Made by a program: the position numbers and the translations under genes
Shown: positions 1 through 64,000 of the stretch, piece after piece
Layout of the letters: every line of letters begins with the position of its first letter
Position numbering within the stretch: position 1 is the first letter of the stretch
Assembly: GCF_002914585.1 (NCBI RefSeq)
Contig: NZ_PDDM01000015.1
Coordinates: 62,001-126,000, forward strand
Source: Pseudanabaena sp. BC1403
GTDB taxonomy: Bacteria; Cyanobacteriota; Cyanobacteriia; Pseudanabaenales; Pseudanabaenaceae
Length of the DNA stretch: 64,000 nucleotides
Direction: 5' to 3'
The notes under the pieces: generated by a model
Seen by the model: only the letters and a program-made list of their open reading frames with translations
Told to the model about the DNA's origin: nothing
Databases searched by the model: none

Positions 1-1
1 T

Positions 2-274
2 GGTCAAGCTGAGTTACAAAAAGCAAAGCTAGTCAGAGCAAACCTCAGAGCAGCAAACTTTTCTCAAGCAAATATGGCAAGTTCCGATCTGTCATATGCA
101 AACCTGACTTCTGCTGATCTAACTCAGACGGATTTATCGAAAGCTAATCTGAATTATGCTAATTTAACGAATACAAACCTGTTACAAACAGTTCTCAAAA
201 ATGCAACCATGCAAGAGGTTATCATTAAAAATACAAAAATTGAGCAAACAGATTTTCCCAATGGAGACAATTAG
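2..274 (+). CDS. Pentapeptide-repeat protein, C-terminal part (cut by window edge)
   Basis: The reading frame is open from the first bases of the window, so this is the 3' end of a longer gene and its start is not visible. The translation is a run of A(N/D)LxX pentapeptides (for example ANLRA, ANFSQ, ADLTQ, ANLNY, ANLTN), which fold as a right-handed quadrilateral beta-helix. The last 20 residues leave the repeat and form a short polar tail. No enzymatic domain is visible. Pentapeptide proteins are abundant in cyanobacteria and the function of this one cannot be told from its tail. A long hairpin follows 30 bases after the stop. Confidence 0.85.
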   Translation, partial: GQAELQKAKLVRANLRAANFSQANMASSDLSYANLTSADLTQTDLSKANLNYANLTNTNLLQTVLKNATMQEVIIKNTKIEQTDFPNGDN

Positions 275-305
275 ATGGGCTCAAGTTTTTGAAATCAGTC
301 CCCTT

Positions 306-364
306 AAAGTCGAGAATCCTAGATTCTGCCTACATAGCAGGTGGGATCTAGGATTCTCGACTTT
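306..364. terminator. Long hairpin after the pentapeptide gene
   Basis: Perfect 19-bp arms at 306-324 and 346-364 enclose a 21-base loop. The hairpin lies between the pentapeptide gene and the GH57 gene. There is no clear T-run, so it could equally be a dispersed palindrome. Confidence 0.5.
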
Positions 365-465
365 GGGCTTTAATTATGATTAGCTACTTACATACTGTTT
401 TTTCGCAAAGCGATGTAGGCTAATCTGAAAGTCGCTGTAAATTTAATATTGAGGTTTTACAAGTT

Positions 466-1950
466 TTGATTACAACTACACCATCAAGCTTTGTCGCCTC
501 TGATTTCCCAGCTATTTGCGGAAACGAAGACGTAATTCAACGCGCTGTGCAAGATGATGCACCAGTATTTCTATCTAATAACAATCTTCGCCTTGAAGAG
601 ATTACCTCAGCCTTTGCCTGTGCATTGCATATGCATCAGCCGACTATTCCCGCAGGAGCAAATGGAGCGCTAATTTGTAATCTGCAAAATATGTTTGAAC
701 ATCAGGGCGAAGGTGATAACCACAACGCTTCTGTGTTTGCATGGTGCTATAGCCGTATGGGAGATTTTATCCCCCAATTAGTTGCAGAGGGCAGCAATCC
801 TCGGATTATGTTGGACTATTCAGGAAATCTGCTCTGGGGATTGCAGCAAATGCAACGCCATGACATTTTGGATAATCTTAAACGCATTACCTGCGATCGC
901 CAATATCAACCCTATGTAGAATGGCTGGGTACGATGTGGAGTCATGCGGTAATTCCATCTACGCCAATTCCCGATGTGAAGCTACATATTCAAGCATGGC
1001 AAAGTCATTTTGCCTCGATTTTTGGCATTGATGCTCTGAAGCGTGTTAAAGGTTTTTCTCCGCCAGAGATGCATCTTCCCAATCATCCCGACACTCTCTA
1101 TGAATACATCAAAGCACTAAAAGAATGTGGCTATCGTTGGCTCATGGTTCAAGAACATTCCGTGGAATGTCTTGATGGTTCAGGACTAACTCAAGATCAG
1201 AAATATTTACCTAATCGCTTAGTGGCGATGAATTCCAATGGCGAATCGATTAGTATCACTGCGCTAATTAAAACTCAAGGCTCAGATACGAAGCTTGTCG
1301 CTCAAATGCAGCCTTATCATGAGGCAAAAGGTCGTAGCAAACAGATGCTTGGTAATATTTCCGTACCTTCTCTCGTTTCGCAAATTGCCGATGGTGAGAA
1401 TGGAGGCGTGATGATGAACGAATTTCCCCGTGATTATCCTTTGGTCTGGGATCAACTTAAAAATAATGGTCGTGGAAGTTCAGGTGTTGTGGGACTAAAT
1501 GGAACTGAATATCTCGAAATGATCGAAGCGGCTGGTGTCAGTCCCCTTGATTACCCTGCCATTCAAGCAGTTCAACAGTATAAAGTCTGGAATAGGGTAG
1601 ATCAAAGCTGCGATCGCAATAATCTCAATACTGCCGCAGTGGAAAGTGCAATTACCGAGCTAAAAGCGAGCGACCATCAATTCCACATGGATGGCGCATC
1701 ATGGACAAATAGTATGAGTTGGGTGCATGGCTACGAAAATGTATTGGAGCCAATGAATAAACTCAGTGCCAAGTTCCATGAAAAATACGATCCACTCGTA
1801 GCGCAAGATCCCTCAATTACTACGCGATCGGATTACCAGCAAGCTTTGCTCTACAATCTCTTGGTTCAAACCAGTTGCTTCCGCTATTGGGGACAGGGAA
1901 CATGGACAGACTATGCTCGTGAACTCTATCGACGTGGCGAAGCTTTGTAA
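466..1950 (+). CDS. Glycoside hydrolase family 57-like protein
   Basis: A 494-residue cytoplasmic protein without signal peptide. The N-terminal HMHQP at residues 55-59 matches the HQP beginning of GH57 catalytic barrels (alpha-amylase, branching enzyme and 4-alpha-glucanotransferase type). A long barrel follows with segments such as PPEMHLP and VQEHSVE. No ATG precedes residue 56, so I take TTG at 466, supported by GAGG about 11 bases upstream. GH57 enzymes act on alpha-glucans such as glycogen, but the exact reaction is not readable here; many cyanobacterial relatives are annotated only as family members. It stands alone, with nadB convergent downstream. Confidence 0.8.
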   Translation: MITTTPSSFVASDFPAICGNEDVIQRAVQDDAPVFLSNNNLRLEEITSAFACALHMHQPTIPAGANGALICNLQNMFEHQGEGDNHNASVFAWCYSRMGDFIPQLVAEGSNPRIMLDYSGNLLWGLQQMQRHDILDNLKRITCDRQYQPYVEWLGTMWSHAVIPSTPIPDVKLHIQAWQSHFASIFGIDALKRVKGFSPPEMHLPNHPDTLYEYIKALKECGYRWLMVQEHSVECLDGSGLTQDQKYLPNRLVAMNSNGESISITALIKTQGSDTKLVAQMQPYHEAKGRSKQMLGNISVPSLVSQIADGENGGVMMNEFPRDYPLVWDQLKNNGRGSSGVVGLNGTEYLEMIEAAGVSPLDYPAIQAVQQYKVWNRVDQSCDRNNLNTAAVESAITELKASDHQFHMDGASWTNSMSWVHGYENVLEPMNKLSAKFHEKYDPLVAQDPSITTRSDYQQALLYNLLVQTSCFRYWGQGTWTDYARELYRRGEAL

Positions 1951-2043
1951 TTCAAAGTTAGCTGTAGCCCAGATTTTGCTTTGTCCCAATCCTCAAAATG
2001 ACAACACCATTTTAAGAATCCAAAGGTCTTACTAGCTGATGTT

Positions 2044-2077
2044 ATACCAATTCACAAAAGTGTGACAACACTTCTGT
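2044..2077 (+). repeat. Truncated ATACCAA-type intergenic element
   Basis: The first 34 bases match the left end of the roughly 103-bp element seen complete at 8562-8664 (ATACCAATTCACAAAAGTG onward). The rest is missing and is replaced by another repeat. Confidence 0.7.
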
Positions 2078-2171
2078 ATCCCCCAACCCCTTCTCCTTGC
2101 AAGGAGAAGGGGAGCCAGAGCTTTTTCTTGTTCCCCTCTCCTTTGCAAGGAGAGGGTCTAGGGTGAGGTTT
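2078..2171. repeat. CCCCAACCCC / GGAGAAGGGG palindromic repeat
   Basis: Two short palindromes, around CTCCTTGCAAGGAG (2094-2107) and CTCCTTTGCAAGGAG (2139-2153), are joined by a T-rich link. A fragment of the same kind (GGAGAAGGTCTAGGGGTG) is at about 4018-4036, so this is a dispersed element rather than a gene-specific terminator. Confidence 0.5.
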
Positions 2172-2208
2172 TAGAAACTTCCACGTAATATCAGTTAATA
2201 ACTCTCTT

Positions 2209-3789
2209 TTAAAGCAAAGCATTAGAGCGTCTGATTTCTTGACCTTCGATAATTGTGTGGAGCTGCCAACTAGGGTCAGTATCAGGGAAATCGGAACGAT
2301 AATGAGCACCGCGACTTTCGGTGCGAAATAGAGCCGATCGCATTAACAAATACGCATAGTCCGCCAGATTGCGGGTTTCGATCCATAGGCGTGAAGGTTC
2401 AGCAAGTTCCGCTAATTCAGTTTGCCATGCAGAAATTTGGGTCAAAGCAATTTCTAATTCAGATTGAATTCGACAGATTCCTGCCGCTTGCCAACTCAGA
2501 TTTTGAATCCCATATTTAATCTCTTGAATAGTTGCCGAATAATTATGATCTTCTAATTTGGGTGCGATCGCCTTCGGAACATTAAAAACATGAGTTTGCT
2601 GAGAGCAGACCTGTTCTGCCAAACGTTCCCCAAATACAAAGCATTCCAAAAGAGAATTGCTCGCTAGGCGGTTAGCGCCATGTACGCCTGTACTGGCAGT
2701 TTCCCCAACTGCATACAGCCCCGCAATGGAAGTGGCTCCATAGGAGTCCACGACAATACCGCCCATACAATAATGGGCTGCGGGAGTTACAGGAATCGGG
2801 GCGGAGAAAATATCAATTTGCCACTGCTGACAGATTTTGATGATATTGGGAAAGCGATGGGCGATTCTCTCACTAGGAATTGACTGTAAATCCAGAAATA
2901 CTGTGGGTTCTTTGGTTTTCTGGAGATGGTTAAATATGGCTCGACTGACAACATCTCTAGGAGCTAGTTCGCCCTTGGGATGATAATTAAATGCAAAGCG
3001 ATCGCCTTGATGGTCGATCAAATGCGCCCCTTCTCCACGCACTGCTTCGCTGATGAGAAATCTTGGGGCGTTAGGCAAAGCGAGGGCAGTTGGATGAAAC
3101 TGTACAAATTCTATATCTCGAATCATGGCTCCTGCACGCCATGCGATCGCGACACCATCACCTGTGCTCGATGGTGGATTAGTATTTTGCGAAAATACTT
3201 GAGCACCGCCACCTGTTGCCAAGACTACCACTGGCGAAATCAAGCAGCTAATTTCCTGCTCTTGATCTAGATAAAAAACACCGCCACAGCGTCCTTGTTC
3301 TAAGTAAAGATCTAACACTAGGGTAGTACTCAAAATCTCAATACTAGGACTTTGCAGTACTGCTGCTGCAAGTTTTGACACCAACGCTCGACCTGTAGTA
3401 TCTGCTGAGTGCAATACCCTACGTCTCGAGTGGGCAGCTTCTAAGGTTAATGCCAAGCTGCCATCTTCATCGCGATCGAAGTCTACGCCCAAGGCGATCA
3501 GTTGTTGAATTTGTCGAGGTGCGGCGTTAACCAATACATCTACTGCCTCGGTTTCACATAAACCAACTCCAGCGACCAATGTATCTTTGCCGTGAAACTG
3601 GGGTGCATCATTTTTGTCGATAACTGCTGCAATCCCACCTTGCGCCCAGTCACTAGCTGAAGTTGACAAGTTATCTTTAGTCACTAAACCAACCCGCCAG
3701 TTTGGTGCTAAATCTGTAAGTCGTAGCGCAGTATAAAGTCCAGCAGCACCGCTGCCGATGATCAAAGCATCAAACCTTGTTTGGTTCAT
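2209..3789 (-). CDS. nadB: L-aspartate oxidase
   Basis: NadB oxidises L-aspartate to iminoaspartate, the first step of quinolinate and NAD synthesis, in the cytoplasm. The N-terminus has the FAD dinucleotide motif GSGAAGL. The body has the family blocks GGAQVFSQNTNP and FVQFHPTAL, and the signature GVHGANRLASNSLLE near residue 390 typical of NadB and the succinate dehydrogenase flavoprotein superfamily. Length is 526 residues, near the usual 530-540. I take ATG at 3789 because MNQTRFDALIIGSG looks like a native N-terminus; an in-frame TTG seven codons upstream gives the longest frame. The gene is alone; nadA and nadC are not in this window. Confidence 0.93.
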   Translation of the reverse strand: MNQTRFDALIIGSGAAGLYTALRLTDLAPNWRVGLVTKDNLSTSASDWAQGGIAAVIDKNDAPQFHGKDTLVAGVGLCETEAVDVLVNAAPRQIQQLIALGVDFDRDEDGSLALTLEAAHSRRRVLHSADTTGRALVSKLAAAVLQSPSIEILSTTLVLDLYLEQGRCGGVFYLDQEQEISCLISPVVVLATGGGAQVFSQNTNPPSSTGDGVAIAWRAGAMIRDIEFVQFHPTALALPNAPRFLISEAVRGEGAHLIDHQGDRFAFNYHPKGELAPRDVVSRAIFNHLQKTKEPTVFLDLQSIPSERIAHRFPNIIKICQQWQIDIFSAPIPVTPAAHYCMGGIVVDSYGATSIAGLYAVGETASTGVHGANRLASNSLLECFVFGERLAEQVCSQQTHVFNVPKAIAPKLEDHNYSATIQEIKYGIQNLSWQAAGICRIQSELEIALTQISAWQTELAELAEPSRLWIETRNLADYAYLLMRSALFRTESRGAHYRSDFPDTDPSWQLHTIIEGQEIRRSNALL

Positions 3790-3870
3790 TAAGTAAAGCC
3801 ATGTAGTCAATAATCGACATTATCTCACTAGATCAAGATCATTGTTTTGGGGCAATTATGATTTCTACAG

Positions 3871-4001
3871 CAGCAGTTCTCATTATAAAAATTGGTTGTT
3901 TGAAAGCCCGCCGTTGGCGGGCTTTCAAACAACCAATTTTGGTGTTTCCAGCGCCGAAGGCGCTGGAAACACCAAAATTGGTTTCATAATGAGAATTGCT
4001 G
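3871..4001 (-). mobile_element. Double-hairpin MITE, copy A
   Basis: This is a 131-bp element with 16-bp terminal inverted repeats (CAGCAGTTCTCATTAT at 3871-3886; its inverse with one mismatch at 3986-4001). It contains two long internal hairpins, around CCCGCCGTTGGCGGG and GCGCCGAAGGCGC. The 9-mer TTTCTACAG flanks it exactly on both sides (3862-3870 and 4002-4010), as a target-site duplication would. It is reversed relative to copies B-E and has no coding capacity. It lies in the nadB-kinase gap, which also holds an ATACCAA element. Confidence 0.85.
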
Positions 4002-4120
4002 TTTCTACAGCAAACAAGGAGAAGGTCTAGGGGTGTGTTTCGTGGAACGCAGATGATAATCTCTTGCTGGTAGCGAAGCAGGGTAACCACGGGGGAATTG
4101 CCCCTAACCCAAAATTTATG

Positions 4121-4221
4121 CCAAAGCACAAAGTGGCGTAGCCACTTTGTGCTTTTAAAACCCTTACAGGGTTTGCTTTTTATTTCACAGAAGTGTTGTC
4201 ACACTTTTGTGAATTGGTATT
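4121..4221 (-). repeat. ATACCAA-type intergenic element, reverse orientation
   Basis: This is a reverse-strand copy of the element at 8562-8664. It holds three hairpins: GTGGCGTAGCCAC, ACCCTTACAGGGT, and a stem built from the GTGAATT end. It ends in TTGGTATT. Confidence 0.8.
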
Positions 4222-4315
4222 AGAGGTTTCCGTAGGGGCAGCGGATGGTGCGTGCCAGCCCCCAACCTATGTCATTACAGGAATTCCTTCCACGTAACGT
4301 TAGGAATTAAGTTGC

Positions 4316-6583
4316 TTAAAGTATGTTCGGGCAAAGGCTTTGGATCAACATATTTAGCTCTTTGAGCTTTACAGGTTTACTGATATATTCGGTTGCTCCA
4401 GCATTTAGGCATTTTTCGCGATCGCCTGGCATTGCTAATGCTGTCATGGCAACAATCGGAATATGATTGCCTCCCAATTGCCGAATCTGCTGGATTGCCT
4501 CTAAACCATTCATAACTGGCATCTGAATATCCATCAAAATAATATCAGGATGATGTGTTTGGTTCATATCAACTGCTTCTTGTCCATTTTCGGCAACTAT
4601 CAAACGATATCCATGAGCTTTGAGATAGCTAGAGATGGTTTCGATGTTTGCCTGATGATCTTCTGCTAGCAAAATTAAGCGCGATCGCATGGATACTTCC
4701 TCAGATTTAAGTTCTAGATTGAGCGGATTCTGTGCGATCGGTTTAGGAGTAATTCGAGGGGATTCGTCACAGGGGAGAGCAACTGTAAATTGACTTCCTC
4801 TTCCAAATTCGCTACTTACTTCTACTGTGCCTCCATGCAGTTCCACAATGCGTTGGACGAGGGCAAGCCCTAGTCCAGTACCCTCATATTTGCGGTTTAA
4901 AGAGCTATCAATTTGCACAAAGCGCTGAAATAGTTTATCAAGATGTTCAGGAGCAATGCCAATGCCAGTATCAATTACACTAATCCGAACGGAAGACTGA
5001 TTAGTGCTTTTAACAGGCGGTTCATGGGTCACCGTCAAGCTCACACTTCCATTCTCTGGAGTGAATTTCACAGCATTGTTGAGTAGATTAATTAGAACTT
5101 GGAGAATGCGCCGTTCATCTAACATGAGGTTAGGTAGATTTGGGGCAATCTCTGCGGAAATCTGAATCTGCTTTTGAGAAGCTTGGGGTTGAATAAATGC
5201 GATACTGGACTGGCAAAGCTGCGAGATCGCAGTTGATGTATAGCTTAATTTCAAATATCCAGACTCAATCATGCTTAAATCAATGATGTCGTTGATGAGA
5301 CTTAATAAATGATTGCCGCTACTCTCGATAGTTTGCAAAGCATCTCGCTGTTCATTATTAATCTCCCCAAACATTTCTTCTTGCAAAATTTCCGTCATTC
5401 CCAAAACGGCATTGAGAGGAGTACGAAGTTCGTGACTCATTGTAGCAAGAAACTCGTCCTTGAGACGATTTGCCCGAGTTAATTCTTCGTTGGTGCTTTC
5501 TATCTTTTGCAACTGTTGACTCAGTTGTTGATCGCGAGATGTGAGCTGCTCAGCCATACTGTTAAAACCTTCAGCTAAGATCCCCACTTCATCTTGGGCA
5601 TCAACAGCAATGCGGATCGCTAAGTTCCCTGTGGCTAGCTCTTCGGCAGCTTTGGTCAATCTTTTGATGCGGCGACTGAGAGATTGGGTAATCTGAAAAC
5701 CTCCGATGGTTACGGCTACGATCAAAATACTTCCCAATGCACCAAAGCTACCTACAACAATCCATAATCGCTGTCCAGCCTGTTCTATCTCTTGTGTAGA
5801 TTTCAATACAGCAATTTTGAGGGTTGCTTGATCAAAGCTTGGGAGTTCAATGGTTTTAATCAAGTATTCTGAGCCTCTAACCATGATCTTTGTGGGAGGA
5901 TTATCAGCTTCAGGAAATTGCCAAGCCCGATCGCGATCAAGCGGCAAGGTCGCAGCGGTTATGCGATCGCGCTTAAAAGTCACCAGTTCGATGGATGTAT
6001 CACCACGAATTGACTGGAGCAGGGTGTCGTCAATGGCAATCCCATCAACTAATCCAGCTAATACTTTTTGAGATGATTTGATCGAGATCAATACCACCAT
6101 TGTTGTTGGAGATCCATCCTTGCCAAAAGCAAAGCCAGACAACTCCAACCCTGTCTTGGCAGCAATGTTGATGGCGGTGTCCTCTAATGTGATCTGTCCT
6201 AAAGTTCCTAGCTGAGAAGACACTAAAATTTGACCATCCGCGTCAATAATTCTTAGCAAATCTAGTTTTAAAGCAGCTTGAAGGGGTAGCACTTTTCTGA
6301 GGAGTAAGTCACGATCGCCAGCCTCAACTGCATTGATAACTTCTTTCTCTTCACTCACCAAGCGAGTTTTTAATTTGAGTGTTTCTTGCCTTTGCTTAAG
6401 TGATTCTTGCAGTAACCCACCTAGATCTATGATTTCCTTCTGAGCCGATTGTTCTAAATTGTTTCTGGCAAAATAACCAAAGCCGACAGTTCCAGCAGTC
6501 CATAGGCTTAGGAACGCCAATAACAGAGGTGATAGCAATTTGAGGGAAACTGGTAACCGCGTATATCTAGCTTTGATTGCCAT
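4316..6583 (-). CDS. Membrane hybrid histidine kinase with C-terminal receiver
   Basis: A 755-residue sensor kinase. One transmembrane helix lies near residues 14-36 and a second near 272-297. They bracket a periplasmic sensor region of about 235 residues that resembles a Cache-type fold. HAMP (about 298-350) and a coiled linker follow. The HisKA motif MSHELRTPLNAV puts the phospho-accepting His at 384. The ATPase domain has NLLNNAVKF, DTGIGIA and GTGLGLAL. A C-terminal receiver carries MDIQMPVMNG, with the phospho-acceptor Asp at 685. It starts 9 bases after the PstS-like lipoprotein gene on the same strand, so the two are probably one transcript and the lipoprotein may supply the ligand. 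Confidence 0.92.
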   Translation of the reverse strand: MAIKARYTRLPVSLKLLSPLLLAFLSLWTAGTVGFGYFARNNLEQSAQKEIIDLGGLLQESLKQRQETLKLKTRLVSEEKEVINAVEAGDRDLLLRKVLPLQAALKLDLLRIIDADGQILVSSQLGTLGQITLEDTAINIAAKTGLELSGFAFGKDGSPTTMVVLISIKSSQKVLAGLVDGIAIDDTLLQSIRGDTSIELVTFKRDRITAATLPLDRDRAWQFPEADNPPTKIMVRGSEYLIKTIELPSFDQATLKIAVLKSTQEIEQAGQRLWIVVGSFGALGSILIVAVTIGGFQITQSLSRRIKRLTKAAEELATGNLAIRIAVDAQDEVGILAEGFNSMAEQLTSRDQQLSQQLQKIESTNEELTRANRLKDEFLATMSHELRTPLNAVLGMTEILQEEMFGEINNEQRDALQTIESSGNHLLSLINDIIDLSMIESGYLKLSYTSTAISQLCQSSIAFIQPQASQKQIQISAEIAPNLPNLMLDERRILQVLINLLNNAVKFTPENGSVSLTVTHEPPVKSTNQSSVRISVIDTGIGIAPEHLDKLFQRFVQIDSSLNRKYEGTGLGLALVQRIVELHGGTVEVSSEFGRGSQFTVALPCDESPRITPKPIAQNPLNLELKSEEVSMRSRLILLAEDHQANIETISSYLKAHGYRLIVAENGQEAVDMNQTHHPDIILMDIQMPVMNGLEAIQQIRQLGGNHIPIVAMTALAMPGDREKCLNAGATEYISKPVKLKELNMLIQSLCPNIL

Positions 6584-6592
6584 ACATTGCTC

Positions 6593-7474
6593 TTATTTTT
6601 TTGCGCTGGAGTTCACAGCAATAAAACCAGACTGCTCTATGGCATTTATTCCTGACGAACTGAAGATGTATTCTATAAAAGTTTGGGTAGCCTCTGAAGG
6701 ATTTTTATGCCAAATCATTGAAATCTCTCTCACCATTACATACTTACCTGCTTTGACATTTTCTGGTGTCGGTTCAATCCCATTAAGGATGAGGCGGTTA
6801 ACGGGCAGCTTTTGAGAAACTGCCTGAGCAACAGAAAAAGTGCCAATACTGTAAGGTGTGCTTTGGATGGTCTTGATCAATTCCCCCTCTTTACGGAGCA
6901 CGACTGCTTCTGGTGAATTCTTTAACTCTGATCCTAGGTAATGTTTGCGAAGTAGTCGTTTGGCTGATTCATCTTCTGGGCGATCGAGCAGCACTATTTT
7001 TGCATCGGGCCCCCCTAGTTGCTTCCAGTTGGTTACAGTTCCACTATAAATGCCTTTGAGGTCTTCGGTGGTAAGATTCTTAACACCCGTAACGCTAGGG
7101 TGAGTGGCAACCACAAGCGCATCTTTGGCGACTTCACGGACTTCCAAAGTCCCATCATTTTCTTTTGGCTTTAATACTTTAGAAATTACCCCGACATCGA
7201 CAACTTTCAGTTTAACCCCATCAATGATATTTTCAGATTGCCCTGGTTCTAATTGCGTAATTTTGACAGTGTTGGCAGTACTTGTGTAGCTAGTTATAAG
7301 TACATTTAGCAGGTTGACGGTGCTGCTTGACCCGCCCACTTTAAGCGAGGCTTGGGTTTGATTTGCCGCAGTTGTGGTCGTTGTTGGTTTGGGGGCAATA
7401 GTTTCGGGCGTGCAACTAGAAAGTCCTTGCAACGCGATCGCACTTAAAGTGAGGACAACTAATTTTTGAAGCAT
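6593..7474 (-). CDS. PstS-like periplasmic binding lipoprotein
   Basis: The protein has 293 residues. The N-terminus is a lipoprotein signal with lipobox LSSC (Cys 21), followed by a Thr/Pro-rich linker. The body resembles the phosphate-binding PstS family: a GGSSSTVNLL start, DVGVISK, and an IYSGTVTNWKQLGGPDAKI block typical of PstS domains. No PstCAB transport genes are nearby; the next gene in the same direction is a hybrid kinase 9 bases on. I infer a ligand-presenting role for the kinase rather than uptake. Phosphate is the family's usual ligand, but related proteins bind other oxyanions. Confidence 0.82.
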   Translation of the reverse strand: MLQKLVVLTLSAIALQGLSSCTPETIAPKPTTTTTAANQTQASLKVGGSSSTVNLLNVLITSYTSTANTVKITQLEPGQSENIIDGVKLKVVDVGVISKVLKPKENDGTLEVREVAKDALVVATHPSVTGVKNLTTEDLKGIYSGTVTNWKQLGGPDAKIVLLDRPEDESAKRLLRKHYLGSELKNSPEAVVLRKEGELIKTIQSTPYSIGTFSVAQAVSQKLPVNRLILNGIEPTPENVKAGKYVMVREISMIWHKNPSEATQTFIEYIFSSSGINAIEQSGFIAVNSSAKK

Positions 7475-7513
7475 TCTGTAAATTTTTTTTAATTTCAGTA
7501 TGATACTTTATTT

Positions 7514-7571
7514 TAAAAGCCAATTTCTAGGAAAATCCACCAATGGCGGGTTTTCCTAAAAATCGGCTTTA
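7514..7571. terminator. Imperfect hairpin after the ABC permease gene
   Basis: The arms AAAGCC...TAGGAAAA and TTTTCCTA...GGCTTT pair imperfectly around CCACCAATGGCGGG. It sits 6 bases after the permease stop and before the lipoprotein gene. Confidence 0.45.
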
Positions 7572-7577
7572 TTAGTT

Positions 7578-8531
7578 TTAGCGCTCAACAATTTGGAACT
7601 GGCGATTGAGTAAATTCATGCTTGCGGAAATGCTCAAACTCATGGCGAGATATACTCCCATGATAATCAGAATCACATTTACAGGTCTGCCAGTTTGATT
7701 AATTGTTGTAGATGCTATTCGATAAATATCGGTATAACCGATCGCGATCGCCAGACTAGAATTTTTAGCAATGTTCACATATTGACTAGTCAACGATGGA
7801 ATAATGACGCGCAATGCTTGTGGTAAAACAATTTTTCGCATTGTTTGGAAGTTACTTAATCCCAAAGCTTTAGCAGCTTCCGTTTGACCTTTAGGAACTG
7901 AGAGAATTCCACCACGCACAATTTCAGCAATGAAGGCACTGGAAAACATGGTTAAGCCTAGGACTAGAGCGCAAAACTCCGAACTCAAAGTCATTTTTAA
8001 AGCCGCGATCGTGATGCCATCTTTAGCGAGAGTAGCAAATCCCAACGAGATGCGATCGCTAGCAGATGGAAGCGTCAAAAAGATGGCTGAGTACCAGAAA
8101 AATAGTTGTAATAGTAGTGGTGTATTACGGAGGATTTCCACATAAACCCGCGCAAGTTGCTTGACTAGCCAATTATTCGACAGCCGCGAAACTCCAACCG
8201 TTACTCCAACAACTGTGGCGGAAATAATACTGACAGCGATCGCTTTCAGAGAATTCAGCAATCCGACCTGCAAAGCAACCGTATAACTATCCGAAGCCTT
8301 ATAAGGGAATGGCGAATCGGCAATGTCAAAGGAGGCAGGATCGCCGAGAAAATCAAAGCTAATCGCTAGCCCTGAATTTCGCATGTTTCTAGCAAGGGTA
8401 TTCCATGCCAAAATGCTGCAAGTAATTACGATCACTAAAAAAATTAATTGGGTGATCGTGCGCCAATTCCAGAAATTTGTCTTTAAATTATTTTGCCAAC
8501 TTGTCGCGAACTTCGTATTACTTGCAGGCAT
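7578..8531 (-). CDS. Polar amino-acid ABC transporter permease
   Basis: The protein has 317 residues and about six membrane helices, with an N-terminal helix near 27-46 before the permease domain. The EAA loop (EAAKALGLSNFQTMRKIVLPQALRVI in the C-terminal half) is typical of HisMQ/GltK-type amino-acid permeases and contacts the ATPase. ILRNTPLLLQLFFWY is also diagnostic for this family. It resembles the NatC/NatG/BgtB or AapQ type used for neutral or acidic amino acids. No binding protein, second permease or ATPase gene is nearby, so this is a stray subunit that must work with partners encoded elsewhere. The PstS-like gene downstream is not an amino-acid binding protein. Confidence 0.88.
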   Translation of the reverse strand: MPASNTKFATSWQNNLKTNFWNWRTITQLIFLVIVITCSILAWNTLARNMRNSGLAISFDFLGDPASFDIADSPFPYKASDSYTVALQVGLLNSLKAIAVSIISATVVGVTVGVSRLSNNWLVKQLARVYVEILRNTPLLLQLFFWYSAIFLTLPSASDRISLGFATLAKDGITIAALKMTLSSEFCALVLGLTMFSSAFIAEIVRGGILSVPKGQTEAAKALGLSNFQTMRKIVLPQALRVIIPSLTSQYVNIAKNSSLAIAIGYTDIYRIASTTINQTGRPVNVILIIMGVYLAMSLSISASMNLLNRQFQIVER

Positions 8532-8561
8532 TGCCCGAATCGCTCCTAAAACTTACTTTTA

Positions 8562-8664
8562 ATACCAATTCACAAAAGTGTGACAACACTTCTGTGAATT
8601 AAAAACCAAACCCTGTAAGGGTTTTAAAAACACAAAATGGCTGCGCCAATTTGTGTTTTGGTAT
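8562..8664 (+). repeat. ATACCAA-type intergenic element, complete copy
   Basis: It is 103 bp with ends ATACCAA and TTGGTAT. Three hairpins fill it: AATTCACAAAAGTG paired with CACTTCTGTGAATT, ACCCTGTAAGGGT, and AACACAAAATGGC paired with GCCAATTTGTGTT. Other copies are at 4121, 27371, 47696 and 47908. Confidence 0.85.
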
Positions 8665-8747
8665 AATCTATGGATTTAGATTAGTTAACATTCTATTTTA
8701 TTTTGTTGTGATTGCGATCTATTTCATTCCCAAACAAGTATAGCGGG

Positions 8748-8774
8748 TTTCATTTTGCCGTAGGCAAAATGAAA
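8748..8774. other. Short palindrome
   Basis: Arms TTTCATTTTGCC and GGCAAAATGAAA surround GTA. It lies in the 389-base gap between the divergent permease and phosphoesterase genes, so it terminates neither. Confidence 0.4.
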
Positions 8775-8830
8775 ACTCCAAACCCTTATTATGTTTTTTT
8801 TTGCAAATGACTGCGTACTTATTTTATGCT

Positions 8831-8865
8831 ACCAAAAGAGAGTTGCACCGCAACTCTCTTTTGGT
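8831..8865. other. 15-bp hairpin upstream of the phosphoesterase
   Basis: Perfect arms ACCAAAAGAGAGTTG and its complement surround CACCG, 57 bases before the start of the phosphoesterase gene. No plus-strand gene lies upstream that it could terminate. Confidence 0.5.
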
Positions 8866-8921
8866 TTGACTGGCTGTAGCTATATGATAATTATGTAGTA
8901 TCCATTTTTAGCAATTAGGTC

Positions 8922-9836
8922 ATGTCAGATTCGTTAATCAAAATAGCCGTTGTTGGGGATGTTCATGATTTGTGGCAGCCTGTTGAGGAGCGCTTAGCTC
9001 TCCAGTCTTTGGGAGTTGATTTAGTTCTATTTGTCGGTGACTTTGGTAATGAGTCAGTAGAAGTTGTAAGGGCGATCGCTAATCTTGATATTCCTAAAGC
9101 AGTTATTTTAGGCAATCATGACTCATGGTATAGCGCCTTAGATAATAGCAACAATTCCAAGAAAAACAAATGCCCATACGATCGCACTAAGGAAGATCGT
9201 GTGCAACAGCAATTAGATATTTTAGGCGAAATGCATGTCGGTTATAGTTGGTTAGACTTTCCTGAATTAAAGCTCTCCGTGGTCGGCGCACGTCCATTTA
9301 GTTGGGGAGGTTCTAAATGGAAAAAAGAAGTTTTTTATCGCGATCGCTATAACATCCAAAACTTTGCAGAATCGTCAAGACGTATTGCCGAATCTGTTGC
9401 TAATGCTGCCTATGACAAAATAATCTTTTTAGGGCATAATGGCCCTTATGGACTGGGAAATAAGGAGCATTCTATTTGTGGCAAAGATTGGAAGGTTGGC
9501 GGCGGTGACTATGGAGATCCCGATTTTGCAGAAGCGCTTTCTCAATCCTATCAAATGAAAAAAATAGTTCCCTTAGTTACATTTGGGCATATGCATCACC
9601 ATTTGCATCTCAATTCTCATCGTACTCGTGACGCGATCGCAACTAACAATATGGGGACTATTTTTCTGAATGCCGCTTGTTCTCCGAGAATTGTCAAAAA
9701 CAATGATACAGATTGCCGTAACTTCTCTATCGTCAGCTTAGAATCTGGTCAGATCACCCAAATATCTCTTGTATGGCTAAATTCGCACTGTCAAATAGTT
9801 AGCGAGAAGATTTTATACCAATTCTCGAAAGTATAG
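8922..9836 (+). CDS. Calcineurin-like metallophosphoesterase, TIGR04168 type
   Basis: The protein has 304 residues and no signal peptide. The di-metal phosphoesterase motifs appear in order: GDVH (Asp 13, His 15), GDFGNE (Asp 40), GNHD (residues 64-67), GHNGP near 175, and the closing GHMHHHL near 222. These coordinate two metals and cleave phosphoesters. The sequence matches the family of about 300 residues found in cyanobacteria and plastids (TIGR04168), whose physiological substrate is unknown to me. It is monocistronic, with a long terminator-like hairpin immediately after it. Confidence 0.87.
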   Translation: MSDSLIKIAVVGDVHDLWQPVEERLALQSLGVDLVLFVGDFGNESVEVVRAIANLDIPKAVILGNHDSWYSALDNSNNSKKNKCPYDRTKEDRVQQQLDILGEMHVGYSWLDFPELKLSVVGARPFSWGGSKWKKEVFYRDRYNIQNFAESSRRIAESVANAAYDKIIFLGHNGPYGLGNKEHSICGKDWKVGGGDYGDPDFAEALSQSYQMKKIVPLVTFGHMHHHLHLNSHRTRDAIATNNMGTIFLNAACSPRIVKNNDTDCRNFSIVSLESGQITQISLVWLNSHCQIVSEKILYQFSKV

Positions 9837-9859
9837 CCACACTTTCGAGAATTAAAACT

Positions 9860-9912
9860 AAACCCCAAAATGCAAAGCGCCCACTTAGTGGGCGCTTTGC
9901 ATTTTGGGGTTT
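9860..9912. terminator. 25-bp hairpin between phosphoesterase and moxR
   Basis: Perfect arms at 9860-9884 and 9888-9912 surround loop TTA, between two converging genes. A weak variant of the ATACCAA repeat (ATACCAATTCTCGAAAG) precedes it across the end of the upstream gene. Confidence 0.65.
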
Positions 9913-9935
9913 TAAGCTTTTTTGCCTACTCCAAT

Positions 9936-10883
9936 TTAAGGAACGGATACAACATCTAGTAATCGCTGAATAATCTTCTTAGGTGATCGCCTTCCTGCCG
10001 CCATAATGCGATGTCCTAAAACGAAGGGGGCAAGGAACTTCACATCATCAGGTAAAACATAATCAGACTTGCGATCGCGATCGAGCATTTGCTTAATAAA
10101 GGCATAACTCTGAGCTGATCGCAGCAACGCCGTCGTACCTCTAGGACTTACGCCAAGGGTGATTTCTTCATCATTACGAGTCGCACGGACAACATTAACA
10201 ATATATTGGCTAGTCGCATCACTGACAGGAACTTTGGCGCAAAATTGCCGAATTTCTAGTACTTCTTCAGGAGTGATACAAGCTTCTAATTGAGCAGAAC
10301 CAATTTTTCCGACCTGCATCCGTTTCAGCATTTCCAACTCTTCTGCTTCGTTGGGATAGCCAATGCTGAAAGACAAGGCAAAGCGATCAAGCTGAGCCTC
10401 GGGTAAAGGGAAAGTCCCTTGATATTCAATCGGGTTTTGAGTTGCGATCGCAAAAAATGGTGAGGGAACTTTCCGTGATATGCCATCAACGGTGACTTGA
10501 CTCTCTTCCATTACCTCTAGCAATGCTGACTGGGTTCGTGGAGTCGCCCGATTAATTTCATCAGCTAGCAACACATTTGCAAATACTGGCCCTGGCAAAA
10601 ACTGAAATTCACCTTTTTGGGGATTCCAAATATTTGTCCCCGTAATATCGGTGGGCAATAGATCGGGAGTGCATTGCACACGCTGAAATTTTCCAGATAT
10701 AGAAGCAGCCAGTGATTTGGCGAGTAAGGTCTTGCCCACTCCAGGCACATCTTCTAGTAATGCATGACCACCTGAGAATAGTGCTACCAAGACCAGCTGG
10801 ATGGCCTCATCTTTACCAACGATCGCCTTCGCCAGATTATCAACTAACTGTTGTACTTTGAGTTGCTTTTCCATGTTCCCCAT
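9936..10883 (-). CDS. MoxR-family AAA+ ATPase
   Basis: This AAA+ ATPase has Walker A GVPGVGKT (Lys 51) and Walker B LLADEINR near residue 110. TQNPIEYQGTFPLPEAQLDRF and GVSPRGTTALL are diagnostic of MoxR. MoxR proteins are chaperone-like ATPases that usually mature or activate a VWA-domain (DUF58) partner encoded next door; no such partner is adjacent here. I choose ATG at 10883. An in-frame ATG three codons later (10874) is equally plausible, and a TTG nine codons earlier gives the longest frame. It is divergent from the DUF3084 gene across a 52-bp palindrome. Confidence 0.9.
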   Translation of the reverse strand: MGNMEKQLKVQQLVDNLAKAIVGKDEAIQLVLVALFSGGHALLEDVPGVGKTLLAKSLAASISGKFQRVQCTPDLLPTDITGTNIWNPQKGEFQFLPGPVFANVLLADEINRATPRTQSALLEVMEESQVTVDGISRKVPSPFFAIATQNPIEYQGTFPLPEAQLDRFALSFSIGYPNEAEELEMLKRMQVGKIGSAQLEACITPEEVLEIRQFCAKVPVSDATSQYIVNVVRATRNDEEITLGVSPRGTTALLRSAQSYAFIKQMLDRDRKSDYVLPDDVKFLAPFVLGHRIMAAGRRSPKKIIQRLLDVVSVP

Positions 10884-10943
10884 CAAGCTTGTGAAGATCG
10901 AATTTTGCAATATTTGTCATACTAGCCTATTGCGGCTCGCTTG

Positions 10944-10995
10944 CCCACGAAAGCAGTAGAGGCAATTCATGAATTGCCTCTACTGCTTTCGTGGG
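10944..10995. other. Perfect 52-bp palindrome between divergent genes
   Basis: Two 26-base arms pair without any loop, centred on TTCATGAA. The palindrome lies between the divergent starts of moxR and the DUF3084 gene, where no terminator is needed. It may be a regulatory site or a palindromic repeat. Confidence 0.6.
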
Positions 10996-11038
10996 CGTGG
11001 ATCTGCTAGAATCTACAGTGTGAGGACTAAGGAGTTAC

Positions 11039-12403
11039 ATGGCTGGATATACGCTGATTTTAGCGATTTTGATCTTAGGAGGCATGATCGCAACTTTAGG
11101 CGATCGCATTGGCACTAAGGTTGGAAAAGCACGGCTTAGTATATTCAAATTGAGGCCGCGTGACACTGCCACAGTCGTCACAATCGCTACAGGAGGAATG
11201 ATTTCCGCCTCAACCTTAGGAATTTTATTGCTATTAAGCGGACAGCTACGGGATGGATTATTTCGCCTCGAAAGTATTCGCTCAGAGCTATCTAGTAGCC
11301 AAGAACAAAAGCAAAAAATCGAAGTCGAACTAAATGCCGCGAAAACCGAACAGGAAAAAGCTCAACAACGTTTAGGGGAAATTAATAAGTCTTTAGTTCA
11401 AGCTTTGCGGAAACAGGCGGAGACTCAGGCCTTATTACAGTCAGTCGAGAGCAAATTTGCCCAAGCTGACGAGCAACTCCAAAAAGCCTCGCAGCAGGAA
11501 GCCGACCTTCGCGATCGCATCCAGAGCTTGAGTGCAGAGCAAGAAAATCTCCAAGCCGAAAGTAATCAGCTTCGGGATGAAAAAGATCGAATATCCACAG
11601 AGCTTGCCAGTATTTCCCGCGATCGCGAAACTCTAAAACAAAGAGTCGATGAATCAGAGCAACGCTTAGTAGAAATCGAAAAACAACGGGTAGCTCTTGG
11701 CTCAGAAGTTGCATCTTTAGAATCCGCTAGGGAGCAATTGCTGATCAGTCTTGAAGCTCTACGTAAGGGTAACGTTGCTATTTTTGCCGACCAAATTTTA
11801 TCAATAGGGGTTGTGCGCCCCAATCTGAGCCAAGCTGAGTTACGTCAAGCCAGTAGCCAACTAATCCTCCAAGCCGAGCGAAATGCCCGTGAACTGTTAG
11901 ATTTTCTTCCTAATCAAGCCCCCCAAGAACCAGTCATTAAAATTACGGAAGCACAGATCGAGGGACTACTCAATCGGATCAAAGATGGAAAAAGCTATGT
12001 GATTCGTATTCTTTCCGCTGGTAATTTTCTAAAACGCGAAACCAGAGTTGCGATCGCTGCTGATGTCACCCTAAATCGCCAAATATTTGCGGCTGGCGCG
12101 GAAATTGCCTCCCTACAATTTGCCCCTGACCTATCACCACAGGCCCTCGCATCGAGGGTTGAGCAACTATTTTTGTTAGTTAGTTTTCGTGCTCGTCGTG
12201 AGGGAGTTCTAGCTAACCCAATTACAGGCAAAGTCGGCAATTTCCCCCCTGACGCTTTGACTGAGCTTTTTAAAGTAGTGAGTGAGCTTAAGACTCCCTA
12301 TGAAATTAAGGCTGTAGCCAAGGAAGCTATTTTTCCTGCGAGTTCTCTGATTTTAGAGCTAGTTATTCGTCAAAATGGTGTTGAAATTGGGCGATTTAGT
12401 TAG
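11039..12403 (+). CDS. DUF3084 membrane protein with long coiled coil
   Basis: The protein has 454 residues. Two membrane helices lie near 4-24 and 46-67. They are followed by a heptad-rich coiled coil over about residues 75-240, dominated by Glu, Gln, Lys and Leu, and then a globular C-terminal domain of about 200 residues. The layout and the opening MAGYTLILAILILGGMIATL match the cyanobacterial DUF3084 family, conserved but without a known function to my knowledge. A membrane-anchored scaffold is a reasonable guess from shape alone. It starts with ATG preceded by AAGGAG about 5 bases away. The MFS exporter gene follows 22 bases later and could be co-transcribed. Confidence 0.87.
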   Translation: MAGYTLILAILILGGMIATLGDRIGTKVGKARLSIFKLRPRDTATVVTIATGGMISASTLGILLLLSGQLRDGLFRLESIRSELSSSQEQKQKIEVELNAAKTEQEKAQQRLGEINKSLVQALRKQAETQALLQSVESKFAQADEQLQKASQQEADLRDRIQSLSAEQENLQAESNQLRDEKDRISTELASISRDRETLKQRVDESEQRLVEIEKQRVALGSEVASLESAREQLLISLEALRKGNVAIFADQILSIGVVRPNLSQAELRQASSQLILQAERNARELLDFLPNQAPQEPVIKITEAQIEGLLNRIKDGKSYVIRILSAGNFLKRETRVAIAADVTLNRQIFAAGAEIASLQFAPDLSPQALASRVEQLFLLVSFRARREGVLANPITGKVGNFPPDALTELFKVVSELKTPYEIKAVAKEAIFPASSLILELVIRQNGVEIGRFS

Positions 12404-12425
12404 CAATTTGCGGTTTAGTTAGATT

Positions 12426-13817
12426 ATGACAAGCTTTACTTTCTTTCAAAGTCTACGAAATACTGCTTTTGCAAGACTCTATGCTGCTCAAACAATTAGT
12501 TTGTTTGGTGATGCTTTAACATGGTTAGGGTTAGCTTTACTGGCTTTTGAGTTGGCGGGGAAAGATAGTGGAGTCGTCCTTTCGGTAGCGCTGACTTTAA
12601 GAGTGACGGCTTTTGTGATCTTATCTCCACTAGCAGGGGCGATCGCCGATCGCCTAGATCGCAAGAATATTCTCATCATTACCCACATAGCGCGTATGGC
12701 GATCGTGGGAACACTCCCATTTGTAAATGCAATTTGGCAGATTTATGTCTTAGTTTTTGCTCTAAATGTATTCAATGCTTTTTTTACACCCACCTATCAA
12801 GCCACCATTCCTTTAGTAACTGGGAAAAAAGATTATGCACAGGCGATCGCGCTTTCGGCGGCTACCTATCATTTATTAGGGGTGCTAGGTCCTGGGCTTG
12901 CAGGAGGCATCTCGAATTGGTTCGGAGCAAGACAGATATTTTTTTTAGATGCAATTTCATTTTTTATCGCCGCAATTTTAATTTTTACAATTCCCAGTCA
13001 ACTTAAAGTACAGCAAAATGAAAATATTGAGGCAAATGCAGGTGTTGTTCGTAAAATTTTAAACGATATTAAAGAGGGAACCACCCGCCTATTTGGAGAT
13101 CAATTTATTCGATATGCGCTCTTATTACAACTTGTAGCCTCGATCGCTGGCGCACAAATTTTAGTTAATACAGTTGGCTATGTGCAGGGAAATTTAAAGT
13201 TTGGCAACTTGGAATATGGTTGGGTGATGTCTGCATTTGGGATTGGCGCAACTATAGCTGCCCTGATGGTTGGGGCTATTGGCAAAAAATGGGAACGCAC
13301 AACCTTAGCCGCTTTAGGCGCAGTCCTGATTACGGCAGTAATCCTTCCTGCTAATTATGTGAGCTTGGCTCCTTTAATGTTGCTGTGGGCGATCGCAGGT
13401 ATAGGGCAAGTTCTGGTAAACCTTCCGACTCAGACTTTAATTGCCGATCTCATTCCTAGCAACTTACAAGGTCGAGTCTATGGCGCACATTTTGCATGGA
13501 GTCATCTATGGTGGGCGATCGCCTACCCGATCGCAGGTTGGTTAGGCAGTCACACTGACAATCAATCTTTTTTGTATGGAGGCTTAATCGGATTTGTGCT
13601 GTTTGCGGGAGTGCAATTACGATTAGCGCCAAAAAACCACGAACATGAACACGAATATTTATCCCACGAACACGAGCATTATCATGATAACCCTCATCAG
13701 CACGAACATCCTGAAGGAATATTGGTAACTGAGCCACATATCCATACTTATGAGCATTTACCGATGCGCCATCGCCACGCTCACTATGCGGACATTCACC
13801 ATTTACACAGCTACTAA
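12426..13817 (+). CDS. MFS exporter with histidine-rich C-terminal tail (NrsD-like)
   Basis: The protein has 463 residues. Residues 1-400 form an MFS exporter of about 11-12 helices with the loop-2/3 motif GAIADRLDRKN. The last 60 residues are a cytoplasmic tail packed with His (HEHEHEY, HEHEHYH, HQHEH, RHRHAHY). This architecture is known from NrsD, the nickel exporter of the Synechocystis nrs operon, whose His-rich end binds metal. Its place in a cluster with an RND pump, a small adaptor and an OmpR/kinase pair supports export of Ni, Co or a similar divalent metal; which metal is an inference. It converges with the lysozyme-like gene. Confidence 0.85.
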   Translation: MTSFTFFQSLRNTAFARLYAAQTISLFGDALTWLGLALLAFELAGKDSGVVLSVALTLRVTAFVILSPLAGAIADRLDRKNILIITHIARMAIVGTLPFVNAIWQIYVLVFALNVFNAFFTPTYQATIPLVTGKKDYAQAIALSAATYHLLGVLGPGLAGGISNWFGARQIFFLDAISFFIAAILIFTIPSQLKVQQNENIEANAGVVRKILNDIKEGTTRLFGDQFIRYALLLQLVASIAGAQILVNTVGYVQGNLKFGNLEYGWVMSAFGIGATIAALMVGAIGKKWERTTLAALGAVLITAVILPANYVSLAPLMLLWAIAGIGQVLVNLPTQTLIADLIPSNLQGRVYGAHFAWSHLWWAIAYPIAGWLGSHTDNQSFLYGGLIGFVLFAGVQLRLAPKNHEHEHEYLSHEHEHYHDNPHQHEHPEGILVTEPHIHTYEHLPMRHRHAHYADIHHLHSY

Positions 13818-13825
13818 AAAATGAT

Positions 13826-14539
13826 TCAGTTTTTGACAACTCTGCGCATAGAAGCAAGTTCTTCAGCTAAAAATTTGCGATAAAGCTTGGGTAAAAAAGG
13901 TGTCATTAAATTATCTTCAATTCCGTCGCCTAAGCTAGTCCAAACCCCAGACAACTCAACCAAAGCATCTTCAACCCGATCTTTTTTAAGTAAAGTTAGG
14001 ATGTCAGTATTCCATTGGTGATGATCTTTTAGCCAGCGATAGACAACTATATCTTGGTATTCTGGCTTAAAGCTATAAATTACACCATCAGGAGTTTCAT
14101 AGGGATTGGGATGATATTTAGAAGCTTTTTCTAGCCAAGTAGAGGTTAGAAATTGGTATCGCCCTGATGCTGTCGAACATTTCCCTTTATTCACTTGAGT
14201 TTTGATCGGGATACATTGATCAGGGTGTTGACTCAAATCATGGACATGATCGCCACCGTATAAAAGCGCATAGGTGTTTTTACCACTGGACTCGCTTGCA
14301 GAAATAGTTCTCATCAAAGCACGAATATGGGGATCACCAGTGGTCATGACCAGTGGCGGTACATCTTCGGAAACTTGCAGATATTTGGTGTTTCTGAGGA
14401 TATTCTGGGCATTTTGAATGAACCAGACTAAGGCAACTAGGCTCAGAATTGAGGCAATATCCCAAATCTTTTGCTTTTTGCTATATGCCTTATTTTCGCT
14501 ATTTTGATTATTTTTTTGTTTAGAACGATAGAAGAACAT
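13826..14539 (-). CDS. Membrane-anchored lambda-R-like lysozyme (GH104/GH24 type)
   Basis: The protein has 237 residues. One N-terminal membrane helix (about 27-45) is followed by an extracytoplasmic domain resembling phage lambda endolysin R and related muramidases: LMRTISASESSGKNTYALLYGG, the DHVHDLSQHPDQ region and ASGRYQFLTSTW. The Glu in ISASES is the probable catalytic acid. Its position between a metal RND pump and an NrsD-like exporter recalls the nrsBACD operon. I recall, without certainty, that NrsC there is also lysozyme-like. A role in opening peptidoglycan for a trans-envelope pump is plausible inference. Confidence 0.8.
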   Translation of the reverse strand: MFFYRSKQKNNQNSENKAYSKKQKIWDIASILSLVALVWFIQNAQNILRNTKYLQVSEDVPPLVMTTGDPHIRALMRTISASESSGKNTYALLYGGDHVHDLSQHPDQCIPIKTQVNKGKCSTASGRYQFLTSTWLEKASKYHPNPYETPDGVIYSFKPEYQDIVVYRWLKDHHQWNTDILTLLKKDRVEDALVELSGVWTSLGDGIEDNLMTPFLPKLYRKFLAEELASMRRVVKN

Positions 14540-14582
14540 AGAGATAATCTTTAAATAACCTGTCTGCGTTTCAAGGTATAGA

Positions 14583-14645
14583 TTCCCTTAAAAAGGGAAG
14601 AGAATTTTCTTCTTCTCCATTTTAAGGGGGATTGAGGGGGATCTT
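14583..14645. repeat. Imperfect AAGGGGGATTGAGGGGGAT-type repeat
   Basis: CCCTTAAAAAGGG and a downstream TTTTAAGGGGGATTGAGGGGG pair imperfectly. The sequence is of the low-complexity kind dispersed in cyanobacterial intergenic DNA. It lies between the RND and lysozyme genes. Confidence 0.4.
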
Positions 14646-14700
14646 AGGTAACTCATGGTATGACGGATAACTTGTGTGTGAGGGTTCCACCTCATACAGG

Positions 14701-17700
14701 TTATTTAACTAATACCTGAGAACGCTCATCTACCTCAATTTCTTCCTCAAGCTTGGTCGCTTGTTGTTTAGGAATCATGAACTTACCAAACTTGGCATAG
14801 ATAGCAGGAATTACCAACAGAGTTAAGGCGGTAGAGGTAAACAAGCCACCTAAAACCACGATCGCTAAAGGCTGGAGAATCTCATTCCCAGAATCACCAG
14901 CTAACACTAGAGGCAATGTCCCCAATGCCGAGGTCAGAGCGGTCATCAAAATGGCATCAATTCTTTCTAGGGAACCTTTGACAATTGTTTCTTTGAGAGG
15001 GATGCCTTGGGCAAATTTGTTGTTGTAGTTGTCTACAAGCAGTAAGCCATTACGGACAGCCACACCAAAAAGGGTAATGAAGCCCACAAGAGAAGCAACG
15101 GACATGACCCCGCCACTGAGGATGATCGAGACTATGCCTCCCACCAAAGCTAAAGGCAGATTGAGCATAATCGCGATCGTAGCAGGGAGGGATTTCACCG
15201 AGAAGAACATCAAAACCGCAATGACGATCGCTGCCAAAATACTAAATATTAGCAAGTTATTTGTGGCTCGTTGTTCCGATTCAAACTGACCGCCATACTT
15301 GATGAAATAACCATTAGGCAACTTCACTTGTTGATTAATTTGAGCTTGAATATCACCGACCACACTGCCCAGATCACGCTCAGCAACATTGGCAGAGACG
15401 ACAATCAGCCGTGAGACATTTTCTCGGTTCACAACATTAGCTCCCATACCATAATCAACCTTGGCTACATCTTGAAGAGAAATAGTTTGTCCAGTGGGGG
15501 TAGTAATAGGGATATTGCGAATCGCATCTAAGTTACTACGACTATTTTCTGCTAAGGATACGGTGATATCAATTAGTTGTTGGTTGTCAGCAACTTGGGA
15601 TACTACTCGACCATTGAGTGCTATTTCCACCACCTCCGAGAGTTGCTCCATGCTAAGTCCATAAGTGGCAGCAGCAGGGCGGTTATATTGGATTTTCACT
15701 TGGCGAATTGGTAGTTGCGGTTCTAGCTGGAGATCGACAACCCCTTTAATCGGCTGAATCACATCCCGCACTTGTTCGCCAATCTTCCGAAGTTCGGCTA
15801 GATCGGAACCAAAGATTTTGACGGCGATCGCACTTCTAACACCCGATAGAACTTCATCCATACGATGCGAAATAAATCCACCAATATTTGAAGCTACTCC
15901 TGGCAATTTATTAAAAGCCTCTCGTAGTTGTTTAATGCTAGATTCTCGGTCTTCCAAAGCGCGATCGCTCAGTTCTACATCAACGTGAGCCATACTCACC
16001 CCTGCCCCGTCAGCATCACCAGGAGCGCGTCCAGCCCGAACTTGAACCCATTCGTAGAGGGGATTATCTTTGAGGGAAGTGTACAAAGCCATCCCAGCTC
16101 GGTTAGTCATATCTAGGGAAACTCCAGGGAATAAGACCATAGAGTTAACCATTGATTTCTCTTGAAATTCTGGCAGAAATACCCGTCCTAGGGAAGGAAC
16201 GATCGCAAAGGCTGCCACGAGAGAGGCTAGAGCCACACCAAGAATGATTTGGGGCGCTCGAATCGATAGATTAAGTAAGGGACGATAGAGATTTTGCGCC
16301 CAACGAGAAATCAAGGTATTTTCTTGGGGTAGGGTTTGACCTGCCAACAAAATGGTACAAAGAGCTGGGGTGAGCGTCATGGCGACAATCAAGGAAGCGG
16401 CGATCGACAGCAAATAAGCCCAACCCATCGGCGCAAAAATATTTCCTTCTACCCCTGTCAAGCTAAAAATCGGTGCGAAGACCACAATAATAATTACTGT
16501 GGAAAAAACTACAGCTAGACGCACTTCGACAAAGGCATCAAATACTACCTTAAAAGAGGGTTTTGGGTACTCTTGTTTCTGATTTTCTCGAAGCTTGCGA
16601 TAACAGTTTTCCATATAGACGATCGAGTCATCGACAAAACCGCCTAGGGCAACCACTAAACCGCCTAGTGTCATGGTGTTGATCCCTAAACCGAAAGAGC
16701 GCATCATCATCATCCCAATTAACAAGGACAGGGGAATAGCACTCAAGGTAATCAGAGCCGTGCGCCAATTCATCAAAAACAGCAGCATGATTACCGAGAC
16801 AATAATAATCCCTTCCACCAGAGAACTGCTGACATTGCCGATTGCCGCATCAATAAAATTAGCTTGGCGAAATGTTCGTGCTAACTGGACATCCGCAGGA
16901 AAAGTCTTTTGCAATGATGCCATCACTGCTTCTACCGATCGCGTCACCGTGGGCGTGTCGATTTCGGGCTGCTTATTGATCATCATCACGATCGCAGGTT
17001 GACCATTAAAACTGCCATCGCCACGCTTTAAGGCCGCACCAGTCTTAACCTGAGCAACATCACGCAACAGGATCGGCTTACCATCATTGACCTTCACCAC
17101 TGACTGTTGCAGATCGCTAATGGAATTGACTTTACCAATCCCTCTGACTAGCACCTCTTGACCACCACCAATCAGGAAACCCGCAGGAGCACTAGAGTTT
17201 GCACCCTTAGCGGCTTCAGCTACTTCGGTGAGGGATACATTTAGCGATCGCAATTTGGCAGGATCGACTAGCACCTGTTCTTGGCGTTCATCACCGCCAT
17301 AGACCGTTACCTGAGTCACCCCTGCCACTGAAAGTATTTGATTTTTGAAGGTGCTGTCAACAAGGCTGCGCAAATCCATCAATGAGGTTTTGCCTTGACC
17401 ATTGACCGTAAATGCATATTGCAAAATCGTACCTAGCGGCGAAGCGAGTGGCGAAATTTCTGGCGGATGCACATTTTCAGGCAGTTGGTTAGTGACCTGT
17501 TGTAATCGCTCTGTCACCGATTGACGCGCTTTGTAAATGTCAGCATCTTGATCGAATACTACATTCACCATTGATAGCCCCACCTTGGATGATGATCGCA
17601 CAATTGTCACCCCTGGTAAGCCATTGACTGCGCTCTCAATGGGGATCGTGATTTGCGATTCCACTTCTTCGGGCGCAAGTCCCGTTGCTTCGGTGTGAAT

Positions 17701-17856
17701 ATCGACTTGAGGCGGTGCAAATTCGGGGAACACATCTAGGGGCATTTGTGTAACCGTGAAAACGCCCCAAAATGTGATAAGAACTGAGCAAATGACTATC
17801 AACCAACGCTGAATGATCGATCCTTTCAATATTTGGTCTAAAAGAGAGTTAAACAT
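14701..17856 (-). CDS. Heavy-metal-efflux RND pump, CzcA-like
   Basis: A 1051-residue inner-membrane RND protein with 12 helices and two large periplasmic loops, the normal length for CzcA/NrsA/CusA pumps. It opens with a TM1 of typical form followed by QMPLDVFPEFAPPQVDIHTEATGLAPEEVE, a hallmark of heavy-metal RND pumps. The TM4 segment is GGFVDDSIVYMEN (Asp 409 and 410). It keeps VDDxxVxxEN but lacks the first acidic residue of the DFGxxxDGA Zn/Co/Ni motif, so metal choice is uncertain. It lies 5 bases after the adaptor gene and is divergent from the regulator pair, as in nrs/czc operons. Confidence 0.92.
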   Translation of the reverse strand: MFNSLLDQILKGSIIQRWLIVICSVLITFWGVFTVTQMPLDVFPEFAPPQVDIHTEATGLAPEEVESQITIPIESAVNGLPGVTIVRSSSKVGLSMVNVVFDQDADIYKARQSVTERLQQVTNQLPENVHPPEISPLASPLGTILQYAFTVNGQGKTSLMDLRSLVDSTFKNQILSVAGVTQVTVYGGDERQEQVLVDPAKLRSLNVSLTEVAEAAKGANSSAPAGFLIGGGQEVLVRGIGKVNSISDLQQSVVKVNDGKPILLRDVAQVKTGAALKRGDGSFNGQPAIVMMINKQPEIDTPTVTRSVEAVMASLQKTFPADVQLARTFRQANFIDAAIGNVSSSLVEGIIIVSVIMLLFLMNWRTALITLSAIPLSLLIGMMMMRSFGLGINTMTLGGLVVALGGFVDDSIVYMENCYRKLRENQKQEYPKPSFKVVFDAFVEVRLAVVFSTVIIIVVFAPIFSLTGVEGNIFAPMGWAYLLSIAASLIVAMTLTPALCTILLAGQTLPQENTLISRWAQNLYRPLLNLSIRAPQIILGVALASLVAAFAIVPSLGRVFLPEFQEKSMVNSMVLFPGVSLDMTNRAGMALYTSLKDNPLYEWVQVRAGRAPGDADGAGVSMAHVDVELSDRALEDRESSIKQLREAFNKLPGVASNIGGFISHRMDEVLSGVRSAIAVKIFGSDLAELRKIGEQVRDVIQPIKGVVDLQLEPQLPIRQVKIQYNRPAAATYGLSMEQLSEVVEIALNGRVVSQVADNQQLIDITVSLAENSRSNLDAIRNIPITTPTGQTISLQDVAKVDYGMGANVVNRENVSRLIVVSANVAERDLGSVVGDIQAQINQQVKLPNGYFIKYGGQFESEQRATNNLLIFSILAAIVIAVLMFFSVKSLPATIAIMLNLPLALVGGIVSIILSGGVMSVASLVGFITLFGVAVRNGLLLVDNYNNKFAQGIPLKETIVKGSLERIDAILMTALTSALGTLPLVLAGDSGNEILQPLAIVVLGGLFTSTALTLLVIPAIYAKFGKFMIPKQQATKLEEEIEVDERSQVLVK

Positions 17857-17861
17857 TTAAA

Positions 17862-18524
17862 TTAGCCCTTCTTACCATTGCCACGAGTCACCGCAAAAAC
17901 AAGCACACCTGCGGCGATTAATAATGCACCACCACCTGCGATCGAGGCTTGCATGATCGGAAATTCACCTTCGTGGCTATGGGGTTTACCCTCTGCATGG
18001 GCTTGAGCATGGGCTGGATCTGTGCTGTTTTTAGCTGCATCGGTTGCGGTCGCATCGGTTTTAGCAATAGGAGCTTTCGATGGACTCGCAGCAGTAGTAT
18101 TGGGCTTAGTTTTACGAGACTCGGCATAGAGGGAGAGACTGCCTTGAGTAACCAGCTTTTCGCCAACGGACAAACCATCGGTAATCTCGATTAAATCGCC
18201 CTTAGTTGAGCCAGTTTTCACAGGTACTGGCTCATAGAAATCTTGATACTGCACAAATACTAATTGCTTGCCATCGGCATCCACCAACGCTGTTACGGGA
18301 ATCAGCACCGCCTTACTACCACCCTTGTCGGAGGCGATCGCCTTGACCTCAATGCCCAACTGTTTATCGGTAGTGGCATTTACCTTTACTCTCTCAATGC
18401 CACCCGTTGCCTGAAATTCATCGCCATGTCCAACATGGGCAAGGGCGATCGCAGGGGTACTCAGGGTCAAAGCTGCCGCCAGTAATGGGCTAAATATGGG
18501 GCTAAATAGAGAAAACTTTTTCAT
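17862..18524 (-). CDS. Minimal CzcB-like adaptor with C-terminal membrane helix
   Basis: The protein has only 220 residues, against roughly 400-500 for usual RND membrane-fusion proteins. After a signal peptide (cleavage near ALA-HVGHG) comes a metal-ligand-like AHVGHGDEF. Then follow about 100 residues matching the C-terminal beta-barrel and membrane-proximal part of CzcB-type adaptors (IPVTALVDADGKQLVFV, VKTGSTKGDLIEITDGLSVGEKLV). The lipoyl and alpha-hairpin domains are absent. A Thr/Ala/Lys linker, a His cluster (HAQAHAEGKPHSHEGEF) and a membrane helix (about 193-213) end it. It directly precedes the RND gene with a 5-base gap, so it is surely a partner of the pump. Confidence 0.82.
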   Translation of the reverse strand: MKKFSLFSPIFSPLLAAALTLSTPAIALAHVGHGDEFQATGGIERVKVNATTDKQLGIEVKAIASDKGGSKAVLIPVTALVDADGKQLVFVQYQDFYEPVPVKTGSTKGDLIEITDGLSVGEKLVTQGSLSLYAESRKTKPNTTAASPSKAPIAKTDATATDAAKNSTDPAHAQAHAEGKPHSHEGEFPIMQASIAGGGALLIAAGVLVFAVTRGNGKKG

Positions 18525-18660
18525 GGGATATCCTCACAAGCACTTAATAATTCAATGAACTTAATAAATTCTTAAGTAGTTTGTCAGAGGCGCGATGAAA
18601 TCGAGGTGAAAAGCAAATTGTTTCGCTACAATCAAGCTCGTGGTTGATTTGCCTAATGCA

Positions 18661-19359
18661 ATGCGAATTTTGCTTGTAGAAGATGAAATAGACTTGGGGA
18701 CAGCAATTAAGCAGGTCTTAGTTTGTGAAAAATATGTCGTGGATTGGGTAACTGATGGCGCTCAAGCTTGGTACTATCTCGAAAATCAATGGACAGACTA
18801 TTCTGTAGCGATTTTTGATTTGCTATTACCAAAACTGTCAGGGCTAGAACTCTGCCAAAAATTGCGATCGCATCAAAATCCTTTACCCGTACTAATGCTC
18901 ACTGCCCTCGGTCAACCCGAAAATCGCATCGCAGGGTTAGATGCAGGAGCTGATGACTATTTGGTAAAGCCTTTTGTGATGGAAGAACTTTTAGCAAGGT
19001 TACGCGCATTACAAAGGCGATCGCCCCAATTGCAACCTCAAGCGCTTACAGTTGGCAAATTTTCCCTAGATTATGCGAATAACGCCCTATTAGTAGCGAC
19101 AGATGCTCAAGAGCATTTACCACAGGCGATTCCCTTAACAACTAAAGAATTTCAAATTCTCACCTATCTCATGCAAAATTGCGATCGCATTATTTCGGGG
19201 AGCAAAATCCGTAACCAACTCTGGGATCTTGATGAAGAACCAGTTAGCAATGTGGTCGCCGCCCAAATGCGTCTATTGCGGCGCAAGTTAGCTAACTATG
19301 GCTGTGATTGCCCGATTGAAACAATTCCCAGTCAAGGCTATCGATTTAATACCCATTAA
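18661..19359 (+). CDS. OmpR/PhoB-type response regulator of the metal cluster
   Basis: The protein has 232 residues. An N-terminal receiver has the acidic pair in LLVEDE, phospho-acceptor Asp in AIFDLLLP, and Lys in LVKPF. A winged-helix DNA-binding domain follows (about 130-232), ending in the QGYRF signature. I take ATG at 18661 because MRILLVEDE is the usual start; an in-frame GTG seven codons earlier (18640) gives the longest frame. It is divergent from the adaptor/RND genes and directly upstream of the sensor kinase. This is the same layout as nrsRS beside nrsBACD, so it probably activates the efflux genes through the 136-base divergent region. Confidence 0.9.
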   Translation: MRILLVEDEIDLGTAIKQVLVCEKYVVDWVTDGAQAWYYLENQWTDYSVAIFDLLLPKLSGLELCQKLRSHQNPLPVLMLTALGQPENRIAGLDAGADDYLVKPFVMEELLARLRALQRRSPQLQPQALTVGKFSLDYANNALLVATDAQEHLPQAIPLTTKEFQILTYLMQNCDRIISGSKIRNQLWDLDEEPVSNVVAAQMRLLRRKLANYGCDCPIETIPSQGYRFNTH

Positions 19360-19360
19360 T

Positions 19361-19381
19361 GGGCGGCGCGAAGCGCCGCCC
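19361..19381. other. GC-rich hairpin between regulator and kinase genes
   Basis: GGGCGGCGC, loop GAA, GCGCCGCCC, immediately after the regulator stop and 13 bases before the kinase ATG. It could lower kinase expression relative to the regulator. Confidence 0.5.
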
Positions 19382-19394
19382 ATCACGATCAATT

Positions 19395-20774
19395 ATGAAC
19401 ACCCATCTATTATTTCGTCGTAGCCGAACTCGTCTCGCCTTTTGGTATGCGGGAGTGATGGCTGTAATCTTGAGTTTATCGGGATTTAGTATGTATCGCT
19501 TTCTGATTCAATCCAATTGGGAAGCGATGGAACGGGAAATGGAATCGATCGCAGGGACTTTACACGATAGTTTAGAACCGATGTTACCTGCTTCCGAAGC
19601 GCCAACTTCTATTTTACGGCGGATTTTGCCAGAACTCTGTTTAGTAGATCAGCCTTGTAATATCAGCCCCACGCTGATTCAACGCCATACCACAGGCATT
19701 AGCGATCGCAGTACTTATTACATTCGGCTCTTCAATCATCAAGGGAAACTCCTCGCCTTTTCACCTAGCCAAATTATTCCCGAACTGCCTCAGCATTTAA
19801 TAACTACACCTTGGCAAACCTTTGAAAGTTCTCAGGGTATCCGCTATCACCAGTTCACGATTATCTTGCATAGCCATGATGTGAAGAATCAAACCCATCG
19901 ACACAGTACTCAACCATCTTGGGGATACTTGCAACTCGGTCGGAATTTAGAACCATTTGATGCGGAAGTAAAGCGCATCAAACTAATTTTAGCGATCGGT
20001 TTTCCGATCGCATTGTTGTTAATTGCCCTCTCTAGTTGGTGGCTATCTAAATTAGCAATGCAGCCCATTTATCAGTCCTATCAACAGCAGCAACAGTTCA
20101 CCGCCAATGCTGCCCACGAATTGCGATCGCCTCTAGCAAGTCTCCTCGCTACCGTCGAAGCGATCTTACGAGTACCGCAAGTTAATCCCGAAGATACGCA
20201 AACAATGCTTTACAAAGTAGAAAAGCAGGGAAGGCGTTTGAGTAATTTAATTGCTGATTTACTATTTCTATCTAGCCTTGAGCAAAACTCATCCCCAAAG
20301 CCTTGGCAACGCTGTTGCTTAAATGATTTGATTAGCGACTTGACCGAAGAATTTTTAGAACTTGCCGCAGCATCTAATATTGATTTAACTAATCAAATGC
20401 CCGATCACGAGATTTATGTTTTGGGCAATGAATCTGAACTTTATCGCCTTGTTTCCAACTTAATTGCCAATGCAATTCAGTACATGCCTAGTAATGGTCT
20501 TGTTGAAATCAGCCTATTTGAAGAAGATCGCAAAGCATTAATTACTGTGAAAGATACGGGAATCGGGATTGCTCCAGCCGAACAAACGCGCATTTTTGAT
20601 CGCTTTTATCGTATCGATAGCGATCGCTCTAGTAAAACAGGCGGAACGGGATTGGGCTTGGCAATTGTGCAAGCGATCGCCAAAAGACATAAGGCAAATC
20701 TCAAAGTTACTAGTCAAGTTGATAAGGGCAGTCTCTTCACTTTGGAATTAGAGATCGCCCCGTATAGCAAATAG
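19395..20774 (+). CDS. Sensor histidine kinase of the metal cluster
   Basis: The protein has 459 residues. Helices near 14-34 and 195-216 bracket a periplasmic domain of about 160 residues, the likely metal-sensing part. A HAMP-like stretch is followed by HisKA (AAHELRSPLASL), then NLIANAIQYMP, DTGIGIA and GTGLGLAI of the ATPase domain. ATG at 19395 is preferred: the frame is open from an ATG at 19359, but that would put the GC-rich hairpin inside the coding sequence. It follows its response regulator and shares its strand. It resembles NrsS/RppB-type kinases. Confidence 0.9.
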   Translation: MNTHLLFRRSRTRLAFWYAGVMAVILSLSGFSMYRFLIQSNWEAMEREMESIAGTLHDSLEPMLPASEAPTSILRRILPELCLVDQPCNISPTLIQRHTTGISDRSTYYIRLFNHQGKLLAFSPSQIIPELPQHLITTPWQTFESSQGIRYHQFTIILHSHDVKNQTHRHSTQPSWGYLQLGRNLEPFDAEVKRIKLILAIGFPIALLLIALSSWWLSKLAMQPIYQSYQQQQQFTANAAHELRSPLASLLATVEAILRVPQVNPEDTQTMLYKVEKQGRRLSNLIADLLFLSSLEQNSSPKPWQRCCLNDLISDLTEEFLELAAASNIDLTNQMPDHEIYVLGNESELYRLVSNLIANAIQYMPSNGLVEISLFEEDRKALITVKDTGIGIAPAEQTRIFDRFYRIDSDRSSKTGGTGLGLAIVQAIAKRHKANLKVTSQVDKGSLFTLELEIAPYSK

Positions 20775-20846
20775 AGCTTTTGACAGAAAATCTAGATACT
20801 TGCACTAATACTCCTGCACACTTTAGTTTTTAAGTAAAATACATCT

Positions 20847-21137
20847 ATGGCAAAAATATCTCTGTGCGATCGCTGTAATTTTTACTCTCACAGCCAGCTT
20901 TTGGTCTGTGCAGTACATCCTTATGGGCCAGAGTGGGGACTTTGCTCAGATTTCATCTCGGCGGAGCTATGGGAACCCGACGATCCCCATAGTTATGATC
21001 CTGCTATGGAAGCAGAATGTGGCTGGCATCCAATCTTTACAGGTAAATGTCCAGAATGCCGCACAGCCTTTTCGCGAATGAGGATGCCGCCAGAGCAATG
21101 GCGCTGTAAGTGCTGTGGCTGGGAAGATGATTTATAA
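20847..21137 (+). CDS. Small Cys-rich probable zinc-binding protein
   Basis: The protein has 96 residues and no membrane segment. Cysteines come in pairs: CDRC near the N-terminus, single Cys at CAVH, LCSD and ECGW, then CPEC (about 73-76) and CKCCGW at the C-terminus. This suggests one or two zinc ribbons. It also has acidic stretches (WEPDDPHSYDPAMEAECGWHP). I recognise it only as a conserved cyanobacterial hypothetical type. It lies alone between the sensor kinase and the BMC protein gene, which converges on it, with a hairpin in between. Confidence 0.7.
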   Translation: MAKISLCDRCNFYSHSQLLVCAVHPYGPEWGLCSDFISAELWEPDDPHSYDPAMEAECGWHPIFTGKCPECRTAFSRMRMPPEQWRCKCCGWEDDL

Positions 21138-21188
21138 CCCAAACCCTAATGTTTGCGCCCCTGCGGGGCGCAAACATTAGGGTTTGGG
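21138..21188. terminator. 24-bp hairpin between convergent genes
   Basis: Perfect arms at 21138-21161 and 21165-21188 surround loop TGC. It lies directly after the Cys-rich gene stop and before the BMC gene end, so it could act in both directions. Confidence 0.65.
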
Positions 21189-21207
21189 GATTCTTTGCGA
21201 ATTTTGA

Positions 21208-21849
21208 TTACTCTTTGAAATGGCTACCGTAGATATCGCGCCCCTTAACATTGTTAATCGTATTCAACACTGCCTCCGAAGCTGCCATAATATCTCTCTC
21301 TTCGCCACCGAGATATAAACGCCCAAAGCTACCAACTGCCACAATTTCCAGAATATTAATCGAGGCAGCTTTTTCGGCTTCGTTAGCCGCAAGAGCCGCA
21401 TAGGCAGCAGGTTCCACTTCCATGATGTACAGAGTTTGCCCAGACAACAACATCTGCCCTCGCCGAAAGCGATTAATTAACTGGGTTTGATGTGCGTCAA
21501 TATTACGAATAATTTGACTAGATAGTAATCTAGGCTTAATCCGATCTTCTTCGGTTACGCCCAGCATCTCCAAAATGGCTCGACCAGCGGCTTGGGTTTC
21601 TCCTTGACTTGACGAATGAATTTCTAGTAGTCCATACAAGCGCTCAACAATTTGCACACCTGGACGTACTGAAGTTGATTTCAGAGCTACATCGGTAATG
21701 CGGTTAATTTCAACACCTGGGGAAATCTCGATCCAGAGGGATGTGTCACCTGGTAAGGGTAAAAATCCTTGTGCGACCGTTCCTAAATAAGCAGCATGTT
21801 GTTTTTGAAGATTGTCTAAGTAGACGTAGCTGCGTAAATCGATAGCCAA
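21208..21849 (-). CDS. BMC (microcompartment shell) domain protein
   Basis: The protein has 213 residues. The C-terminal half ([40 protein letters not shown]) has the beta-alpha pattern and the GS.GR..L.G core of BMC shell proteins such as CcmK. The N-terminal half is weaker but has a similar layout ([34 protein letters not shown]), so a tandem or permuted BMC fold like CcmO is possible. No other carboxysome gene is nearby. A role in a shell or as a shell-derived regulator is inference; the cyanobacterial relatives I recall carry only the domain name. Confidence 0.75.
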
Positions 21850-21942
21850 AAAAATTTTCTCCCACGAGGCTTTTACTGGGCTTTTCTAGCTGTCTGAATC
21901 AAAAAATTAGTTAGCTACCCAATATGTAATTTTATAGCAATA

Positions 21943-21990
21943 GCAACAAAAAGAGAGAGGACGCTTCGCACCCTCTCTCTTTTTTGTTGC
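21943..21990. other. Hairpin upstream of the BMC gene
   Basis: GCAACAAAAAGAGAGAGG pairs with CCTCTCTCTTTTTTGTTGC around a short loop holding GCTTCGC. It ends with a T-run on the plus strand. Confidence 0.5.
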
Positions 21991-22007
21991 TACGCAAAAT
22001 TAAACCC

Positions 22008-22058
22008 AAAACCAAGATATTTACCGCCCGCTACGCGGGCGGTAAATATCTTGGTTTT
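22008..22058. terminator. 24-bp hairpin after the SmpA-like gene
   Basis: Perfect arms at 22008-22031 and 22035-22058 surround loop TAC. It lies one base beyond the stop of the minus-strand gene that ends at 22060. Confidence 0.6.
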
Positions 22059-22059
22059 G

Positions 22060-23136
22060 TTATAAGCCTGCTTGAGCTTTAGCCACTACTTGACCATCTT
22101 TAAACTCAATGATTGCATTACTACCTTGAGGGTTTTTCCAAGAATAAACCTGCCCAATACTATTGTTTGAGTTATTCTCGGCGATAACCTTACCAGATGT
22201 ACCAAAAACTTTTTCCACCTGCTCAATAGTCATTCCTTTTTGAATGCGATTAAACTTTTCCAAGGTTATAACCTGTTCTTGTTCCTGCTCATTTGGATTG
22301 GTGATCGGCTCAACCGAAGAAAGATTAGCTTTGGGTGTAGTTTGGGGAGTCGTGGCAGATGGTTGGATAGTCTCGGTAGGAATACTTTTTGCTGTAGTTG
22401 TTATATTTTTTGCTTCTTTATTTTGAACTGATGGGGTTGCTAATGATGAGGAATCACTTGACTCAATAGCGGCTTTTGATGTAATAGCCCTGACTGATGC
22501 ACCAATTCCCAATCCTAGAGCGACAATCGATAAGCCTACAAACAACAACTGCCAATAATTACTATCAGATTGAGGTTGCGATCTATTAGCTTTGACAATA
22601 TCAGTTGATGCAATTGTTAAGGCATTAGTAAGAGGTTGCTTCTCCTTATCAGAAGCTAAAAGATGTTTTTTAGCTTCTGAATTTGTTGGTGCAATTTTCT
22701 TGATCGCATTCTGCAAGACAGAATGCTTAGAAAGCTGTGGCTCTGGCGATCGCGCTTCTTGCTGCTTACGATCCAGATCTGGATCTATTTCTGTAAATGA
22801 TGTCAGTGACGATCTTGGAAGATCTAGCATAAATTGCTCCGTCCATAGCAGTTGCTGCTCATGCGTTTCTTCACCATTGCGCCAACAGTGAATCCTAAAT
22901 TTAGCTACCGATTCTATATGCAAATTTTGAAGTTTGCTATGGACTAATGTCAGCAATTTTTCTTTGTCAATGGCAGATTCTGTCCGAATTTGTAGCTCTA
23001 AAGTGCTATCGACAATATCTACGGCAACATGAAGCTGCTCGATGTTAAGGGGCTGTAACGCCTGACAAATAATTTCGGCGATCGCCTTTGGATCTCGTTT
23101 ATGGGCAAGTTCGGCAATCGAAAGCATACTTGACAA
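22060..23136 (-). CDS. Membrane protein with C-terminal SmpA/BamE-like domain
   Basis: The protein has 358 residues and is not a recognised named family overall. Residues 1-110 form a soluble alpha/beta domain. A polar linker (110-190) and one membrane helix (about 195-215) follow. A Ser/Thr/Pro-rich stretch leads to a C-terminal domain of about 70 residues: FNRIQKGMTIEQVEKVFG, VYSWKNPQGSNAIIEFKDGQV. This matches the SmpA/OmlA (BamE) or DUF3862 fold in which a GM(T/S)xxQVxxxxG motif is typical. The predicted topology puts the C-terminal domain outside the cytoplasm. The two-domain fusion is seen in cyanobacteria; its role is unknown to me. Confidence 0.7.
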   Translation of the reverse strand: MSSMLSIAELAHKRDPKAIAEIICQALQPLNIEQLHVAVDIVDSTLELQIRTESAIDKEKLLTLVHSKLQNLHIESVAKFRIHCWRNGEETHEQQLLWTEQFMLDLPRSSLTSFTEIDPDLDRKQQEARSPEPQLSKHSVLQNAIKKIAPTNSEAKKHLLASDKEKQPLTNALTIASTDIVKANRSQPQSDSNYWQLLFVGLSIVALGLGIGASVRAITSKAAIESSDSSSLATPSVQNKEAKNITTTAKSIPTETIQPSATTPQTTPKANLSSVEPITNPNEQEQEQVITLEKFNRIQKGMTIEQVEKVFGTSGKVIAENNSNNSIGQVYSWKNPQGSNAIIEFKDGQVVAKAQAGL

Positions 23137-23328
23137 TTGTCCTAGGCTAACTAATGAATAGCTTTATAGCTCTTCTTGGCTATCTTAATTTCAATACATT
23201 ACACTTGCCGACTAAAAGCTGTGATCGGCTAAATTGCGTGATTACATCAAAATACGTTCAAATTTTGGTGCAAGTTTTGCGTGATTTATCTATGAATATA
23301 CACTATATATCTGTAAATTTCGCTTAGG

Positions 23329-23389
23329 ACACAAACCTCAAAAAAGGTTGGCGCGGCTTTGTGGCATTATCCTTTGTTGAGGTTTGTGC
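23329..23389. other. Interrupted inverted repeat upstream of sqdB
   Basis: ACACAAACCTCA (23329-23340) pairs with TTGAGGTTTGTG (23377-23388) across a GC-rich loop of about 36 bases. A second small hairpin, GTATGTGT with ACACATAC, follows near 23440-23463. They lie in the 426-base gap before sqdB and may be 5'-UTR structures. Confidence 0.4.
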
Positions 23390-23482
23390 TTTAACTAATT
23401 CAAGCCTCTCTACAGCAATCCTCAAAACACAAACATTCCATGTATGTGTTTCTCGACACATACAACTAAAGGAATTTCAGTC

Positions 23483-24714
<1,232 letters not shown>

Positions 24715-24732
24715 TATCGCTGTTGCCCAGTA

Positions 24733-24787
24733 CCAAACCCAAAATAAAGTGGCAGCGTTTCGCGCCGCCACTTTATTTTGGGTTTGG
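24733..24787. terminator. Hairpin after sqdB
   Basis: CCAAACCCAAAATAAAGTGGC pairs with its complement ending at 24787; the inner stem GCG...CGC closes a TTTCG loop with a one-base bulge. The outer CCAAACCCAAA stem recurs in other palindromes of the window. Confidence 0.6.
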
Positions 24788-24888
24788 GGTTTGTGTTTAG
24801 TCCCTGCGATAGAAGATTTAAATTAAAAAAAGAAGTATCTTAGATTACATAACAGAGTTATTGTCAAGCCCTTCTTACCGAACCTACC

Positions 24889-25266
24889 ATGACAGCTTCA
24901 ACAAAAACCTTGCGAGTTTTGGTGGTGGATGACCACGAACTGACCCGATGCACTTTACAGCTAGCTCTTTCACTACAATCTTGTATTGGCACTGTAGAGG
25001 TTGCAACTAATGGCAAAGAAGCGATCGCCAAAGTTCATAAACACGAACCAGATGTCGTAGTCATGGATCTGCACATGCCAGTGATGGACGGATGGACAGC
25101 ATCCAACGCCATCAAAACCGAATATCCTCATATTAAGATTGTTGCTTATTCAGCCGCCGATGGAGGAAAAGCTCAAGCTCTTTCCAATGGAGCAAACATT
25201 GATGCTTTTTGTGACAAAGGAGCCTGTACTCGTAGTTTGCTAGAAGCAATCAGAAGCGTTGCTTAA
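24889..25266 (+). CDS. Single-domain response regulator
   Basis: The protein has 125 residues and is one receiver domain only. It has the acidic pair in VVDDHE, phospho-acceptor Asp in VVMDLHMPVMDG, Ser in AYSAADG and the conserved Lys in FCDKGA. No output domain follows, so it acts by protein contact or in a phosphorelay, or modulates a kinase encoded elsewhere. The start MTASTKTLRVLVVDD is normal. It is monocistronic, converging on the rhomboid gene with a shared hairpin terminator. Confidence 0.9.
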   Translation: MTASTKTLRVLVVDDHELTRCTLQLALSLQSCIGTVEVATNGKEAIAKVHKHEPDVVVMDLHMPVMDGWTASNAIKTEYPHIKIVAYSAADGGKAQALSNGANIDAFCDKGACTRSLLEAIRSVA

Positions 25267-25267
25267 A

Positions 25268-25314
25268 CCCAATAAAAAAGAGTCGGCGTTTTACGCCGAC
25301 TCTTTTTTATTGGG
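25268..25314. terminator. Bidirectional terminator hairpin
   Basis: CCCAATAAAAAAGAGTCGGCG pairs with its complement at 25294-25314, giving an A-run before and a T-run after the GC stem. It ends both the response-regulator and rhomboid genes; the rhomboid stop codon (25307-25309) lies inside the right arm. Confidence 0.8.
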
Positions 25315-25927
25315 CAGTTTTGCTTGGTGATAATAGTTTTGCCGCAATGATGCCACCAATAAAACCAAATAAATGCCCTTCCCATGAAATATAAGATCTG
25401 GTCGGCAATACACCCCAGATCATTCCTCCGTAACCGATCGCAATTGCAATCGAAATAGCGATCGCCACGAAGCTTTTTTCAAAATATCCACGGAATAGCA
25501 AATAGCCAAAATAGCCGAAAATCACCCCACTTACACCAATATGGGTGGAACAAGGTCTACCAACTAACCAAGTCCCTAAACCACCCACCAATGCCGACAT
25601 AAAAGACACAAAATAAAAATCTTTAATGTTTCGCAACATCACAAACCATCCAAGGACAGCAAATGGGGCTGTGTTAGCCAAAACGTGATAGAAACCTCCA
25701 TGCAGAAATGGCGCAAACAGAATACCGCGCAAACCAATAAAGCTATGTGGGACAATTCCTAGAGCATTAAGACCACGGCTCAAGCCACAGCCATTGGCAA
25801 TTACTAAAATCTTTTCAAGGAGTACTTCATTTAAGATGACGATAATCCAAAAAGTTGCTACCAAACCCGCCAAGATTTTAACTTGAGTTTTTAGCTCTCC
25901 ACTAATAGTTTGCAGCTGTTGCTTCAC
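25307..25927 (-). CDS. Rhomboid-family intramembrane serine protease
   Basis: The protein has 206 residues and about six membrane helices. The catalytic Ser is in GVSGVIFGYFG (GxSG motif). The partner His is in WEGHLFGFIGG near the C-terminus. GGFYHVLANTAPFAVLG resembles the conserved H-x-x-x-N region in the second helix. Rhomboids cleave membrane helices; the substrate is unknown. The short cytoplasmic N-terminus (MKQQLQTISGELKTQVK) precedes the first helix. It is single and convergent with the response regulator. Confidence 0.9.
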   Translation of the reverse strand: MKQQLQTISGELKTQVKILAGLVATFWIIVILNEVLLEKILVIANGCGLSRGLNALGIVPHSFIGLRGILFAPFLHGGFYHVLANTAPFAVLGWFVMLRNIKDFYFVSFMSALVGGLGTWLVGRPCSTHIGVSGVIFGYFGYLLFRGYFEKSFVAIAISIAIAIGYGGMIWGVLPTRSYISWEGHLFGFIGGIIAAKLLSPSKTAQ

Positions 25928-26003
25928 GATTTTTACCCCACGAAAGTGATTGCATCTCTAACCGATTAGATTATAAATAATCTTTACTACGTCTTTCCCA
26001 ATA

Positions 26004-26044
26004 AATAGTTAGTGGTGAGCCTTCGCGGCTCACCACTAACTATT
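26004..26044. other. 18-bp hairpin in the rhomboid-RRM gap
   Basis: AATAGTTAGTGGTGAGCC, loop TTCGC, and its perfect complement. It lies between the rhomboid gene start and a small minus-strand gene whose stop is 58 bases away. Confidence 0.5.
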
Positions 26045-26101
26045 AGGTTATGTTTTGGCTATAGCCTGATACATCCTACGGGTGGGGCAAGATCTATCAG
26101 T

Positions 26102-26260
26102 CTAGAGTTTCTCAATAATTCGTACATTGATGTATTGATCGTTTTTTAACTTTTCTTTGATCCGCTTTTCCACATCCTGTTCTTGTTTCTTTTGAGCATC
26201 ATTAAGAGCCTGACCAATCCATAAACAGTAACTAAGAATAAAAATCCCGAAAAATTCCAT
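26102..26260 (-). CDS. 52-residue putative membrane-anchored small protein
   Basis: A short frame runs from ATG (26260) to TAG (26102). The peptide begins MEFFGIFILSYCLWIGQAL, a clear hydrophobic helix. It continues with a highly charged amphipathic tail (DAQKKQEQDVEKRIKEKL) and ends IINVR-like: YINVRIIEKL. A single N-terminal anchor with a coiled tail is a common layout for small cyanobacterial proteins. I do not recognise the family. Coding is suggested by the coherent layout, not proven. It is isolated between the rhomboid and RRM genes. Confidence 0.5.
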   Translation of the reverse strand: MEFFGIFILSYCLWIGQALNDAQKKQEQDVEKRIKEKLKNDQYINVRIIEKL

Positions 26261-26382
26261 GTAAATACCATGCAAATTTATGGAAGCGGATAATACTATA
26301 GTTAAATTTTATTCGTCAAGTAATTAACCTCAAAAAACATCAAAACTTAATATTTAAATCATGGCTGTCTCAGCTTCAAAAG

Positions 26383-26429
26383 AAACAAGAGAGATTTGCA
26401 GCGCTAAATGCTGCAAATCTCTCTTGTTT
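26383..26429. other. 20-bp hairpin upstream of the RRM gene
   Basis: Perfect arms at 26383-26402 and 26410-26429, followed by T-rich DNA on the plus strand. It lies about 330 bases upstream of the RRM gene, in a gap without another plus-strand gene. Confidence 0.5.
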
Positions 26430-26755
26430 TTGATTGCGCCCGAAAAATCAGTTCTAAATTACAAAACCAAAATTGGTTTTGTTGATGTCCAAGTTCGCGA
26501 TCGCTATATATGCTTTTTGATATTGATTGAATTTTGATACTTTCATTACATTTTATTTTTAAGACAAGCATTTTGTATGTTATGTTGATACATGGCACAA
26601 GAGTGTCGTATCAAGTTGATTAATCGCAGGTAGCACGTAATCAATAGCTCCAATTTAAGCTAACAAGTAGCAAACAAGTTTTTTAAACAAGTTTTTTGTA
26701 GCGGCTGCTCTAGTCACCTGCTGAAGATTTTATAGCGTAGAGGTTTTCTATTATC

Positions 26756-27274
26756 ATGTCCATTCGCCTTTATGTTGGCAACTTGCCAGCAGAATTAGAT
26801 CGCCAAGCTCTAGAAAAAATTTTCAATGAATCAGGTGATTCAGTATCGTTGAAAGTTATAACTGATCGCAAAACAGGCAAATGCCGTGGTTTTGGCTTTG
26901 TCACTGTCGACTCTGATGAAGTTGCTGACGTAGTCATTGAGAAGTTTAATGGCTATGATTTCAACGGTGCTGTATTAAAGCTAGAAAAAGCTTTGCCTCG
27001 TACCAAAGGTAAAGCCGAAGATGGTTCTGATTTGGAAGATGTTTCTTCTGATGACTCCTCTCAGTCAGAGAGCGAATCTCCAATAACAAGTACAGTTGCT
27101 GCACCAGTTAAAGCCGCAGCAAAACGCAAAAAGCGTAGCAATAACAACAAGAAAACTACTGGAAGTGTATCTAGTTCTAGTGGATCTTCTGAAGCTCATC
27201 AACCTGACCCACGTTGGGCATCTGACCTAGAGCGTTTAAAACAGCTTCTAGAAGCTCAGGGCGCAGCTAAGTAA
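26756..27274 (+). CDS. RNA-binding protein with single RRM
   Basis: The protein has 172 residues. One RRM fills residues 1-82, with RNP2 RLYVGNL at 4-10 and RNP1 CRGFGFVTV near 42-50. A disordered Ser/Asp-rich and Lys-rich linker (KRKKRSNNNKK) leads to a short conserved C-terminus, HQPDPRWASDLERLKQLLE. This is the layout of the longer type of cyanobacterial Rbp proteins, some of which are cold-induced or guide mRNA to the thylakoid. The 150 bases upstream are free of genes and contain AAACAAGTTTTTT twice, perhaps a regulatory leader. A strong terminator follows the stop. Confidence 0.92.
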   Translation: MSIRLYVGNLPAELDRQALEKIFNESGDSVSLKVITDRKTGKCRGFGFVTVDSDEVADVVIEKFNGYDFNGAVLKLEKALPRTKGKAEDGSDLEDVSSDDSSQSESESPITSTVAAPVKAAAKRKKRSNNNKKTTGSVSSSSGSSEAHQPDPRWASDLERLKQLLEAQGAAK

Positions 27275-27283
27275 GAAATAAAC

Positions 27284-27318
27284 AATAAAAAAGCCTCGCT
27301 AAGCGAGGCTTTTTTATT
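27284..27318 (+). terminator. Rho-independent terminator of the RRM gene
   Basis: AATAAAAAAGCCTCGCT pairs with AGCGAGGCTTTTTTATT. The GC stem followed by six T lies 10 bases after the stop. Confidence 0.85.
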
Positions 27319-27320
27319 TA

Positions 27321-27367
27321 ACCGAAAATAGAGTTGCGGTGCAAAGCGCCGCAACTCTATTTTCGGT
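27321..27367. other. Second hairpin after the RRM gene
   Basis: ACCGAAAATAGAGTTGCGG pairs with its perfect complement around TGCAAAGCG. It directly follows the terminator and precedes the interrupted ATACCAA element. Confidence 0.5.
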
Positions 27368-27370
27368 TTT

Positions 27371-27613
27371 ATACCAATTCACAAGAGTGTGACAACATTT
27401 CTGTGAATTAAAAAACAAACCCTGTAAGGGTTTTAAAACAGCAATTCTCATTATGCAACCGATTTTGGTGTTTCCAGCGCCTTTGGCGCTGGAAACACCA
27501 AAATCGGTTGTTTGAAAGCCCGCCAACGGCGGGCTTTCAAACAACCGATTTTTATAATGAGAATTTCTGGTTTTAAAAGCACAAAATGGCGTAGCCGTTT
27601 TGTGCTTTGGTAT
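27371..27613 (+). repeat. ATACCAA-type element interrupted by MITE copy B
   Basis: The left part (27371-27438) and right part (27570-27613) of the roughly 103-bp element are separated by a 131-bp MITE. Removing the MITE and one copy of the GTTTTAAAA duplication restores an ordinary element ending in TTTGGTAT. Confidence 0.85.
27439..27569 (+). mobile_element. Double-hairpin MITE, copy B (nested)
   Basis: It is 131 bp, starting CAGCAATTCTCATTAT and ending with its inverse (ATAATGAGAATTTCTG). It is flanked by perfect 9-bp repeats GTTTTAAAA (27430-27438, 27570-27578). Its two internal hairpins are the same type as in copy A, in the opposite orientation. It lies inside another repeat element, which makes its length and target duplication unambiguous. 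Confidence 0.9.
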
Positions 27614-27616
27614 TAT

Positions 27617-28936
27617 TTAGACTGGTTGCTTGGGATAATAAGAACGCTCATCTGTTAACGGTGGACGCAGCCAAAATCTGAGGGTGTAAAATACTAATTC
27701 TTTAACTTCAGTCCACACTCGCTCAGATTTGACGAAAGCTTCGGCGTTAAAAAGAAAATACTGTGGTTTGAGTCTAAACTGCTTACCAATTGGCCAAGGA
27801 CATTGCTCGCCTAGGTTACTGTGGCTATCGGATGGATAGCTAGCAGTTGTTAATGATGCATTAAGATCTTGGTTTCTAAAAGACAAAAAAGCACGAGTTG
27901 CTTCAGTGGGAGAAGTGATTAACAAGATTCTTCTGCTGTTGCGGGTATCTTCAGCAATTAGCTTGTTTTTTTCTAGAGATTTGATTAGTTTGCTAATTTC
28001 ATCGCCACTGCTTCGCACCGTTATGCCAGATGGCTCAATAATCACAAAAGAACGAATTGAAGAGATATTTGGGAAACTAGTCAAAGCACTACACATTTGA
28101 TCAGCTTCGGTTAGGTCAACTTGAGGGATACCTTCGCTAGGGGCGGCTCTATTGGTAAAGTAGCCCTCATAGCGAGGGTCATACTGCAATCCAATGTTGG
28201 GTATGCCCACTCGGCTAGCGATCGCATCTCTGACATTTTCTTTGGTGCGCGTTGGCGGTGATTCTGGTGGAGTAAGACAGGCGTACCCTTTTGTCGGGGG
28301 GTATGATGTTCGTCTACCCCCACTTAAGATGATGTATGGTTTCTTTTGGATATCAGCCTCATTCCATAATCTGATTGCTTCTTGGAGACGTGGCTCATAG
28401 GGAGGATTTTCGGCAAGGACGACAATGAGATCGTAAACTCCTCGCCTAAAATCCAATAGTTCTTGTTCTGTCAAATTACGAACTGGACGACGATAAGACT
28501 GCTCGATCGCATTTGAGCCTTGTTGTTCTAAGTAACAGGTAAATAGTTCTGAGGTAGCGTTGTTAGTGGCGATCGCAAAGATCAGTAAAACTATTAATAT
28601 TTCTTTCCTAACTGTAGCAACTTTCTCGTTAGCAGCTTTATTGTCAACCTTTTCCCCACTTTTAACGTTGAGATTTTTGAGTCTGAGCCAATAGTTAAAA
28701 AATAGCAATAGCAGCAAAAGCCCAACTAGCGTAAATGGGAACGTGAGAAACTCAACAACAGTTTTGGGGATCGGCTCTTCCACAAATCTGAAGTTCGCAA
28801 AAATGATCGCAATTAACGCTGTAAATATTACTAATCCAAATAGACGAAACCAGTCCTTGGGAATAGCCCTAAACAGAATTACAAAAATTGGGATTGCAAT
28901 AATCCAAATCAGAATATTGGTTAATAGATCAAACAC
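27617..28936 (-). CDS. DUF218 (YdcF/SanA-like) membrane protein
   Basis: Four hydrophobic helices in the first 140 residues are followed by a soluble domain. It begins YDLIVVLAENPPYEPRLQEAIRLW and includes PYIILSGGR, which match the DUF218 fold of YdcF/SanA/ElyC proteins implicated in envelope physiology. The region is longer than usual, with inserted loops. The longest frame starts at TTG 28981, but that codon lies inside a 26-bp palindrome. GTG at 28936, preceded by GGAGG, is a better start and gives 439 residues. The gene is single and its function is unproven. Confidence 0.72.
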   Translation of the reverse strand: MFDLLTNILIWIIAIPIFVILFRAIPKDWFRLFGLVIFTALIAIIFANFRFVEEPIPKTVVEFLTFPFTLVGLLLLLLFFNYWLRLKNLNVKSGEKVDNKAANEKVATVRKEILIVLLIFAIATNNATSELFTCYLEQQGSNAIEQSYRRPVRNLTEQELLDFRRGVYDLIVVLAENPPYEPRLQEAIRLWNEADIQKKPYIILSGGRRTSYPPTKGYACLTPPESPPTRTKENVRDAIASRVGIPNIGLQYDPRYEGYFTNRAAPSEGIPQVDLTEADQMCSALTSFPNISSIRSFVIIEPSGITVRSSGDEISKLIKSLEKNKLIAEDTRNSRRILLITSPTEATRAFLSFRNQDLNASLTTASYPSDSHSNLGEQCPWPIGKQFRLKPQYFLFNAEAFVKSERVWTEVKELVFYTLRFWLRPPLTDERSYYPKQPV

Positions 28937-28970
28937 TACCCCTCCAAAATTCTTTACTGTTGCTTGTTCA

Positions 28971-29023
28971 GTAAAAAACAAGAGAGAATAGGCGCGTCGC
29001 GCCTATTCTCTCTTGTTTTTTAC
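28971..29023. other. 26-bp palindrome at the DUF218 gene start
   Basis: Perfect arms at 28971-28996 and 28998-29023 with a one-base centre. It overlaps the longest possible start of the DUF218 gene and lies upstream of, not after, both flanking genes. Confidence 0.55.
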
Positions 29024-29162
29024 TTGTGTCCCACGCATCATGACGGCTATTAAAATGTATCAGTGCAATATGCTAGTCAATAGGGGTACATCTGTAAAGG
29101 GTTTTAATCAGGTTTTATGAGACTTTTTCTGACAAACCTACAAATTTGAGGTGTGACAAAGA

Positions 29163-29291
29163 CAGCAATTCTCAATATGAAACCGAATTTAGTGTTTCTA
29201 GCGCCAAAGGCGCTAGAAACACTAAATTCGGTTTTTGAAAGCCCGCCGTAGGCGGGCTTTCAAAAACCGAATTTTATAATGACAATTGCTG
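29163..29291 (+). mobile_element. Double-hairpin MITE, copy C
   Basis: It is 129 bp, from CAGCAATTCTCAATAT to ATAATGACAATTGCTG. The internal hairpins are GCGCCAAAGGCGC and CCCGCCGTAGGCGGG. The flanks (TGACAAAG and ATACAAAG) agree at 6 of 8 positions, as an old target duplication might. Its last bases create an ATG (29279) in frame with lipA, which is a false extension of that gene. Confidence 0.8.
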
Positions 29292-29324
29292 ATACAAAGC
29301 GTTGCTTCTCATTTATAAGTTTTA

Positions 29325-29353
29325 ATAGGAGAGGTACAAAGTACCTCTCCTAT
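29325..29353 (+). promoter_or_regulatory. Terminator-like hairpin just upstream of lipA
   Basis: ATAGGAGAGGTAC, loop AAA, GTACCTCTCCTAT is followed by TTTTT, 15 bases before the lipA ATG. No plus-strand gene lies between the RRM gene 2 kb away and this point, so it may act as an attenuator in the lipA leader. Confidence 0.5.
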
Positions 29354-29368
29354 TTTTTATATAACGAT

Positions 29369-30229
29369 ATGCCCGCCAAAGAAGAGTTACGGTTACCCAG
29401 TTGGTTGCGACCACAAATCGGCAAAGCTAGTGAAATCTCTGAAGTTCAGCAAATTATTAAGCAGCGAGGGATTCATACTATTTGTGAAGAGGGGCGATGT
29501 CCAAATCGAGCGGAATGCTATGCCCAAAAGACGGCAACTTTTTTGTTGATGGGGCCAACTTGTACTCGTGCTTGTGGTTTTTGCCAAGTCGATAAAGGTC
29601 ATCAACCGATGCCACTCGATCCTGATGAGGCGAGAAAAGTGGCGGAGGCGGTAAATTTATTGGGCTTAGATTATGTGGTGCTGACTTCGGTAGCACGAGA
29701 TGATTTGGCGGATCAGGGAGCTGGGTGTTTTGTGGATACGATGCAGGAGATTAGGAGATCGCGTCCAAATGTAAAAATCGAAGTACTCACTCCCGACTTT
29801 CGGGGCGATCGCCGTTGCATTGAGATGGTGACTTTGGCTGAGCCAGTTTGCTATAACCATAATATTGAGACAGTAAGGCGTTTGCAGGGGAAAGTGCGGC
29901 GTGGTGCTAAGTACGAGCGATCGCTATCGGTTTTGGCAATGGTGAAGGAGATCGATCCGCGCATTATTACAAAATCAGGGCTGATGGTGGGGCATGGTGA
30001 AACCTTGGAGGAGCTAAAGGAGACAATGCAAGATTTATATGCGATCGGATGCAGTTCCCTGACAATTGGGCAGTATTTGCGTCCATCCCTTGAACATTTG
30101 CCTGTGCAGAAATATTGGACTCCTGAAGAATTTGACGAGCTAGGAGCGATCGCAAAACAGATTGGGTTTGCCCATGTGCGATCGGGAGCTTTGGTACGCA
30201 GTTCCTATCATGCCAGCCAAACTGTATAA
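29369..30229 (+). CDS. lipA: Lipoyl synthase
   Basis: This radical-SAM enzyme inserts two sulfurs into protein-bound octanoyl groups to form the lipoyl cofactor. Two cluster motifs are intact: [12 protein letters not shown] (Cys 39, 44, 50; the auxiliary, sacrificial cluster) and CTRACGFC (Cys 65, 69, 72; the SAM cluster). The C-terminal VRSSYHA carries the conserved Arg-Ser-Ser that ligates the auxiliary cluster. Length is 286 residues. I place the start at ATG 29369 ([15 protein letters not shown]); the open frame to 29279 runs through a hairpin and a MITE. lipB is not adjacent. Confidence 0.95.
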
Positions 30230-30258
30230 AAGGTGGTGCTTCGCACCACCTTTTATAC
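30224..30258 (+). terminator. Hairpin overlapping the lipA stop
   Basis: GTATAAAAGGTGGTGC pairs with GCACCACCTTTTATAC around TTC. It begins inside the last codons of lipA. Confidence 0.6.
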
Positions 30259-30442
30259 GAAATTACGCGAAAAAAAAGCGGGTAAATGGCAACGTCAGTA
30301 AATCCATTTCCCGCCAACTCTTGTTCAATGAAACAATTGAGACGCATATATAACTTCCCACGAAGCTAAAAGGGTTTTCATCGGCTAAAGCGCTTATTTG
30401 AAATGCTTTCTATATAAGCATTTTGGCTTGATTCACCAAATT

Positions 30443-30493
30443 CCCAAATATGTAAGGATGCGCCCCGCAGGGGCGCATCCTTACATATTTGGG
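30443..30493. terminator. 24-bp hairpin at the purK end
   Basis: Perfect arms at 30443-30466 and 30470-30493 surround loop GCA, 8 bases beyond the purK stop. It lies in the 270-base convergent lipA-purK gap, which otherwise holds only a small palindrome near 30398-30421. Confidence 0.6.
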
Positions 30494-30500
30494 TTTGGTA

Positions 30501-31661
30501 TTAATTGCTATACCAAATGTGTTCGATGCGATCGCTAATATCTATAGCAATATCGTGAGTTTCTGCCAAAATCGTAACGTGACCAAGCTTGCGCCCAATT
30601 GCCGATCGCGTTTTGTTATACCAATGTATATGCGTATTCGGGAAGCTTGCGATCGTCTTGCGTTTGTCTAAATAATCAGCATCTATACCCGAAGCATTCT
30701 CAAACCCCAGTAAATTAACCATTACAGCCACAGGTTCAATCATCGATACATTACCGAGTTGCCTTCCACTGACAACACGGAGTAACTGCTCGAATTGCGA
30801 AGTTTGACAACCTTCAATGGTGTAATGCCCTGAATTATGGGTGCGTGGCGCAATTTCGTTAACGCTAACTTCTCCTGCGGCTGTTAAAAAGAATTCGATT
30901 CCAAATACACCGATCGCATCAAGGGTGGTCACAATTTGCTTGGCAATGTTTTCCACTTTTTCTCTAACTTTGGGATCAACACGAGCTGGAGCGATCGTGC
31001 GACGACAAACTTGATTGGTTTGCAGAGTTTCGACAACTGGATAAATGACGATCTCTCCTGATTCCGATCGCGCCACAATGACAGCAAGTTCGCGCTCAAA
31101 GGGAATGAAAGCTTCTGCGATCGCAGGAGATTTATGCATACTTTCCCAAGCCGCTCGCAATTCTATTTCATTGCCAATAACCCATGTTCCTTTGCCGTCA
31201 TAGCCATGTCGTCGCGCTTTGAGAACTAAGGGATAGCTGAGGTGATCGGCAGATGCTAAAAGTTCTAATTCTGTATCGACACTATAAAATTCGGGTGTGG
31301 GAATCTGATGATCGCGAAAATGTTGGCGTTGGTTCAGCTTATCGACGGAGATCGCCAAGGTTTCTAATTTTGGTAAAAACAATAAGCCGCGATCGCCAGT
31401 CTGATTGATGAGTTTTTGTAGAGAAACTAGATCGACAAATTCATTCTCAAAGGTAATTACTTGGCAATACTCAGCAAGCTTGGCTGTTGCGCTAGCATCA
31501 GCAACTTCTCCATAAATTACGCGATCGGCAACATTTACGGCTGTGTCATCAGAACTTGCAGCTTGAATAGCTAATTCAACGCCAAGATGTTTGGCTGCGA
31601 TCGCCATCATCCACGCAAGTTGTCCGCCACCAATCACCCCAATTTTTTGCCGAGTAGCCAC
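30501..31661 (-). CDS. purK: N5-carboxyaminoimidazole ribonucleotide synthase
   Basis: PurK adds bicarbonate to AIR with ATP, a step of purine synthesis. This ATP-grasp protein has 386 residues, the usual length. The N-terminal Rossmann motif is GVIGGGQLAWMMA. The ATP-grasp has LKARRHGYDGKGTWV. The catalytic C-terminal block is VNEIAPRTHNSGHYTIEGC, which is diagnostic of PurK. The start MATRQKIGVIGGGQ is natural. purE is not adjacent. Confidence 0.95.
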   Translation of the reverse strand: MATRQKIGVIGGGQLAWMMAIAAKHLGVELAIQAASSDDTAVNVADRVIYGEVADASATAKLAEYCQVITFENEFVDLVSLQKLINQTGDRGLLFLPKLETLAISVDKLNQRQHFRDHQIPTPEFYSVDTELELLASADHLSYPLVLKARRHGYDGKGTWVIGNEIELRAAWESMHKSPAIAEAFIPFERELAVIVARSESGEIVIYPVVETLQTNQVCRRTIAPARVDPKVREKVENIAKQIVTTLDAIGVFGIEFFLTAAGEVSVNEIAPRTHNSGHYTIEGCQTSQFEQLLRVVSGRQLGNVSMIEPVAVMVNLLGFENASGIDADYLDKRKTIASFPNTHIHWYNKTRSAIGRKLGHVTILAETHDIAIDISDRIEHIWYSN

Positions 31662-31799
31662 TACAAAATCCCTAAATCAATCTAAACCACAATTCTAGGT
31701 TACCGTGAGATTGGCGCTAATGAGTCCCTGTCCCATCGCTGTAAATCTCAATCTGATAAGTAATTGCTTTCCGTTTCTATCATTTCAACTGTTGCCAAT

Positions 31800-32469
31800 T
31801 CTGCTTCTAATTGTTCGATCAAAAGCAAATCCTGTCCCAAGTTCCAATAGAAAACTACGAATGCTATCAAGTAAAGCTTTCTCTAGATCTCGCTCTTGGG
31901 CATTTTGCGCCAAAGTTAAGAAATCAAATGTGTAGGGATCTTTAATCAGTTGTTGGGCTAAATTGGATTGTGGCTGGGGCAAGGTTAACTCAAAATTGGT
32001 AATTGCTTTTCCCTGACGTTGGTAGAGTTTTGTCTCGATCTGGTGTTCCAACGGCTCGACTCCAACCATTGGCGATTGTTTCTTGCATGTACCAAATGCG
32101 CTCTGGTTTTGGTTTTACCTTGTCGAGCAGAATGCAATTATGAAACCAAGGAATTTGTGCAGCAACTTGCTGCACTATTTGTTCGTCTGCCCAAGTATCG
32201 GCAAATGCTCGCATATATTTTAGATTGCGAGACGAGAAGCCCTTCATTTCGGGAAATTCTTGTTTGAGGTCTTTGGCTAGGCGATCGATTACCTTGGTTC
32301 CCCAGCCTTCTTGCCCCTGTCGCTGCAAAATTTCGCGTCCAATTTGCCAATAGAGTAATACCAGTTCTCGGTTTACGGCTAAGGCGGCTTTGATTTGTGC
32401 TGAACGTATGCGACTTTTTAGATCTCGCAATAGTTGCTCGTAGTCTGCGGGGACAATTTGATTAGGCAT
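31800..32469 (-). pseudogene. Frameshifted YhcG/DUF1016-type nuclease gene
   Basis: The 5' part (32469 to about 32052) encodes the DUF1016 N-terminal domain (MPNQIVPADYEQLLRDLKSRI ... VPWF-type ending QIPWFHNCILLDKVKP). The frame then breaks inside ANGWSRAV. The following residues, LEHQIETKLYQRQGKAITNF, continue in another frame, which implies a small indel (loss of two bases or gain of one) near 32050. The expected PDDEXK C-terminal domain stops after LLELGTGFAF, so the 3' end is also lost. YhcG family proteins are predicted nucleases of defence or plasmid-stability islands. This copy should be inactive. Confidence 0.75.
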
Positions 32470-32496
32470 AAATCTGAGAATGGAATATTACAAGTC

Positions 32497-32523
32497 GCGA
32501 TCGCTACTTTCATATTTTGCCAT
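32497..32523 (+). repeat. Inter-cassette repeat, short copy 1
   Basis: GCGATCGCTACTTTCATATT and the following TTGCCAT match the repeats at 33224, 34079 and 34930. It lies 27 bases upstream of the YhcG-type gene start. It lacks the ATPase tail found in the other copies. Confidence 0.7.
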
Positions 32524-32536
32524 CTAGCGATCGAGA

Positions 32537-32893
32537 TCAATTAATTAGCAAATCAATTTCGTGTTGAAGAATGATTTCTAGTTCCTCAATCAAAGGAGGT
32601 AAATCTTTTGTTACGGTATCCCAAACAATACTTTCATCAATTCCAAAATATTCATGTACTAGCCGATTTCGCATAGTAATAATATCGATCCAAGGTAATC
32701 GGGGATAACGCTCTCTAATTTCTGTAGTGAGTTTGCTGGCTGCCTCACCAATGATTTCTAAATCTTTGACTAAAGCTAATAGGAGTAAGCGATCGCTTTC
32801 AAGCTCTTCTCTACTTTTACCGTTAGCAAATGTGATCGCTTCTTTTGCTGCGTCGATCATGTGATGTAGGCGAGTTATGTTATCAATTGCCAT
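32537..32893 (-). CDS. HepT-like toxin (RNase/DUF86)
   Basis: The protein has 118 residues. The all-helical HEPN domain carries RNRLVHEYF (about residues 75-83), which contains RX4HXY: the HEPN RNase catalytic Arg and His, and the Tyr that a MntA antitoxin modifies by AMPylation. The start ATG (32893) overlaps the end of the nucleotidyltransferase gene by 11 bases, as usual in MNT-HepT modules. In such pairs HepT is an RNA-cleaving toxin. All key residues are intact, so the module is probably functional. Confidence 0.9.
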   Translation of the reverse strand: MAIDNITRLHHMIDAAKEAITFANGKSREELESDRLLLLALVKDLEIIGEAASKLTTEIRERYPRLPWIDIITMRNRLVHEYFGIDESIVWDTVTKDLPPLIEELEIILQHEIDLLIN

Positions 32894-33203
32894 ATTGCAC
32901 TACAGCCTCATTAATCACGAGATCGCGAATATATGGACTTAATTCCTTAGGGGTTCTCAAATCGATTTTTCTACCTGAAAATAATACTGATAATTCGCGT
33001 TCCATACGTGCGAGGTCTAAGAAGCTAACTTTGCGATCGCTGAGAAAACTTACTAAAATATCAACGTCACTATCAGGTCGAAAGTCTTGCCGTAAAACTG
33101 AACCAAACAAGGAAAGTTTAGCAATCCCATTTTTTTGACAAAATTGCGTGATTTCTTCCTTAGAAATAGCAAAGGGTAAATTTGTCGCTTTTATAACTGT
33201 CAT
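32883..33203 (-). CDS. MntA-like nucleotidyltransferase antitoxin
   Basis: The protein has 106 residues of the minimal nucleotidyltransferase (MNT) fold. The catalytic motif GSX10DXD is intact as GSVLRQDFRPDSDVDIL, and a third acidic residue lies in KIDLRTP. MntA proteins neutralise HepT by adding AMP groups to its conserved Tyr. It precedes and overlaps the HepT gene on the same strand. The first 20 residues form a short N-terminal helix. A copy of the inter-cassette repeat lies 21 bases upstream. Confidence 0.9.
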   Translation of the reverse strand: MTVIKATNLPFAISKEEITQFCQKNGIAKLSLFGSVLRQDFRPDSDVDILVSFLSDRKVSFLDLARMERELSVLFSGRKIDLRTPKELSPYIRDLVINEAVVQYGN

Positions 33204-33223
33204 AGTTTTTTGTGAGAAATTTT

Positions 33224-33318
33224 GCGATCGCTACTTTCATATTTTGCCATAGGCTAGCAAACATTCAGTTTGACTTCTCTCTGACCCAGCGTTCGATTAA
33301 GGGGACTTCAAATTTATA
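33224..33318 (-). repeat. Inter-cassette repeat copy 2 with ATPase gene tail
   Basis: The first 31 bases are the shared GCGATCGCTACTTTC repeat. The rest, read on the minus strand, encodes KFEVPLIERWVREKSN plus stop, nearly identical to the C-terminus of the STAND ATPase that ends at 34970. No upstream part of that gene is present. It lies between the MntA and VapC genes. Confidence 0.8.
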
Positions 33319-33325
33319 GTACTCG

Positions 33326-33724
33326 TCATTCAATAAACGGATTCAAGATTTGAATATTACAACCTTCAAAATCACGAGTATTGCGCGTAACCAGAATTAG
33401 ATCGTGAACTTCAGCAGTCGCAGCAATAAGAATGTCAGCTTGAGAGCGAGAAATTCCTTTTGTTCTGAAGTTGCCACGCATTAGCCCTGCACATTGAGCT
33501 ATTTCAGGTGTTACTGGTAATATTTGGCATGAATAACTTAGAAAATGCTGAAACCAATCTTGAATCTTTGCATTCGGCTTTGCTGTTAGTCCGTAAGTGA
33601 TTTCTTCAATCGTAATTACACTTATGGCTATGAACGTAATATTTTGACTCCAATCAACTACGCCAGAATTTGGGCGAGGTCTAGCTAGCTCACTGATAAT
33701 ATTTGTATCGCAGAGAAAGGTCAT
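33326..33724 (-). CDS. VapC-type PIN-domain toxin
   Basis: The protein has 132 residues. The PIN-domain acidic residues are in place: CDTNIISE (Asp 6), the Glu in TIEEITYG, Asp in SQADILIAA, and the closing TRNTRDF. PIN toxins of this type are metal-dependent RNases. It overlaps the upstream antitoxin gene by 4 bases (ATGA). The set is complete and looks functional. Confidence 0.9.
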   Translation of the reverse strand: MTFLCDTNIISELARPRPNSGVVDWSQNITFIAISVITIEEITYGLTAKPNAKIQDWFQHFLSYSCQILPVTPEIAQCAGLMRGNFRTKGISRSQADILIAATAEVHDLILVTRNTRDFEGCNIQILNPFIE

Positions 33725-33999
33725 GGCAGCATTTCCGCAAAGGGGTTAGGTCGATCGCAACGTGGGCTAATCTCGAAGGTATAGTTTTCCGCAATACAAA
33801 TCTGTCGTAATTCATCGAAGGTATCGGCTAGGGAAGTCCGTTTTTGCTGTTGTTGCCATGTGAGAAATTCTTGAAATAGGTCAGCACGAATTACCGCAGC
33901 AACAAAGCGATCGCGCTGATAAATTAGTTGAGGAGTTTGTCCAGAAGCATTAACAACTTCCAAAAATTGTTCTTGTGCTTCTTCAATTTTCCAAGTCAT
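33721..33999 (-). CDS. Antitoxin of the VapC pair (Phd/YefM-like)
   Basis: The protein has 92 residues. The N-terminal MTWKIEEAQEQFLEVVNASGQTPQLIYQRDRFVAAVI is the beta-alpha-alpha-beta pattern of Phd/YefM antitoxins, which bind their own promoter. The C-terminal part (SLADTFDELRQICI...) is the likely toxin-wrapping tail. The ATGA overlap with the PIN toxin gene indicates coupled translation. A copy of the inter-cassette repeat lies about 80 bases upstream. Confidence 0.85.
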   Translation of the reverse strand: MTWKIEEAQEQFLEVVNASGQTPQLIYQRDRFVAAVIRADLFQEFLTWQQQQKRTSLADTFDELRQICIAENYTFEISPRCDRPNPFAEMLP

Positions 34000-34078
34000 A
34001 GGTTTTTAGTCCTTACGATAAATAGGTTTTTTACATAATATTCGCGTAATACTCATGAGCTTTGCCACAAAATAAATG

Positions 34079-34200
34079 CGCGATCGCTACTTTCATATTT
34101 TGCCATAGGCTAGCAAATATTCAGTTTGACTTCTCTCTGACTCAGTAATCGCTTAATGGCATTTTAAATTTGTACTGGTTATTGACTTTCTCGATATTGC
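34079..34200 (-). repeat. Inter-cassette repeat copy 3 with decayed ATPase tail
   Basis: After the shared repeat the minus strand reads RNIEKVNNQYKFKMPLSDY, stop, then VREKSN. The functional gene has HIIEKIDNQYKFEVPLIERWVREKSS, so Trp has become a stop and several residues differ. This is a decayed gene tail. It lies between the antitoxin and HNH cassettes. Confidence 0.78.
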
Positions 34201-34242
34201 GCTATCCTAAATAAAGTTTCTTAGAAAGATACGAGGTGAGAA

Positions 34243-34563
34243 ATGATTACCCAATCAATGGTGCAGCCATCGTCACTTATACCTGTAGGGATGAATATTG
34301 TTCCTTTAGGTAATGTCTTTCTATTTCGTCTCACAGATGATTTGCAAGATCGCCTAGAAAATCTTTTAGATCGAAAGAAAGCAGATGCCCTCACCAATGA
34401 GCAAATCGCTGAACTTGAAGGTATTACGGAACTGTCTCGCATTTTTACTCTGATTAATGCCCAAATTGCTGAAAAAGCCTCATGGTGTCCTCTCAAGCCC
34501 GAAAATTTGTCCGAGAACGCGCCCGAAGTCTCTGTGAATACTGCCATTCACCAGAATATCTAA
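34243..34563 (+). CDS. Small partner protein upstream of HNH endonuclease
   Basis: The protein has 106 residues and is helical. DDLQDRLENLLDRKKADALTNEQIAELEGITELSRIFTLINAQIAEKA is the recognisable part: such short proteins frequently precede HNH genes in cyanobacteria. GAGGTGA lies about 6 bases before the ATG. Its last 27 codons overlap the start of the HNH gene in another frame, so the two are translationally coupled. Function unknown; an inhibitor or accessory role for the nuclease is only a guess. Confidence 0.65.
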   Translation: MITQSMVQPSSLIPVGMNIVPLGNVFLFRLTDDLQDRLENLLDRKKADALTNEQIAELEGITELSRIFTLINAQIAEKASWCPLKPENLSENAPEVSVNTAIHQNI

Positions 34564-34925
34564 ACAGCGATCGCTTTACAATGGAACATCTTCTACCACA
34601 ATCTTTAGGCGGTACTGATGATGTGGATAATCTGGCTCTTGCTTGTTCTCGATGCAATAGTCGCCGTTATAATTTCATAACTGGTATCGATCCTGAGACG
34701 GAAAGAGAAATAGCTCTTTTTAACCCACGGCAACAGAACTGGGCAGAGCATTATGTTTGGTCGGTTGATAGATTACAGATTGTTGGCAAAACCGCAGTTG
34801 GTCGTGCTACTTGCCACAGATTAGATCTCAATGACGATCGCCACAATGACAGATTTATCATCCGAGCGAGAGCGTTATGGCTCAGAGGTGGTTGGCATCC
34901 TCCCGATGGTGATCCTTGTTTGTAA
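34482..34925 (+). CDS. HNH endonuclease
   Basis: The protein has 147 residues. The HNH/zinc motif is complete: CEYC (Cys 18 and 21), MEH (His 36), DNLALACSRCN (Asn 50, Cys 55 and 58). The C-terminal RATCHRLDLNDDRHNDRFIIRARALWLRGGWHPP is a tail typical of a widespread cyanobacterial HNH_5-type subfamily. It is a metal-dependent DNase. It is the only plus-strand cassette in the island between two copies of the inter-cassette repeat. It overlaps its small upstream partner by 82 bases. Confidence 0.87.
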   Translation: MVSSQARKFVRERARSLCEYCHSPEYLNSDRFTMEHLLPQSLGGTDDVDNLALACSRCNSRRYNFITGIDPETEREIALFNPRQQNWAEHYVWSVDRLQIVGKTAVGRATCHRLDLNDDRHNDRFIIRARALWLRGGWHPPDGDPCL

Positions 34926-34929
34926 ACTG

Positions 34930-35050
34930 CGATCGCTACTTTCATATTCTGCCATAGGCGAGAATATATTTAGCTTGACTTCTCTCTGACCCAGCGTTCG
35001 ATTAAGGGGACTTCAAATTTGTATTGGTTATCGATTTTCTCGATGATGTG
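34930..35050 (-). repeat. Inter-cassette repeat copy 4 at the intact ATPase 3' end
   Basis: The shared repeat begins just after the HNH stop (34930-34960). It runs into the genuine 3' end of the STAND ATPase gene. This is the parent arrangement of which copies 2 and 3 carry only the tail. Confidence 0.75.
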
Positions 35051-37825
35051 ATAGCGGAGCATTCTTTGTAGAGATTTTTGGGCTGCTTCGTTGGTGGGGT
35101 GGGGTTGTTGTCCTTGGGCTAGGGCTAGGAGTTGTTGTTGTCCTGCGGTGATTTCGGTGGGGTTTGTGCCTGTGAATTGTTCCCAGACGTTGGTGAAGTA
35201 GCCGATGCCGTTGATGTAGGCTTCGGGGATGGCGGACTGGAGGAGGGTGGGGGTGACGAGTTGGGTGTGAGTGGTGTTGGCTAGTTGTACGAGTACCCAG
35301 CCGAGGAGTTGGAGGAGGTAGGGATGGCAACGGGTGAGGGTGAGGATTTGGTCTACGATGCCTGTGTCATATTCGAGGGTGAATTCGGGATCGGGATTGA
35401 GGAGTAGTTCTCTGGCTTCGTCGGGGTTGAGGTAGGTCATCTCGATGGGCATGGCGCTAATGAAGTAGCTGCTCCAATTGGTTCCGAGTTCGTCTAGGGT
35501 TTGGACTCCAGAGAAGAGGAAACTGAGGCGCGATTGATGTTGGATCAGGCTGCGGAGTTGATCAAAGAGCCTGTTGCTAATACGTCCCTGTTCCATTGCT
35601 ATGCCGATCGCTTCAAATTCATCGATATTCAGCAGGATACGTCTGTCGCCTAGTTGGGTTAGGGCGGTGTCGAGCCAGTCTTCGAGTTGGGTGTAAGGAC
35701 TGAGGCGAAATTCTTCGCGTTTGGGTGGGGCGGGTAGGAGTACTTGTTGGCTACGGGCATCGCGGTGGATGGCACGAACGATGGTGAAGCAAAAGTCGGC
35801 TTCGCTTTGGCTGGCGGATTGGCTTTGGAGGTCGATGTATACTGGTAAAACGTCACTGGTTAGGAGGCGCGGTAAGTTGAGCAGGAAGGAGCTTTTGCCA
35901 CAGCGTCGGGGACCATGCAGGATGATGGTGGGACGGTTGCGATCGAGGATTTGGCGGACGATTTGATCGGCAAAGGCGGAACGTCCTTTAAATAGTTGCG
36001 CTCTGTCGCGGGTGAGGGGATTGCCATACTGAAAGGGGTTAAGGATTTCGCCTTGGGATTGGCGTTGGAGTTGTTCTAGTTCTTGCTGGATGATGGTTTG
36101 CCACTGTTTGATTACGTTTTGCCAGCGTGGGATGGCTTTGCTTTTGACTAGTCCTGATAGTTGGGAATTTAATGTGGATAGTTGGTCAAGGATGCGTTCT
36201 AAGCCGCGTTCGCGGAGGGCAATACTTCCTGCTTGGAGGGCTGCTTCGATATTTTGAGCATATTTTTGGAAGGTGGGGAGAAGTTCAACGTTGAGGGATT
36301 TAGTATCTAATAGTTCAGTTTGGTATAGGGAGGGAACGAGTAGGGGTAAGATGGCGTGGTTGGGTGTGGCTGTGGTGATGAGTTCGGGAATGGTGTGAAT
36401 GGCGGTTAATTGATCGGCGACTAGTTGCGGTAAGGCGTTTTTAATTGTTTGTTGGAATCCATAGAGGGGCTGCTTTTGGATGGATTGAAAAATTGGTAGG
36501 GCTTCTAGGGGATTTTGGCGAAAGGCGGCGATGAGGATGCGATCGTGATTGGGTAAGGGGAGCCAGAGTAGTTCGCTAGTAAAGGGTGGTAATCTTCTTA
36601 AAACATCGAATGGATATTGTGTAACACGATAAGAGATAGTATTTACTAGTTTGAATATAAATGATATAAATTCAGGGTAAATTCTATAATAAGCAAGTAA
36701 TGTAATTGAGAAAGATAGCAAAATCAGCCAACTTTCATCCTCAATTCTAAATGCAGTCATAATAATAGCAGCAATTATTCCCAACCATTTTTCTTTCGTA
36801 GTAGAAAGACTCACTCCAACCAGCCAACAGGCGAAGAAAAACATAGGTAATGGTAAAGCACCTATATTTGTAATGATGCTCATCATAACGCCTACAGTTA
36901 TGCCCAAAACAATACTTACAAGAATGATCCCAATGTTATAACAAACGCTGTAACAAATTCTGTACGAATAGTTCGTAATATTTTCAACGTTATATCGAAT
37001 GCTATAATTAACTTTTTGAGATATGTAACCAGATCTAAATGTAAGAAAAGAATACACAATGCTAATAATAATATTGCTGGCAATATCAATACTGGTTAAT
37101 AAAAAAGCACAAACAACAACCGAAACTGAGAGTGTAATAGTTATTCCAATAACATTTATCAATATTTTTTCTAATTCAAAGGCTTTTCGATATGAGAGTA
37201 AAATAATACCTAAGCATCCAGCAACTGATAAAGTAAATACCCAGTTTTGAGTTCCTATCCAAATACAACTGACTGAAATAAGTATAAAGACAAATATTAG
37301 TAGTCTTTTTTTTGTTAATAGTGAGCTATGTTCTAAACTTAAAAGAGTAATTGTTAGGATAAATCCTAGACTGCTAATTAATAATAATCCTATAAAATTC
37401 TGCGATACAAGTAGTGAGAATTCAATAAATTTGATCAGACCTGTAACAAAGAAAGTAGGGTTTACTAAATAAACTAGGGCAAAAATTAATGGAAAATGAA
37501 AATCTATTTGGAAAACTAGACTTATACCATAAGTTGCCAAAAGAATAATTGGGAATAATAACAAATCCAAGGATCGACCATAAAAGATAATCTCTATAAT
37601 AAGAGGCAAGCTAAAAAGGCAAACAATTTGAATGAATTGGAATAGAAAGCGCCGATTTGTCTGACTAAAAAGAATATCTTGAAAGGTTGTGTCTGGTCTG
37701 TATCCATAACGCTCCTCAACAGGACTCCATTCATTCATCCTCTCCTGCAACCGAGAAGGAAAAAACATCGCCCAATACCACAACTCCCAACTCTCCCTCA
37801 ACCACAACTTCAAAGCCTCATTCAT
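34970..37825 (-). CDS. Polytopic membrane protein with C-terminal STAND-type ATPase
   Basis: The protein has 951 residues. About ten hydrophobic helices occupy residues 55-400. A helical linker (440-600) and a P-loop NTPase follow: NPFQYGNPLTRDRAQLFKGR before Walker A GPRRCGKSS (Lys 644), and Walker B ILLNIDEFE (Asp 735, Glu 736). The C-terminal winged-helix-like end is FEVPLIERWVREKSS. STAND ATPases act as signal-triggered switches in conflict systems. The start overlaps the trypsin-STAND gene by 4 bases (ATGA). The membrane part is AT-rich and the ATPase part GC-rich, so the protein may be a recent fusion. Confidence 0.82.
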   Translation of the reverse strand: MNEALKLWLRESWELWYWAMFFPSRLQERMNEWSPVEERYGYRPDTTFQDILFSQTNRRFLFQFIQIVCLFSLPLIIEIIFYGRSLDLLLFPIILLATYGISLVFQIDFHFPLIFALVYLVNPTFFVTGLIKFIEFSLLVSQNFIGLLLISSLGFILTITLLSLEHSSLLTKKRLLIFVFILISVSCIWIGTQNWVFTLSVAGCLGIILLSYRKAFELEKILINVIGITITLSVSVVVCAFLLTSIDIASNIIISIVYSFLTFRSGYISQKVNYSIRYNVENITNYSYRICYSVCYNIGIILVSIVLGITVGVMMSIITNIGALPLPMFFFACWLVGVSLSTTKEKWLGIIAAIIMTAFRIEDESWLILLSFSITLLAYYRIYPEFISFIFKLVNTISYRVTQYPFDVLRRLPPFTSELLWLPLPNHDRILIAAFRQNPLEALPIFQSIQKQPLYGFQQTIKNALPQLVADQLTAIHTIPELITTATPNHAILPLLVPSLYQTELLDTKSLNVELLPTFQKYAQNIEAALQAGSIALRERGLERILDQLSTLNSQLSGLVKSKAIPRWQNVIKQWQTIIQQELEQLQRQSQGEILNPFQYGNPLTRDRAQLFKGRSAFADQIVRQILDRNRPTIILHGPRRCGKSSFLLNLPRLLTSDVLPVYIDLQSQSASQSEADFCFTIVRAIHRDARSQQVLLPAPPKREEFRLSPYTQLEDWLDTALTQLGDRRILLNIDEFEAIGIAMEQGRISNRLFDQLRSLIQHQSRLSFLFSGVQTLDELGTNWSSYFISAMPIEMTYLNPDEARELLLNPDPEFTLEYDTGIVDQILTLTRCHPYLLQLLGWVLVQLANTTHTQLVTPTLLQSAIPEAYINGIGYFTNVWEQFTGTNPTEITAGQQQLLALAQGQQPHPTNEAAQKSLQRMLRYHIIEKIDNQYKFEVPLIERWVREKSS

Positions 37826-39372
37826 CGCAAACCTCGCACAAACTCCGCAAACACATCACTAAACAACTCCCCATTAGTTCCCAACAACCCATACCGTTGC
37901 AACCAATCCCGCGTCACAGGAGCCGCCGCAGTTGCCGATTTCCCCGCCGCCACTCTCAAAGCATGACGTTCCAAATCAGACAGATCATAAAAAATCCCCG
38001 CCCAATGCGAATGCACCTGAAATAGAAACTCCCTTTTTACCACTTCCACATCACCATGCTGCCAAATCAACGCCGCCGCCATCTGTGTATAAAAAGGCAA
38101 CCGCCCCGCCAAATTATTAACCAAATTCAGCGTGTCCGTCCCACAACTAGAAAAGCCATCTCGCAATAACTTCTCCCATGCCTCAATCTCTAACGCCCCC
38201 AACACCGTCGTACTAAAAATATTTCCAAACGGTGAAGTTAAACCCAAATTTTTATAAATCTCACTAAGCGGATGCCGACTCGCCACCACCAGCGAAAACA
38301 AACCCGCCCCAGCCTTCGATCGCCAATCCTCACCCCAATCTTGAAACTTATCCAACCGATAACCAATACTTTCCAACTCATCCAAAATCACAATCAATCG
38401 ATAACCCTCATCTCTCAGTTCCAGCAAAGCATCCTCGACCTCATAGGGATCGATATTATCACCCCTACCCCAAGGCGCTGTCCCAACCTGTGCTTTAATA
38501 CCACGCCTCAATCCTTCCATCAGTCCATAAGGATCGTGAAACTTACTATCTTGCAAATCCAACAACACAATTAACGGCTGTTGCGAATCCTGAAAGAAAA
38601 CTTGCGGACGTTCCTTGATATAGCGCAAAAACGAACTCTTGCCACTGCGCCGCAACCCGACAATATTCACACATTGCGCCGAAATTGCCCCAATCCGATT
38701 TTTGACATCGGCGATCGCACTCACCCGACCATAAAAGCGATCGGGCGACACAGGCGCACCATACTGAAACGGATTCACATCACCCCGTTGCTGCTGGTGA
38801 AACTGACGATTTTGAGTCGCAAGATCGGGAAAATACTCAAACACTGTCGCGATCGGAATTCCACCACCACCCAAGGGCAAACTGCGATCTTCCGTATATT
38901 TAACAACACCACAAACCTTACCCGTAGCAGGATTGAGCAACGGCGCACCACTTAACCCCGAGCGAACCCTGCCATCACTAAACTTAATCTTCGGCGGCAC
39001 ATCACCATTCAGCCCATCGTATCGCAACGTTACAGGCGCACCATTCGGGTCAATATCAGGATAGCCATAGGCAAAAAGATCGTCAAAAGCAGCGATCGCC
39101 CCATCCAACTCCACACAGGCTAAAGCTTCCAACGTCTCAAATTGCAACAGAGCCAGATCGACAGGATCGGGAAAAGACTGTAAAACCTTCGCCACTGCAA
39201 AATCCTCTTGGTTTTGCCATCTCACCTTAATCGGGCGATCGCCAGCATTTTTAACCACATGATGACAGGTCAAAATCAGCCCCGCCGCCACAAAGAAACC
39301 TGTACCGTGAGTATTATCAATACTTAGCTTCACCGTACAAGTATGGAGATTGTCAGGACTGAGACTAGCCAA
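37822..39372 (-). CDS. Trypsin-like protease fused to STAND-type ATPase
   Basis: The protein has 516 residues and no signal peptide, so it is cytoplasmic. Residues 10-180 are a trypsin-like domain with an intact triad: His 38 (TCHHVV), Asp 72 (PVDLALL) and Ser 141 (GLSGAP). A linker leads to NPFQYGAPVSPDRFYGR, Walker A GLRRSGKSS (Lys 245) and Walker B VILDELES (Asp 331, Glu 332), then a winged-helix-like end. The NPFQYG lead-in is shared with the next gene. Such protease-NTPase fusions are proposed effectors of NTP-dependent conflict systems in which substrate recognition triggers proteolysis. It overlaps the Trypco1-like gene by 8 bases. Confidence 0.88.
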   Translation of the reverse strand: MASLSPDNLHTCTVKLSIDNTHGTGFFVAAGLILTCHHVVKNAGDRPIKVRWQNQEDFAVAKVLQSFPDPVDLALLQFETLEALACVELDGAIAAFDDLFAYGYPDIDPNGAPVTLRYDGLNGDVPPKIKFSDGRVRSGLSGAPLLNPATGKVCGVVKYTEDRSLPLGGGGIPIATVFEYFPDLATQNRQFHQQQRGDVNPFQYGAPVSPDRFYGRVSAIADVKNRIGAISAQCVNIVGLRRSGKSSFLRYIKERPQVFFQDSQQPLIVLLDLQDSKFHDPYGLMEGLRRGIKAQVGTAPWGRGDNIDPYEVEDALLELRDEGYRLIVILDELESIGYRLDKFQDWGEDWRSKAGAGLFSLVVASRHPLSEIYKNLGLTSPFGNIFSTTVLGALEIEAWEKLLRDGFSSCGTDTLNLVNNLAGRLPFYTQMAAALIWQHGDVEVVKREFLFQVHSHWAGIFYDLSDLERHALRVAAGKSATAAAPVTRDWLQRYGLLGTNGELFSDVFAEFVRGLR

Positions 39373-39700
39373 TGGTCTTCACCGTCCCTATTTCCTTTGT
39401 CCATTCTAGCGAAATTTCTAGATTTGCCTTACCACTACCTTTGACCAGTACGGCTGTTAACTGACCCGCCTCAACCGCTAACTCCATACCAAACTTCACC
39501 GTCGCCTTATTAGGTTTAGCACGATTAATCGGCTCAGCGATCGCTTGGACAATTCCGCCGAGCGCATCAGTTACCGCTTTAAACTTACTGGCTTCATTTG
39601 CCACATCCTCACGCCCAGTTTGTGTTACCTCAACCAGAATCGTAGTTCCATCTTCCAGTTGTACAGGGATATTTTGAGTGCGAGTTTCTGAGTCATTCAT
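39365..39700 (-). CDS. Trypco1-like (trypsin-co-occurring) protein
   Basis: The protein has 111 residues. It reads as a small beta-rich domain: IPVQLEDGTTILVEVTQ, then FKAVTDALGGIVQAIAEPI, then ATVKFGMELAVEAGQLTAVLVKGSGKANLEISLEW. This matches the CU044_2847/Trypco1 family known to occur beside trypsin-like conflict-system proteases. Here too it is the first gene of the operon and overlaps the trypsin-STAND gene. It might be a substrate, regulator or sensor of the protease. No promoter is identified in the 166-base divergent gap. Confidence 0.78.
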   Translation of the reverse strand: MNDSETRTQNIPVQLEDGTTILVEVTQTGREDVANEASKFKAVTDALGGIVQAIAEPINRAKPNKATVKFGMELAVEAGQLTAVLVKGSGKANLEISLEWTKEIGTVKTIG

Positions 39701-39866
39701 TTTAGTTTCAAGCTTGTTAACATCAAAATTTTAGTTTAGTTGATTTTCTCAATAAAACCACAAAAAAATGTCATATAGTTCTGAAGAAAAACTCAATAGA
39801 CTTCATTTACAAAAATAACGCCAGAAGCTGATAATTATTGTATCTAGTCATTGTGGTGAGCATGAT

Positions 39867-40613
39867 ATGGGAATAATGAAGGCTAAGGTTGCGACAAAAC
39901 TGAAAGTGCGCCCAGTGGATTCAGCACAACTCACAAAACCTAACGAAACGATAGATGTCCCCGTTGGTAAAACCTATGGATTTGATAAATTTGAACCTGC
40001 TGACAATGGACATGTCAAAGTAATTTTAGCGGCTGGTAGTGGAACTTACTTCGTTTTTCCACCACATTGGGAAGGACTAGTACCTGACGCTCCTCAAATT
40101 GTCAGTAAAAAACAAGCTGAATCATTCTTTGGCAGACAAATTACAGATGCTCAACTTCAAGATTTGAACTCCTGTTTAGTTCGCTACAAGATTACTACCG
40201 CGCCTAGATTGCGGCATTTTCTTAGTCAAATTGCCCACGAGTCTGGTGGCTTGCAATATACACAAGAATTTGCCGATGGTAAGGATTATGAAGGTCGCCA
40301 AGATTTGGGGAATGTGAATCCAGGTGACGGACCAAAATATAAAGGGGCTGGAGTGATTCAGCTTACAGGGCGGGCTAATTATCAGGCTTTTAGTAAGGCG
40401 ATCGCTGATCCTAAAGTGATGGATGGAGTCGCCTATGTTGCATCAAAATATCCATTTACCAGTGCTGGGTTTTGGTGGTCTAACAACAATATGAATGCCC
40501 TATGCGATCGCGGTGCAAGTGTCGAAGAAGTGACTTTACGTGTGAATGGTGGCTATAACGGTCTAGACGATCGCAAATATTACTTTGACAAAGCTCGCGG
40601 TATTTTTGCCTAA
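39867..40613 (+). CDS. GH19 chitinase/endolysin-like protein
   Basis: The protein has 248 residues. The N-terminal 75 residues look like an SH3-type domain ([11 protein letters not shown] ... [11 protein letters not shown]). Residues 90-248 are a family 19 lysozyme/chitinase fold: [17 protein letters not shown] with the catalytic Glu in HESGG, then [18 protein letters not shown] and the [20 protein letters not shown] ending typical of phage-type GH19 endolysins. No signal peptide is visible, as in endolysins that exit by other means. It diverges from the conflict operon. A peptidoglycan-hydrolase role is likely; a prophage origin is possible but no other phage gene is near. Confidence 0.83.
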
Positions 40614-40658
40614 CAGCAAAGGAAAAGACAGTGCTAAGCACTGTCTTTTCCTTTGCTG
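40614..40658 (+). terminator. 22-bp hairpin after the GH19 gene
   Basis: CAGCAAAGGAAAAGACAGTG and its complement pair around a single A, one base after the stop. Another short hairpin (40668-40710) resembles a partial ATACCAA-type repeat. Confidence 0.65.
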
Positions 40659-40764
40659 GATTTGATTTTTAATGCACAAAAGGGTCGGCACACTTTTGTG
40701 CATTGGGGTTTAGACATCAAAAAAAATAACAACTACAACAATTTGCGACCAAACAAACTACTAT

Positions 40765-40805
40765 AAATTTTTGAAACTGTTGCAAAGCAACAGTTTCAAA
40801 AATTT
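40765..40805. other. 19-bp hairpin upstream of the Cache/channel operon
   Basis: AAATTTTTGAAACTGTTGC, loop AAA and its perfect complement. It lies 74 bases before the Cache gene start and may be a repeat or a leader structure. Confidence 0.5.
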
Positions 40806-40878
40806 ATTAATTATGGCTTGAGCACAATTCGCTTTAAGAAATGGAATCAGCCTCCTGTAGATTAACTGCAAGCAAAAT

Positions 40879-42039
40879 ATGAATATTAAGTGGAAGTCTC
40901 AACTGTTGTTGTTTATGGTGGCTATAACCACTTCGATCGTGTCGGCATATTCGGGGTTTCAGGCTAACAATGCCATGATCGAAAGTGCGAAGAAACGAGA
41001 ACTGAATGTTACATCCACATTGATCCAGAGCAACATCGCCGAACAGATTAACAAAGCCTCCGCCCGCGCTTCATTAGTGTCTTCATTGCCATCGATCAAG
41101 CAAGCTTTTCGGGCAAAAAACCGCGAAGAGATCGCAAATCGTCTATTGCCAGCCATGATTGTCCAACGCGATCAGTTTGGAATCAGAGAGGGGCAGTTTA
41201 TCTTGCCACCTGCGATCTCTTTCTTGCGTATCTATGCTCTTAAGGATGGACATGGTGAAGATCTGAGTGGATTTCGTCAGATGCTACTGGTAGCTAATCG
41301 CACTGGGGAACCTCAACGCGGTATGGAAATCGGTCGGCGCGGGCTTAGCATTCGCGCAGTCTATCCAGTCAAAGATGATGAGGGGTTGATCGGTAGCTTT
41401 GAAATAGGCTTAAGTTTCTCATCGGTGCTCTCACAAACTAAGACAAATACAGGCTTTGATGTGGGTGTGTTCATCGACGATAAATTGATGACTGAGGTCG
41501 CCAAATTGCAGCCTCGTCCAGATAGTGAGCGCATCATTGGTGGATACCAAGCCGTCGAAGTCACAGACTGGGCGGCTCTCAAGCCACTACTATCTCCCGC
41601 AGTCTTTGCCAAGGCGCGTGATGTTTCTGTTGAACTTCTCACCGTCAATGGCAATGACTACGGACTGGTCTTAGTGCCCGTGCTGGACTACAAGGGTGAA
41701 CGTATCGGTGCGGTAGTGGCAGTTCGAGACTTTAGTGAATTCCAGAATCAGCAAAGGTGGGCACTCACAGGCACAGTTGCAATGGCAGGATTACAGATAG
41801 TGTTGCTGACTGGTGCTTTGTTAATCGTGGTTAATGCCATGTTGCTCAAGCCCTTTGCCGCGATCGCAAGTGCCAGCAACGAACTAGCCGATGGAAATCC
41901 AGCCCCTGATCTCGAAGATTTGGCAAACCGCCGCGATGAGATTGGCGGCATGGCGCGATCGCTACAAACTCTTGTTGTCTCTAAAGGGAATGGAAAGGGC
42001 AATACTAAAGATGCTGTGAAGGAGTCAAAAAATGCGTAG
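40879..42039 (+). CDS. Cache-domain membrane receptor ending in HAMP
   Basis: The protein has 386 residues. A first membrane helix (about 8-26) precedes a periplasmic region of some 260 residues that resembles the double-Cache ligand-binding folds of chemoreceptors (for example IRAVYPVKDDEGLIGSFEIGLSF and GLVLVPVLDYKGERIGAVVAVRD). A second helix (about 297-322) and HAMP (about 323-370: LLKPFAAIASASNELADGN ... RRDEIGGMARSLQTL) follow. The protein then stops after a short Lys/Gly/Asn tail: no methyl-accepting, kinase or cyclase domain exists. The last 8 bases overlap the channel gene, so the two are translated together and the channel is the likely output. Confidence 0.87.
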   Translation: MNIKWKSQLLLFMVAITTSIVSAYSGFQANNAMIESAKKRELNVTSTLIQSNIAEQINKASARASLVSSLPSIKQAFRAKNREEIANRLLPAMIVQRDQFGIREGQFILPPAISFLRIYALKDGHGEDLSGFRQMLLVANRTGEPQRGMEIGRRGLSIRAVYPVKDDEGLIGSFEIGLSFSSVLSQTKTNTGFDVGVFIDDKLMTEVAKLQPRPDSERIIGGYQAVEVTDWAALKPLLSPAVFAKARDVSVELLTVNGNDYGLVLVPVLDYKGERIGAVVAVRDFSEFQNQQRWALTGTVAMAGLQIVLLTGALLIVVNAMLLKPFAAIASASNELADGNPAPDLEDLANRRDEIGGMARSLQTLVVSKGNGKGNTKDAVKESKNA

Positions 42040-43330
42040 ACCATGGAAATTTTCGCTATCCCACATCCTCACCATTTTTTTATTGTGCATTTCCTTCACT
42101 TTTGCTACCTATATTGGGGCAGGAGCAAACATCGCAACGACCGCTATCTTTGCGCAATCTAATCCTGAAGCGACAAATAATCCCACAACACCTGCACCTA
42201 ATCAGTCAGTGGCAAACCCCACAGTTACTGATGCAGCAAAGCCTCCAGCAAACAAAGATGGTGCTGCTAATCCAACAAAGCCGCCAGTTAAAGATATCGC
42301 CAAAAAAACTACTACACCAGACGAAAACCCACTGGGGATGAATAATCTTGTTCCTTTTCCTTCTAATGTGGCTCTCCCTATAAATGTAGGTGTAGCCTTA
42401 TTTGTAAATAACATCAGCAAAATCAGCGAAGCTAGTAATACCTTTGAGAGTCAGTTTGATTTAAGGTACAACTGGAAAGATCCTCGCTTAGCCTTCGATA
42501 CTGGCGAGATGGGAACTAATCGTTTGGAGTTTGGACAAGAAGCTGCTGTAGCAAAATTAGCCACCATCTGGAACCCGCAGATTAAAATCACTAACATCAT
42601 CGAGAAAGATGCTCAAATCGTTCCAGGCTTATTCATTCATTATGATGGTGAAGTAGAGCTCATCCAGCGTGTCAAGGCGACCTTTGAGACCAAATTAAAT
42701 TTAGATGCTTTCCCCTTTGACACCCAGTCTCTGCTAGTAGCCATGTTGTCATCTAAATACAATTCTAATCAGATTGCAATGACTCAGGATCAGAATGATC
42801 TGAACGAATCAGGACTCGATCCAGACCTCAAAGTTAATGGATGGAAGCCACAGGGAATATCCTTTAAAATGACACAGCTACGCGCTTGGAATGGAGCATT
42901 TCTCCGTCAGATTGAAGCTCGCGTAGGTATGAAACGTATCCCGAATGCGATTCTAGGCTCGATCTTCACACCATTCTTCTTGACTTTAATCGTACCGACG
43001 ATCTTTACATTCTTCGCAAATGTAGACTTAGCGCCCCGTCTAGTCGCATGGAGTGGCTCAATCTTGGCATTAGTGGCGCTTACCTTCACATTTTCAGTGC
43101 GATACCCTTGGCTCGGCAGCAACAGCCTCGTATCGCAGATATTCACCGCAGGACATGCCTTTCAGCTTGTCTCCGTACTTTTATCGATAACACTGTTTAA
43201 CCCAGATGTAGCTAAAAAGATGGATCGGTTCATAGTTGCCGAACTCGTCAGCTATCTACGGTGGCTTGTTCCTGTCGGCTTCTTGGGGGTCTTGATCACT
43301 AAGTCTCTACTCACAGCTTTCGACTGGTAA
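42032..43330 (+). CDS. Pentameric ligand-gated ion channel homologue
   Basis: The protein has 432 residues. A signal peptide (about 1-40) and a Pro/Ala/Lys-rich linker (45-110) precede a ligand-binding domain bearing Cys-loop-receptor hallmarks: YNWKDPRL (146-153), WNPQI (Trp 180) and the loop core LDAFPFDTQ (Pro 228). Four C-terminal helices follow (about 300-432), the second being the likely pore (LVAWSGSILALVALTF). Prokaryotic relatives such as GLIC are proton-gated; this ligand is unknown. The two Cys of eukaryotic receptors are absent, as in bacterial channels. It overlaps the Cache receptor gene by 8 bases. Confidence 0.88.
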   Translation: MRRPWKFSLSHILTIFLLCISFTFATYIGAGANIATTAIFAQSNPEATNNPTTPAPNQSVANPTVTDAAKPPANKDGAANPTKPPVKDIAKKTTTPDENPLGMNNLVPFPSNVALPINVGVALFVNNISKISEASNTFESQFDLRYNWKDPRLAFDTGEMGTNRLEFGQEAAVAKLATIWNPQIKITNIIEKDAQIVPGLFIHYDGEVELIQRVKATFETKLNLDAFPFDTQSLLVAMLSSKYNSNQIAMTQDQNDLNESGLDPDLKVNGWKPQGISFKMTQLRAWNGAFLRQIEARVGMKRIPNAILGSIFTPFFLTLIVPTIFTFFANVDLAPRLVAWSGSILALVALTFTFSVRYPWLGSNSLVSQIFTAGHAFQLVSVLLSITLFNPDVAKKMDRFIVAELVSYLRWLVPVGFLGVLITKSLLTAFDW

Positions 43331-43346
43331 TGCGATCGCCTAGTCT

Positions 43347-43376
43347 AAAAAAAGCGGCGCTTCGCGCCGCTTTTTT
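43347..43376. terminator. Bidirectional terminator between channel and apt genes
   Basis: A-run, GCGGCGC, TTC, GCGCCGC, T-run. It is symmetric for both converging transcripts. Confidence 0.85.
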
Positions 43377-43377
43377 G

Positions 43378-43899
43378 TTAATAATTTACTAAGGAAAAAA
43401 TTGGCACTTCTGGTAATGCTTTCCTGCCATTGAGAAAATCCAGCTCAATCAAAAATCCATAGCCAATTAGTTCTGCCCCTGATTGCTCGACCAGTTTGGC
43501 GGCAGCAGCAGCCGTTCCACCTGTGGCTATCACATCATCGATAATAATCACTCGCTTACCTGAAGAGATCGCATCTTGATGCATCTCTAAGGTATCAGTT
43601 CCATATTCCAAAGCGTATTCAACTCGAAATACTGCTGCTGGTAATTTTTTGGGTTTACGGACAGGTACAAAGCCACAACCTAAAGCCATCGCCATTGGTG
43701 CGCCAAGGATAAAGCCTCGTGATTCAATGCCGATAATACAGTCAATCTCTCCAATATTCAGTTCTGCAAATTTTGTTTTAAAGCCTTGGATAACGGCTGT
43801 TAGTCCCTGAGGATGTGCTAACAAAGGCGTAATATCTCGAAACATGATGCCTTGCTGTGGAAAATCAGGAATATCACGAATAATGCTTTTAAAATCCAT
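43378..43899 (-). CDS. apt: Adenine phosphoribosyltransferase
   Basis: Apt salvages adenine to AMP using PRPP. It has 173 residues, the normal length. The PRPP-binding loop is [13 protein letters not shown], the N-terminal block is [18 protein letters not shown], and [12 protein letters not shown] is diagnostic of the family. It is encoded close to, but on the opposite strand from, the urate-degradation operon. The two are linked by purine metabolism though not co-transcribed. Confidence 0.96.
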
Positions 43900-44090
43900 A
43901 GGGTTGCTTGCTGCTAGAGAGTCTCACAATTTTATCGGTATGCGCGATCGCATTTACAGCAATTTGTTTTCAAACCCGCCACAAATAAAAATATACAATC
44001 TATTGCGGGGCTTCGCCCTGCGCCCCTTTTTGTAGCAGGTTTGATCGACAACTGCTGTAACACAAGAGTATCGTAGTTTCATAACCTAAA

Positions 44091-44151
44091 AATAAAGAAC
44101 CGATTTTTTGTGGCGCAGCGAAGCCACGCCACAAAAAATCGGTTCTTTATT
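44091..44151. other. 24-bp hairpin upstream of hpxO
   Basis: Perfect arms at 44091-44114 and 44128-44151. It lies between the divergent apt and hpxO genes, so it does not terminate either gene. The rest of the 317-base gap holds an imperfect palindrome near 44010 (GCGGGGCTTCGCCCTGC) and nothing else I recognise. Confidence 0.5.
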
Positions 44152-44216
44152 GAAATTTTGATGTGCATCAAAAAACATGCATGTATACTGTATGCAAAGT
44201 ATATGGGTTTGTTGCG

Positions 44217-45386
44217 ATGTATGGCTTAAAAGCAATTGTCATCGGTGCAGGTATTGGTGGGCTTACTACAGGAATTGCCTTGCGACAAGCTGGTTATGAA
44301 GTAGAAATTTATGATCGGGTGCGCGATTTGCGTCCGATCGGCTCAGGAATCTCGCTCTGGTCAAATGGAGTCAAAGTCCTCAATCGTCTTGGTCTCAGCC
44401 AAAAGTTAGCTGCGATCGGTGGAGAGATGCATTACATGGAGTACCGCTTTCTGTCGGGTAATGTTCTTAATCATATTTCATTGCAACCATTAGTTGAAGA
44501 AGTTGGGCAACGTCCCTACCCTGTCGCAAGGCGGGATTTACAAAATGTGCTTTTAGAGGCTTTTGTATCTGCGGGTGGCAAGCTAACACTTGGGGCTAAG
44601 TGCATCGGTATTGTGGAAGGCTTTCGTGATGTCACGGCAAAATTTGAGGATGGCAGCACAGCCACGGGAGATCTATTGGTAGCCGCAGATGGTGTGCGTT
44701 CTCTCTTGCGTCAGTATATTCTCAACGAATCCGTAGAACCTAAATACGCTGGCTATGTTAACTGGAATGGGCTAGTTCCTATTAGTACAGATCTTGCCGC
44801 AGCAGATACTTGGTCGATTTATGTAGGTGAGCATAAACGCGCTTCGCTGATGCCTTTAGCAGGCGATCGCTTCTATTTCTTTTTCGATGTGCCATTACCA
44901 CTGGGAACTGTTAACGATTGCGCTAATTACAAAAGCGAATTGAAGCAACATTTTCAAGGCTGGGCTGAGCCTGTACAGTTACTAATCGATCGCATCGAGC
45001 CTGAATCTGTAGCCCGTTTAGAAATACATGATGTCGGGCCGATCGCAAAGATGGTCAAAGGCAGAGTAGCTCTGCTCGGTGATGCTGCCCATGCCACTTG
45101 TCCAGATCTTGGTCAAGGTGGATGTCAAGCGATCGAAGATGGCTGGGTGTTAGCCAACTATCTGATATCCACGAATTTAAGCGTTCCCGACGCACTCCGA
45201 CGCTACGAAACTGAGCGCAAAGTCCGCACCACTGAAGTTGTCAACAAAGCGAGAAATCGTGCCGAAACAATTCATGGGAAAGATCCTGAAATCACCCAAA
45301 AATGGTACGACCAACTCTCTCAAGAAGATCCCTTGGATGTAACTAAAGCGATCGCTAAAATTATTAATGGAGGGCCATTACATTGA
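44217..45386 (+). CDS. hpxO: FAD-dependent urate hydroxylase
   Basis: HpxO oxidises urate to 5-hydroxyisourate with NADH and O2. It is a flavin monooxygenase of 389 residues, with the FAD motif AIVIGAGIGGLTTGIALRQAG at the N-terminus, ARRDLQNVLLEAF, and GDAAHATCPDLGQGGCQAIED, which contains the GD and conserved Pro of this class. I start it at ATG 44217 (MYGLKAIVIGAG), not at an upstream GTG. The assignment as urate hydroxylase rather than another PHBH-type enzyme rests on uraD and puuE directly downstream. The stop overlaps the next gene. Confidence 0.88.
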   Translation: MYGLKAIVIGAGIGGLTTGIALRQAGYEVEIYDRVRDLRPIGSGISLWSNGVKVLNRLGLSQKLAAIGGEMHYMEYRFLSGNVLNHISLQPLVEEVGQRPYPVARRDLQNVLLEAFVSAGGKLTLGAKCIGIVEGFRDVTAKFEDGSTATGDLLVAADGVRSLLRQYILNESVEPKYAGYVNWNGLVPISTDLAAADTWSIYVGEHKRASLMPLAGDRFYFFFDVPLPLGTVNDCANYKSELKQHFQGWAEPVQLLIDRIEPESVARLEIHDVGPIAKMVKGRVALLGDAAHATCPDLGQGGCQAIEDGWVLANYLISTNLSVPDALRRYETERKVRTTEVVNKARNRAETIHGKDPEITQKWYDQLSQEDPLDVTKAIAKIINGGPLH

Positions 45387-45883
45387 GTTATACGATTATT
45401 ATGCTCAACCAGATGAGCCAATCAGAATTTATAGAAGCCATCGGTTCTATCTTTGAACACACGCCAGAAATAGCCGCCGAAGCATGGCGATCGCAGCCTT
45501 TTGCCGATGTTCAGAATTTACATCAAGTGATGGCTGCGATCGTTTTGAAAATGAGCGATGATGCGCAATTAAAGCTAATCTGCGCCCACCCCGATCTTGG
45601 CAGTAAGTTCAAAATGGCAGAAGCTTCAGTACAGGAGCAATCTACCGTCGGACTCGATCAACTCTCTACCACAGAATACGATCGCTTCCAATATCTTAAC
45701 CAAGCCTATAAAGACAAGTTCGCATTCCCTTTCATCATTGCTGTCCGCAACCACACCAAAGATAGTATCCTCAAAGCTTTTGAGCAAAGGCTGCTAAACA
45801 ATCTGGAAGTTGAGAAAAAACAAGCGATCGCTGAAATTATCGAAATTGCTAGATGGCGGTTGGTTTTGGCAACTAGCAGTTAG
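45383..45883 (+). CDS. uraD: OHCU decarboxylase
   Basis: UraD decarboxylates 2-oxo-4-hydroxy-4-carboxy-5-ureidoimidazoline to S-allantoin. The protein has up to 166 residues and carries CAHPDLG (residues 73-79) and the ending FPFIIAVRNHTKDSILKAFEQRL, both diagnostic of the family. The likely start is TTG at 45383, overlapping the hpxO stop as TTGA. ATG codons at 45401 and 45413 are alternatives that would shorten it by 6-10 residues. It is in the operon with hpxO and puuE. Confidence 0.9.
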   Translation: MSYTIIMLNQMSQSEFIEAIGSIFEHTPEIAAEAWRSQPFADVQNLHQVMAAIVLKMSDDAQLKLICAHPDLGSKFKMAEASVQEQSTVGLDQLSTTEYDRFQYLNQAYKDKFAFPFIIAVRNHTKDSILKAFEQRLLNNLEVEKKQAIAEIIEIARWRLVLATSS

Positions 45884-45975
45884 GGAATTACGAATTAGGA
45901 ATTACGAATTAGGAATTACGAATTACCCAATCACCAAGTACCAATCACCAATCACCAATCACCAATTACCAATAT
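45884..45975 (+). repeat. Short tandem repeats (14-mer x3, heptamer x7)
   Basis: GGAATTACGAATTA is repeated three times (45884-45925). It is followed by seven units close to CCAATCA (45927-45975). Heptanucleotide tandem repeats are a known feature of cyanobacterial intergenic DNA. They fill the uraD-puuE gap. Confidence 0.85.
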
Positions 45976-45981
45976 TCAACT

Positions 45982-46890
45982 ATGACATACCCAAGAGACA
46001 TGATTGGCTACGGGAGATTCATTCCCGATGCAAAATGGAAAGATAATGCTCGTGTTGCTGTCCAGTTTGTAATTAATTACGAAGAAGGCGGTGAAACATG
46101 TATTCTGCATGGTGACGGTGCATCTGAGACTTTCCTGTCAGAAATTGTGGGCGCAGTTCCCTTTAATGGACTGCGACATATGAATATGGAATCTTGTTAT
46201 GAATATGGAAGTCGTGCAGGATTTTGGCGATTATATCGCATGTTTTGCGATCGCAATATTCCCGTAACTATCTATGGTATTGCTATGGCTCTTGCACGCA
46301 ATCCTGAAGCCGTTGCTGCCATGCTCGAAGCTGATTGGGAAATTGCTAGTCATGGTTATCGTTGGATTGATTACAAGTATTTTTCGCCAGAACAGGAGCG
46401 AGAGCATCTGCAAAAAGCGATCGCAATCCATACAAAGGTTACAGGTGAGCGTCCTTTTGGCTGGTATACAGGGCGTACAAGTGAGCATACAAGACGTTTA
46501 GTGGTCGAAGAAGGTGGATTTCTTTATGATTCCGATAGCTATGCTGATGATCTTCCCTATTGGAATTATGAATATGGTAAGCCACATCTGATCATTCCCT
46601 ATACCCTTGACAATAACGATATGCGATTTGCTACTCCTCAAGGATTTAATTCAGGAGATCAGTTCTTTGCCTATTTGCGTGATGCCTTTGATGTTCTCTA
46701 CGATGAAGGCGAAACGTCACCAAAAATGATGAGCATCGGTTTGCATTGTCGCTTAGTCGGTAGACCAGGGAGAGCGGCAGCATTAGCGAGATTTTTGGAC
46801 TATGTGCAAAGTCGCGATCGTGTCTGGATTTGTCGCCGTGTTGACATTGCTCATCATTGGCATAAATATCACAAACCTCTCCAAGCCTAA
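45982..46890 (+). CDS. puuE: Allantoinase, polysaccharide-deacetylase type
   Basis: PuuE opens the ring of allantoin to allantoate without the metal centre of classical allantoinases. The protein has 302 residues. DMIGYGRFIPDAKWKDNARVAVQFVINYEEGGE at the start, the barrel motif IASHGYRWIDYKYFS, and FGWYTGRTSEHTRRL are diagnostic. It is the third gene of the hpxO-uraD-puuE set, 98 bases downstream of uraD with tandem repeats in between. The set gives urate to allantoate except for the hydroxyisourate hydrolase step, whose gene is not in this window. Confidence 0.92.
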   Translation: MTYPRDMIGYGRFIPDAKWKDNARVAVQFVINYEEGGETCILHGDGASETFLSEIVGAVPFNGLRHMNMESCYEYGSRAGFWRLYRMFCDRNIPVTIYGIAMALARNPEAVAAMLEADWEIASHGYRWIDYKYFSPEQEREHLQKAIAIHTKVTGERPFGWYTGRTSEHTRRLVVEEGGFLYDSDSYADDLPYWNYEYGKPHLIIPYTLDNNDMRFATPQGFNSGDQFFAYLRDAFDVLYDEGETSPKMMSIGLHCRLVGRPGRAAALARFLDYVQSRDRVWICRRVDIAHHWHKYHKPLQA

Positions 46891-47021
46891 GTCATTCTAG
46901 TATCTTTGCGCTAGTAACTTAAATTCCTTTTGAACGACTTGTTATGTAGTTTCTCAACTTAGTGAAGTACGAGGTTGGGAAATTCTGTATGTTTGAATAG
47001 AGTACTTACAGTAAGCAAGTA

Positions 47022-47660
47022 TTAATCACCTGTTAGCAACCATACATTCTCTCTTGCTGCACATTTCCCCTTGATTCCACCAGTCAAATTTGTGCTTGCC
47101 ATGAGAGTTAAATCATAACTATCACTATAGTGCTGATTTACTTCCTCGTTACTGATTGAAAAAGGAGGCCCTTCCATCAGGCTTTGATCGTACTCATAGC
47201 AAATTAGCAATTGCGGCGCTTTATTTGTAATCTCTTTTAAGTGAGCTGTATAGCGCTTACGCATTGATTCTGGCAGAGCCACTAAAGCTGCCCTGTCATA
47301 AACTGCATCGACCAGACCAAGCATCTTGCCAAACAAATCAAAAATATCACCAACAAATATGTCAATATTTATTGCGCTGTAGTGATCTACTTGATCAACT
47401 CTTGATATTTTTGGCTCCACGCCAAGATCCGCAAATAATTGATCAATAGCTATTTTGCTTAATTCAGCGCCAGCAACTCGATAACCATTAGATAGTAGCC
47501 AAAGAATATCGAGAGTTTTACCGCATAATGGTAAAAATACACGACTACCCTTTGCTAAAGAAAGCTCTTTAAAATATTTGATAAGTAGTGGATTGGATTC
47601 ACTTTCGTGGAAAGCAATATTATTTTCTTTCCACTTTTGGTGCCAAAAACTTGCATCCAT
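47022..47660 (-). CDS. Thiopurine S-methyltransferase family protein
   Basis: The protein has 212 residues. The N-terminal MDASFWHQKWKENNIAFHES matches the bacterial TPMT family, which begins with WxxxW..xxxxFH. The SAM-binding domain has GSRVFLPLCGKTLDILWLL and GYRVAGAELSKIAIDQLF. ALPESMRKRYTAHLKEI is also typical. Such enzymes methylate thiopurines, or selenium and tellurium compounds in some bacteria. The natural substrate here is not known. It is single and convergent with puuE. Confidence 0.88.
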   Translation of the reverse strand: MDASFWHQKWKENNIAFHESESNPLLIKYFKELSLAKGSRVFLPLCGKTLDILWLLSNGYRVAGAELSKIAIDQLFADLGVEPKISRVDQVDHYSAINIDIFVGDIFDLFGKMLGLVDAVYDRAALVALPESMRKRYTAHLKEITNKAPQLLICYEYDQSLMEGPPFSISNEEVNQHYSDSYDLTLMASTNLTGGIKGKCAARENVWLLTGD

Positions 47661-47695
47661 AACTACCTCTTTAGAAATTTACTTACACACAACTT

Positions 47696-47798
47696 ATACC
47701 AATTCACAAAAGTGTGGCAACACTTTCGTGAATTAAAAACCAAACCCCGTAAGGGTTTTGAAAACACAAAATGGCTACGCCATTTTGTGTTTTGGTAT
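47696..47798 (+). repeat. ATACCAA-type intergenic element
   Basis: A complete copy, 103 bp, ends ATACCAA and TTGGTAT, upstream of the methyltransferase gene. It differs from the copy at 8562 at only a few positions. Confidence 0.85.
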
Positions 47799-47852
47799 TA
47801 TATAGAACTTACGCAAAAATGCCCTGAAAGCCTTATCTTACCATTAGGACAT

Positions 47853-47907
47853 AAAACCCAAATTAATAAAGGCGGAGCTTTGCTCCGCCTTTATTAATTT
47901 GGGTTTT
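47853..47907. repeat. 26-bp palindrome shared with 59811-59860
   Basis: Arms at 47853-47878 and 47882-47907 surround TTT. The left arm AAAACCCAAATTAATAAAGG continues CGGAGC, and recurs in full 12 kb away, so this is a dispersed repeat and not a locus-specific terminator. Confidence 0.8.
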
Positions 47908-48010
47908 ATACCAATTCACAAAAGTGTGACAACACTTCTGTGAATTAAAAACCAAACCCTGTAAGGGTTTTGAAAACACAAAGTGGCGCAGCCATTTTGT
48001 GTTTTGGTAT
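47908..48010 (+). repeat. ATACCAA-type intergenic element
   Basis: A second complete copy in the same 417-base gap, beginning directly after the 26-bp palindrome. It differs from its neighbour by a few bases. Confidence 0.85.
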
Positions 48011-48077
48011 TACATTGCTATAAGTTCTATTATAGTTTTGATGTAATTGCGTCCAGACTGTGAAATGGGACAAGAGC

Positions 48078-49688
48078 TTAAGATTTTGTGTATCGCACAG
48101 TAGATAGAAGTCCATATTCTAAACCTTCTACAAGTGCTTTACAGGAAGCATCGATAATATTGTTCGATACACCTGCCGTTGACCAACGCCTCTTGCCATT
48201 ACTGAATTCGATCAATACTCTGGTAGTTGCTTTAGTTCCAGAATCACTATTGAGAATTCGTACTTTATAATCGGTGAGATAGAAATTAGCAATTTCAGGA
48301 TAGAAGCTAATTAGAGCTTTACGAAGCGCGATATCAAGAGCAGCAACTGGCCCATTGCCTTCAGCGGCAGTAAGGTGCTCTTCATCTTTGACCATTACCT
48401 TAACTGTAGCTTGGGAATTAACCAATCCATTGCTGTGGACCTCGTCCGTAGCGCAGTGAACATGAAAACTGCTAATTGTAAAAAATTTAGGGCGATCGCC
48501 TAATGCTTCACGGACTAATAATTCAAAGCTTGCTTCCGCTGACTCAAACTGATAGCCAAGTAGTTCAAGCTCTTTTGTCATTTGCAAGATTTGCCGACAG
48601 GCGGGATCTTCTTTCCGAAGACAAATGCCAAAGGTTTCTACCTTGGAGATCACATTGCTGATACCCGCTTGTTCTGAGATAACTATGCGCCGATTGTTGC
48701 CGATACTTTCGGGAGCAATATGCTCGTAGGTGAGGGGATTGCGCTGTACGGCACTGACATGGATGCCACCCTTATGGGCAAAGGCAGAAGCACCGACAAA
48801 TGGCGCATGGTCATCGGGAGCAAGATTAACGATTTCGCTGACTTGACGAGAGACTTCGGTGAGATGGGCTAGTTTCTTTGAATCAATGCAGTCATAACCC
48901 ATTTTTAGTTGCAAATTAGGAATCACCGTGCAGAGATTGGCATTGCCACAGCGTTCACCATAGCCATTAATCGTGCCTTGTACCATTGTTACCCCATGCT
49001 GTACAGATGCGATCGCATTGGCTACAGCTAGTCCAGAATCATTATGGGTATGAATACCAATTTGCGGTGAGTGACTACCCCATTGACGCAACGAGTCAAC
49101 AACCACTTCCGTGATTTTTGCCACGTCATCGGGCATAGTGCCGCCATTGGTGTCGCAAAGGACAAACCATTCAGCTCCAGCATCAAAGGCTGTTTTTAAG
49201 GTCTGTAAGGCATATTCAGAATTATTTTTGTAGCCATCAAACCAATGCTCAGCATCGTAGATCAAACGGCGATCGCAGCTTCTTAGATAGGCGATCGTAT
49301 CGCTGATCATGGCAAGATTTTCGGTCAGAGTTGTTCGTAATCCTTCAATGACATGAAGATCCCATGATTTTCCAAAAATAGTGATCCACTTAGTCTCAGC
49401 GGCGACAATTGGCACGAGCATAGGATCATCCTTGGCTTTAATTCCTGCACGTCTTGTCGAACAGAAAACAACTAGTTCGGCACTGCTGAGGTGATACTCT
49501 TGCATCCGCCGAAAAAACTCACCATCCTTAGGGTTTGCACCTGCCCAACCACCTTCGATAAAGGCGACTCCCATTTGATCAAGTCGAACGGCAATTCGTA
49601 CCTTATCATCTACTGACAGCGACAACCCTTCGCGCTGTGTGCCATCGCGAAGGGTTGTGTCGTAGATCAAGATATTTTGATTTTCCAT
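48078..49688 (-). CDS. cimA: Citramalate synthase
   Basis: CimA condenses pyruvate and acetyl-CoA to (R)-citramalate, entry to a threonine-independent isoleucine route. The protein has 536 residues with the TIM-barrel LRDGTQREGLSL, and HTHNDSGLAVANAI with the two His ligands. A C-terminal regulatory LeuA-like domain follows. IYDTTLRDGTQREG distinguishes the CimA/homocitrate type from LeuA. I start it at ATG 49688 (MENQNILIYDTTLRDG) rather than a TTG seven codons upstream. thrC at 60 kb provides the conventional isoleucine precursor, so both routes may coexist. Confidence 0.92.
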   Translation of the reverse strand: MENQNILIYDTTLRDGTQREGLSLSVDDKVRIAVRLDQMGVAFIEGGWAGANPKDGEFFRRMQEYHLSSAELVVFCSTRRAGIKAKDDPMLVPIVAAETKWITIFGKSWDLHVIEGLRTTLTENLAMISDTIAYLRSCDRRLIYDAEHWFDGYKNNSEYALQTLKTAFDAGAEWFVLCDTNGGTMPDDVAKITEVVVDSLRQWGSHSPQIGIHTHNDSGLAVANAIASVQHGVTMVQGTINGYGERCGNANLCTVIPNLQLKMGYDCIDSKKLAHLTEVSRQVSEIVNLAPDDHAPFVGASAFAHKGGIHVSAVQRNPLTYEHIAPESIGNNRRIVISEQAGISNVISKVETFGICLRKEDPACRQILQMTKELELLGYQFESAEASFELLVREALGDRPKFFTISSFHVHCATDEVHSNGLVNSQATVKVMVKDEEHLTAAEGNGPVAALDIALRKALISFYPEIANFYLTDYKVRILNSDSGTKATTRVLIEFSNGKRRWSTAGVSNNIIDASCKALVEGLEYGLLSTVRYTKS

Positions 49689-49707
49689 TTTTTTATATAA
49701 AACCCCC

Positions 49708-49744
49708 AACCCTGTAATGGCTGCTCAGCAATCATTGCAGGGTT
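49708..49744. terminator. Hairpin between tatC and cimA
   Basis: AACCCTGTAATG pairs with CATTGCAGGGTT at 11 of 12 positions. It lies about 40 bases beyond the tatC stop. Confidence 0.5.
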
Positions 49745-49783
49745 TGAATATAGTTTTTAATTGTGACTAGTACTTTTCATTGT

Positions 49784-50614
49784 TTATTTCCCCATAGCCT
49801 TAACTAAAAAAATGCCACCAAAGTACAAAATGGCAACTGCACCAGCGAGCAAACTTTGGGTCATGGGATCTGTGGATGGAGTTAGCACAGCACCGAGGAT
49901 GACTGCACCAAGTACCACATAGCGCCAACCAGCAAGCATTCGGGTGGAATTAACAATACCTGTCATTGCTAACAAGGCTTGAATCACAGGGATCTGAAAT
50001 GCTAAGCCAGTGCTGAATAAAAGCAATAGTACGAATTCAAAATAGCGATCAATTGACCAAAACTGCTCAACCACATCGCCGCCATAGCTAATAAAGAAAT
50101 TGAGTGCAGCGGGGATCAATAACTCGTATGCAAAGACAATGCCGAGGACAAATAAAATACTAGAGCCAAACACGATTGGCGCGATCGCACGTTTTTCTTT
50201 GCGCGTTAGACCTGGAAGAATGAATCGCACAATTTGATACAAGATGGCAGGACTTGCGACTAATAAGCCACTATACCCAGCAACTTTGATCGATACAAAG
50301 AAGTATTCGCCAGGCGCAAGTTGCAAAAATTTTACTCCTTGGGCAGGTATTTCTAGTAAAGCCACAATTTTGTTGACGACAGCAAAGCAGCCAATTATCC
50401 CAACAAAAATTGCAATTAAGGCATAGAAAATTCGCGATCGCAACTCTTCGAGGTGATCGAATAAAGACATCTCAACATCTTCAATTACTTCGAGATCCTC
50501 ATCATCAACAACTGGAGGATCGACAACAGCGATCGCAGCCTCATTTACTTCCTCAATGGCTTGTGTATTAGACAAATCCTTTGGTTGATCTGCTTCAGTT
50601 ACCGTCTCTAGCAT
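49784..50614 (-). CDS. tatC: Sec-independent translocase subunit TatC
   Basis: TatC is the twin-arginine signal receptor of the Tat export system in the thylakoid and plasma membranes. The protein has 276 residues and six helices. The conserved cytoplasmic [20 protein letters not shown] begins near residue 49. Here it is preceded by a longer acidic N-terminal extension than usual ([27 protein letters not shown]). [31 protein letters not shown] is typical. tatA/B are not adjacent. The start ATG at 50614 fits the extension. Confidence 0.95.
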
Positions 50615-50717
50615 GGTGTCGTTACTAAAATCTACTTGTCGATTGCTTAACCCGATTGCTTAACAAACTATCAAATAATCGAAGTATATCGTTACTATAG
50701 CAACCAAATCCAATTTC

Positions 50718-50772
50718 AAAACCCAAAAAGCGTGAGGCGGTGCTTTGCACCGCCTCACGCTTTTTGGGTTTT
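50718..50772. other. 26-bp palindrome upstream of tatC
   Basis: Perfect arms at 50718-50743 and 50747-50772 around TTT, with outer AAAACCCAAA stem. It lies in a divergent gap, so it is not a terminator of either neighbour. Confidence 0.55.
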
Positions 50773-50884
50773 ATGTTAATTTTCTGACATTTAGCTAGAG
50801 CGAAACAATAAAAATGCTAGATTTAATGGGGGCAAGGAAATATTACATGTTGCAGTTCATCATGTTAAATTTCAGGGGAAGTAA

Positions 50885-51280
50885 ATGGCTTCATTCAAAG
50901 TTTTCGGATTATTGGCGATCGCGAGTACTGTATTTTCTTTAAACGCAGACTCTCTGACAGCTCAAGTGACAATTGGCAATGGCTCTCCCAATGCCTTATC
51001 TCCTGCTCATCAGATGCTCCTGGAAATGCAACAGAGCAACGCTCCTGCCGTTGGTGGAGGCAGTATGCAGTTGTTCCGATTTACAGATAGAGCCGTCTCA
51101 TTTGCACCTTTAGAAGGATTAGATCGACTCTTCAATTGGCAAGTTTCAGAGCAAGAGAGCGTTACGACGGAGAAAACTATGGGCGATCTCGTTGAAAAAT
51201 TCAAGTTAAATCAACGTCAGCAAATAGTTTCCGATAGTCAGATGGTTCAAGCTATTAATCGCATTAAAATCCAGAATTAA
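50885..51280 (+). CDS. Secreted small protein of unknown function
   Basis: The protein has 131 residues. A signal peptide (about 1-27, MASFKVFGLLAIASTVFSLN...TAQ) precedes a mature part of about 100 residues with no Cys, no membrane segment and no motif I recognise. It is periplasmic or exported. It has a normal ATG, with AGGGGAAGTAA upstream. It is single. It may be conserved in close relatives only. Confidence 0.7.
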   Translation: MASFKVFGLLAIASTVFSLNADSLTAQVTIGNGSPNALSPAHQMLLEMQQSNAPAVGGGSMQLFRFTDRAVSFAPLEGLDRLFNWQVSEQESVTTEKTMGDLVEKFKLNQRQQIVSDSQMVQAINRIKIQN

Positions 51281-51473
51281 TCAGTATCAAAATGTTTTTT
51301 TGCAAGCCTGCCTTCGGCAGGCTTGCAAAAAAACATTTTGGGGTTTGCTGCGGCTTCGGCGCAGCAAACCCCAAAATTGGTTTCATAGAAATAAAAACAA
51401 AAATTTGTTAAGTGTGCTAGAGAACAAACACCCTTAACAAATTTTTCAATGAGAATTTTTTGATTTTTGTGGT
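51272..51473. mobile_element. Diverged double-hairpin element with insertion
   Basis: Two large hairpins (AAAATG...CATTTT around CTGCCTTCGGCAGG; GGGGTTTGCTGC with GCAGCAAACCCC) are followed by AAAATTGGTTTCATA, as in MITE copy A. A third hairpin (AAATTTGTTAAG...CTTAACAAATTT, about 51400-51447) then separates this from TGAGAATT. It looks like a diverged family member with an insertion. The ends are not clear. Confidence 0.5.
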
Positions 51474-51561
51474 TCTATTACTACATTTGCTCCCTAATCT
51501 GAGACAATTGAACTTATTATTTTTTTATCAATTTAATTTTTTTTAGACAATATAAATAATT

Positions 51562-51789
51562 ATGTTTGACATTCCAGAACTGAACTCGCTCGAAGAGGCT
51601 ACCCCTCAAGAATTAGCAGAAATGATCTCTGAGTTAGAGCAGTTTCGCGAAAGAATTGTAAATGATACCCTCGCTACGGCTCAGCGAGCTAAAATCATGA
51701 AAAGCCAAGCTCTGGCGATGTTGGAGCCAAACCTAGCCAAAATTGATTCTACCCTTCAGACACTTCGCCTACAGCAAAGTAAAGCCTAA
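51562..51789 (+). CDS. Conserved small helical protein
   Basis: The protein has 75 residues, acidic in the first half, all predicted helix: SLEEATPQELAEMISELEQFRERIVNDTLATAQRAKIMKSQALAML... with heptad character. It has no membrane segment or Cys. It looks like a conserved cyanobacterial hypothetical protein, but I cannot name a family. It is probably co-directional with the HEAT-repeat gene 98 bases downstream. Confidence 0.65.
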   Translation: MFDIPELNSLEEATPQELAEMISELEQFRERIVNDTLATAQRAKIMKSQALAMLEPNLAKIDSTLQTLRLQQSKA

Positions 51790-51887
51790 ATAATTTCCGC
51801 TACAGTGATGACGGACTTTGCTTTGTGAAGTCCATCTCATGACTGTAGCAGAAGACTTTTCTTTAATTTCGTCATCGACATTTAACA

Positions 51888-52757
51888 ATGGATAATCCAG
51901 TTCTAGATATTCAAGCAGCGAACGATATTCTGATTCAACAGGTAAATGATCAGATTTCCCTTGGGACTTTCGACAATAGCGATCGCCAACTCCTCAGTCA
52001 ACTAGTAGAAGGTCTAGGCGATCCTAGAGGTCTGGTTAGACTCAGATTTGCTGAAACCATTGGAGAAATTGGTGAATTGTTTACTCCATTTCTAACGGAA
52101 GCGCTAGCTAATCACCCCAATGTCGTCTTACGTAGAGCAGCGGCTAAAACCATGACGATCATTGCCGATCCAAGTGCAGTGCCAAACTTACTCTACTCTT
52201 TCCTTAATGATCCTGATACGGTAGTGAGAAGTTCATCGGCAGGAGCATTAGCCAGAACTGGAGAGGCTTCAGCTTCAGCTTTGTTAGGGATTCTGGAATC
52301 ATCTGATCAACCTCAAGACATTAAGGGGCAAGCTGCATGGGCTTTAGCATTTATTGGCGCTGATGCAGCGGAACATCTGTATAAAGCTTTAAATTCTGAA
52401 TCTCTAGATGTCCGCTGTGCGGTTATTGGTGCGATTGGTCATGTTGCTCAAGAACAGTTAGATGAGAAGTCCTGCAATATTCTCATTTCAGCGCTCACTG
52501 ATCCTGAGCCAATTATTCGGACTGAAGCGACCGCTGCTTTTGGTCAAGTTAATTATCCTGCGGCGATTCCACATTTAATCTTGGCTTTACAAGACTCTGA
52601 TATAGGTGTTCGTAAAGCCGCAATTAATGCGCTTGGCAAGATTGGCAATCCTACTGTCATCAAATCTTTGCAACCATTATTGAATGATGAAGAAGAAGTA
52701 TTGCGAGTGTTAGCAAAATTAGCGATCGCCCAAATCAATCGTCAGGAACAAGAATAA
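51888..52757 (+). CDS. HEAT-repeat protein, NblB/CpcE-like
   Basis: The protein has 289 residues of about seven HEAT/PBS-lyase repeats, recognisable by VxxxAxxALGxIGxxxAVPxLxxxLxDxxxxVR spacing: for example VLRRAAAKTMTIIADPSAVPNLL and VRKAAINALGKIGNPTVI. CpcE/F lyases attach bilins to phycocyanin and NblB-type relatives bind or remove them during phycobilisome degradation; this gene may belong to that group. No phycobilisome gene is adjacent, so the assignment is by repeat type only. Confidence 0.85.
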   Translation: MDNPVLDIQAANDILIQQVNDQISLGTFDNSDRQLLSQLVEGLGDPRGLVRLRFAETIGEIGELFTPFLTEALANHPNVVLRRAAAKTMTIIADPSAVPNLLYSFLNDPDTVVRSSSAGALARTGEASASALLGILESSDQPQDIKGQAAWALAFIGADAAEHLYKALNSESLDVRCAVIGAIGHVAQEQLDEKSCNILISALTDPEPIIRTEATAAFGQVNYPAAIPHLILALQDSDIGVRKAAINALGKIGNPTVIKSLQPLLNDEEEVLRVLAKLAIAQINRQEQE

Positions 52758-52773
52758 ATAAAATTAAAAAGGT

Positions 52774-52798
52774 AAAAATGGCGCTGAGCGCCATTTTT
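52774..52798 (+). terminator. Terminator after the HEAT gene
   Basis: AAAAATGGCGCT, G, AGCGCCATTTTT, ending in a T-run 16 bases after the HEAT-gene stop. Confidence 0.8.
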
Positions 52799-52944
52799 TA
52801 TTTTGGAGAATACGCGATCGCTGGTTCGATATTGGCTGTCACACCTTCGCAAATCATATCGATTGGCAAATCATTCAAGTCATGTCCAAATGGATTTTCG
52901 ATTTCGTTGCCAATTTTTTCTATTCCTAAAAGAATAAAACTAAT
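52798..52944 (-). pseudogene. C-terminal remnant of a bestrophin-family channel gene
   Basis: The minus strand reads LGIEKIGNEIENPFG, then HDLNDLPIDMICEGVTANIE, ending at TAA. The block GIE.IG.EIE.PFG.D.NDLP.D.IC is the conserved C-terminal part of prokaryotic bestrophin-like (UPF0187) channels. Everything upstream is missing. An ATACCAA-type element begins at 52943 just where the similarity ends, so the gene was truncated there. It lacks a start. Confidence 0.7.
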
Positions 52945-53007
52945 ACCAAAACACAAAGTGGCTACGCCACTTTGTGTTTTTAAAACCCTGTAAGGGTTTG
53001 CTTTTTA
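52943..53007 (-). repeat. Partial ATACCAA-type element, reverse orientation
   Basis: It begins ATACCAAAACACAAAGTGGC and contains GTGGCTACGCCAC and ACCCTGTAAGGGT. It lacks the GTGAATT...TTGGTAT end. It abuts the bestrophin remnant. Confidence 0.7.
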
Positions 53008-53018
53008 AATTGTGAAAT

Positions 53019-53435
53019 TTAACGCTTGAGGGCTAACCATTGTTGCAAAATTAAGGCGGCAGCTTTGCGATCGATCATTTCTTTGTTGTGCCTTGTGGAA
53101 ATGCCCTGCGATCGCATCATTTCTTCGGCTTCATAGGAGGTTAACCGCTCATCGACAAATTCTAAAACCATGCCCAGTTGTTTGGCAGCACCATTAGCAA
53201 ATTTCTGGACATGCTTGGCTTGATGACCAAGAGAGCCGTCCATGTTGTAGGGTAAACCAATTACAAGGGTATCGATATCTCGCTCAATAATTAGCGATCG
53301 CAATATTGCCATATCTTCATCCCATGATTTACGAGTAATTGTGGTGATGCCATGTACAGATATGCCAAGGCGATCGCATCCCGCTACACCAATGCGCTTT
53401 CTGCCGACATCTAAACCTAATGCTGCATATTGCAT
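53019..53435 (-). CDS. ruvX: Holliday junction resolvase-like protein YqgF/RuvX
   Basis: The protein has 138 residues. The RNase-H-fold motifs are present: LGLDVGRKRIGVAG with the catalytic Asp, VIGLPYNMDGS, FVDERLTSYEAE and the closing DRKAAALILQQWL. In E. coli this protein is implicated in 16S rRNA maturation. It is single, with a strong hairpin 44 bases upstream of its start. Confidence 0.95.
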   Translation of the reverse strand: MQYAALGLDVGRKRIGVAGCDRLGISVHGITTITRKSWDEDMAILRSLIIERDIDTLVIGLPYNMDGSLGHQAKHVQKFANGAAKQLGMVLEFVDERLTSYEAEEMMRSQGISTRHNKEMIDRKAAALILQQWLALKR

Positions 53436-53479
53436 AAATTAATTTTATAGCTGTCGCTAGTCATGTTATGACAAAATCA

Positions 53480-53530
53480 AAAAACAAAAGACAGTTGCGG
53501 CGCTTCGCGCCGCAACTGTCTTTTGTTTTT
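53480..53530. terminator. 24-bp hairpin between eda-like and ruvX genes
   Basis: AAAAACAAAAGACAGTTGCG... and its complement pair around TTC; both ends carry A/T runs. It is suitable to end the eda-like transcript on the minus strand. Confidence 0.65.
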
Positions 53531-53553
53531 TTGGGACAGAATAGCACGACACA

Positions 53554-54249
53554 TTATTGATCTTGAAATGGTTGAACTTTTTGGATTAAAGCTTGCGATC
53601 GCGCAATGATTGTTGTCCAGTCATCCTCCGCGATCGCTTCTGGTGAAAATAGATGACTAGAAATACCGACTGCGATCGCCCCTGCCGCCAGAAATTGATC
53701 GGCATTTTGAATGGTAATCCCGCCCGTGGGAATCAAGGGAATATCTCGTAAGATTGGCTGCAAACATTTTAAATACTCAATACCACCAACTACCTTAATT
53801 GGAAAAACCTTAACGGCTGCGGCTCCTGCTTGCCATGCGGTAATTATCTCTGTCGGTGTCAGAGCCCCTGCAATTACAGGAATATTATTCTCGACACCTT
53901 TAGCAATCATCTCAGGATTTGTATGGGGCGTGAATAAAAAGCTACAACCACAGGCGATCGCCTTTTCCGCACTATCTAGATCTAAGACTGTGCCTGTGCC
54001 AATTTTACAATCAGGTAATTCCTGCTGCAATTTGGGAATCAGTGATTCGGCGCGATCGGTATTCCAAGCAATTTCAATTAGCTTAATCCCACCTGCGGCG
54101 GCGGCAAGTGCCATTTCCCGAGCAGTCACAATATTGTCAGCGCGGATAACGGCGATAATGCGATGCTGTTGCAACAAACTGAGCCAAGGATTCACAGGAT
54201 TTTTGCAAAAATTTGCATTTGCGATCGACTGCCAAAGATCATTACACAA
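53554..54249 (-). CDS. eda: KDPG/KHG aldolase homologue (Eda)
   Basis: The protein has 231 residues and the TIM-barrel of Eda. KIGTGTVLD, GCSFLFTPHTNPEM and the Schiff-base Lys in AAVKVFPIK fit KDPG aldolase, which splits 2-keto-3-deoxy-6-phosphogluconate in the Entner-Doudoroff route. The usual EVTLRT is EIAWNT here, so the catalytic Glu remains but the substrate-contacting Arg is Asn. I would not exclude another 2-keto-acid substrate. No edd gene is near. The N-terminal extension of about 20 residues may be shorter in reality. Confidence 0.8.
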   Translation of the reverse strand: MCNDLWQSIANANFCKNPVNPWLSLLQQHRIIAVIRADNIVTAREMALAAAAGGIKLIEIAWNTDRAESLIPKLQQELPDCKIGTGTVLDLDSAEKAIACGCSFLFTPHTNPEMIAKGVENNIPVIAGALTPTEIITAWQAGAAAVKVFPIKVVGGIEYLKCLQPILRDIPLIPTGGITIQNADQFLAAGAIAVGISSHLFSPEAIAEDDWTTIIARSQALIQKVQPFQDQ

Positions 54250-54317
54250 AGCTTTGTTTTTGCAAACCCAATAGGTGGAGCAAAGAGTCGTCTACTGGGT
54301 TACATAAGTCTGCAAAA

Positions 54318-54448
54318 CAGCAATTCTCATTATGAAACCGATTTTTGTATTTCCACCGCCGAAGGCGCTGGAAATACAAAAATCGGTTGTTTGAAAGACC
54401 TCCAACAGCGGGCTTTCAAACAACCGATTTTTATAATGAGAACTGCTA
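54318..54448 (+). mobile_element. Double-hairpin MITE, copy D
   Basis: It is 131 bp, with terminal repeats CAGCAATTCTCATTAT and ATAATGAGAACTGCTA (last base differs). Perfect 9-bp flanks TCTGCAAAA are at 54309-54317 and 54449-54457. The internal hairpins are as in the other copies, with a few mispaired bases. Confidence 0.9.
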
Positions 54449-54526
54449 TCTGCAAAAAGTTGAGATGTACTCTCAGGCATTAGTGCTTCATAATATGTTT
54501 TGGATAAAAACTTATACAGAATATCT

Positions 54527-54982
54527 ATGGCTTTGAATGTTGGCGATCGCGCCCCAGATTTTAGCGTTGCTGATACGCTTGGCAACATCGTGACCCTTGC
54601 TAGTCTGAAAGGTAAGCGTGTGGTTCTATATTTCTATCCCCGCGATAACACCCCTGGATGCACTAAAGAGGCTTGTGGCTTTCGCGACAACTATGCTCAG
54701 TTTCAAGCCAAGAATACGCTGATTTTTGGTGTCAGTACTGATGATGCTAAGTCCCACCAAAAGTTTACCGAAAAGTTTGATTTACCATTCCCCTTACTCT
54801 GTGATGTCGATGCCCAAGTTGCTACAGCATACGAGAGCTATGGCAAAAAACAAATGATGGGCAAGGAATACATGGGGATCTTCCGCAATACCTTTGTGAT
54901 CGATCCAGAGGGTAAAATCGAGAAAATTTATCTTGCGGTCAAAGCTGAACCCCATCCCGCCGAAGTTCTCGCGGACATCTAA
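54527..54982 (+). CDS. bcp: Peroxiredoxin, BCP/PrxQ type
   Basis: The protein has 151 residues. RDNTPGCTKEACGFRDNY holds peroxidatic Cys 45 and resolving Cys 50, the CxxxxC spacing of PrxQ/BCP enzymes. They reduce peroxides with thioredoxin. The start ATG 54527 (MALNVGDRAPDF) is clear; a TTG nine codons upstream gives the longest frame. A 17-bp hairpin overlaps its stop codon. folP follows in the same direction. Confidence 0.95.
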   Translation: MALNVGDRAPDFSVADTLGNIVTLASLKGKRVVLYFYPRDNTPGCTKEACGFRDNYAQFQAKNTLIFGVSTDDAKSHQKFTEKFDLPFPLLCDVDAQVATAYESYGKKQMMGKEYMGIFRNTFVIDPEGKIEKIYLAVKAEPHPAEVLADI

Positions 54983-55017
54983 GTAAATAGGAGGCGCTTT
55001 GCGCCTCCTATTTACTT
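54981..55017 (+). terminator. 17-bp hairpin after bcp
   Basis: AAGTAAATAGGAGGCGC, TTT, GCGCCTCCTATTTACTT. It overlaps the bcp stop codon. Confidence 0.6.
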
Positions 55018-55057
55018 GATAGCGCTAAGTGCTGTAAAAATTTCTGAGGTTGAAACA

Positions 55058-55933
55058 TTGAATCCAAGCACAACTAAGACTGCCAACTCAACTAAATTAA
55101 CTAACTGGAAAATTCGTGATCGTCAGTTTATTTGGGGTGCTCGCACATACCTAATGGGTGTTTTGAATCTTACGCCCGATAGCTTTAGCGATGGCGGTCA
55201 ATTTAACTCACGGGATGAGGCACTGAAACAAGTCGCGCAGATGTTGCCCTATATCGACATACTCGATATTGGTGGTGAATCGACTAGACCTAATGCTCTG
55301 CCAGTTAGCGCCGAAGAAGAATGCGATCGCATTTTGCCAATTATTCAAGCCATTCGCGAAACCTATCCCAACTTGCCGATTTCCGTTGATACAGTCAAGG
55401 CAAGTGTCGCAAAAGCCGCGATCACCGCAGGAGCAGATATGCTCAACGATGTTTCCTCTGGGAGATTTGATCCTGAAATGCTACCTCTAGCGGGAAAGTT
55501 GCAAGTACCAATTTTTTTAATGCATATGCAAGGTGAACCACGCACTATGCAAGAAAACCCTCGCTATCGCAATGTGGTGGATGATGTTAAGCAATTTCTC
55601 GCTGATGCAATTTTGGTCGCCAAAGCTTGCGGTGTTCCTAAACATTTAATTGCGATCGATCCAGGGATCGGCTTTGGTAAAACTCTTGACCATAATCTTA
55701 AAATTTTAAAAAATTTGCGCAGCTTTAAGGAGATCAGCGCACCTCTATTGCTGGGCGTATCTCGCAAAAGCTTTATTGGTAAGCTTAGCGATCGCCCAGA
55801 TCCTAATGATCGCCTGTATGGAACGATAGCCGCTTGTAGTTCTTGTATTGCAGGTGGCGCAGATATCTTACGAGTACATGATCCCAAAGAAATATTTGAT
55901 GCTTGTCGCGTCAGTGACGCAATATTTCGATAG
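55058..55933 (+). CDS. folP: Dihydropteroate synthase
   Basis: FolP joins p-aminobenzoate to the pterin pyrophosphate in folate synthesis, the sulfonamide target. All family blocks are present: MGVLNLTPDSFSDGGQF, DIGGESTRPNA, DVSSGRF, IDPGIGFGKT, LGVSRKSFIGKL. I start it at TTG 55058, with GAGG 8 bases upstream, giving 291 residues. The frame is open from another TTG at 55016, inside the bcp hairpin, and there is no ATG before residue 33. It probably shares a transcript with bcp only by read-through. Confidence 0.93.
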   Translation: MNPSTTKTANSTKLTNWKIRDRQFIWGARTYLMGVLNLTPDSFSDGGQFNSRDEALKQVAQMLPYIDILDIGGESTRPNALPVSAEEECDRILPIIQAIRETYPNLPISVDTVKASVAKAAITAGADMLNDVSSGRFDPEMLPLAGKLQVPIFLMHMQGEPRTMQENPRYRNVVDDVKQFLADAILVAKACGVPKHLIAIDPGIGFGKTLDHNLKILKNLRSFKEISAPLLLGVSRKSFIGKLSDRPDPNDRLYGTIAACSSCIAGGADILRVHDPKEIFDACRVSDAIFR

Positions 55934-56091
55934 CGATGCTTTGTTACTCTATCGAGATATTGCATAATCTACATGCACAATTAACTAATATCAACAAGCA
56001 TCCGTAACAGTCCATCAGTTACAATAGCCAAACGGGATGTACGCTTTAATACAACCCTGTAAAGATTGTAATCACTTTTTGAGGGCAAGAC

Positions 56092-57195
56092 GTGCCACAG
56101 GCTAAGCATTTGCTGATTGGTTCCACCAGATCAGGCAGTGGAAAATCAGCAACAATTTTGGGATTAACATATAACTTGCAAGTTAAAGGTTACAAAATTG
56201 GCTATGGTAAGCCAATAGGTACTTTTACGACCAAAGAATTACCCGAATCAGCCGAACGCACTGAAGCTGATGTGGAATTTATTCGGCAAGTCCTCAATTT
56301 GCCGCAATCACTTTTACTCCCCACTCTACTTAATCTTGACCGAGCTGCTCTGCAACTCCGTCTATCTGGAGAAGACAAGGCTGATTACAGTAATAAGTTG
56401 GATGAGTATAAAAAATTAATTGAAGGCGATCTCGTACTTTTAGAAGCACCTGCAAATACTGCCGAAGGTGCAATTTTTGGGCTATCCCTAGAAGAAATGG
56501 CAGATCAACTCGAAGCTCCCATTTTGTTAGTAATGCGATTTGGCTCGCTATTAGTAGTTGACCATATCTTGATGGCAAAACGACGGTTTGGCGATCACCT
56601 ATTAGGTGTGGTCATTAATGACATTCCTGATGAACAATATGAAACAGCGATCGAGATTCTCCACCCTTATCTCGAAAATCAAGGCATTCCTGTATTTGCC
56701 CTCATGCCCGAAAACCGCACCTTGCGAAGTGTCAGCGTCTCTGAAATCATAGAGCAACTTGGCGCAAACATCCTTTGTTGTCCTGAAAATATTGATTTAG
56801 GGAAAGTAATGGTGGAGGAACTCAAAATTGGCGCAATGGATGTCAACTCTGCCCAAAGCTATTTCCGCAAGTCCTATAACAAAGCCGTAATTACAGGCAG
56901 CAGTCGGATCGATCTTCAGTTCGCAGCGCTAGAAACATCGACAAATTGCTTGATTTTGACAGGTCGTCCCTTTGTTAGTGATGATGTCGCCCACAAAGCT
57001 ATGGAATTGGGTGTACCAATCCTCTCAGTCAGTAAAGACACCCTGAGTACGGTTAGTATTATTGAATCTTGTCTAGGGCAAGTTCGTCTGCATGAAGGAG
57101 TGAAAGTGACTAGTATCTGCGACATGATGGGAAAATACTTTAATTTTGAGCGTTTCTTAAGGCTCATGAATATCAAAGCTTTAGCCTCAGCTTAG
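56092..57195 (+). CDS. Phosphotransacetylase-family protein (AAA_26 plus DRTGG)
   Basis: The protein has 367 residues. The N-terminal 200 residues are a dethiobiotin-synthetase-like P-loop domain with GSTRSGSGKSATILGL. The C-terminal part (about 205-330) is a DRTGG-type domain: AVITGSSRIDLQFAALETSTNCLILTG. This is the N-terminal two-thirds of long Pta proteins without the acetyltransferase domain. Enzymatic activity is unknown; a regulatory role is conceivable. The start is GTG at 56092. It is followed by a terminator. Confidence 0.82.
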   Translation: MPQAKHLLIGSTRSGSGKSATILGLTYNLQVKGYKIGYGKPIGTFTTKELPESAERTEADVEFIRQVLNLPQSLLLPTLLNLDRAALQLRLSGEDKADYSNKLDEYKKLIEGDLVLLEAPANTAEGAIFGLSLEEMADQLEAPILLVMRFGSLLVVDHILMAKRRFGDHLLGVVINDIPDEQYETAIEILHPYLENQGIPVFALMPENRTLRSVSVSEIIEQLGANILCCPENIDLGKVMVEELKIGAMDVNSAQSYFRKSYNKAVITGSSRIDLQFAALETSTNCLILTGRPFVSDDVAHKAMELGVPILSVSKDTLSTVSIIESCLGQVRLHEGVKVTSICDMMGKYFNFERFLRLMNIKALASA

Positions 57196-57237
57196 CCCAA
57201 AAAGAGGTGTCGCGGATAGACACCTCTTTTTTAGGCT
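57194..57237 (+). terminator. Terminator after the phosphotransacetylase-like gene
   Basis: AGCCCAAAAAGAGGTGTC pairs with GACACCTCTTTTTTAGGCT, overlapping the stop codon and including a T-run. Confidence 0.75.
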
Positions 57238-57260
57238 AAGCATTTTTGTGAGCAGGCTTT

Positions 57261-57491
57261 TTACATTTCTTTTAAAGTTTTCCAACCAGGCAACCATAGC
57301 GATCGCCGCTTCAGAGCTTTAGCATTTAGCCAAAATCTTACAGAATCATCACAAGCTGCTTTTATCTCGGCAAAAACTAGTTCTCCTTCATTTTTGCGAT
57401 TCACTACAACAAAATGTCGCCAGCCAAAAGTTTCTTGCATAGCAGTCCACTTAGAACCGATTAGATACGGAAATTTCTGTTTTTTAGGCAT
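57261..57491 (-). CDS. TIGR02450-type Trp-rich small protein
   Basis: The protein has 76 residues with six Trp. SKWTAMQETFGWRHFVVVNRKN and ELVFAEIKAACDDSVRFWLNAKALKRRSLWLPGW match the Trp-rich TIGR02450 family found in cyanobacteria and some proteobacteria. Its function is unknown to me. A 15-bp palindrome lies just upstream of its start. Confidence 0.88.
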   Translation of the reverse strand: MPKKQKFPYLIGSKWTAMQETFGWRHFVVVNRKNEGELVFAEIKAACDDSVRFWLNAKALKRRSLWLPGWKTLKEM

Positions 57492-57499
57492 ATTACCTC

Positions 57500-57529
57500 A
57501 TAAAAAATACGGCTAGCCGCATTTTTTAT
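57500..57529. terminator. 15-bp hairpin between small genes
   Basis: ATAAAAAATACGGCT and AGCCGCATTTTTTAT with one mismatch, including a T-run on either strand. It ends the DUF3134 gene on the minus strand. Confidence 0.7.
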
Positions 57530-57531
57530 GT

Positions 57532-57777
57532 CTAATCAATGTCGTCATCATCATTGTCATCGTCATCGTCATCGATGTAGTTAGGGTCATCGCCTAACAT
57601 CAATTCACTTAATTCTTCAGCTTCGTCATCAAACTTTAAGCTCGACTCAGTACCTTCTCTAGCGATCAGGCGACCTGTGGACTCTAGCCAATCGAGAATA
57701 GATGCTTGCTGCTCGGTGGGAATAAGTGTGGCAGGCTGGTTGCGGCGCTGTACGCGCAAAGCGGGGTTGTTAATCAT
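57532..57777 (-). CDS. DUF3134 protein
   Basis: The protein has 81 residues. NPALRVQRRNQPATLIPTEQQASILDWLESTGRLIARE is the conserved part. It ends in a run of Asp that may bind metal or be disordered. It is a cyanobacterial family of unknown function. It follows the ebfC gene on the same strand after a hairpin. Confidence 0.87.
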   Translation of the reverse strand: MINNPALRVQRRNQPATLIPTEQQASILDWLESTGRLIAREGTESSLKFDDEAEELSELMLGDDPNYIDDDDDDNDDDDID

Positions 57778-57805
57778 AAAAATATCAAATAAAAATTCTA
57801 GTCTC

Positions 57806-57838
57806 GTTCAAGAATTGTGCAAAGCACAATTCTTGAAC
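57806..57838. terminator. 15-bp hairpin after ebfC
   Basis: GTTCAAGAATTGTGC, AAA, GCACAATTCTTGAAC, 16 bases beyond the ebfC stop. Confidence 0.6.
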
Positions 57839-57853
57839 ACACTTCTTGAAAAG

Positions 57854-58192
57854 TTAGAAACCTGCGGGTAAACCCAGACCACCAGTGAGGTCTTCCATTT
57901 TTTGCTTCATTGTGCCTGTAGAAAGCTGATAAGCATCCTTTAGAGCTGCAAGTACCAAGTCGGACAAAACTTCTGCGCCTTCATTCAAAGCTTCAGGAGA
58001 AATTTCCACGCTTTGGGGCTCTTGGTTTCCGCTTAGTGTGATTTTTACTAAACCACCACCTGATTCTCCAGTTAAGCGCAATTCATCTAATTCTTCTTGT
58101 AGCTTTTTTGCGCCTTCTTGAATTTGCTGCGCTTTTTGGAAGGCTTCTTTCATTTTGCCTAAGCCAAATCCAAATCCTTTTCCGTCTGACAT
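57854..58192 (-). CDS. YbaB/EbfC nucleoid-associated protein
   Basis: The protein has 112 residues. [53 protein letters not shown] is the family core: a helical tweezer domain and a beta sheet that binds DNA as a dimer. It starts with a Gly-rich [12 protein letters not shown] extension common in cyanobacteria. recR and dnaX, the usual bacterial neighbours, are not present. Confidence 0.93.
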
Positions 58193-58271
58193 AGCAGTAT
58201 CAGTTTTATCCTAAGTTTTCCTGTACATTATGTCACTAATCGTAACGGTTCGGTAAGTACGGTCATCTAGA

Positions 58272-58402
58272 CAGCGATTCTCATTATGAAACCAATTTTG
58301 GTGTTTCCAGCGCCTTCGGCGCTGGAAACACCAAAATTGGTTGTTTAAAAGCCCACCGTTGGCGGGCTTTTAAACAACCAATTTTTATAATGAAAACTGC
58401 TG
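58272..58402 (+). mobile_element. Double-hairpin MITE, copy E
   Basis: It is 131 bp, from CAGCGATTCTCATTAT to ATAATGAAAACTGCTG. The 9-bp flanks TCATCTAGA and TTATCTAGA agree at 8 of 9 positions. Its internal hairpins are the same type as the other copies. It lies in the 657-base gap between ebfC and the EAL gene. Confidence 0.88.
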
Positions 58403-58497
58403 TTATCTAGATATCTGTCCATAGACGTGCATCAACAAATCTAGAAATATGTTTGACATTTGTATAGCTGTCGCCAAGTGTACTAGGACATAAAACC

Positions 58498-58540
58498 CCA
58501 GAATTGATTGACGACGCTTCGCGTCGCCAATCAATTCTGG
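58498..58540. other. 13-bp hairpin with nested GC stem
   Basis: CCAGAATTGATTG pairs with CAATCAATTCTGG. Inside is ACGACGC/GCGTCG. It lies in the ebfC-EAL gap. Beyond it (58550-58849) I see only a possible transposase-like Cys fragment. Confidence 0.5.
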
Positions 58541-58849
58541 CTCAATGGGTAATTCGGGGAGGCAAAGAAAGTAGAGAGTCAAGCAAAGCACTCAGCAAGC
58601 ATTTACCCCACTTCTAGGCATTATGAACAAACTCAAAGAAGCTCAAATACAAGAAAGCTTTTCTTGAGATGTACCACGATGAGGTCGTAATTAAGACCGC
58701 TAAAGCTATCAAAAGCCTTGCATATCCGTAGCGGCTGATGATGTCATGTGAATACTGTGTCGATCAGATCGTTAAAGTTGGCGTTGCAAGTTTTACACTG
58801 GTATCGCTGGCATGATTGAGCCAAAAAACATTGCTTTTGAGAATTGGCA

Positions 58850-59764
58850 TTATTTTCCGTCAAAAATTGATTGAAAAAAATCGATGATGATCTCCCAAGC
58901 ATGATGCTCTGGGAAAATATTTATACCCAGTAAACTTTTGACAATATATAGAAAAATTAAAGTAGCTATGATTTTAAAAAGTATTACTCCAAATAATCTA
59001 AAGGTTTTTGGCTTGTCTTGAGGTTTACCAAGGGAATAGCCTTGTACTCCCTTGATGCCGAGATCACTTGCCAACTTTAAGGATGAATTGTCATCAATTC
59101 CCTTGAGAATGGTCTGTCTCTGAAAAGCTCTACTCGCATATGATATTGCTTTCGCTAGTTGCTTTTTATCAAGTGTTATAGGTTGTAAAGCAAAGCTGCG
59201 ATCCAACTTAATCATCTTGATTGGCAACTCTTGTAGTTGTGATAAGGGAAAAAATCTACCTGTAAAGTTGTCAACTACGACATAGCAGCCCATCATCTGT
59301 AATTCTGTCATAAAAGGAAGTATCAGTGATTGTTTTTGGAAGAGAGTTTCTTCTTCTATCTCAAAAGCAAGTCTTTTCGGTGCAACTTTATATTGAGTGA
59401 ACCACAAATTGAGTTGGGGAAGAAAGCCCTGATCCTCAAAAATATCGTTAGATAGATTAACTGAAAGCTTTACAGAGGTCTGCTGAGATAGTATGGCAAT
59501 TGATTTTTCAACAACGATTCGATCTAGCTGATTGAGTAACTGAGTATTTTGAAGAGCACTCAATAATTCTTGAGGTTGTCGTAAGTTTCCTTCCTCATCT
59601 CGCCAACGCACTAGCACTTCATTATGGAGAACTCCTCCTGTATCTAGCTCATAAACTGGTTGGAACCAGATTACAAACTTTTCAGCCGCCAACTGAATTT
59701 TTGGAAATTCTTCTAGCTGGAGATTGATATGAGCAGTGGTAAGAGGATCAAATTCAGTTTCCAT
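58850..59764 (-). CDS. Degenerate EAL-domain protein with C-terminal membrane helix
   Basis: The protein has 304 residues. Its domain follows the EAL phosphodiesterase order. Present are NEVLVRW (Glu), VNLSND (Asn), FEIEEE (Glu), IKLDRSF (Lys) and GVQGYSLGKP (Gln). The usual DDFGTG is DNFTGR and EGVE is KGID, so two metal/catalytic acids are gone. It probably does not hydrolyse cyclic di-GMP but may bind it or signal otherwise. The helix at about 260-282 (VILFKIIATLIFLYIV) anchors it after the domain. The start ATG is 59764. Confidence 0.82.
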   Translation of the reverse strand: METEFDPLTTAHINLQLEEFPKIQLAAEKFVIWFQPVYELDTGGVLHNEVLVRWRDEEGNLRQPQELLSALQNTQLLNQLDRIVVEKSIAILSQQTSVKLSVNLSNDIFEDQGFLPQLNLWFTQYKVAPKRLAFEIEEETLFQKQSLILPFMTELQMMGCYVVVDNFTGRFFPLSQLQELPIKMIKLDRSFALQPITLDKKQLAKAISYASRAFQRQTILKGIDDNSSLKLASDLGIKGVQGYSLGKPQDKPKTFRLFGVILFKIIATLIFLYIVKSLLGINIFPEHHAWEIIIDFFQSIFDGK

Positions 59765-59810
59765 GTTACGGCTTATTATATAGCAATGTAAGAGATAGCT
59801 AAGACCAATC

Positions 59811-59860
59811 AAAACCCAAATTAATAAAGGCGGAGCAAAGCTCCGCCTTTATTAATTTGG
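59811..59860. repeat. Palindrome shared with 47853-47907
   Basis: The left arm AAAACCCAAATTAATAAAGG continues CGGAGC, identical to the arm at 47853. The inner 21 bases pair with 59840-59860; the outer CCC is unpaired here because the right arm ends at TTTGG. Confidence 0.75.
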
Positions 59861-59904
59861 TAAGCAAAGCTTACATTGCTATACCAGACCAAGATCAATC
59901 AAAA

Positions 59905-59941
59905 AAGAATAAGAGCAGTGAATAGCACTGCTCTTATTCTT
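59905..59941 (-). terminator. 16-bp hairpin after thrC
   Basis: AAGAATAAGAGCAGTG, AATAG, CACTGCTCTTATTCTT, 17 bases beyond the thrC stop. Confidence 0.65.
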
Positions 59942-59957
59942 CAGAAGCTTAATCAGA

Positions 59958-61265
59958 CTAGACTGAAACTGTCTGCCACTCTAGCTTGTCCAATGTGTGT
60001 GAACGCTCAAGCGCTCGCTCGAAGCTATCAAGTTTAGGCTCAATCAAAAATGGTTCGCCAACATAGCCTTGGATTGCTTCTTGAGTCTTCAATCCATTCC
60101 CTGTGATGTACACAACTGTTACTTCTTCAGGATCAATTTTGCCAGCTTCGACTAACTTCTTAAGAACTGCGATCGTGGTTCCACCAGCAGTCTCGGTAAA
60201 GATACCTTCAGTTTCGGCAAGTAACTTCATCGCTTGGATGATTTCATCATCATTAACCATCTCAATATTGCCATTAGTCTTGTGCGCAATATCGATCGCA
60301 TAGATACCATCCGCAGGATTACCGATCGCTAAACTCTTAGCAATGGTTTTAGGCTTAACAGGAGTAATAAAGTCGCGACCTTCTTTGTAAGCAGCAGCGA
60401 TTGGAGAGCAACCTTCAGCCTGTGCGCCACTGAATCGAACGGATTTTTCATCTACTAGACCCACCTTCACAAATTCATTGAAACCTTTGTAAATCTTGGT
60501 GAATAGAGATCCAGAAGCTAAAGGCGCAACAATGTGATCGGGCAACTTCCAACCGAGTTGTTCAACAACTTCATAAGCAAGGGTTTTGGAACCTTCAGAA
60601 TAGTATGGACGGAGATTGATATTTACGAAGCCCCAACCATGAGTATTGGCGACCTCTGAGCAAAGACGGTTTACTTGATCGTAGTTGCCATGTACCGAGA
60701 AAACTTTGGGATTGTAAATGGTTGTACCGAGAACTTTGCCAGCTTCGAGGTCAGAAGGAATGAATACACAACATTCTAAGCCTGCATGGGCTGCGATCGC
60801 GGCGGTGGAGTTTGCCAAGTTGCCAGTACTGGCGCAAGCAACGGTGGTGAAACCAAGTTCACGAGCGCGGCTGAGAGCAACAGAAACAACACGGTCTTTG
60901 AAGCTCAAGGTTGGCATGTTTACAGCATCATTTTTAATGTAGAGATTCTTGATGCCGAGACGTTTGGCAAGGCGGTTTGCCTTGATCAGAGGTGTCATGC
61001 CTGTGGAAACATCGATATAATTTTCAGTCTTAACTGGTAAGAAATCTCGATAGCGCCAAATCGAGAGTGGGCCAGCTTGAATCGTTTCACGACTGACTCT
61101 GGCGGCGATCACATCATAGTTATAGGCAACTTCTAGGGGCCCAAAGCACAATTCACATACGTGCATCGCCTTGGCTTCGTATTCTGCACCGCACTCTTTG
61201 CACTTGAGATTACTGAAGGTTTCAACGCGATCGCTGGTGTAAGGAGAAACAATCGTTGCAGTCAT
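59958..61265 (-). CDS. thrC: Threonine synthase
   Basis: ThrC converts O-phosphohomoserine to threonine with PLP. The protein has 435 residues. The N-terminal zinc-ribbon-like CKECGAEYEAKAMHVCELC precedes the PLP domain. The Schiff-base Lys is in LSFKDR, with ASTGNLANSTAAIAAHAG and TAGGTTIAVLKKL for cofactor binding. The long form is typical of plants and cyanobacteria, where SAM may regulate it. It is single, upstream of a 282-base gap. Confidence 0.95.
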   Translation of the reverse strand: MTATIVSPYTSDRVETFSNLKCKECGAEYEAKAMHVCELCFGPLEVAYNYDVIAARVSRETIQAGPLSIWRYRDFLPVKTENYIDVSTGMTPLIKANRLAKRLGIKNLYIKNDAVNMPTLSFKDRVVSVALSRARELGFTTVACASTGNLANSTAAIAAHAGLECCVFIPSDLEAGKVLGTTIYNPKVFSVHGNYDQVNRLCSEVANTHGWGFVNINLRPYYSEGSKTLAYEVVEQLGWKLPDHIVAPLASGSLFTKIYKGFNEFVKVGLVDEKSVRFSGAQAEGCSPIAAAYKEGRDFITPVKPKTIAKSLAIGNPADGIYAIDIAHKTNGNIEMVNDDEIIQAMKLLAETEGIFTETAGGTTIAVLKKLVEAGKIDPEEVTVVYITGNGLKTQEAIQGYVGEPFLIEPKLDSFERALERSHTLDKLEWQTVSV

Positions 61266-61418
61266 GTTCTTGGTTGCCTTTCTAGTCGTTAAAGGTTTTT
61301 ATGAGATTTCTTTATTGACACAAACTCTAACACAGGGCTTTATAGTCGTCAAATATACCAGACTATTTTAGTCTGGTTTTAAATTTATACTTCTCCAATA
61401 TTGCATCCTGCACTCTGG

Positions 61419-61463
61419 ATCAAAAAGGAGGGGTAACGCAAAGCTTTACCCCTCCTTTTTGAT
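61419..61463. other. 18-bp hairpin upstream of thrC
   Basis: Perfect arms around CGCAAAGC, between the two minus-strand genes, in position to end the GH94 transcript only if that reads past 61548. It may be a repeat. Confidence 0.5.
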
Positions 61464-61515
61464 TTTTGATTGACATTTGCTCTATAGCAAAAAAATATAT
61501 AGCGAATGATTTCAG

Positions 61516-61546
61516 AAAAAAGAGGTGGCTTTGCGACCTCTTTTTT
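61516..61546 (-). terminator. Terminator after the GH94 gene
   Basis: AAAAAAGAGGT and ACCTCTTTTTT around GGCTTTGCG, 3 bases beyond the gene end; an A-run on the plus strand is a T-run for the minus transcript. Confidence 0.75.
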
Positions 61547-61548
61547 AT

Positions 61549-63945
61549 TTAGAGATGAACAGCGATCGCAATCTCATTTCCTTGATAAAGCGCCAAATCA
61601 ATAAACTGCCCTGTCACCACTTGACCGTTAACAATCATTTGTTTGGTATCACTATGATTAACTACAGTTAGCGAGAGAACCTTACCGCGAAACTTGCGCT
61701 GTGCCGTAAAGCCAGACCATTCAGCAGGAATTTTCGGATCGATAATCATGCCTGTGAAAGTGGGCTGGAATCCTAAAATATAATCAAGTCCAATACGTAA
61801 CATCCACACCGCAGTACCAGTAAGCCATGAATGGCTTGCTTGCCCTTGAGTTTCGTGATCGGGGCTAGTTACATATTCAGGATAGACATAAGGCTCAGTT
61901 TCAAAGCGATCGCATTTTGCATCCGTTGCTTGTGAGGAATTAATCGGCATCATCCGACGATAGATTTCCCAACCAAATTCTGTGTCACCATTAAGCAGAG
62001 AAGCCAGCACAAACCAAGCCGAAGCATGGTTAAATACTGCACCATTCTCTTTCTTCCCTGGGACACAACGACTGATTAAACCAACCGTATCATCGATTTC
62101 TGTAAAAGATGGCGCAACAATCTGCATTCCAAAAGGTGTAGCCAGATGTTCTCGACTACTTGCCATCGCTTTATCTGCGCGATCCTTCGGCGCGAGTTCC
62201 GAAATCACAGCCCAAGATTGCGCGTTCAAAAAGATTTTGCCCTGTATTGCTGTCGATACACCAATCGGCTCGCCATTATCACGGAAAGCGCGAAGATACC
62301 AGTCTCCATCCCAACAGATGTCGTTAGTAACTTGGCGCAGATGCTCATAGAAGTTTTGAAATTTCTCTAAGGACTTGCGATCGCCTTGATGTTCACATAC
62401 TGGCAGAGACTTATTCAACACATAGCCCAAGAAGAAAGCTCCCCAAGTAGTTTCGCCTTTACCCTGCGAGCCAACATGATCGAGCGTATCATTCCAATCG
62501 CCTGTAAAAATGCGGGGCATTCCCTTCTCGCCTGTATTTGCGATCGCAAAGTCTAGCGCTCTGACCAAATGTTCATAGACAGTACCTGAACTATCATCAT
62601 GATAGGGAACAACTTCATCGAGAATCGAGAAATCTCCTGTTTCCTTGAGATATTCAACAATACCGAAGGGAATCCAAAGCGGCGTGTCGGAATGGTTAGT
62701 GCGTTCGCCAGTATTTGTGAGAACAAAGTAGTTGTGTAAAGTGGAACCATCCTGAAACTGGAAGTTGAGAGCCTTAATTAATCTTTCGCGCACTCTCTCA
62801 GGATCGACCATCACCACACCGAGAATATCTTGGAAGCGATCGCGCATTCCCGTCCCAAACAACAATCCCCCGTGATAGTAACCAGAATTTCTTGCCATAT
62901 CAAAGGTGACAGCCGCCTGATACTGATTCCACACATTGAGCATCGCGTTAAATGCTGCATCGGGTGTTTGCACCTGCACACAGGATAAATGCTGATCCCA
63001 TTTCTGTTTGAGTTGCAGGAATTTACTGTCAGAAACCTTCACAATCTCTCCCGCCTTAACAAGTGGGGTAGAGGGAATCTCTTTGGGCAAAATCTCCAAA
63101 ACCACAGCAAAATCAACAGAACCATTTGCCGCCAACGCAATCTTCGACTGCAAAGCCACTACTGGATCGCCAGCGGTAATTTCGGTGTTTTGCATCACTC
63201 CTGTTTCTACTGCCACAGGATTTGATTCCGATCGCCATCTGCCAATGAAAGTGTCGAGGCTACTATCAAAACCAGCGATCGGCAAACTTTGTGAGAAATA
63301 AATTTGATACTTCCAATCAATATTTGGCTGCTTAACGGAAACGCCTTTATTCAAAACCCAATAGCGACGTGTGGCAACCAATGCTTGCAAGTCTTTGTCG
63401 AAATGAATATCCGTGAAATGTTTGTCATTAGGTTGATTGATCTGATCATTGAGAGCATTCCCCATCAACAATTCCAAAAAAGAATAAACTTCTAAATCTC
63501 GCACCTGTCCAGAAAGTTCCGTTAGCTTCACACGCCAAATTTCGGCATTGGTATCTGTCGGAACGAAGTAAGTGATTTCCCCACGAATTCCATTGATCTC
63601 AGTGGTGATTTTGGTGTATCCCTGACCATGACGACATTCATAGAAGTCATAGTTAAGATTGATTGTCGGTGACCAACTTAATGACCAATACTTCCCCGTT
63701 GCAGTATCTTTGACCATCACGTAACGTCCAGGACGATCCCAAGGGAGACAGTTATAGCGCATCCGACTGATGCGGTTATCGCGTGGCGATTCCAAAAAGC
63801 TGAAGCCTCCGCCTGTATGGGAAATCAGCCCTGCATATTGGCTATTCCACATATAGTTAAACCAAGGGCGCGGGGTGCGCGGATCTGTAATCACAAATTC
63901 CCGATTATCTTCGGTGTAATAGCCGTATTGGTTTGCGATCGCCAC
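61549..63945 (-). CDS. GH94 (cellobiose-phosphorylase-like) enzyme
   Basis: The protein has 798 residues, a common length for GH94. The N-terminal beta-sandwich (MAIANQYGYYTEDNREFVI...TPRPWFNYMWN) is followed by the alpha/alpha barrel. The catalytic acid is in FTGDWNDTLDH. Supporting motifs are GGLLFGTGMRDRFQDILG and HASAWFVLASLLNGD. GH94 enzymes phosphorolyse beta-glucosides such as cellobiose, chitobiose or laminaribiose, so the substrate is not readable from sequence alone. No sugar transporter or regulator is adjacent. The start ATG at 63945 is natural. Confidence 0.88.
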   Translation of the reverse strand: MAIANQYGYYTEDNREFVITDPRTPRPWFNYMWNSQYAGLISHTGGGFSFLESPRDNRISRMRYNCLPWDRPGRYVMVKDTATGKYWSLSWSPTINLNYDFYECRHGQGYTKITTEINGIRGEITYFVPTDTNAEIWRVKLTELSGQVRDLEVYSFLELLMGNALNDQINQPNDKHFTDIHFDKDLQALVATRRYWVLNKGVSVKQPNIDWKYQIYFSQSLPIAGFDSSLDTFIGRWRSESNPVAVETGVMQNTEITAGDPVVALQSKIALAANGSVDFAVVLEILPKEIPSTPLVKAGEIVKVSDSKFLQLKQKWDQHLSCVQVQTPDAAFNAMLNVWNQYQAAVTFDMARNSGYYHGGLLFGTGMRDRFQDILGVVMVDPERVRERLIKALNFQFQDGSTLHNYFVLTNTGERTNHSDTPLWIPFGIVEYLKETGDFSILDEVVPYHDDSSGTVYEHLVRALDFAIANTGEKGMPRIFTGDWNDTLDHVGSQGKGETTWGAFFLGYVLNKSLPVCEHQGDRKSLEKFQNFYEHLRQVTNDICWDGDWYLRAFRDNGEPIGVSTAIQGKIFLNAQSWAVISELAPKDRADKAMASSREHLATPFGMQIVAPSFTEIDDTVGLISRCVPGKKENGAVFNHASAWFVLASLLNGDTEFGWEIYRRMMPINSSQATDAKCDRFETEPYVYPEYVTSPDHETQGQASHSWLTGTAVWMLRIGLDYILGFQPTFTGMIIDPKIPAEWSGFTAQRKFRGKVLSLTVVNHSDTKQMIVNGQVVTGQFIDLALYQGNEIAIAVHL

Positions 63946-64000
63946 AGTTTAAAATATCCTTTCTTTGTATAATGATCGTATTTTGCTAGCACCAAAAAGC

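Follow-up and report, generated by a model that had tools for sequence, protein, structure and literature searches.

A nested pair of repeats between two convergent genes

The window, i.e. the whole 64,000-nt stretch of DNA that was analysed, belongs to contig 15 of the 5.51-Mb genome (G000) of Pseudanabaena, a freshwater cyanobacterium. Two convergent ORFs, coding for an RRM-type protein and a 454-residue protein, flank a pair of nested repeats (Table 1). The outer element, called the host repeat here, has the ends TACCAA and TTGGTA; it measures 101 bp without the MITE that interrupts it, and it spans positions 27372 to 27612. The first-pass annotation had placed it at 27371 to 27613, which is one base too far at both ends by direct reading and otherwise right.

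Table 1. Coordinates of the nested elements and of the flanking ORFs in the window
Feature	Position	Strand	Basis
ORF, RRM-type protein	26756-27274	+	ORF list
ORF, 454-aa protein	27617-28981	-	ORF list
Left 3-bp target duplication of the host element, TTA	27369-27371	.	Sequence read; empty site GGGTTTTATTTAGAC in L202
Host repeat, left part, TACCAATTC..., ending in the MITE target GTTTTAAAA	27372-27438	+	
Left 9-bp target duplication, GTTTTAAAA	27430-27438	.	
MITE left terminal inverted repeat, CAGCAATTCTCATTAT	27439-27454	+	
MITE, 131 bp (CAG...CTG), non-coding, two inner hairpins	27439-27569	+	
MITE inner hairpin 1, 25-bp stem, 3-base loop	27457-27509	+	
MITE inner hairpin 2, 10-mer AAAATCGGTT common to hairpin 1	27500-27552	+	
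MITE right terminal inverted repeat, CAGAAATTCTCATTAT, one base unlike the left	27554-27569	-	
Right 9-bp target duplication, GTTTTAAAA	27570-27578	.	
Host repeat, right part (...TTTGGTA)	27579-27612	+	
Right 3-bp target duplication of the host element, TTA	27613-27615	.	

Direct reading of the sequence bears out the earlier description of the insertion. The host repeat is split exactly at GTTTTAAAA, exact 9-bp copies of which lie on both sides of the MITE, and the proposed insertion length of 131 bp is correct, as is that of the duplication. Removal of the MITE and of one 9-mer yields an ordinary host copy, with 86-90% identity over its length to 28 uninterrupted copies; these represent 27 distinct places, the copy at window position 8563 and L050 being the same place. 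The target GTTTTAAAA is present exactly in 23 of the 28, and with at most one mismatch in all of them. The locus is thus an ordinary nested insertion of a MITE inside a different mobile repeat. No listed ORF of at least 80 residues overlaps the 131-bp element, and an Rfam scan of the window at gathering thresholds identified no family.

The MITE family

The terminal inverted repeats (TIRs) of the MITE are 16 bp long, CAGNAATTCTCATTAT. A search of the genome that allowed one mismatch gives 142 matches to this pattern and 0 to the reversed control, and the repetition of these ends is therefore not due to chance. At least 41 near-full-length copies are found in the genome, a lower bound with 40 of 138 candidates scored. 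Most of the copies that we inspected are flanked by a 9-bp duplication, each at a different site. Among the loci examined in the same genome, 44 of 82 TIR pairs lying 40-260 bp apart have such a duplication with at most one mismatch, and 33 have it exactly, for a background of 0.24% in 19,774 random pairings of left and right flanks; exact duplications of 8 bp and of 10 bp were found at only two of the 82 pairs each. The average target over the 44 duplications has a weak symmetry, with T prevailing at positions 2-4 and A at positions 6-8. It is fitted by GTTTTAAAA and less well by AGGGTTTTA, the target of another copy (L017).

The family comprises short, non-coding, dispersed and multicopy elements with TIRs and a duplication of fixed length, and its ends are common to an autonomous insertion sequence (IS) that generates duplications of the same length. 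Matches were found in 23 of 26 genomes of the genus, including that of the window. Four further copies lie in the window, at positions 3871-4001, 54318-54448, 58272-58402 and 29163-29291, the first three of which have the 9-bp duplications TTTCTACAG, TCTGCAAAA and TCATCTAGA/TTATCTAGA, respectively.

The elements with a 9-bp duplication are of 45 (five elements), 83, 84, 95, 129-133 (33 elements), 141, 149 and 245 bp. The 45-bp elements (positions 2501-2545 of L148, L149, L150 and L133, and 9381-9425 of L160) contain little beyond the two ends. They are either minimal mobile units or products of deletion in place. We make no claim that they are independently mobile, because a 131-bp copy that lost, in place, the stretch between its AACCGATTTT 10-mers would look the same. 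In sister genome G002, four copies with the same flank (L234-L237) probably represent one event copied together with its surroundings.

The host repeat and orthologous sites

The left-end pattern of the host repeat, with up to three mismatches, was found 327 times in the genome and 6 times for the control. The copies that we read are bounded mostly by TTA/TTA or TAA/TAA, and some differ. At the locus of interest, the corresponding position between the same two genes reads GGGTTTTATTTAGAC in genome G019 (L202), which is the empty host site. Pseudanabaena sp. lw0831 (L093) has the same empty site. L080 is also without the host element, with slightly different surroundings. Host-type elements are present at other positions of the same intergenic region in L081, L082, L204 and L205, and so this region has been hit repeatedly.

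The first-pass annotation had called for a comparison with the uninterrupted locus in near relatives. In that comparison L202 and L093 gave the empty host site, but no intermediate with the host repeat and without the MITE turned up among the 15 named orthologous loci and the 25 loci of the genus search; the latter include the window itself (L201) and two loci, L208 and L210, that stop short of the end of the RRM gene. Eleven of the 15 records with orthologues of the neighbouring gene, counted as listed and including near-duplicates by name, are named Pseudanabaena, and the others include Phormidium tenue FACHB-1050 and two uncultured cyanobacteria. A blastn search of plasmids with the flanking gene gave no match.

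A probable parent insertion sequence

Pairing of TIRs up to 3.5 kb apart, in 40 stretches of the same genome and in the window, yielded only short elements of 45-245 bp and no IS. In sister genome G002, an IS of 1418 bp (L227, positions 584-2001) has the TIR CAGCAATTCTCATTAT, perfect at both ends, a duplication, GAGATTTAT, and a 435-residue ORF. The ORF product matches DDE_Tnp_1_assoc (E 0.0019) and DDE_Tnp_1 (E 0.0032) weakly, both below the Pfam cut-offs. An alignment of five copies of the transposase shows that LDGT-, GDDLY- and RWK-ENEN-like blocks are kept; these could hold the catalytic D, D and E residues. Six of the eight places where the two ends are 1418-1428 bp apart carry an exact 9-bp duplication, which is absent at those ends in L240 and L262. 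Based on these matching ends and duplications, this IS of sister species (L227 and the copies of G025), with its DDE-like transposase, is the probable parent of the MITE.

Matches to the transposase of this probable parent were found in 12 of the 26 genomes of the genus; many are fragments, and G025 has several intact copies. The MITE is often present in genomes where no parent was found (23 vs 12 of the 26). No match to the transposase was detected in the genome of the window, so that present mobility there is only a possibility.

The family of the probable parent was sought through its transposase. The combination of DDE_Tnp_1_assoc and DDE_Tnp_1 is a hallmark of the ISAs1 family. The ends of the unambiguous PF13808-positive ISs of the genus are unlike those of the MITE. 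One relative, at 46% identity over 98% of the query, is a protein labelled ISNCY, which is a holding class. The transposase matched no NCBIfam model, and a search of PDB sequences returned nothing.

Other candidates for the parent were rejected. At the eight DDE_Tnp_1 loci of the same genome (L042-L049), the TIR gave only one match, with three mismatches. For the PF13808 ISs of ISAs1 type (L163-L192), the TIR was found with at most one mismatch in L189 only, and the pair of TIRs there, about 130 bp apart, resembles a separate MITE copy; the other matches in this set have three or four mismatches. In four further pairs of ISAs1-type copies, the sequence common to the pair is bordered by other ends.

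Two observations concern the surroundings of IS copies. The L227 copy adjoins and slightly overlaps an ORF that, by eye, resembles a group II intron reverse transcriptase (positions 1976-3016, minus strand). In L262 of G025 (positions 1410-3316) there is, 489 bp downstream of an IS copy, a second right end that may belong to a partial tandem copy.

Order of the insertions

The nested pair almost certainly arose by two successive transpositions, of the host repeat and then of the MITE, the latter most likely moved in trans by an IS transposase. The 101-bp non-coding repeat would have inserted at a TTA just past the stop codon of the 454-residue ORF (27617-28981), with duplication of TTA. Later, the 131-bp MITE would have entered the A+T-rich spacer of the host element, with duplication of the 9-bp target GTTTTAAAA, most likely mobilised by the transposase of the IS with the same ends, which is 1418 bp long in the sister species. 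We infer both this mobilisation in trans and the chemistry of the process.

Might the host repeat have come second, by insertion or formation around a MITE already present? Nesting of this kind does exist elsewhere in the genome: L134 (C12, near 125 kb) harbours, at positions 2368-2516, a host-type TACCAA element inside a small MITE, for a total of 149 bp. Reverse nesting is also suggested in L146 and L140, and L134 is the only one of the 44 duplication-bearing elements that passed the automatic test. At the present locus, in contrast, the 9-bp duplication is part of the host sequence and directly adjoins the MITE, and the TTA duplication borders the outer ends of the host, which leaves the reverse order a close to negligible probability. 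The relative ages put forward in the first-pass annotation consequently stand for these two copies, host first and MITE second, and fail at the level of the families: since the nesting is reversed in L134, neither family as a whole is simply older. We likewise give next to no credence to a chance match of the 9-mers combined with a local duplication or template switch that produced the hairpin block within the host. In its favour are the many palindromes of the region and the correction-like covariation of the hairpin arms, but the same block with the same ends is found at many unrelated sites with 9-bp duplications. These dispersed copies refute it.

The possibility that host repeat and MITE move as one composite unit of about 241 bp can be judged from the other host-nested MITEs. 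With flanks joined, four of the 44 duplication-bearing elements are nested in a host repeat, namely the one described here (L001), L010, L017 and L032, and all are in the same short A+T-rich spacer. The first-pass annotation had named another copy with the MITE at the same place as the sign of a composite element, and on its face L010 is such a copy (GTTTTAAAA/ATTTTAAAA). However, the MITE of L010 faces the other way within the host and is not the same in sequence, and on orientation we regard it as an independent insertion into a hotspot and reject the composite element. The insertion in L017 lies a few bases away and carries a duplication of its own, AGGGTTTTA; the target 9-mer of L032 is different again, and the host copies used for the flank-joined comparison are uninterrupted. 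Movement as one unit is thus very improbable. Judged from their sequences, the four elements are separate insertions into a hotspot, in both orientations.

Relation to known elements

In cyanobacteria, the Nezha elements are MITEs that reportedly form hairpins. Their attribution to ISNpu3-like elements is that of Zhou et al. (2008; cited in PMC10969869; PMC3049150). The likeness to the Pseudanabaena family, both being small cyanobacterial MITEs for which an IS with similar ends is proposed, is one of description. According to PMC3542288, Anabaena sp. 90 has many hairpin MITEs, mostly intergenic, with no recognized parent IS (type II), whereas a parent is proposed for the Pseudanabaena MITE; this likeness too is by description. 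Nested small mobile repeats are documented for the BOX, RUP and SPRITE repeats of Streptococcus pneumoniae (PMC3049150), another organism with other sequences. Nested MITEs are therefore already known in bacteria, and the Pseudanabaena pair is ordinary in kind. Our searches of the open-access literature on Pseudanabaena MITEs or insertion sequences and on ISNpu3 found no description of this MITE family.

The putative parent transposase has 46-52% protein identity to WP_013335080.1, an 'ISNCY family transposase' of a Gloeothece verrucosa PCC 7822 plasmid, and to its relatives. Among these, the plasmid ISs of Calothrix sp. PCC 7716 and Anabaena cylindrica PCC 7122 (about 51% identity) have the ends CAGCAATTCTCATTTT and exact 9-bp duplications. 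The cyanobacterial plasmid ISs are about 1.87 kb long, compared with 1.42 kb for the putative parent. The same scan found no ends for the Gloeothece copy or for L242.

What the locus mainly adds is the probable parent IS, which is new, along with the spacer hotspot and the pattern of hairpin covariation. With both duplications intact, two insertions can be ordered cleanly here; the MITE family, abundant in Pseudanabaena, is tied to a probable parent transposase, and a target hotspot is seen to have been hit independently and in both orientations. No function beyond mobility is indicated.

Covarying hairpins of the MITE

The MITE consists of a 45-bp core, i.e. the ends around AACCGATTTT, and two hairpins, with the 10-mer in alternating orientation (131 = 45 + 2 x 43). 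We aligned 39 of the 41 near-full-length copies, omitting L040 and L041 as truncated or divergent. In this alignment 98.4% of the stem cells pair, 19 of 40 stem pairs are changed on both sides, and one-sided changes are few. There are 50 double-change cells, compared with a mean of 5.9 in shuffles and at most 5 for slid structures, all of these covariation counts being inflated by the kinship of the copies.

The loops occur largely as reverse-complement pairs. In hairpin 1 they are TTC (17) and GAA (15), and TTT (2) and AAA (2), with CTC, CAA and TGC having no partner. Those of hairpin 2 are AAC (25) and GTT (4), AAA (2) and TTT (2), AGC (1) and GCT (1), and TAC (1) and GTA (1), with TTA and ATT unpartnered. 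The covariation together with the reverse-complement loops suggests template copying from arm to arm, i.e. template-switch correction, with loop flips. Selection at the RNA level is the alternative, and these hairpins represent a natural data set for weighing DNA-level correction of palindromes against it.

Tentatively, and with more doubt than conviction, we propose that the family is a modular hairpin MITE, in which the 45-bp core (AACCGATTTT) may carry 0, 1 or 2 hairpin modules. The arms would be kept complementary by template-switch correction that flips the loops, rather than by RNA selection. Such an element would be moved by a cyanobacterial IS common to plasmids of Nostocales, and would prefer the TTTTAAAA spacer of another repeat.

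Complementary stems whose sequence varies from copy to copy and from strain to strain, with flips of the loop bases among the copies, were also observed in intergenic palindromes of the window (positions 47853-47902, 59811-59860, 25264-25313 and 50718-50767) and in the terminator-like hairpins of L080-L094.

What the first reader, a model, noticed from the sequence alone, without database searches (positions are those of the whole stretch)
40879..43330. Cache-HAMP receptor without output, translationally coupled to a pentameric ligand-gated channel
The first gene has a double-Cache-like sensor and HAMP but stops with no signalling domain. The second, overlapping by 8 bases, carries the Cys-loop-receptor hallmarks W-x-D-P-R-L (148-153), W-N-P (180-182) and FPFD (227-230), plus four C-terminal helices. 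Known bacterial channels such as DeCLIC carry extra Cache-like N-terminal domains in one chain. Here the sensor is a separate membrane protein, which suggests a two-component sensor-channel: a Cache ligand gating, or tuning, an ion channel. HAMP may contact the channel directly. I do not know of a described split system of this kind.
Basis: partly seen in the sequence, partly recalled or inferred. Interest (0 to 1): 0.82.

Follow-up and report, generated by a model that had tools for sequence, protein, structure and literature searches.

The report
Paired sensor and ion-channel genes
A bacterial relative of our nerve-receptor ion channels is encoded together with a separate membrane sensor protein that has no signalling part of its own, and the two genes have stayed together across two bacterial phyla, which suggests that the sensor works by controlling the channel.

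Summary
Window 40879-42039 encodes a two-TM dCache_3 receptor (386 aa) with a weak HAMP and no output domain. Window 42032-43330, overlapping it by 8 bp, encodes a pentameric ligand-gated channel (pLGIC). The window is Pseudanabaena (inferred from relatives). I found 28 intact pairs: Pseudanabaena (two paralogous types), two MAGs from another class of the phylum, and Pseudomonadota, mostly Hyphomicrobiales. All channels paired with this Cache form one clade (100/99 support; 26 paired, 43 unpaired). Every member has the Cache gene adjacent, mostly with start/stop overlap. No other channel tested has it. Cache and channel trees agree, both genes are under purifying selection, the pair is lost by joint deletion, and in one MAG the gene order is inverted. 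No third gene is conserved. The HAMP is not essential: four partners end right after TM2, so coupling probably runs through the periplasmic and membrane parts. Most likely the Cache protein is an auxiliary sensor subunit that gates or tunes the channel; complex formation, ligand and current are untested. Novelty is reduced: Tasneem et al. (2005) reported an LGIC-plus-stand-alone-Cache operon in one bacterium, Rhodopseudomonas. New here: a defined, seemingly obligatory, widespread pairing.

The parts
40879..42039 (+). dCache_3 receptor: TM1 (about 9-27), periplasmic double Cache (39-287), TM2 (about 295-320), HAMP-like 321-365, variable 20-aa tail, no output domain
42032..43330 (+). pentameric ligand-gated ion channel: signal peptide, variable Pro/Thr/Asn-rich tail (about 50-105), ligand-binding domain (110-302), M1-M4 (303-430)
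42032..42039 (+). 8-bp start/stop overlap of the two genes; the same 8-bp register in most Pseudanabaena A and at least two B loci, 1-4 bp in most alphaproteobacterial pairs
42019..42024 (+). AAGGAG Shine-Dalgarno-like site inside the end of the Cache gene, about 7 nt before the channel ATG; likely explains the conserved C-terminal E-S-x-N-A residues of the A-type Cache proteins
40614..40658 (+). 20-bp-stem hairpin between the upstream gene and the pair, likely separating transcription units
43346..43376 (.). GC-rich palindrome with A/T runs after the channel gene, a likely bidirectional terminator toward the convergent apt-like gene
   Evidence: read from sequence

Best explanation
The two genes make a two-component sensor-channel. 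Shown: a membrane-anchored double-Cache receptor without output domain is encoded next to, usually in start/stop overlap with, a pLGIC of one particular clade; the two have been inherited and lost as a unit across Cyanobacteriota and Pseudomonadota. Inferred: the Cache protein is an auxiliary subunit of the channel. It binds a small solute in the periplasm with its conserved membrane-distal Cache pocket (R117, D128, S130, R133, N140, Q146, G148, E150, G155, R159), and the change is passed to the channel's ligand-binding domain and/or to the lipid-facing helices (channel M4 against Cache TM1/TM2), opening, closing or tuning the pore. The pore is thus the missing output domain. HAMP, where kept, is a remnant or modulator, not the coupling device. 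The analogy is to alpha2delta, the Cache-bearing auxiliary subunit of animal calcium channels.
For: Every channel of the clade has the Cache gene beside it; no channel outside has one of this family. Paired channels are one side of a branch, 100/99 support, 1 change against 21 for shuffled labels. Cache and channel distances correlate (r 0.86 over 16 representatives, 0 of 5000 permutations as high) and the trees agree in the main groups. Purifying selection on both, dN/dS 0.05-0.12. Joint deletions in two Pseudanabaena genomes leave a Cache start joined to a channel end. Order is inverted in one MAG and flanking genes differ between lineages, so only the two genes are conserved. Partners never have an output domain in 28 cases. 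Channel residues special to the clade: W286 in the loop C region, A122, A346 and T353 in M2, G374 in M3, E404 at the cytoplasmic start of M4 where others mostly have R/K. Cache-LGIC fusions exist in other prokaryotes (Tasneem 2005).
Against: No binding, complex or current has been measured. Cache receptors are usually dimers while the channel is a pentamer, so stoichiometry is unclear. Operon linkage can reflect shared function without contact. In G002 a ~1-kb insertion splits the Cache gene while the channel frame stays open, so the channel may persist at least briefly without it.
Confidence: 0.6

Rival explanations
1. Same pathway, no complex: the Cache protein concentrates, presents or senses the same ligand, or helps fold, insert or place the channel, and the channel gates on its own ligand-binding domain as GLIC does.
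For: The channel keeps a complete ligand-binding domain with the usual invariant residues. Start/stop overlap fits co-expression and assembly as well as gating. Tasneem et al. suggested concentration or preliminary sensing (PMC549065).
Against: The Cache ligand-pocket residues are kept, which a pure chaperone would not need. Two membrane anchors fix it in the membrane with the channel rather than free in the periplasm.
Confidence: 0.24
2. The Cache protein signals elsewhere: as a truncated receptor it dimerises through HAMP with a kinase or chemoreceptor, and the channel is a separate output of the same operon.
For: Its own genus has relatives matching its second Cache and HAMP region in long reading frames of about 870 aa, plausible partners. 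A HAMP-like segment is recognisable in Pseudanabaena A-type and weakly in G177.
Against: HAMP is absent in L141, L142, L143 and L144 and unrecognisable in most others. Nothing but the channel is conserved at the loci.
Confidence: 0.1
3. Chance or hitch-hiking: a decayed receptor gene that happens to sit before a channel gene.
For: It has no output domain, and damaged copies exist.
Against: 28 intact pairs across two phyla, monophyletic channels, strong purifying selection, different flanks, joint loss.
Confidence: 0.02

Closest known systems
Rhodopseudomonas ART-LGIC operon with a stand-alone Cache gene (Tasneem et al. 2005, PMC549065)
   Same: A stand-alone Cache gene in a predicted operon with a prokaryotic LGIC; the authors proposed functional cooperation.
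   Different: One bacterium, two sentences; no family, membrane anchors, clade or co-inheritance described in the passages read.
Single-chain Cache/MCP-N-LGIC fusions (Methanosarcina, Cytophaga, Microbulbifer; Tasneem 2005)
   Same: Cache sensor plus pLGIC in one system.
   Different: Fused chain; here the sensor is a separate protein with two TM helices of its own.
GLIC and DeCLIC (solved prokaryotic pLGICs)
   Same: Channel fold, Pro-loop motif and four TM helices; GLIC is the nearest by sequence and structure.
   Different: About 22% identity; GLIC-like loci have no Cache gene; the DeCLIC N-terminal domain is not Cache.
PBP-I-LGIC fusions (present upstream in many Pseudanabaena loci)
   Same: Extra periplasmic sensor coupled to a pLGIC.
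   Different: Periplasmic binding protein fold, fused in one chain, another channel branch.
alpha2delta auxiliary subunit of animal voltage-gated calcium channels
   Same: Separate Cache-bearing auxiliary subunit working on an ion channel (PMC9901441 abstract).
   Different: dCache_1 plus other domains, unrelated channel, no homology claim; analogy only.

Membership tests
Pentameric ligand-gated ion channels (Cys-loop/Pro-loop) | Neur_chan_LBD profile above cutoff | tested here: met
   E 2.5e-21, 76.5 v 26 bits
Pentameric ligand-gated ion channels (Cys-loop/Pro-loop) | Pro-loop F-P-F-D, W-x-D-P-R-L, conserved Arg before M1 | tested here: met
   F227-D230, W148, R302 invariant in the clade
Pentameric ligand-gated ion channels (Cys-loop/Pro-loop) | Four TM helices after the LBD | tested here: met
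   hydropathy and model helices 309-328, 334-357, 366-387, 391-429; the Neur_chan_memb profile is not reached
Pentameric ligand-gated ion channels (Cys-loop/Pro-loop) | Pentamer, ion conduction | not testable with these tools
   needs expression and recording
dCache_3 receptors | dCache_3 profile between two TM helices | tested here: met
   E 2.9e-27, residues 39-287; TMs 9-27 and 295-320; dCache chemoreceptor structures dominate the fold search of a modest model
dCache_3 receptors | C-terminal output domain (kinase, cyclase, MCP, GGDEF), usual for membrane dCache receptors | tested here: not met
   protein ends after HAMP or after TM2 in all 28 pairs
HAMP domain proteins | HAMP profile above cutoff | tested here: not met
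   21.6 v 25 bits in the window, absent in most partners; HAMP-like sequence is visible in the A type
LGIC + stand-alone Cache operon (Tasneem 2005) | Cache gene without output in an operon with an LGIC | tested here: met
LGIC + stand-alone Cache operon (Tasneem 2005) | Orthology with the Rhodopseudomonas pair | not tested
alpha2delta-like auxiliary subunits | Physical association that changes channel current | not testable with these tools
   analogy only

The most novel reading that the evidence does not exclude
An ancient and obligatory hetero-oligomeric receptor: a pLGIC clade whose gating ligand is read by a separate double-Cache auxiliary subunit, the first auxiliary sensor subunit of a prokaryotic pLGIC, with the pore replacing the usual cytoplasmic output of a Cache receptor.
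Probability: 0.45. Interest if true: 0.85.

Novelty: new variant of a known kind. Interest (0 to 1): 0.66.

Why it matters
What prokaryotic pLGICs do in their own cells is largely unknown, and their natural ligands are mostly guesses. A clade with a dedicated sensor partner gives a direct handle: find the ligand of the soluble Cache domain, then test it on the channel. It would also be a bacterial parallel to Cache-bearing auxiliary subunits of animal ion channels, and a case where a sensor's output is ion flux rather than phosphorylation or methylation.

Tried and rejected
HAMP as essential contact: rejected, absent in four partners. DeCLIC as a Cache precedent: rejected by the DeCLIC paper. 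Single-chain structure predictions: too low in confidence to model an interface. Search for the Rhizobium channel on plasmids: no match. A third conserved gene at the loci: none. Chance absence of Cache beside other channels: rejected by the tree. Hairpin at 40764-40806 as a repeated element: only one exact copy in the genome. Literature searches found no later report of the pair; Jaiteh 2016 does not mention Cache or operons.

Full report
What is there. Two ORFs on the plus strand, 40879-42039 (386 aa) and 42032-43330 (432 aa), overlap by 8 bases. The first has two membrane helices around a dCache_3 domain (E 2.9e-27) and a sub-threshold HAMP, and ends about 20 residues later. The second is a pLGIC by Pfam, NCBIfam and PDB sequence comparison, nearest to GLIC. 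The poor single-chain models still match dCache chemoreceptor domains and GLIC/DeCLIC. An AAGGAG site lies inside the end of the Cache gene, about 7 nt before the channel ATG, so the conserved last residues of the Cache protein in A-type loci probably reflect the ribosome-binding site rather than a protein motif. A hairpin at 40614-40658 and a terminator-like palindrome after 43340 suggest a two-gene unit.

Within the genus. The window's genome is Pseudanabaena, inferred from the named records of its close relatives. In the genus, every genome with this type of channel also has the Cache gene or its remains; one genome, G019, has only a different, weakly matching pair of pLGICs. There are two paralogous types. 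Type A is intact in nine genomes including this one. Type B (about 42% Cache and 41-43% channel identity) is intact in five, of which two also have an intact type A and one (G002) a damaged type A. Three A loci are damaged. G002 has the Cache gene split by about 1 kb with the channel frame open. G025 and G009 have joint deletions that leave the start of Cache and the end of the channel. The 8-bp overlap is shared by most A loci and at least two B loci. dN/dS against the window is 0.05-0.12 for both genes. The tail between signal peptide and LBD varies greatly in length and is probably disordered.

Outside the genus. A scan of the genome collection found one more relative, in Rhizobium sp. FKY42 (28% channel identity), with the Cache gene 3 bp upstream of the channel. 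The phylum search found two MAGs of another class of the same phylum, G177 with Cache then channel and G185 with channel then Cache. Both MAGs have 7-9% contamination, so their placement is uncertain, and the G185 contig begins at the channel, so a further upstream gene cannot be excluded. In 297 genomes of the Rhizobium order, the nine other strong channel hits (E below 1e-60) all have the Cache gene directly upstream, and the 11 weaker ones fetched have none. A wider Pseudomonadota sample gave two more pairs, L176 and L177, and again none for weaker hits. Intact pairs: 9 + 5 + 2 + 10 + 2 = 28.

Tree test. In a tree of 69 pLGICs (26 paired, 43 not; near-identical rows thinned), the paired channels are one side of a branch with 100/99 support, present in all 200 bootstrap trees; one change is needed against 21 for shuffled labels. 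The Cache tree shows the same main groups, with one distant row (L139) placed slightly differently, and pairwise distances correlate (r 0.86 over 16 representatives, none of 5000 permutations as high). Shared species history contributes to this correlation, so it shows co-inheritance and does not by itself show contact. Flanking genes are not shared between lineages. 'Unpaired' means no ORF matching this Cache family profile within the fetched flanks (mostly 5-8 kb); unrelated Cache families were not searched systematically.

Anatomy that bears on mechanism. No partner has an output domain. L141, L142, L143 and L144 end within about 15 residues after TM2, and Pfam finds HAMP only in the window's type and weakly in G177 among those scanned. 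So a HAMP-channel contact cannot be the general mechanism. Distal-Cache residues R117, D128, R133, G148, E150, G155, G172, E175 and G177 are invariant, and S130, N140, Q146 and R159 nearly so, over 15 diverse partners, consistent with a retained ligand pocket. Channel residues special to the clade are W286 in the loop C region, A122, A346 and T353 in M2, G374 in M3, and E404 at the cytoplasmic end of M4 where other channels mostly carry R/K. M4 faces lipid in pLGICs (established knowledge), and several Cache partners carry basic residues just after TM2, so an M4-TM2 contact is a testable guess. The M2 segment has no acidic residue at -1'/-2', so ion selectivity is not predicted.

Most likely mechanism. 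The Cache protein is an auxiliary sensor subunit and the pore is its output. Partnership in function is well supported; complex formation, ligand, direction of the effect and stoichiometry are inferred. Main rival: cooperation without contact (ligand concentration, assembly).

What was known. Tasneem et al. (Genome Biol 2005, PMC549065) reported that in one bacterium, Rhodopseudomonas, the LGIC is in a predicted operon with a stand-alone Cache gene, described Cache/MCP-N and PBP-I fusions elsewhere, and proposed cooperation and a chemotactic role. Jaiteh et al. 2016 does not mention Cache or operons. Searches of the open-access library found no later treatment; subscription papers were not searched. 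The idea of a split Cache-LGIC system is therefore prior art, while the defined clade, phylum-crossing conservation, congruent inheritance and dispensable HAMP appear new.

Noticed in passing
L043 6364-12668 (Pseudanabaena G019): Two tandem weak pLGIC genes directly follow CheW, hybrid CheA and CheB genes on the same strand, 3 bp after CheB; this fits a chemosensory role for some bacterial pLGICs.
   Followed up: partly
L032-L035, L037, L038, L040-L042 upstream of the pair; G000:C2:315388-317673 in the window's genome: A PBP-I domain fused to a pLGIC (about 750-780 aa) lies just upstream of the Cache-channel pair in most type A loci, but on another contig in the window's genome and in G008. 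It is present in most of the 26 Pseudanabaena genomes, wider than the pair.
   Followed up: partly
L105, L106, L107 (three genomes of one cyanobacterial genus, g47): A pLGIC sits convergent with a Tll0287-like heme-sensor protein (CxxCH) that ends in a HAMP-like segment without output domain, a possible second sensor-channel pairing.
   Followed up: partly
window 37822-39700: A trypsin-like protease with an ATPase-like region overlaps a Trypco1 (trypsin-co-occurring domain) gene; such pairs are discussed as parts of conflict systems (from memory, not tested).
   Followed up: partly
window 40763-40807: Perfect 20-bp inverted repeat about 75 bp upstream of the Cache start; only one exact copy in the genome, so perhaps a regulatory or terminator hairpin.
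   Followed up: yes
L101 3854-7195: A CheB-CheR-PAS-histidine kinase fusion gene lies next to the pair in the G177 MAG, on the opposite strand.
   Followed up: partly
window 39867-40613: GH19-like (chitinase/lysozyme-type, weak match) gene just upstream of the pair, also found upstream in G008.
   Followed up: no
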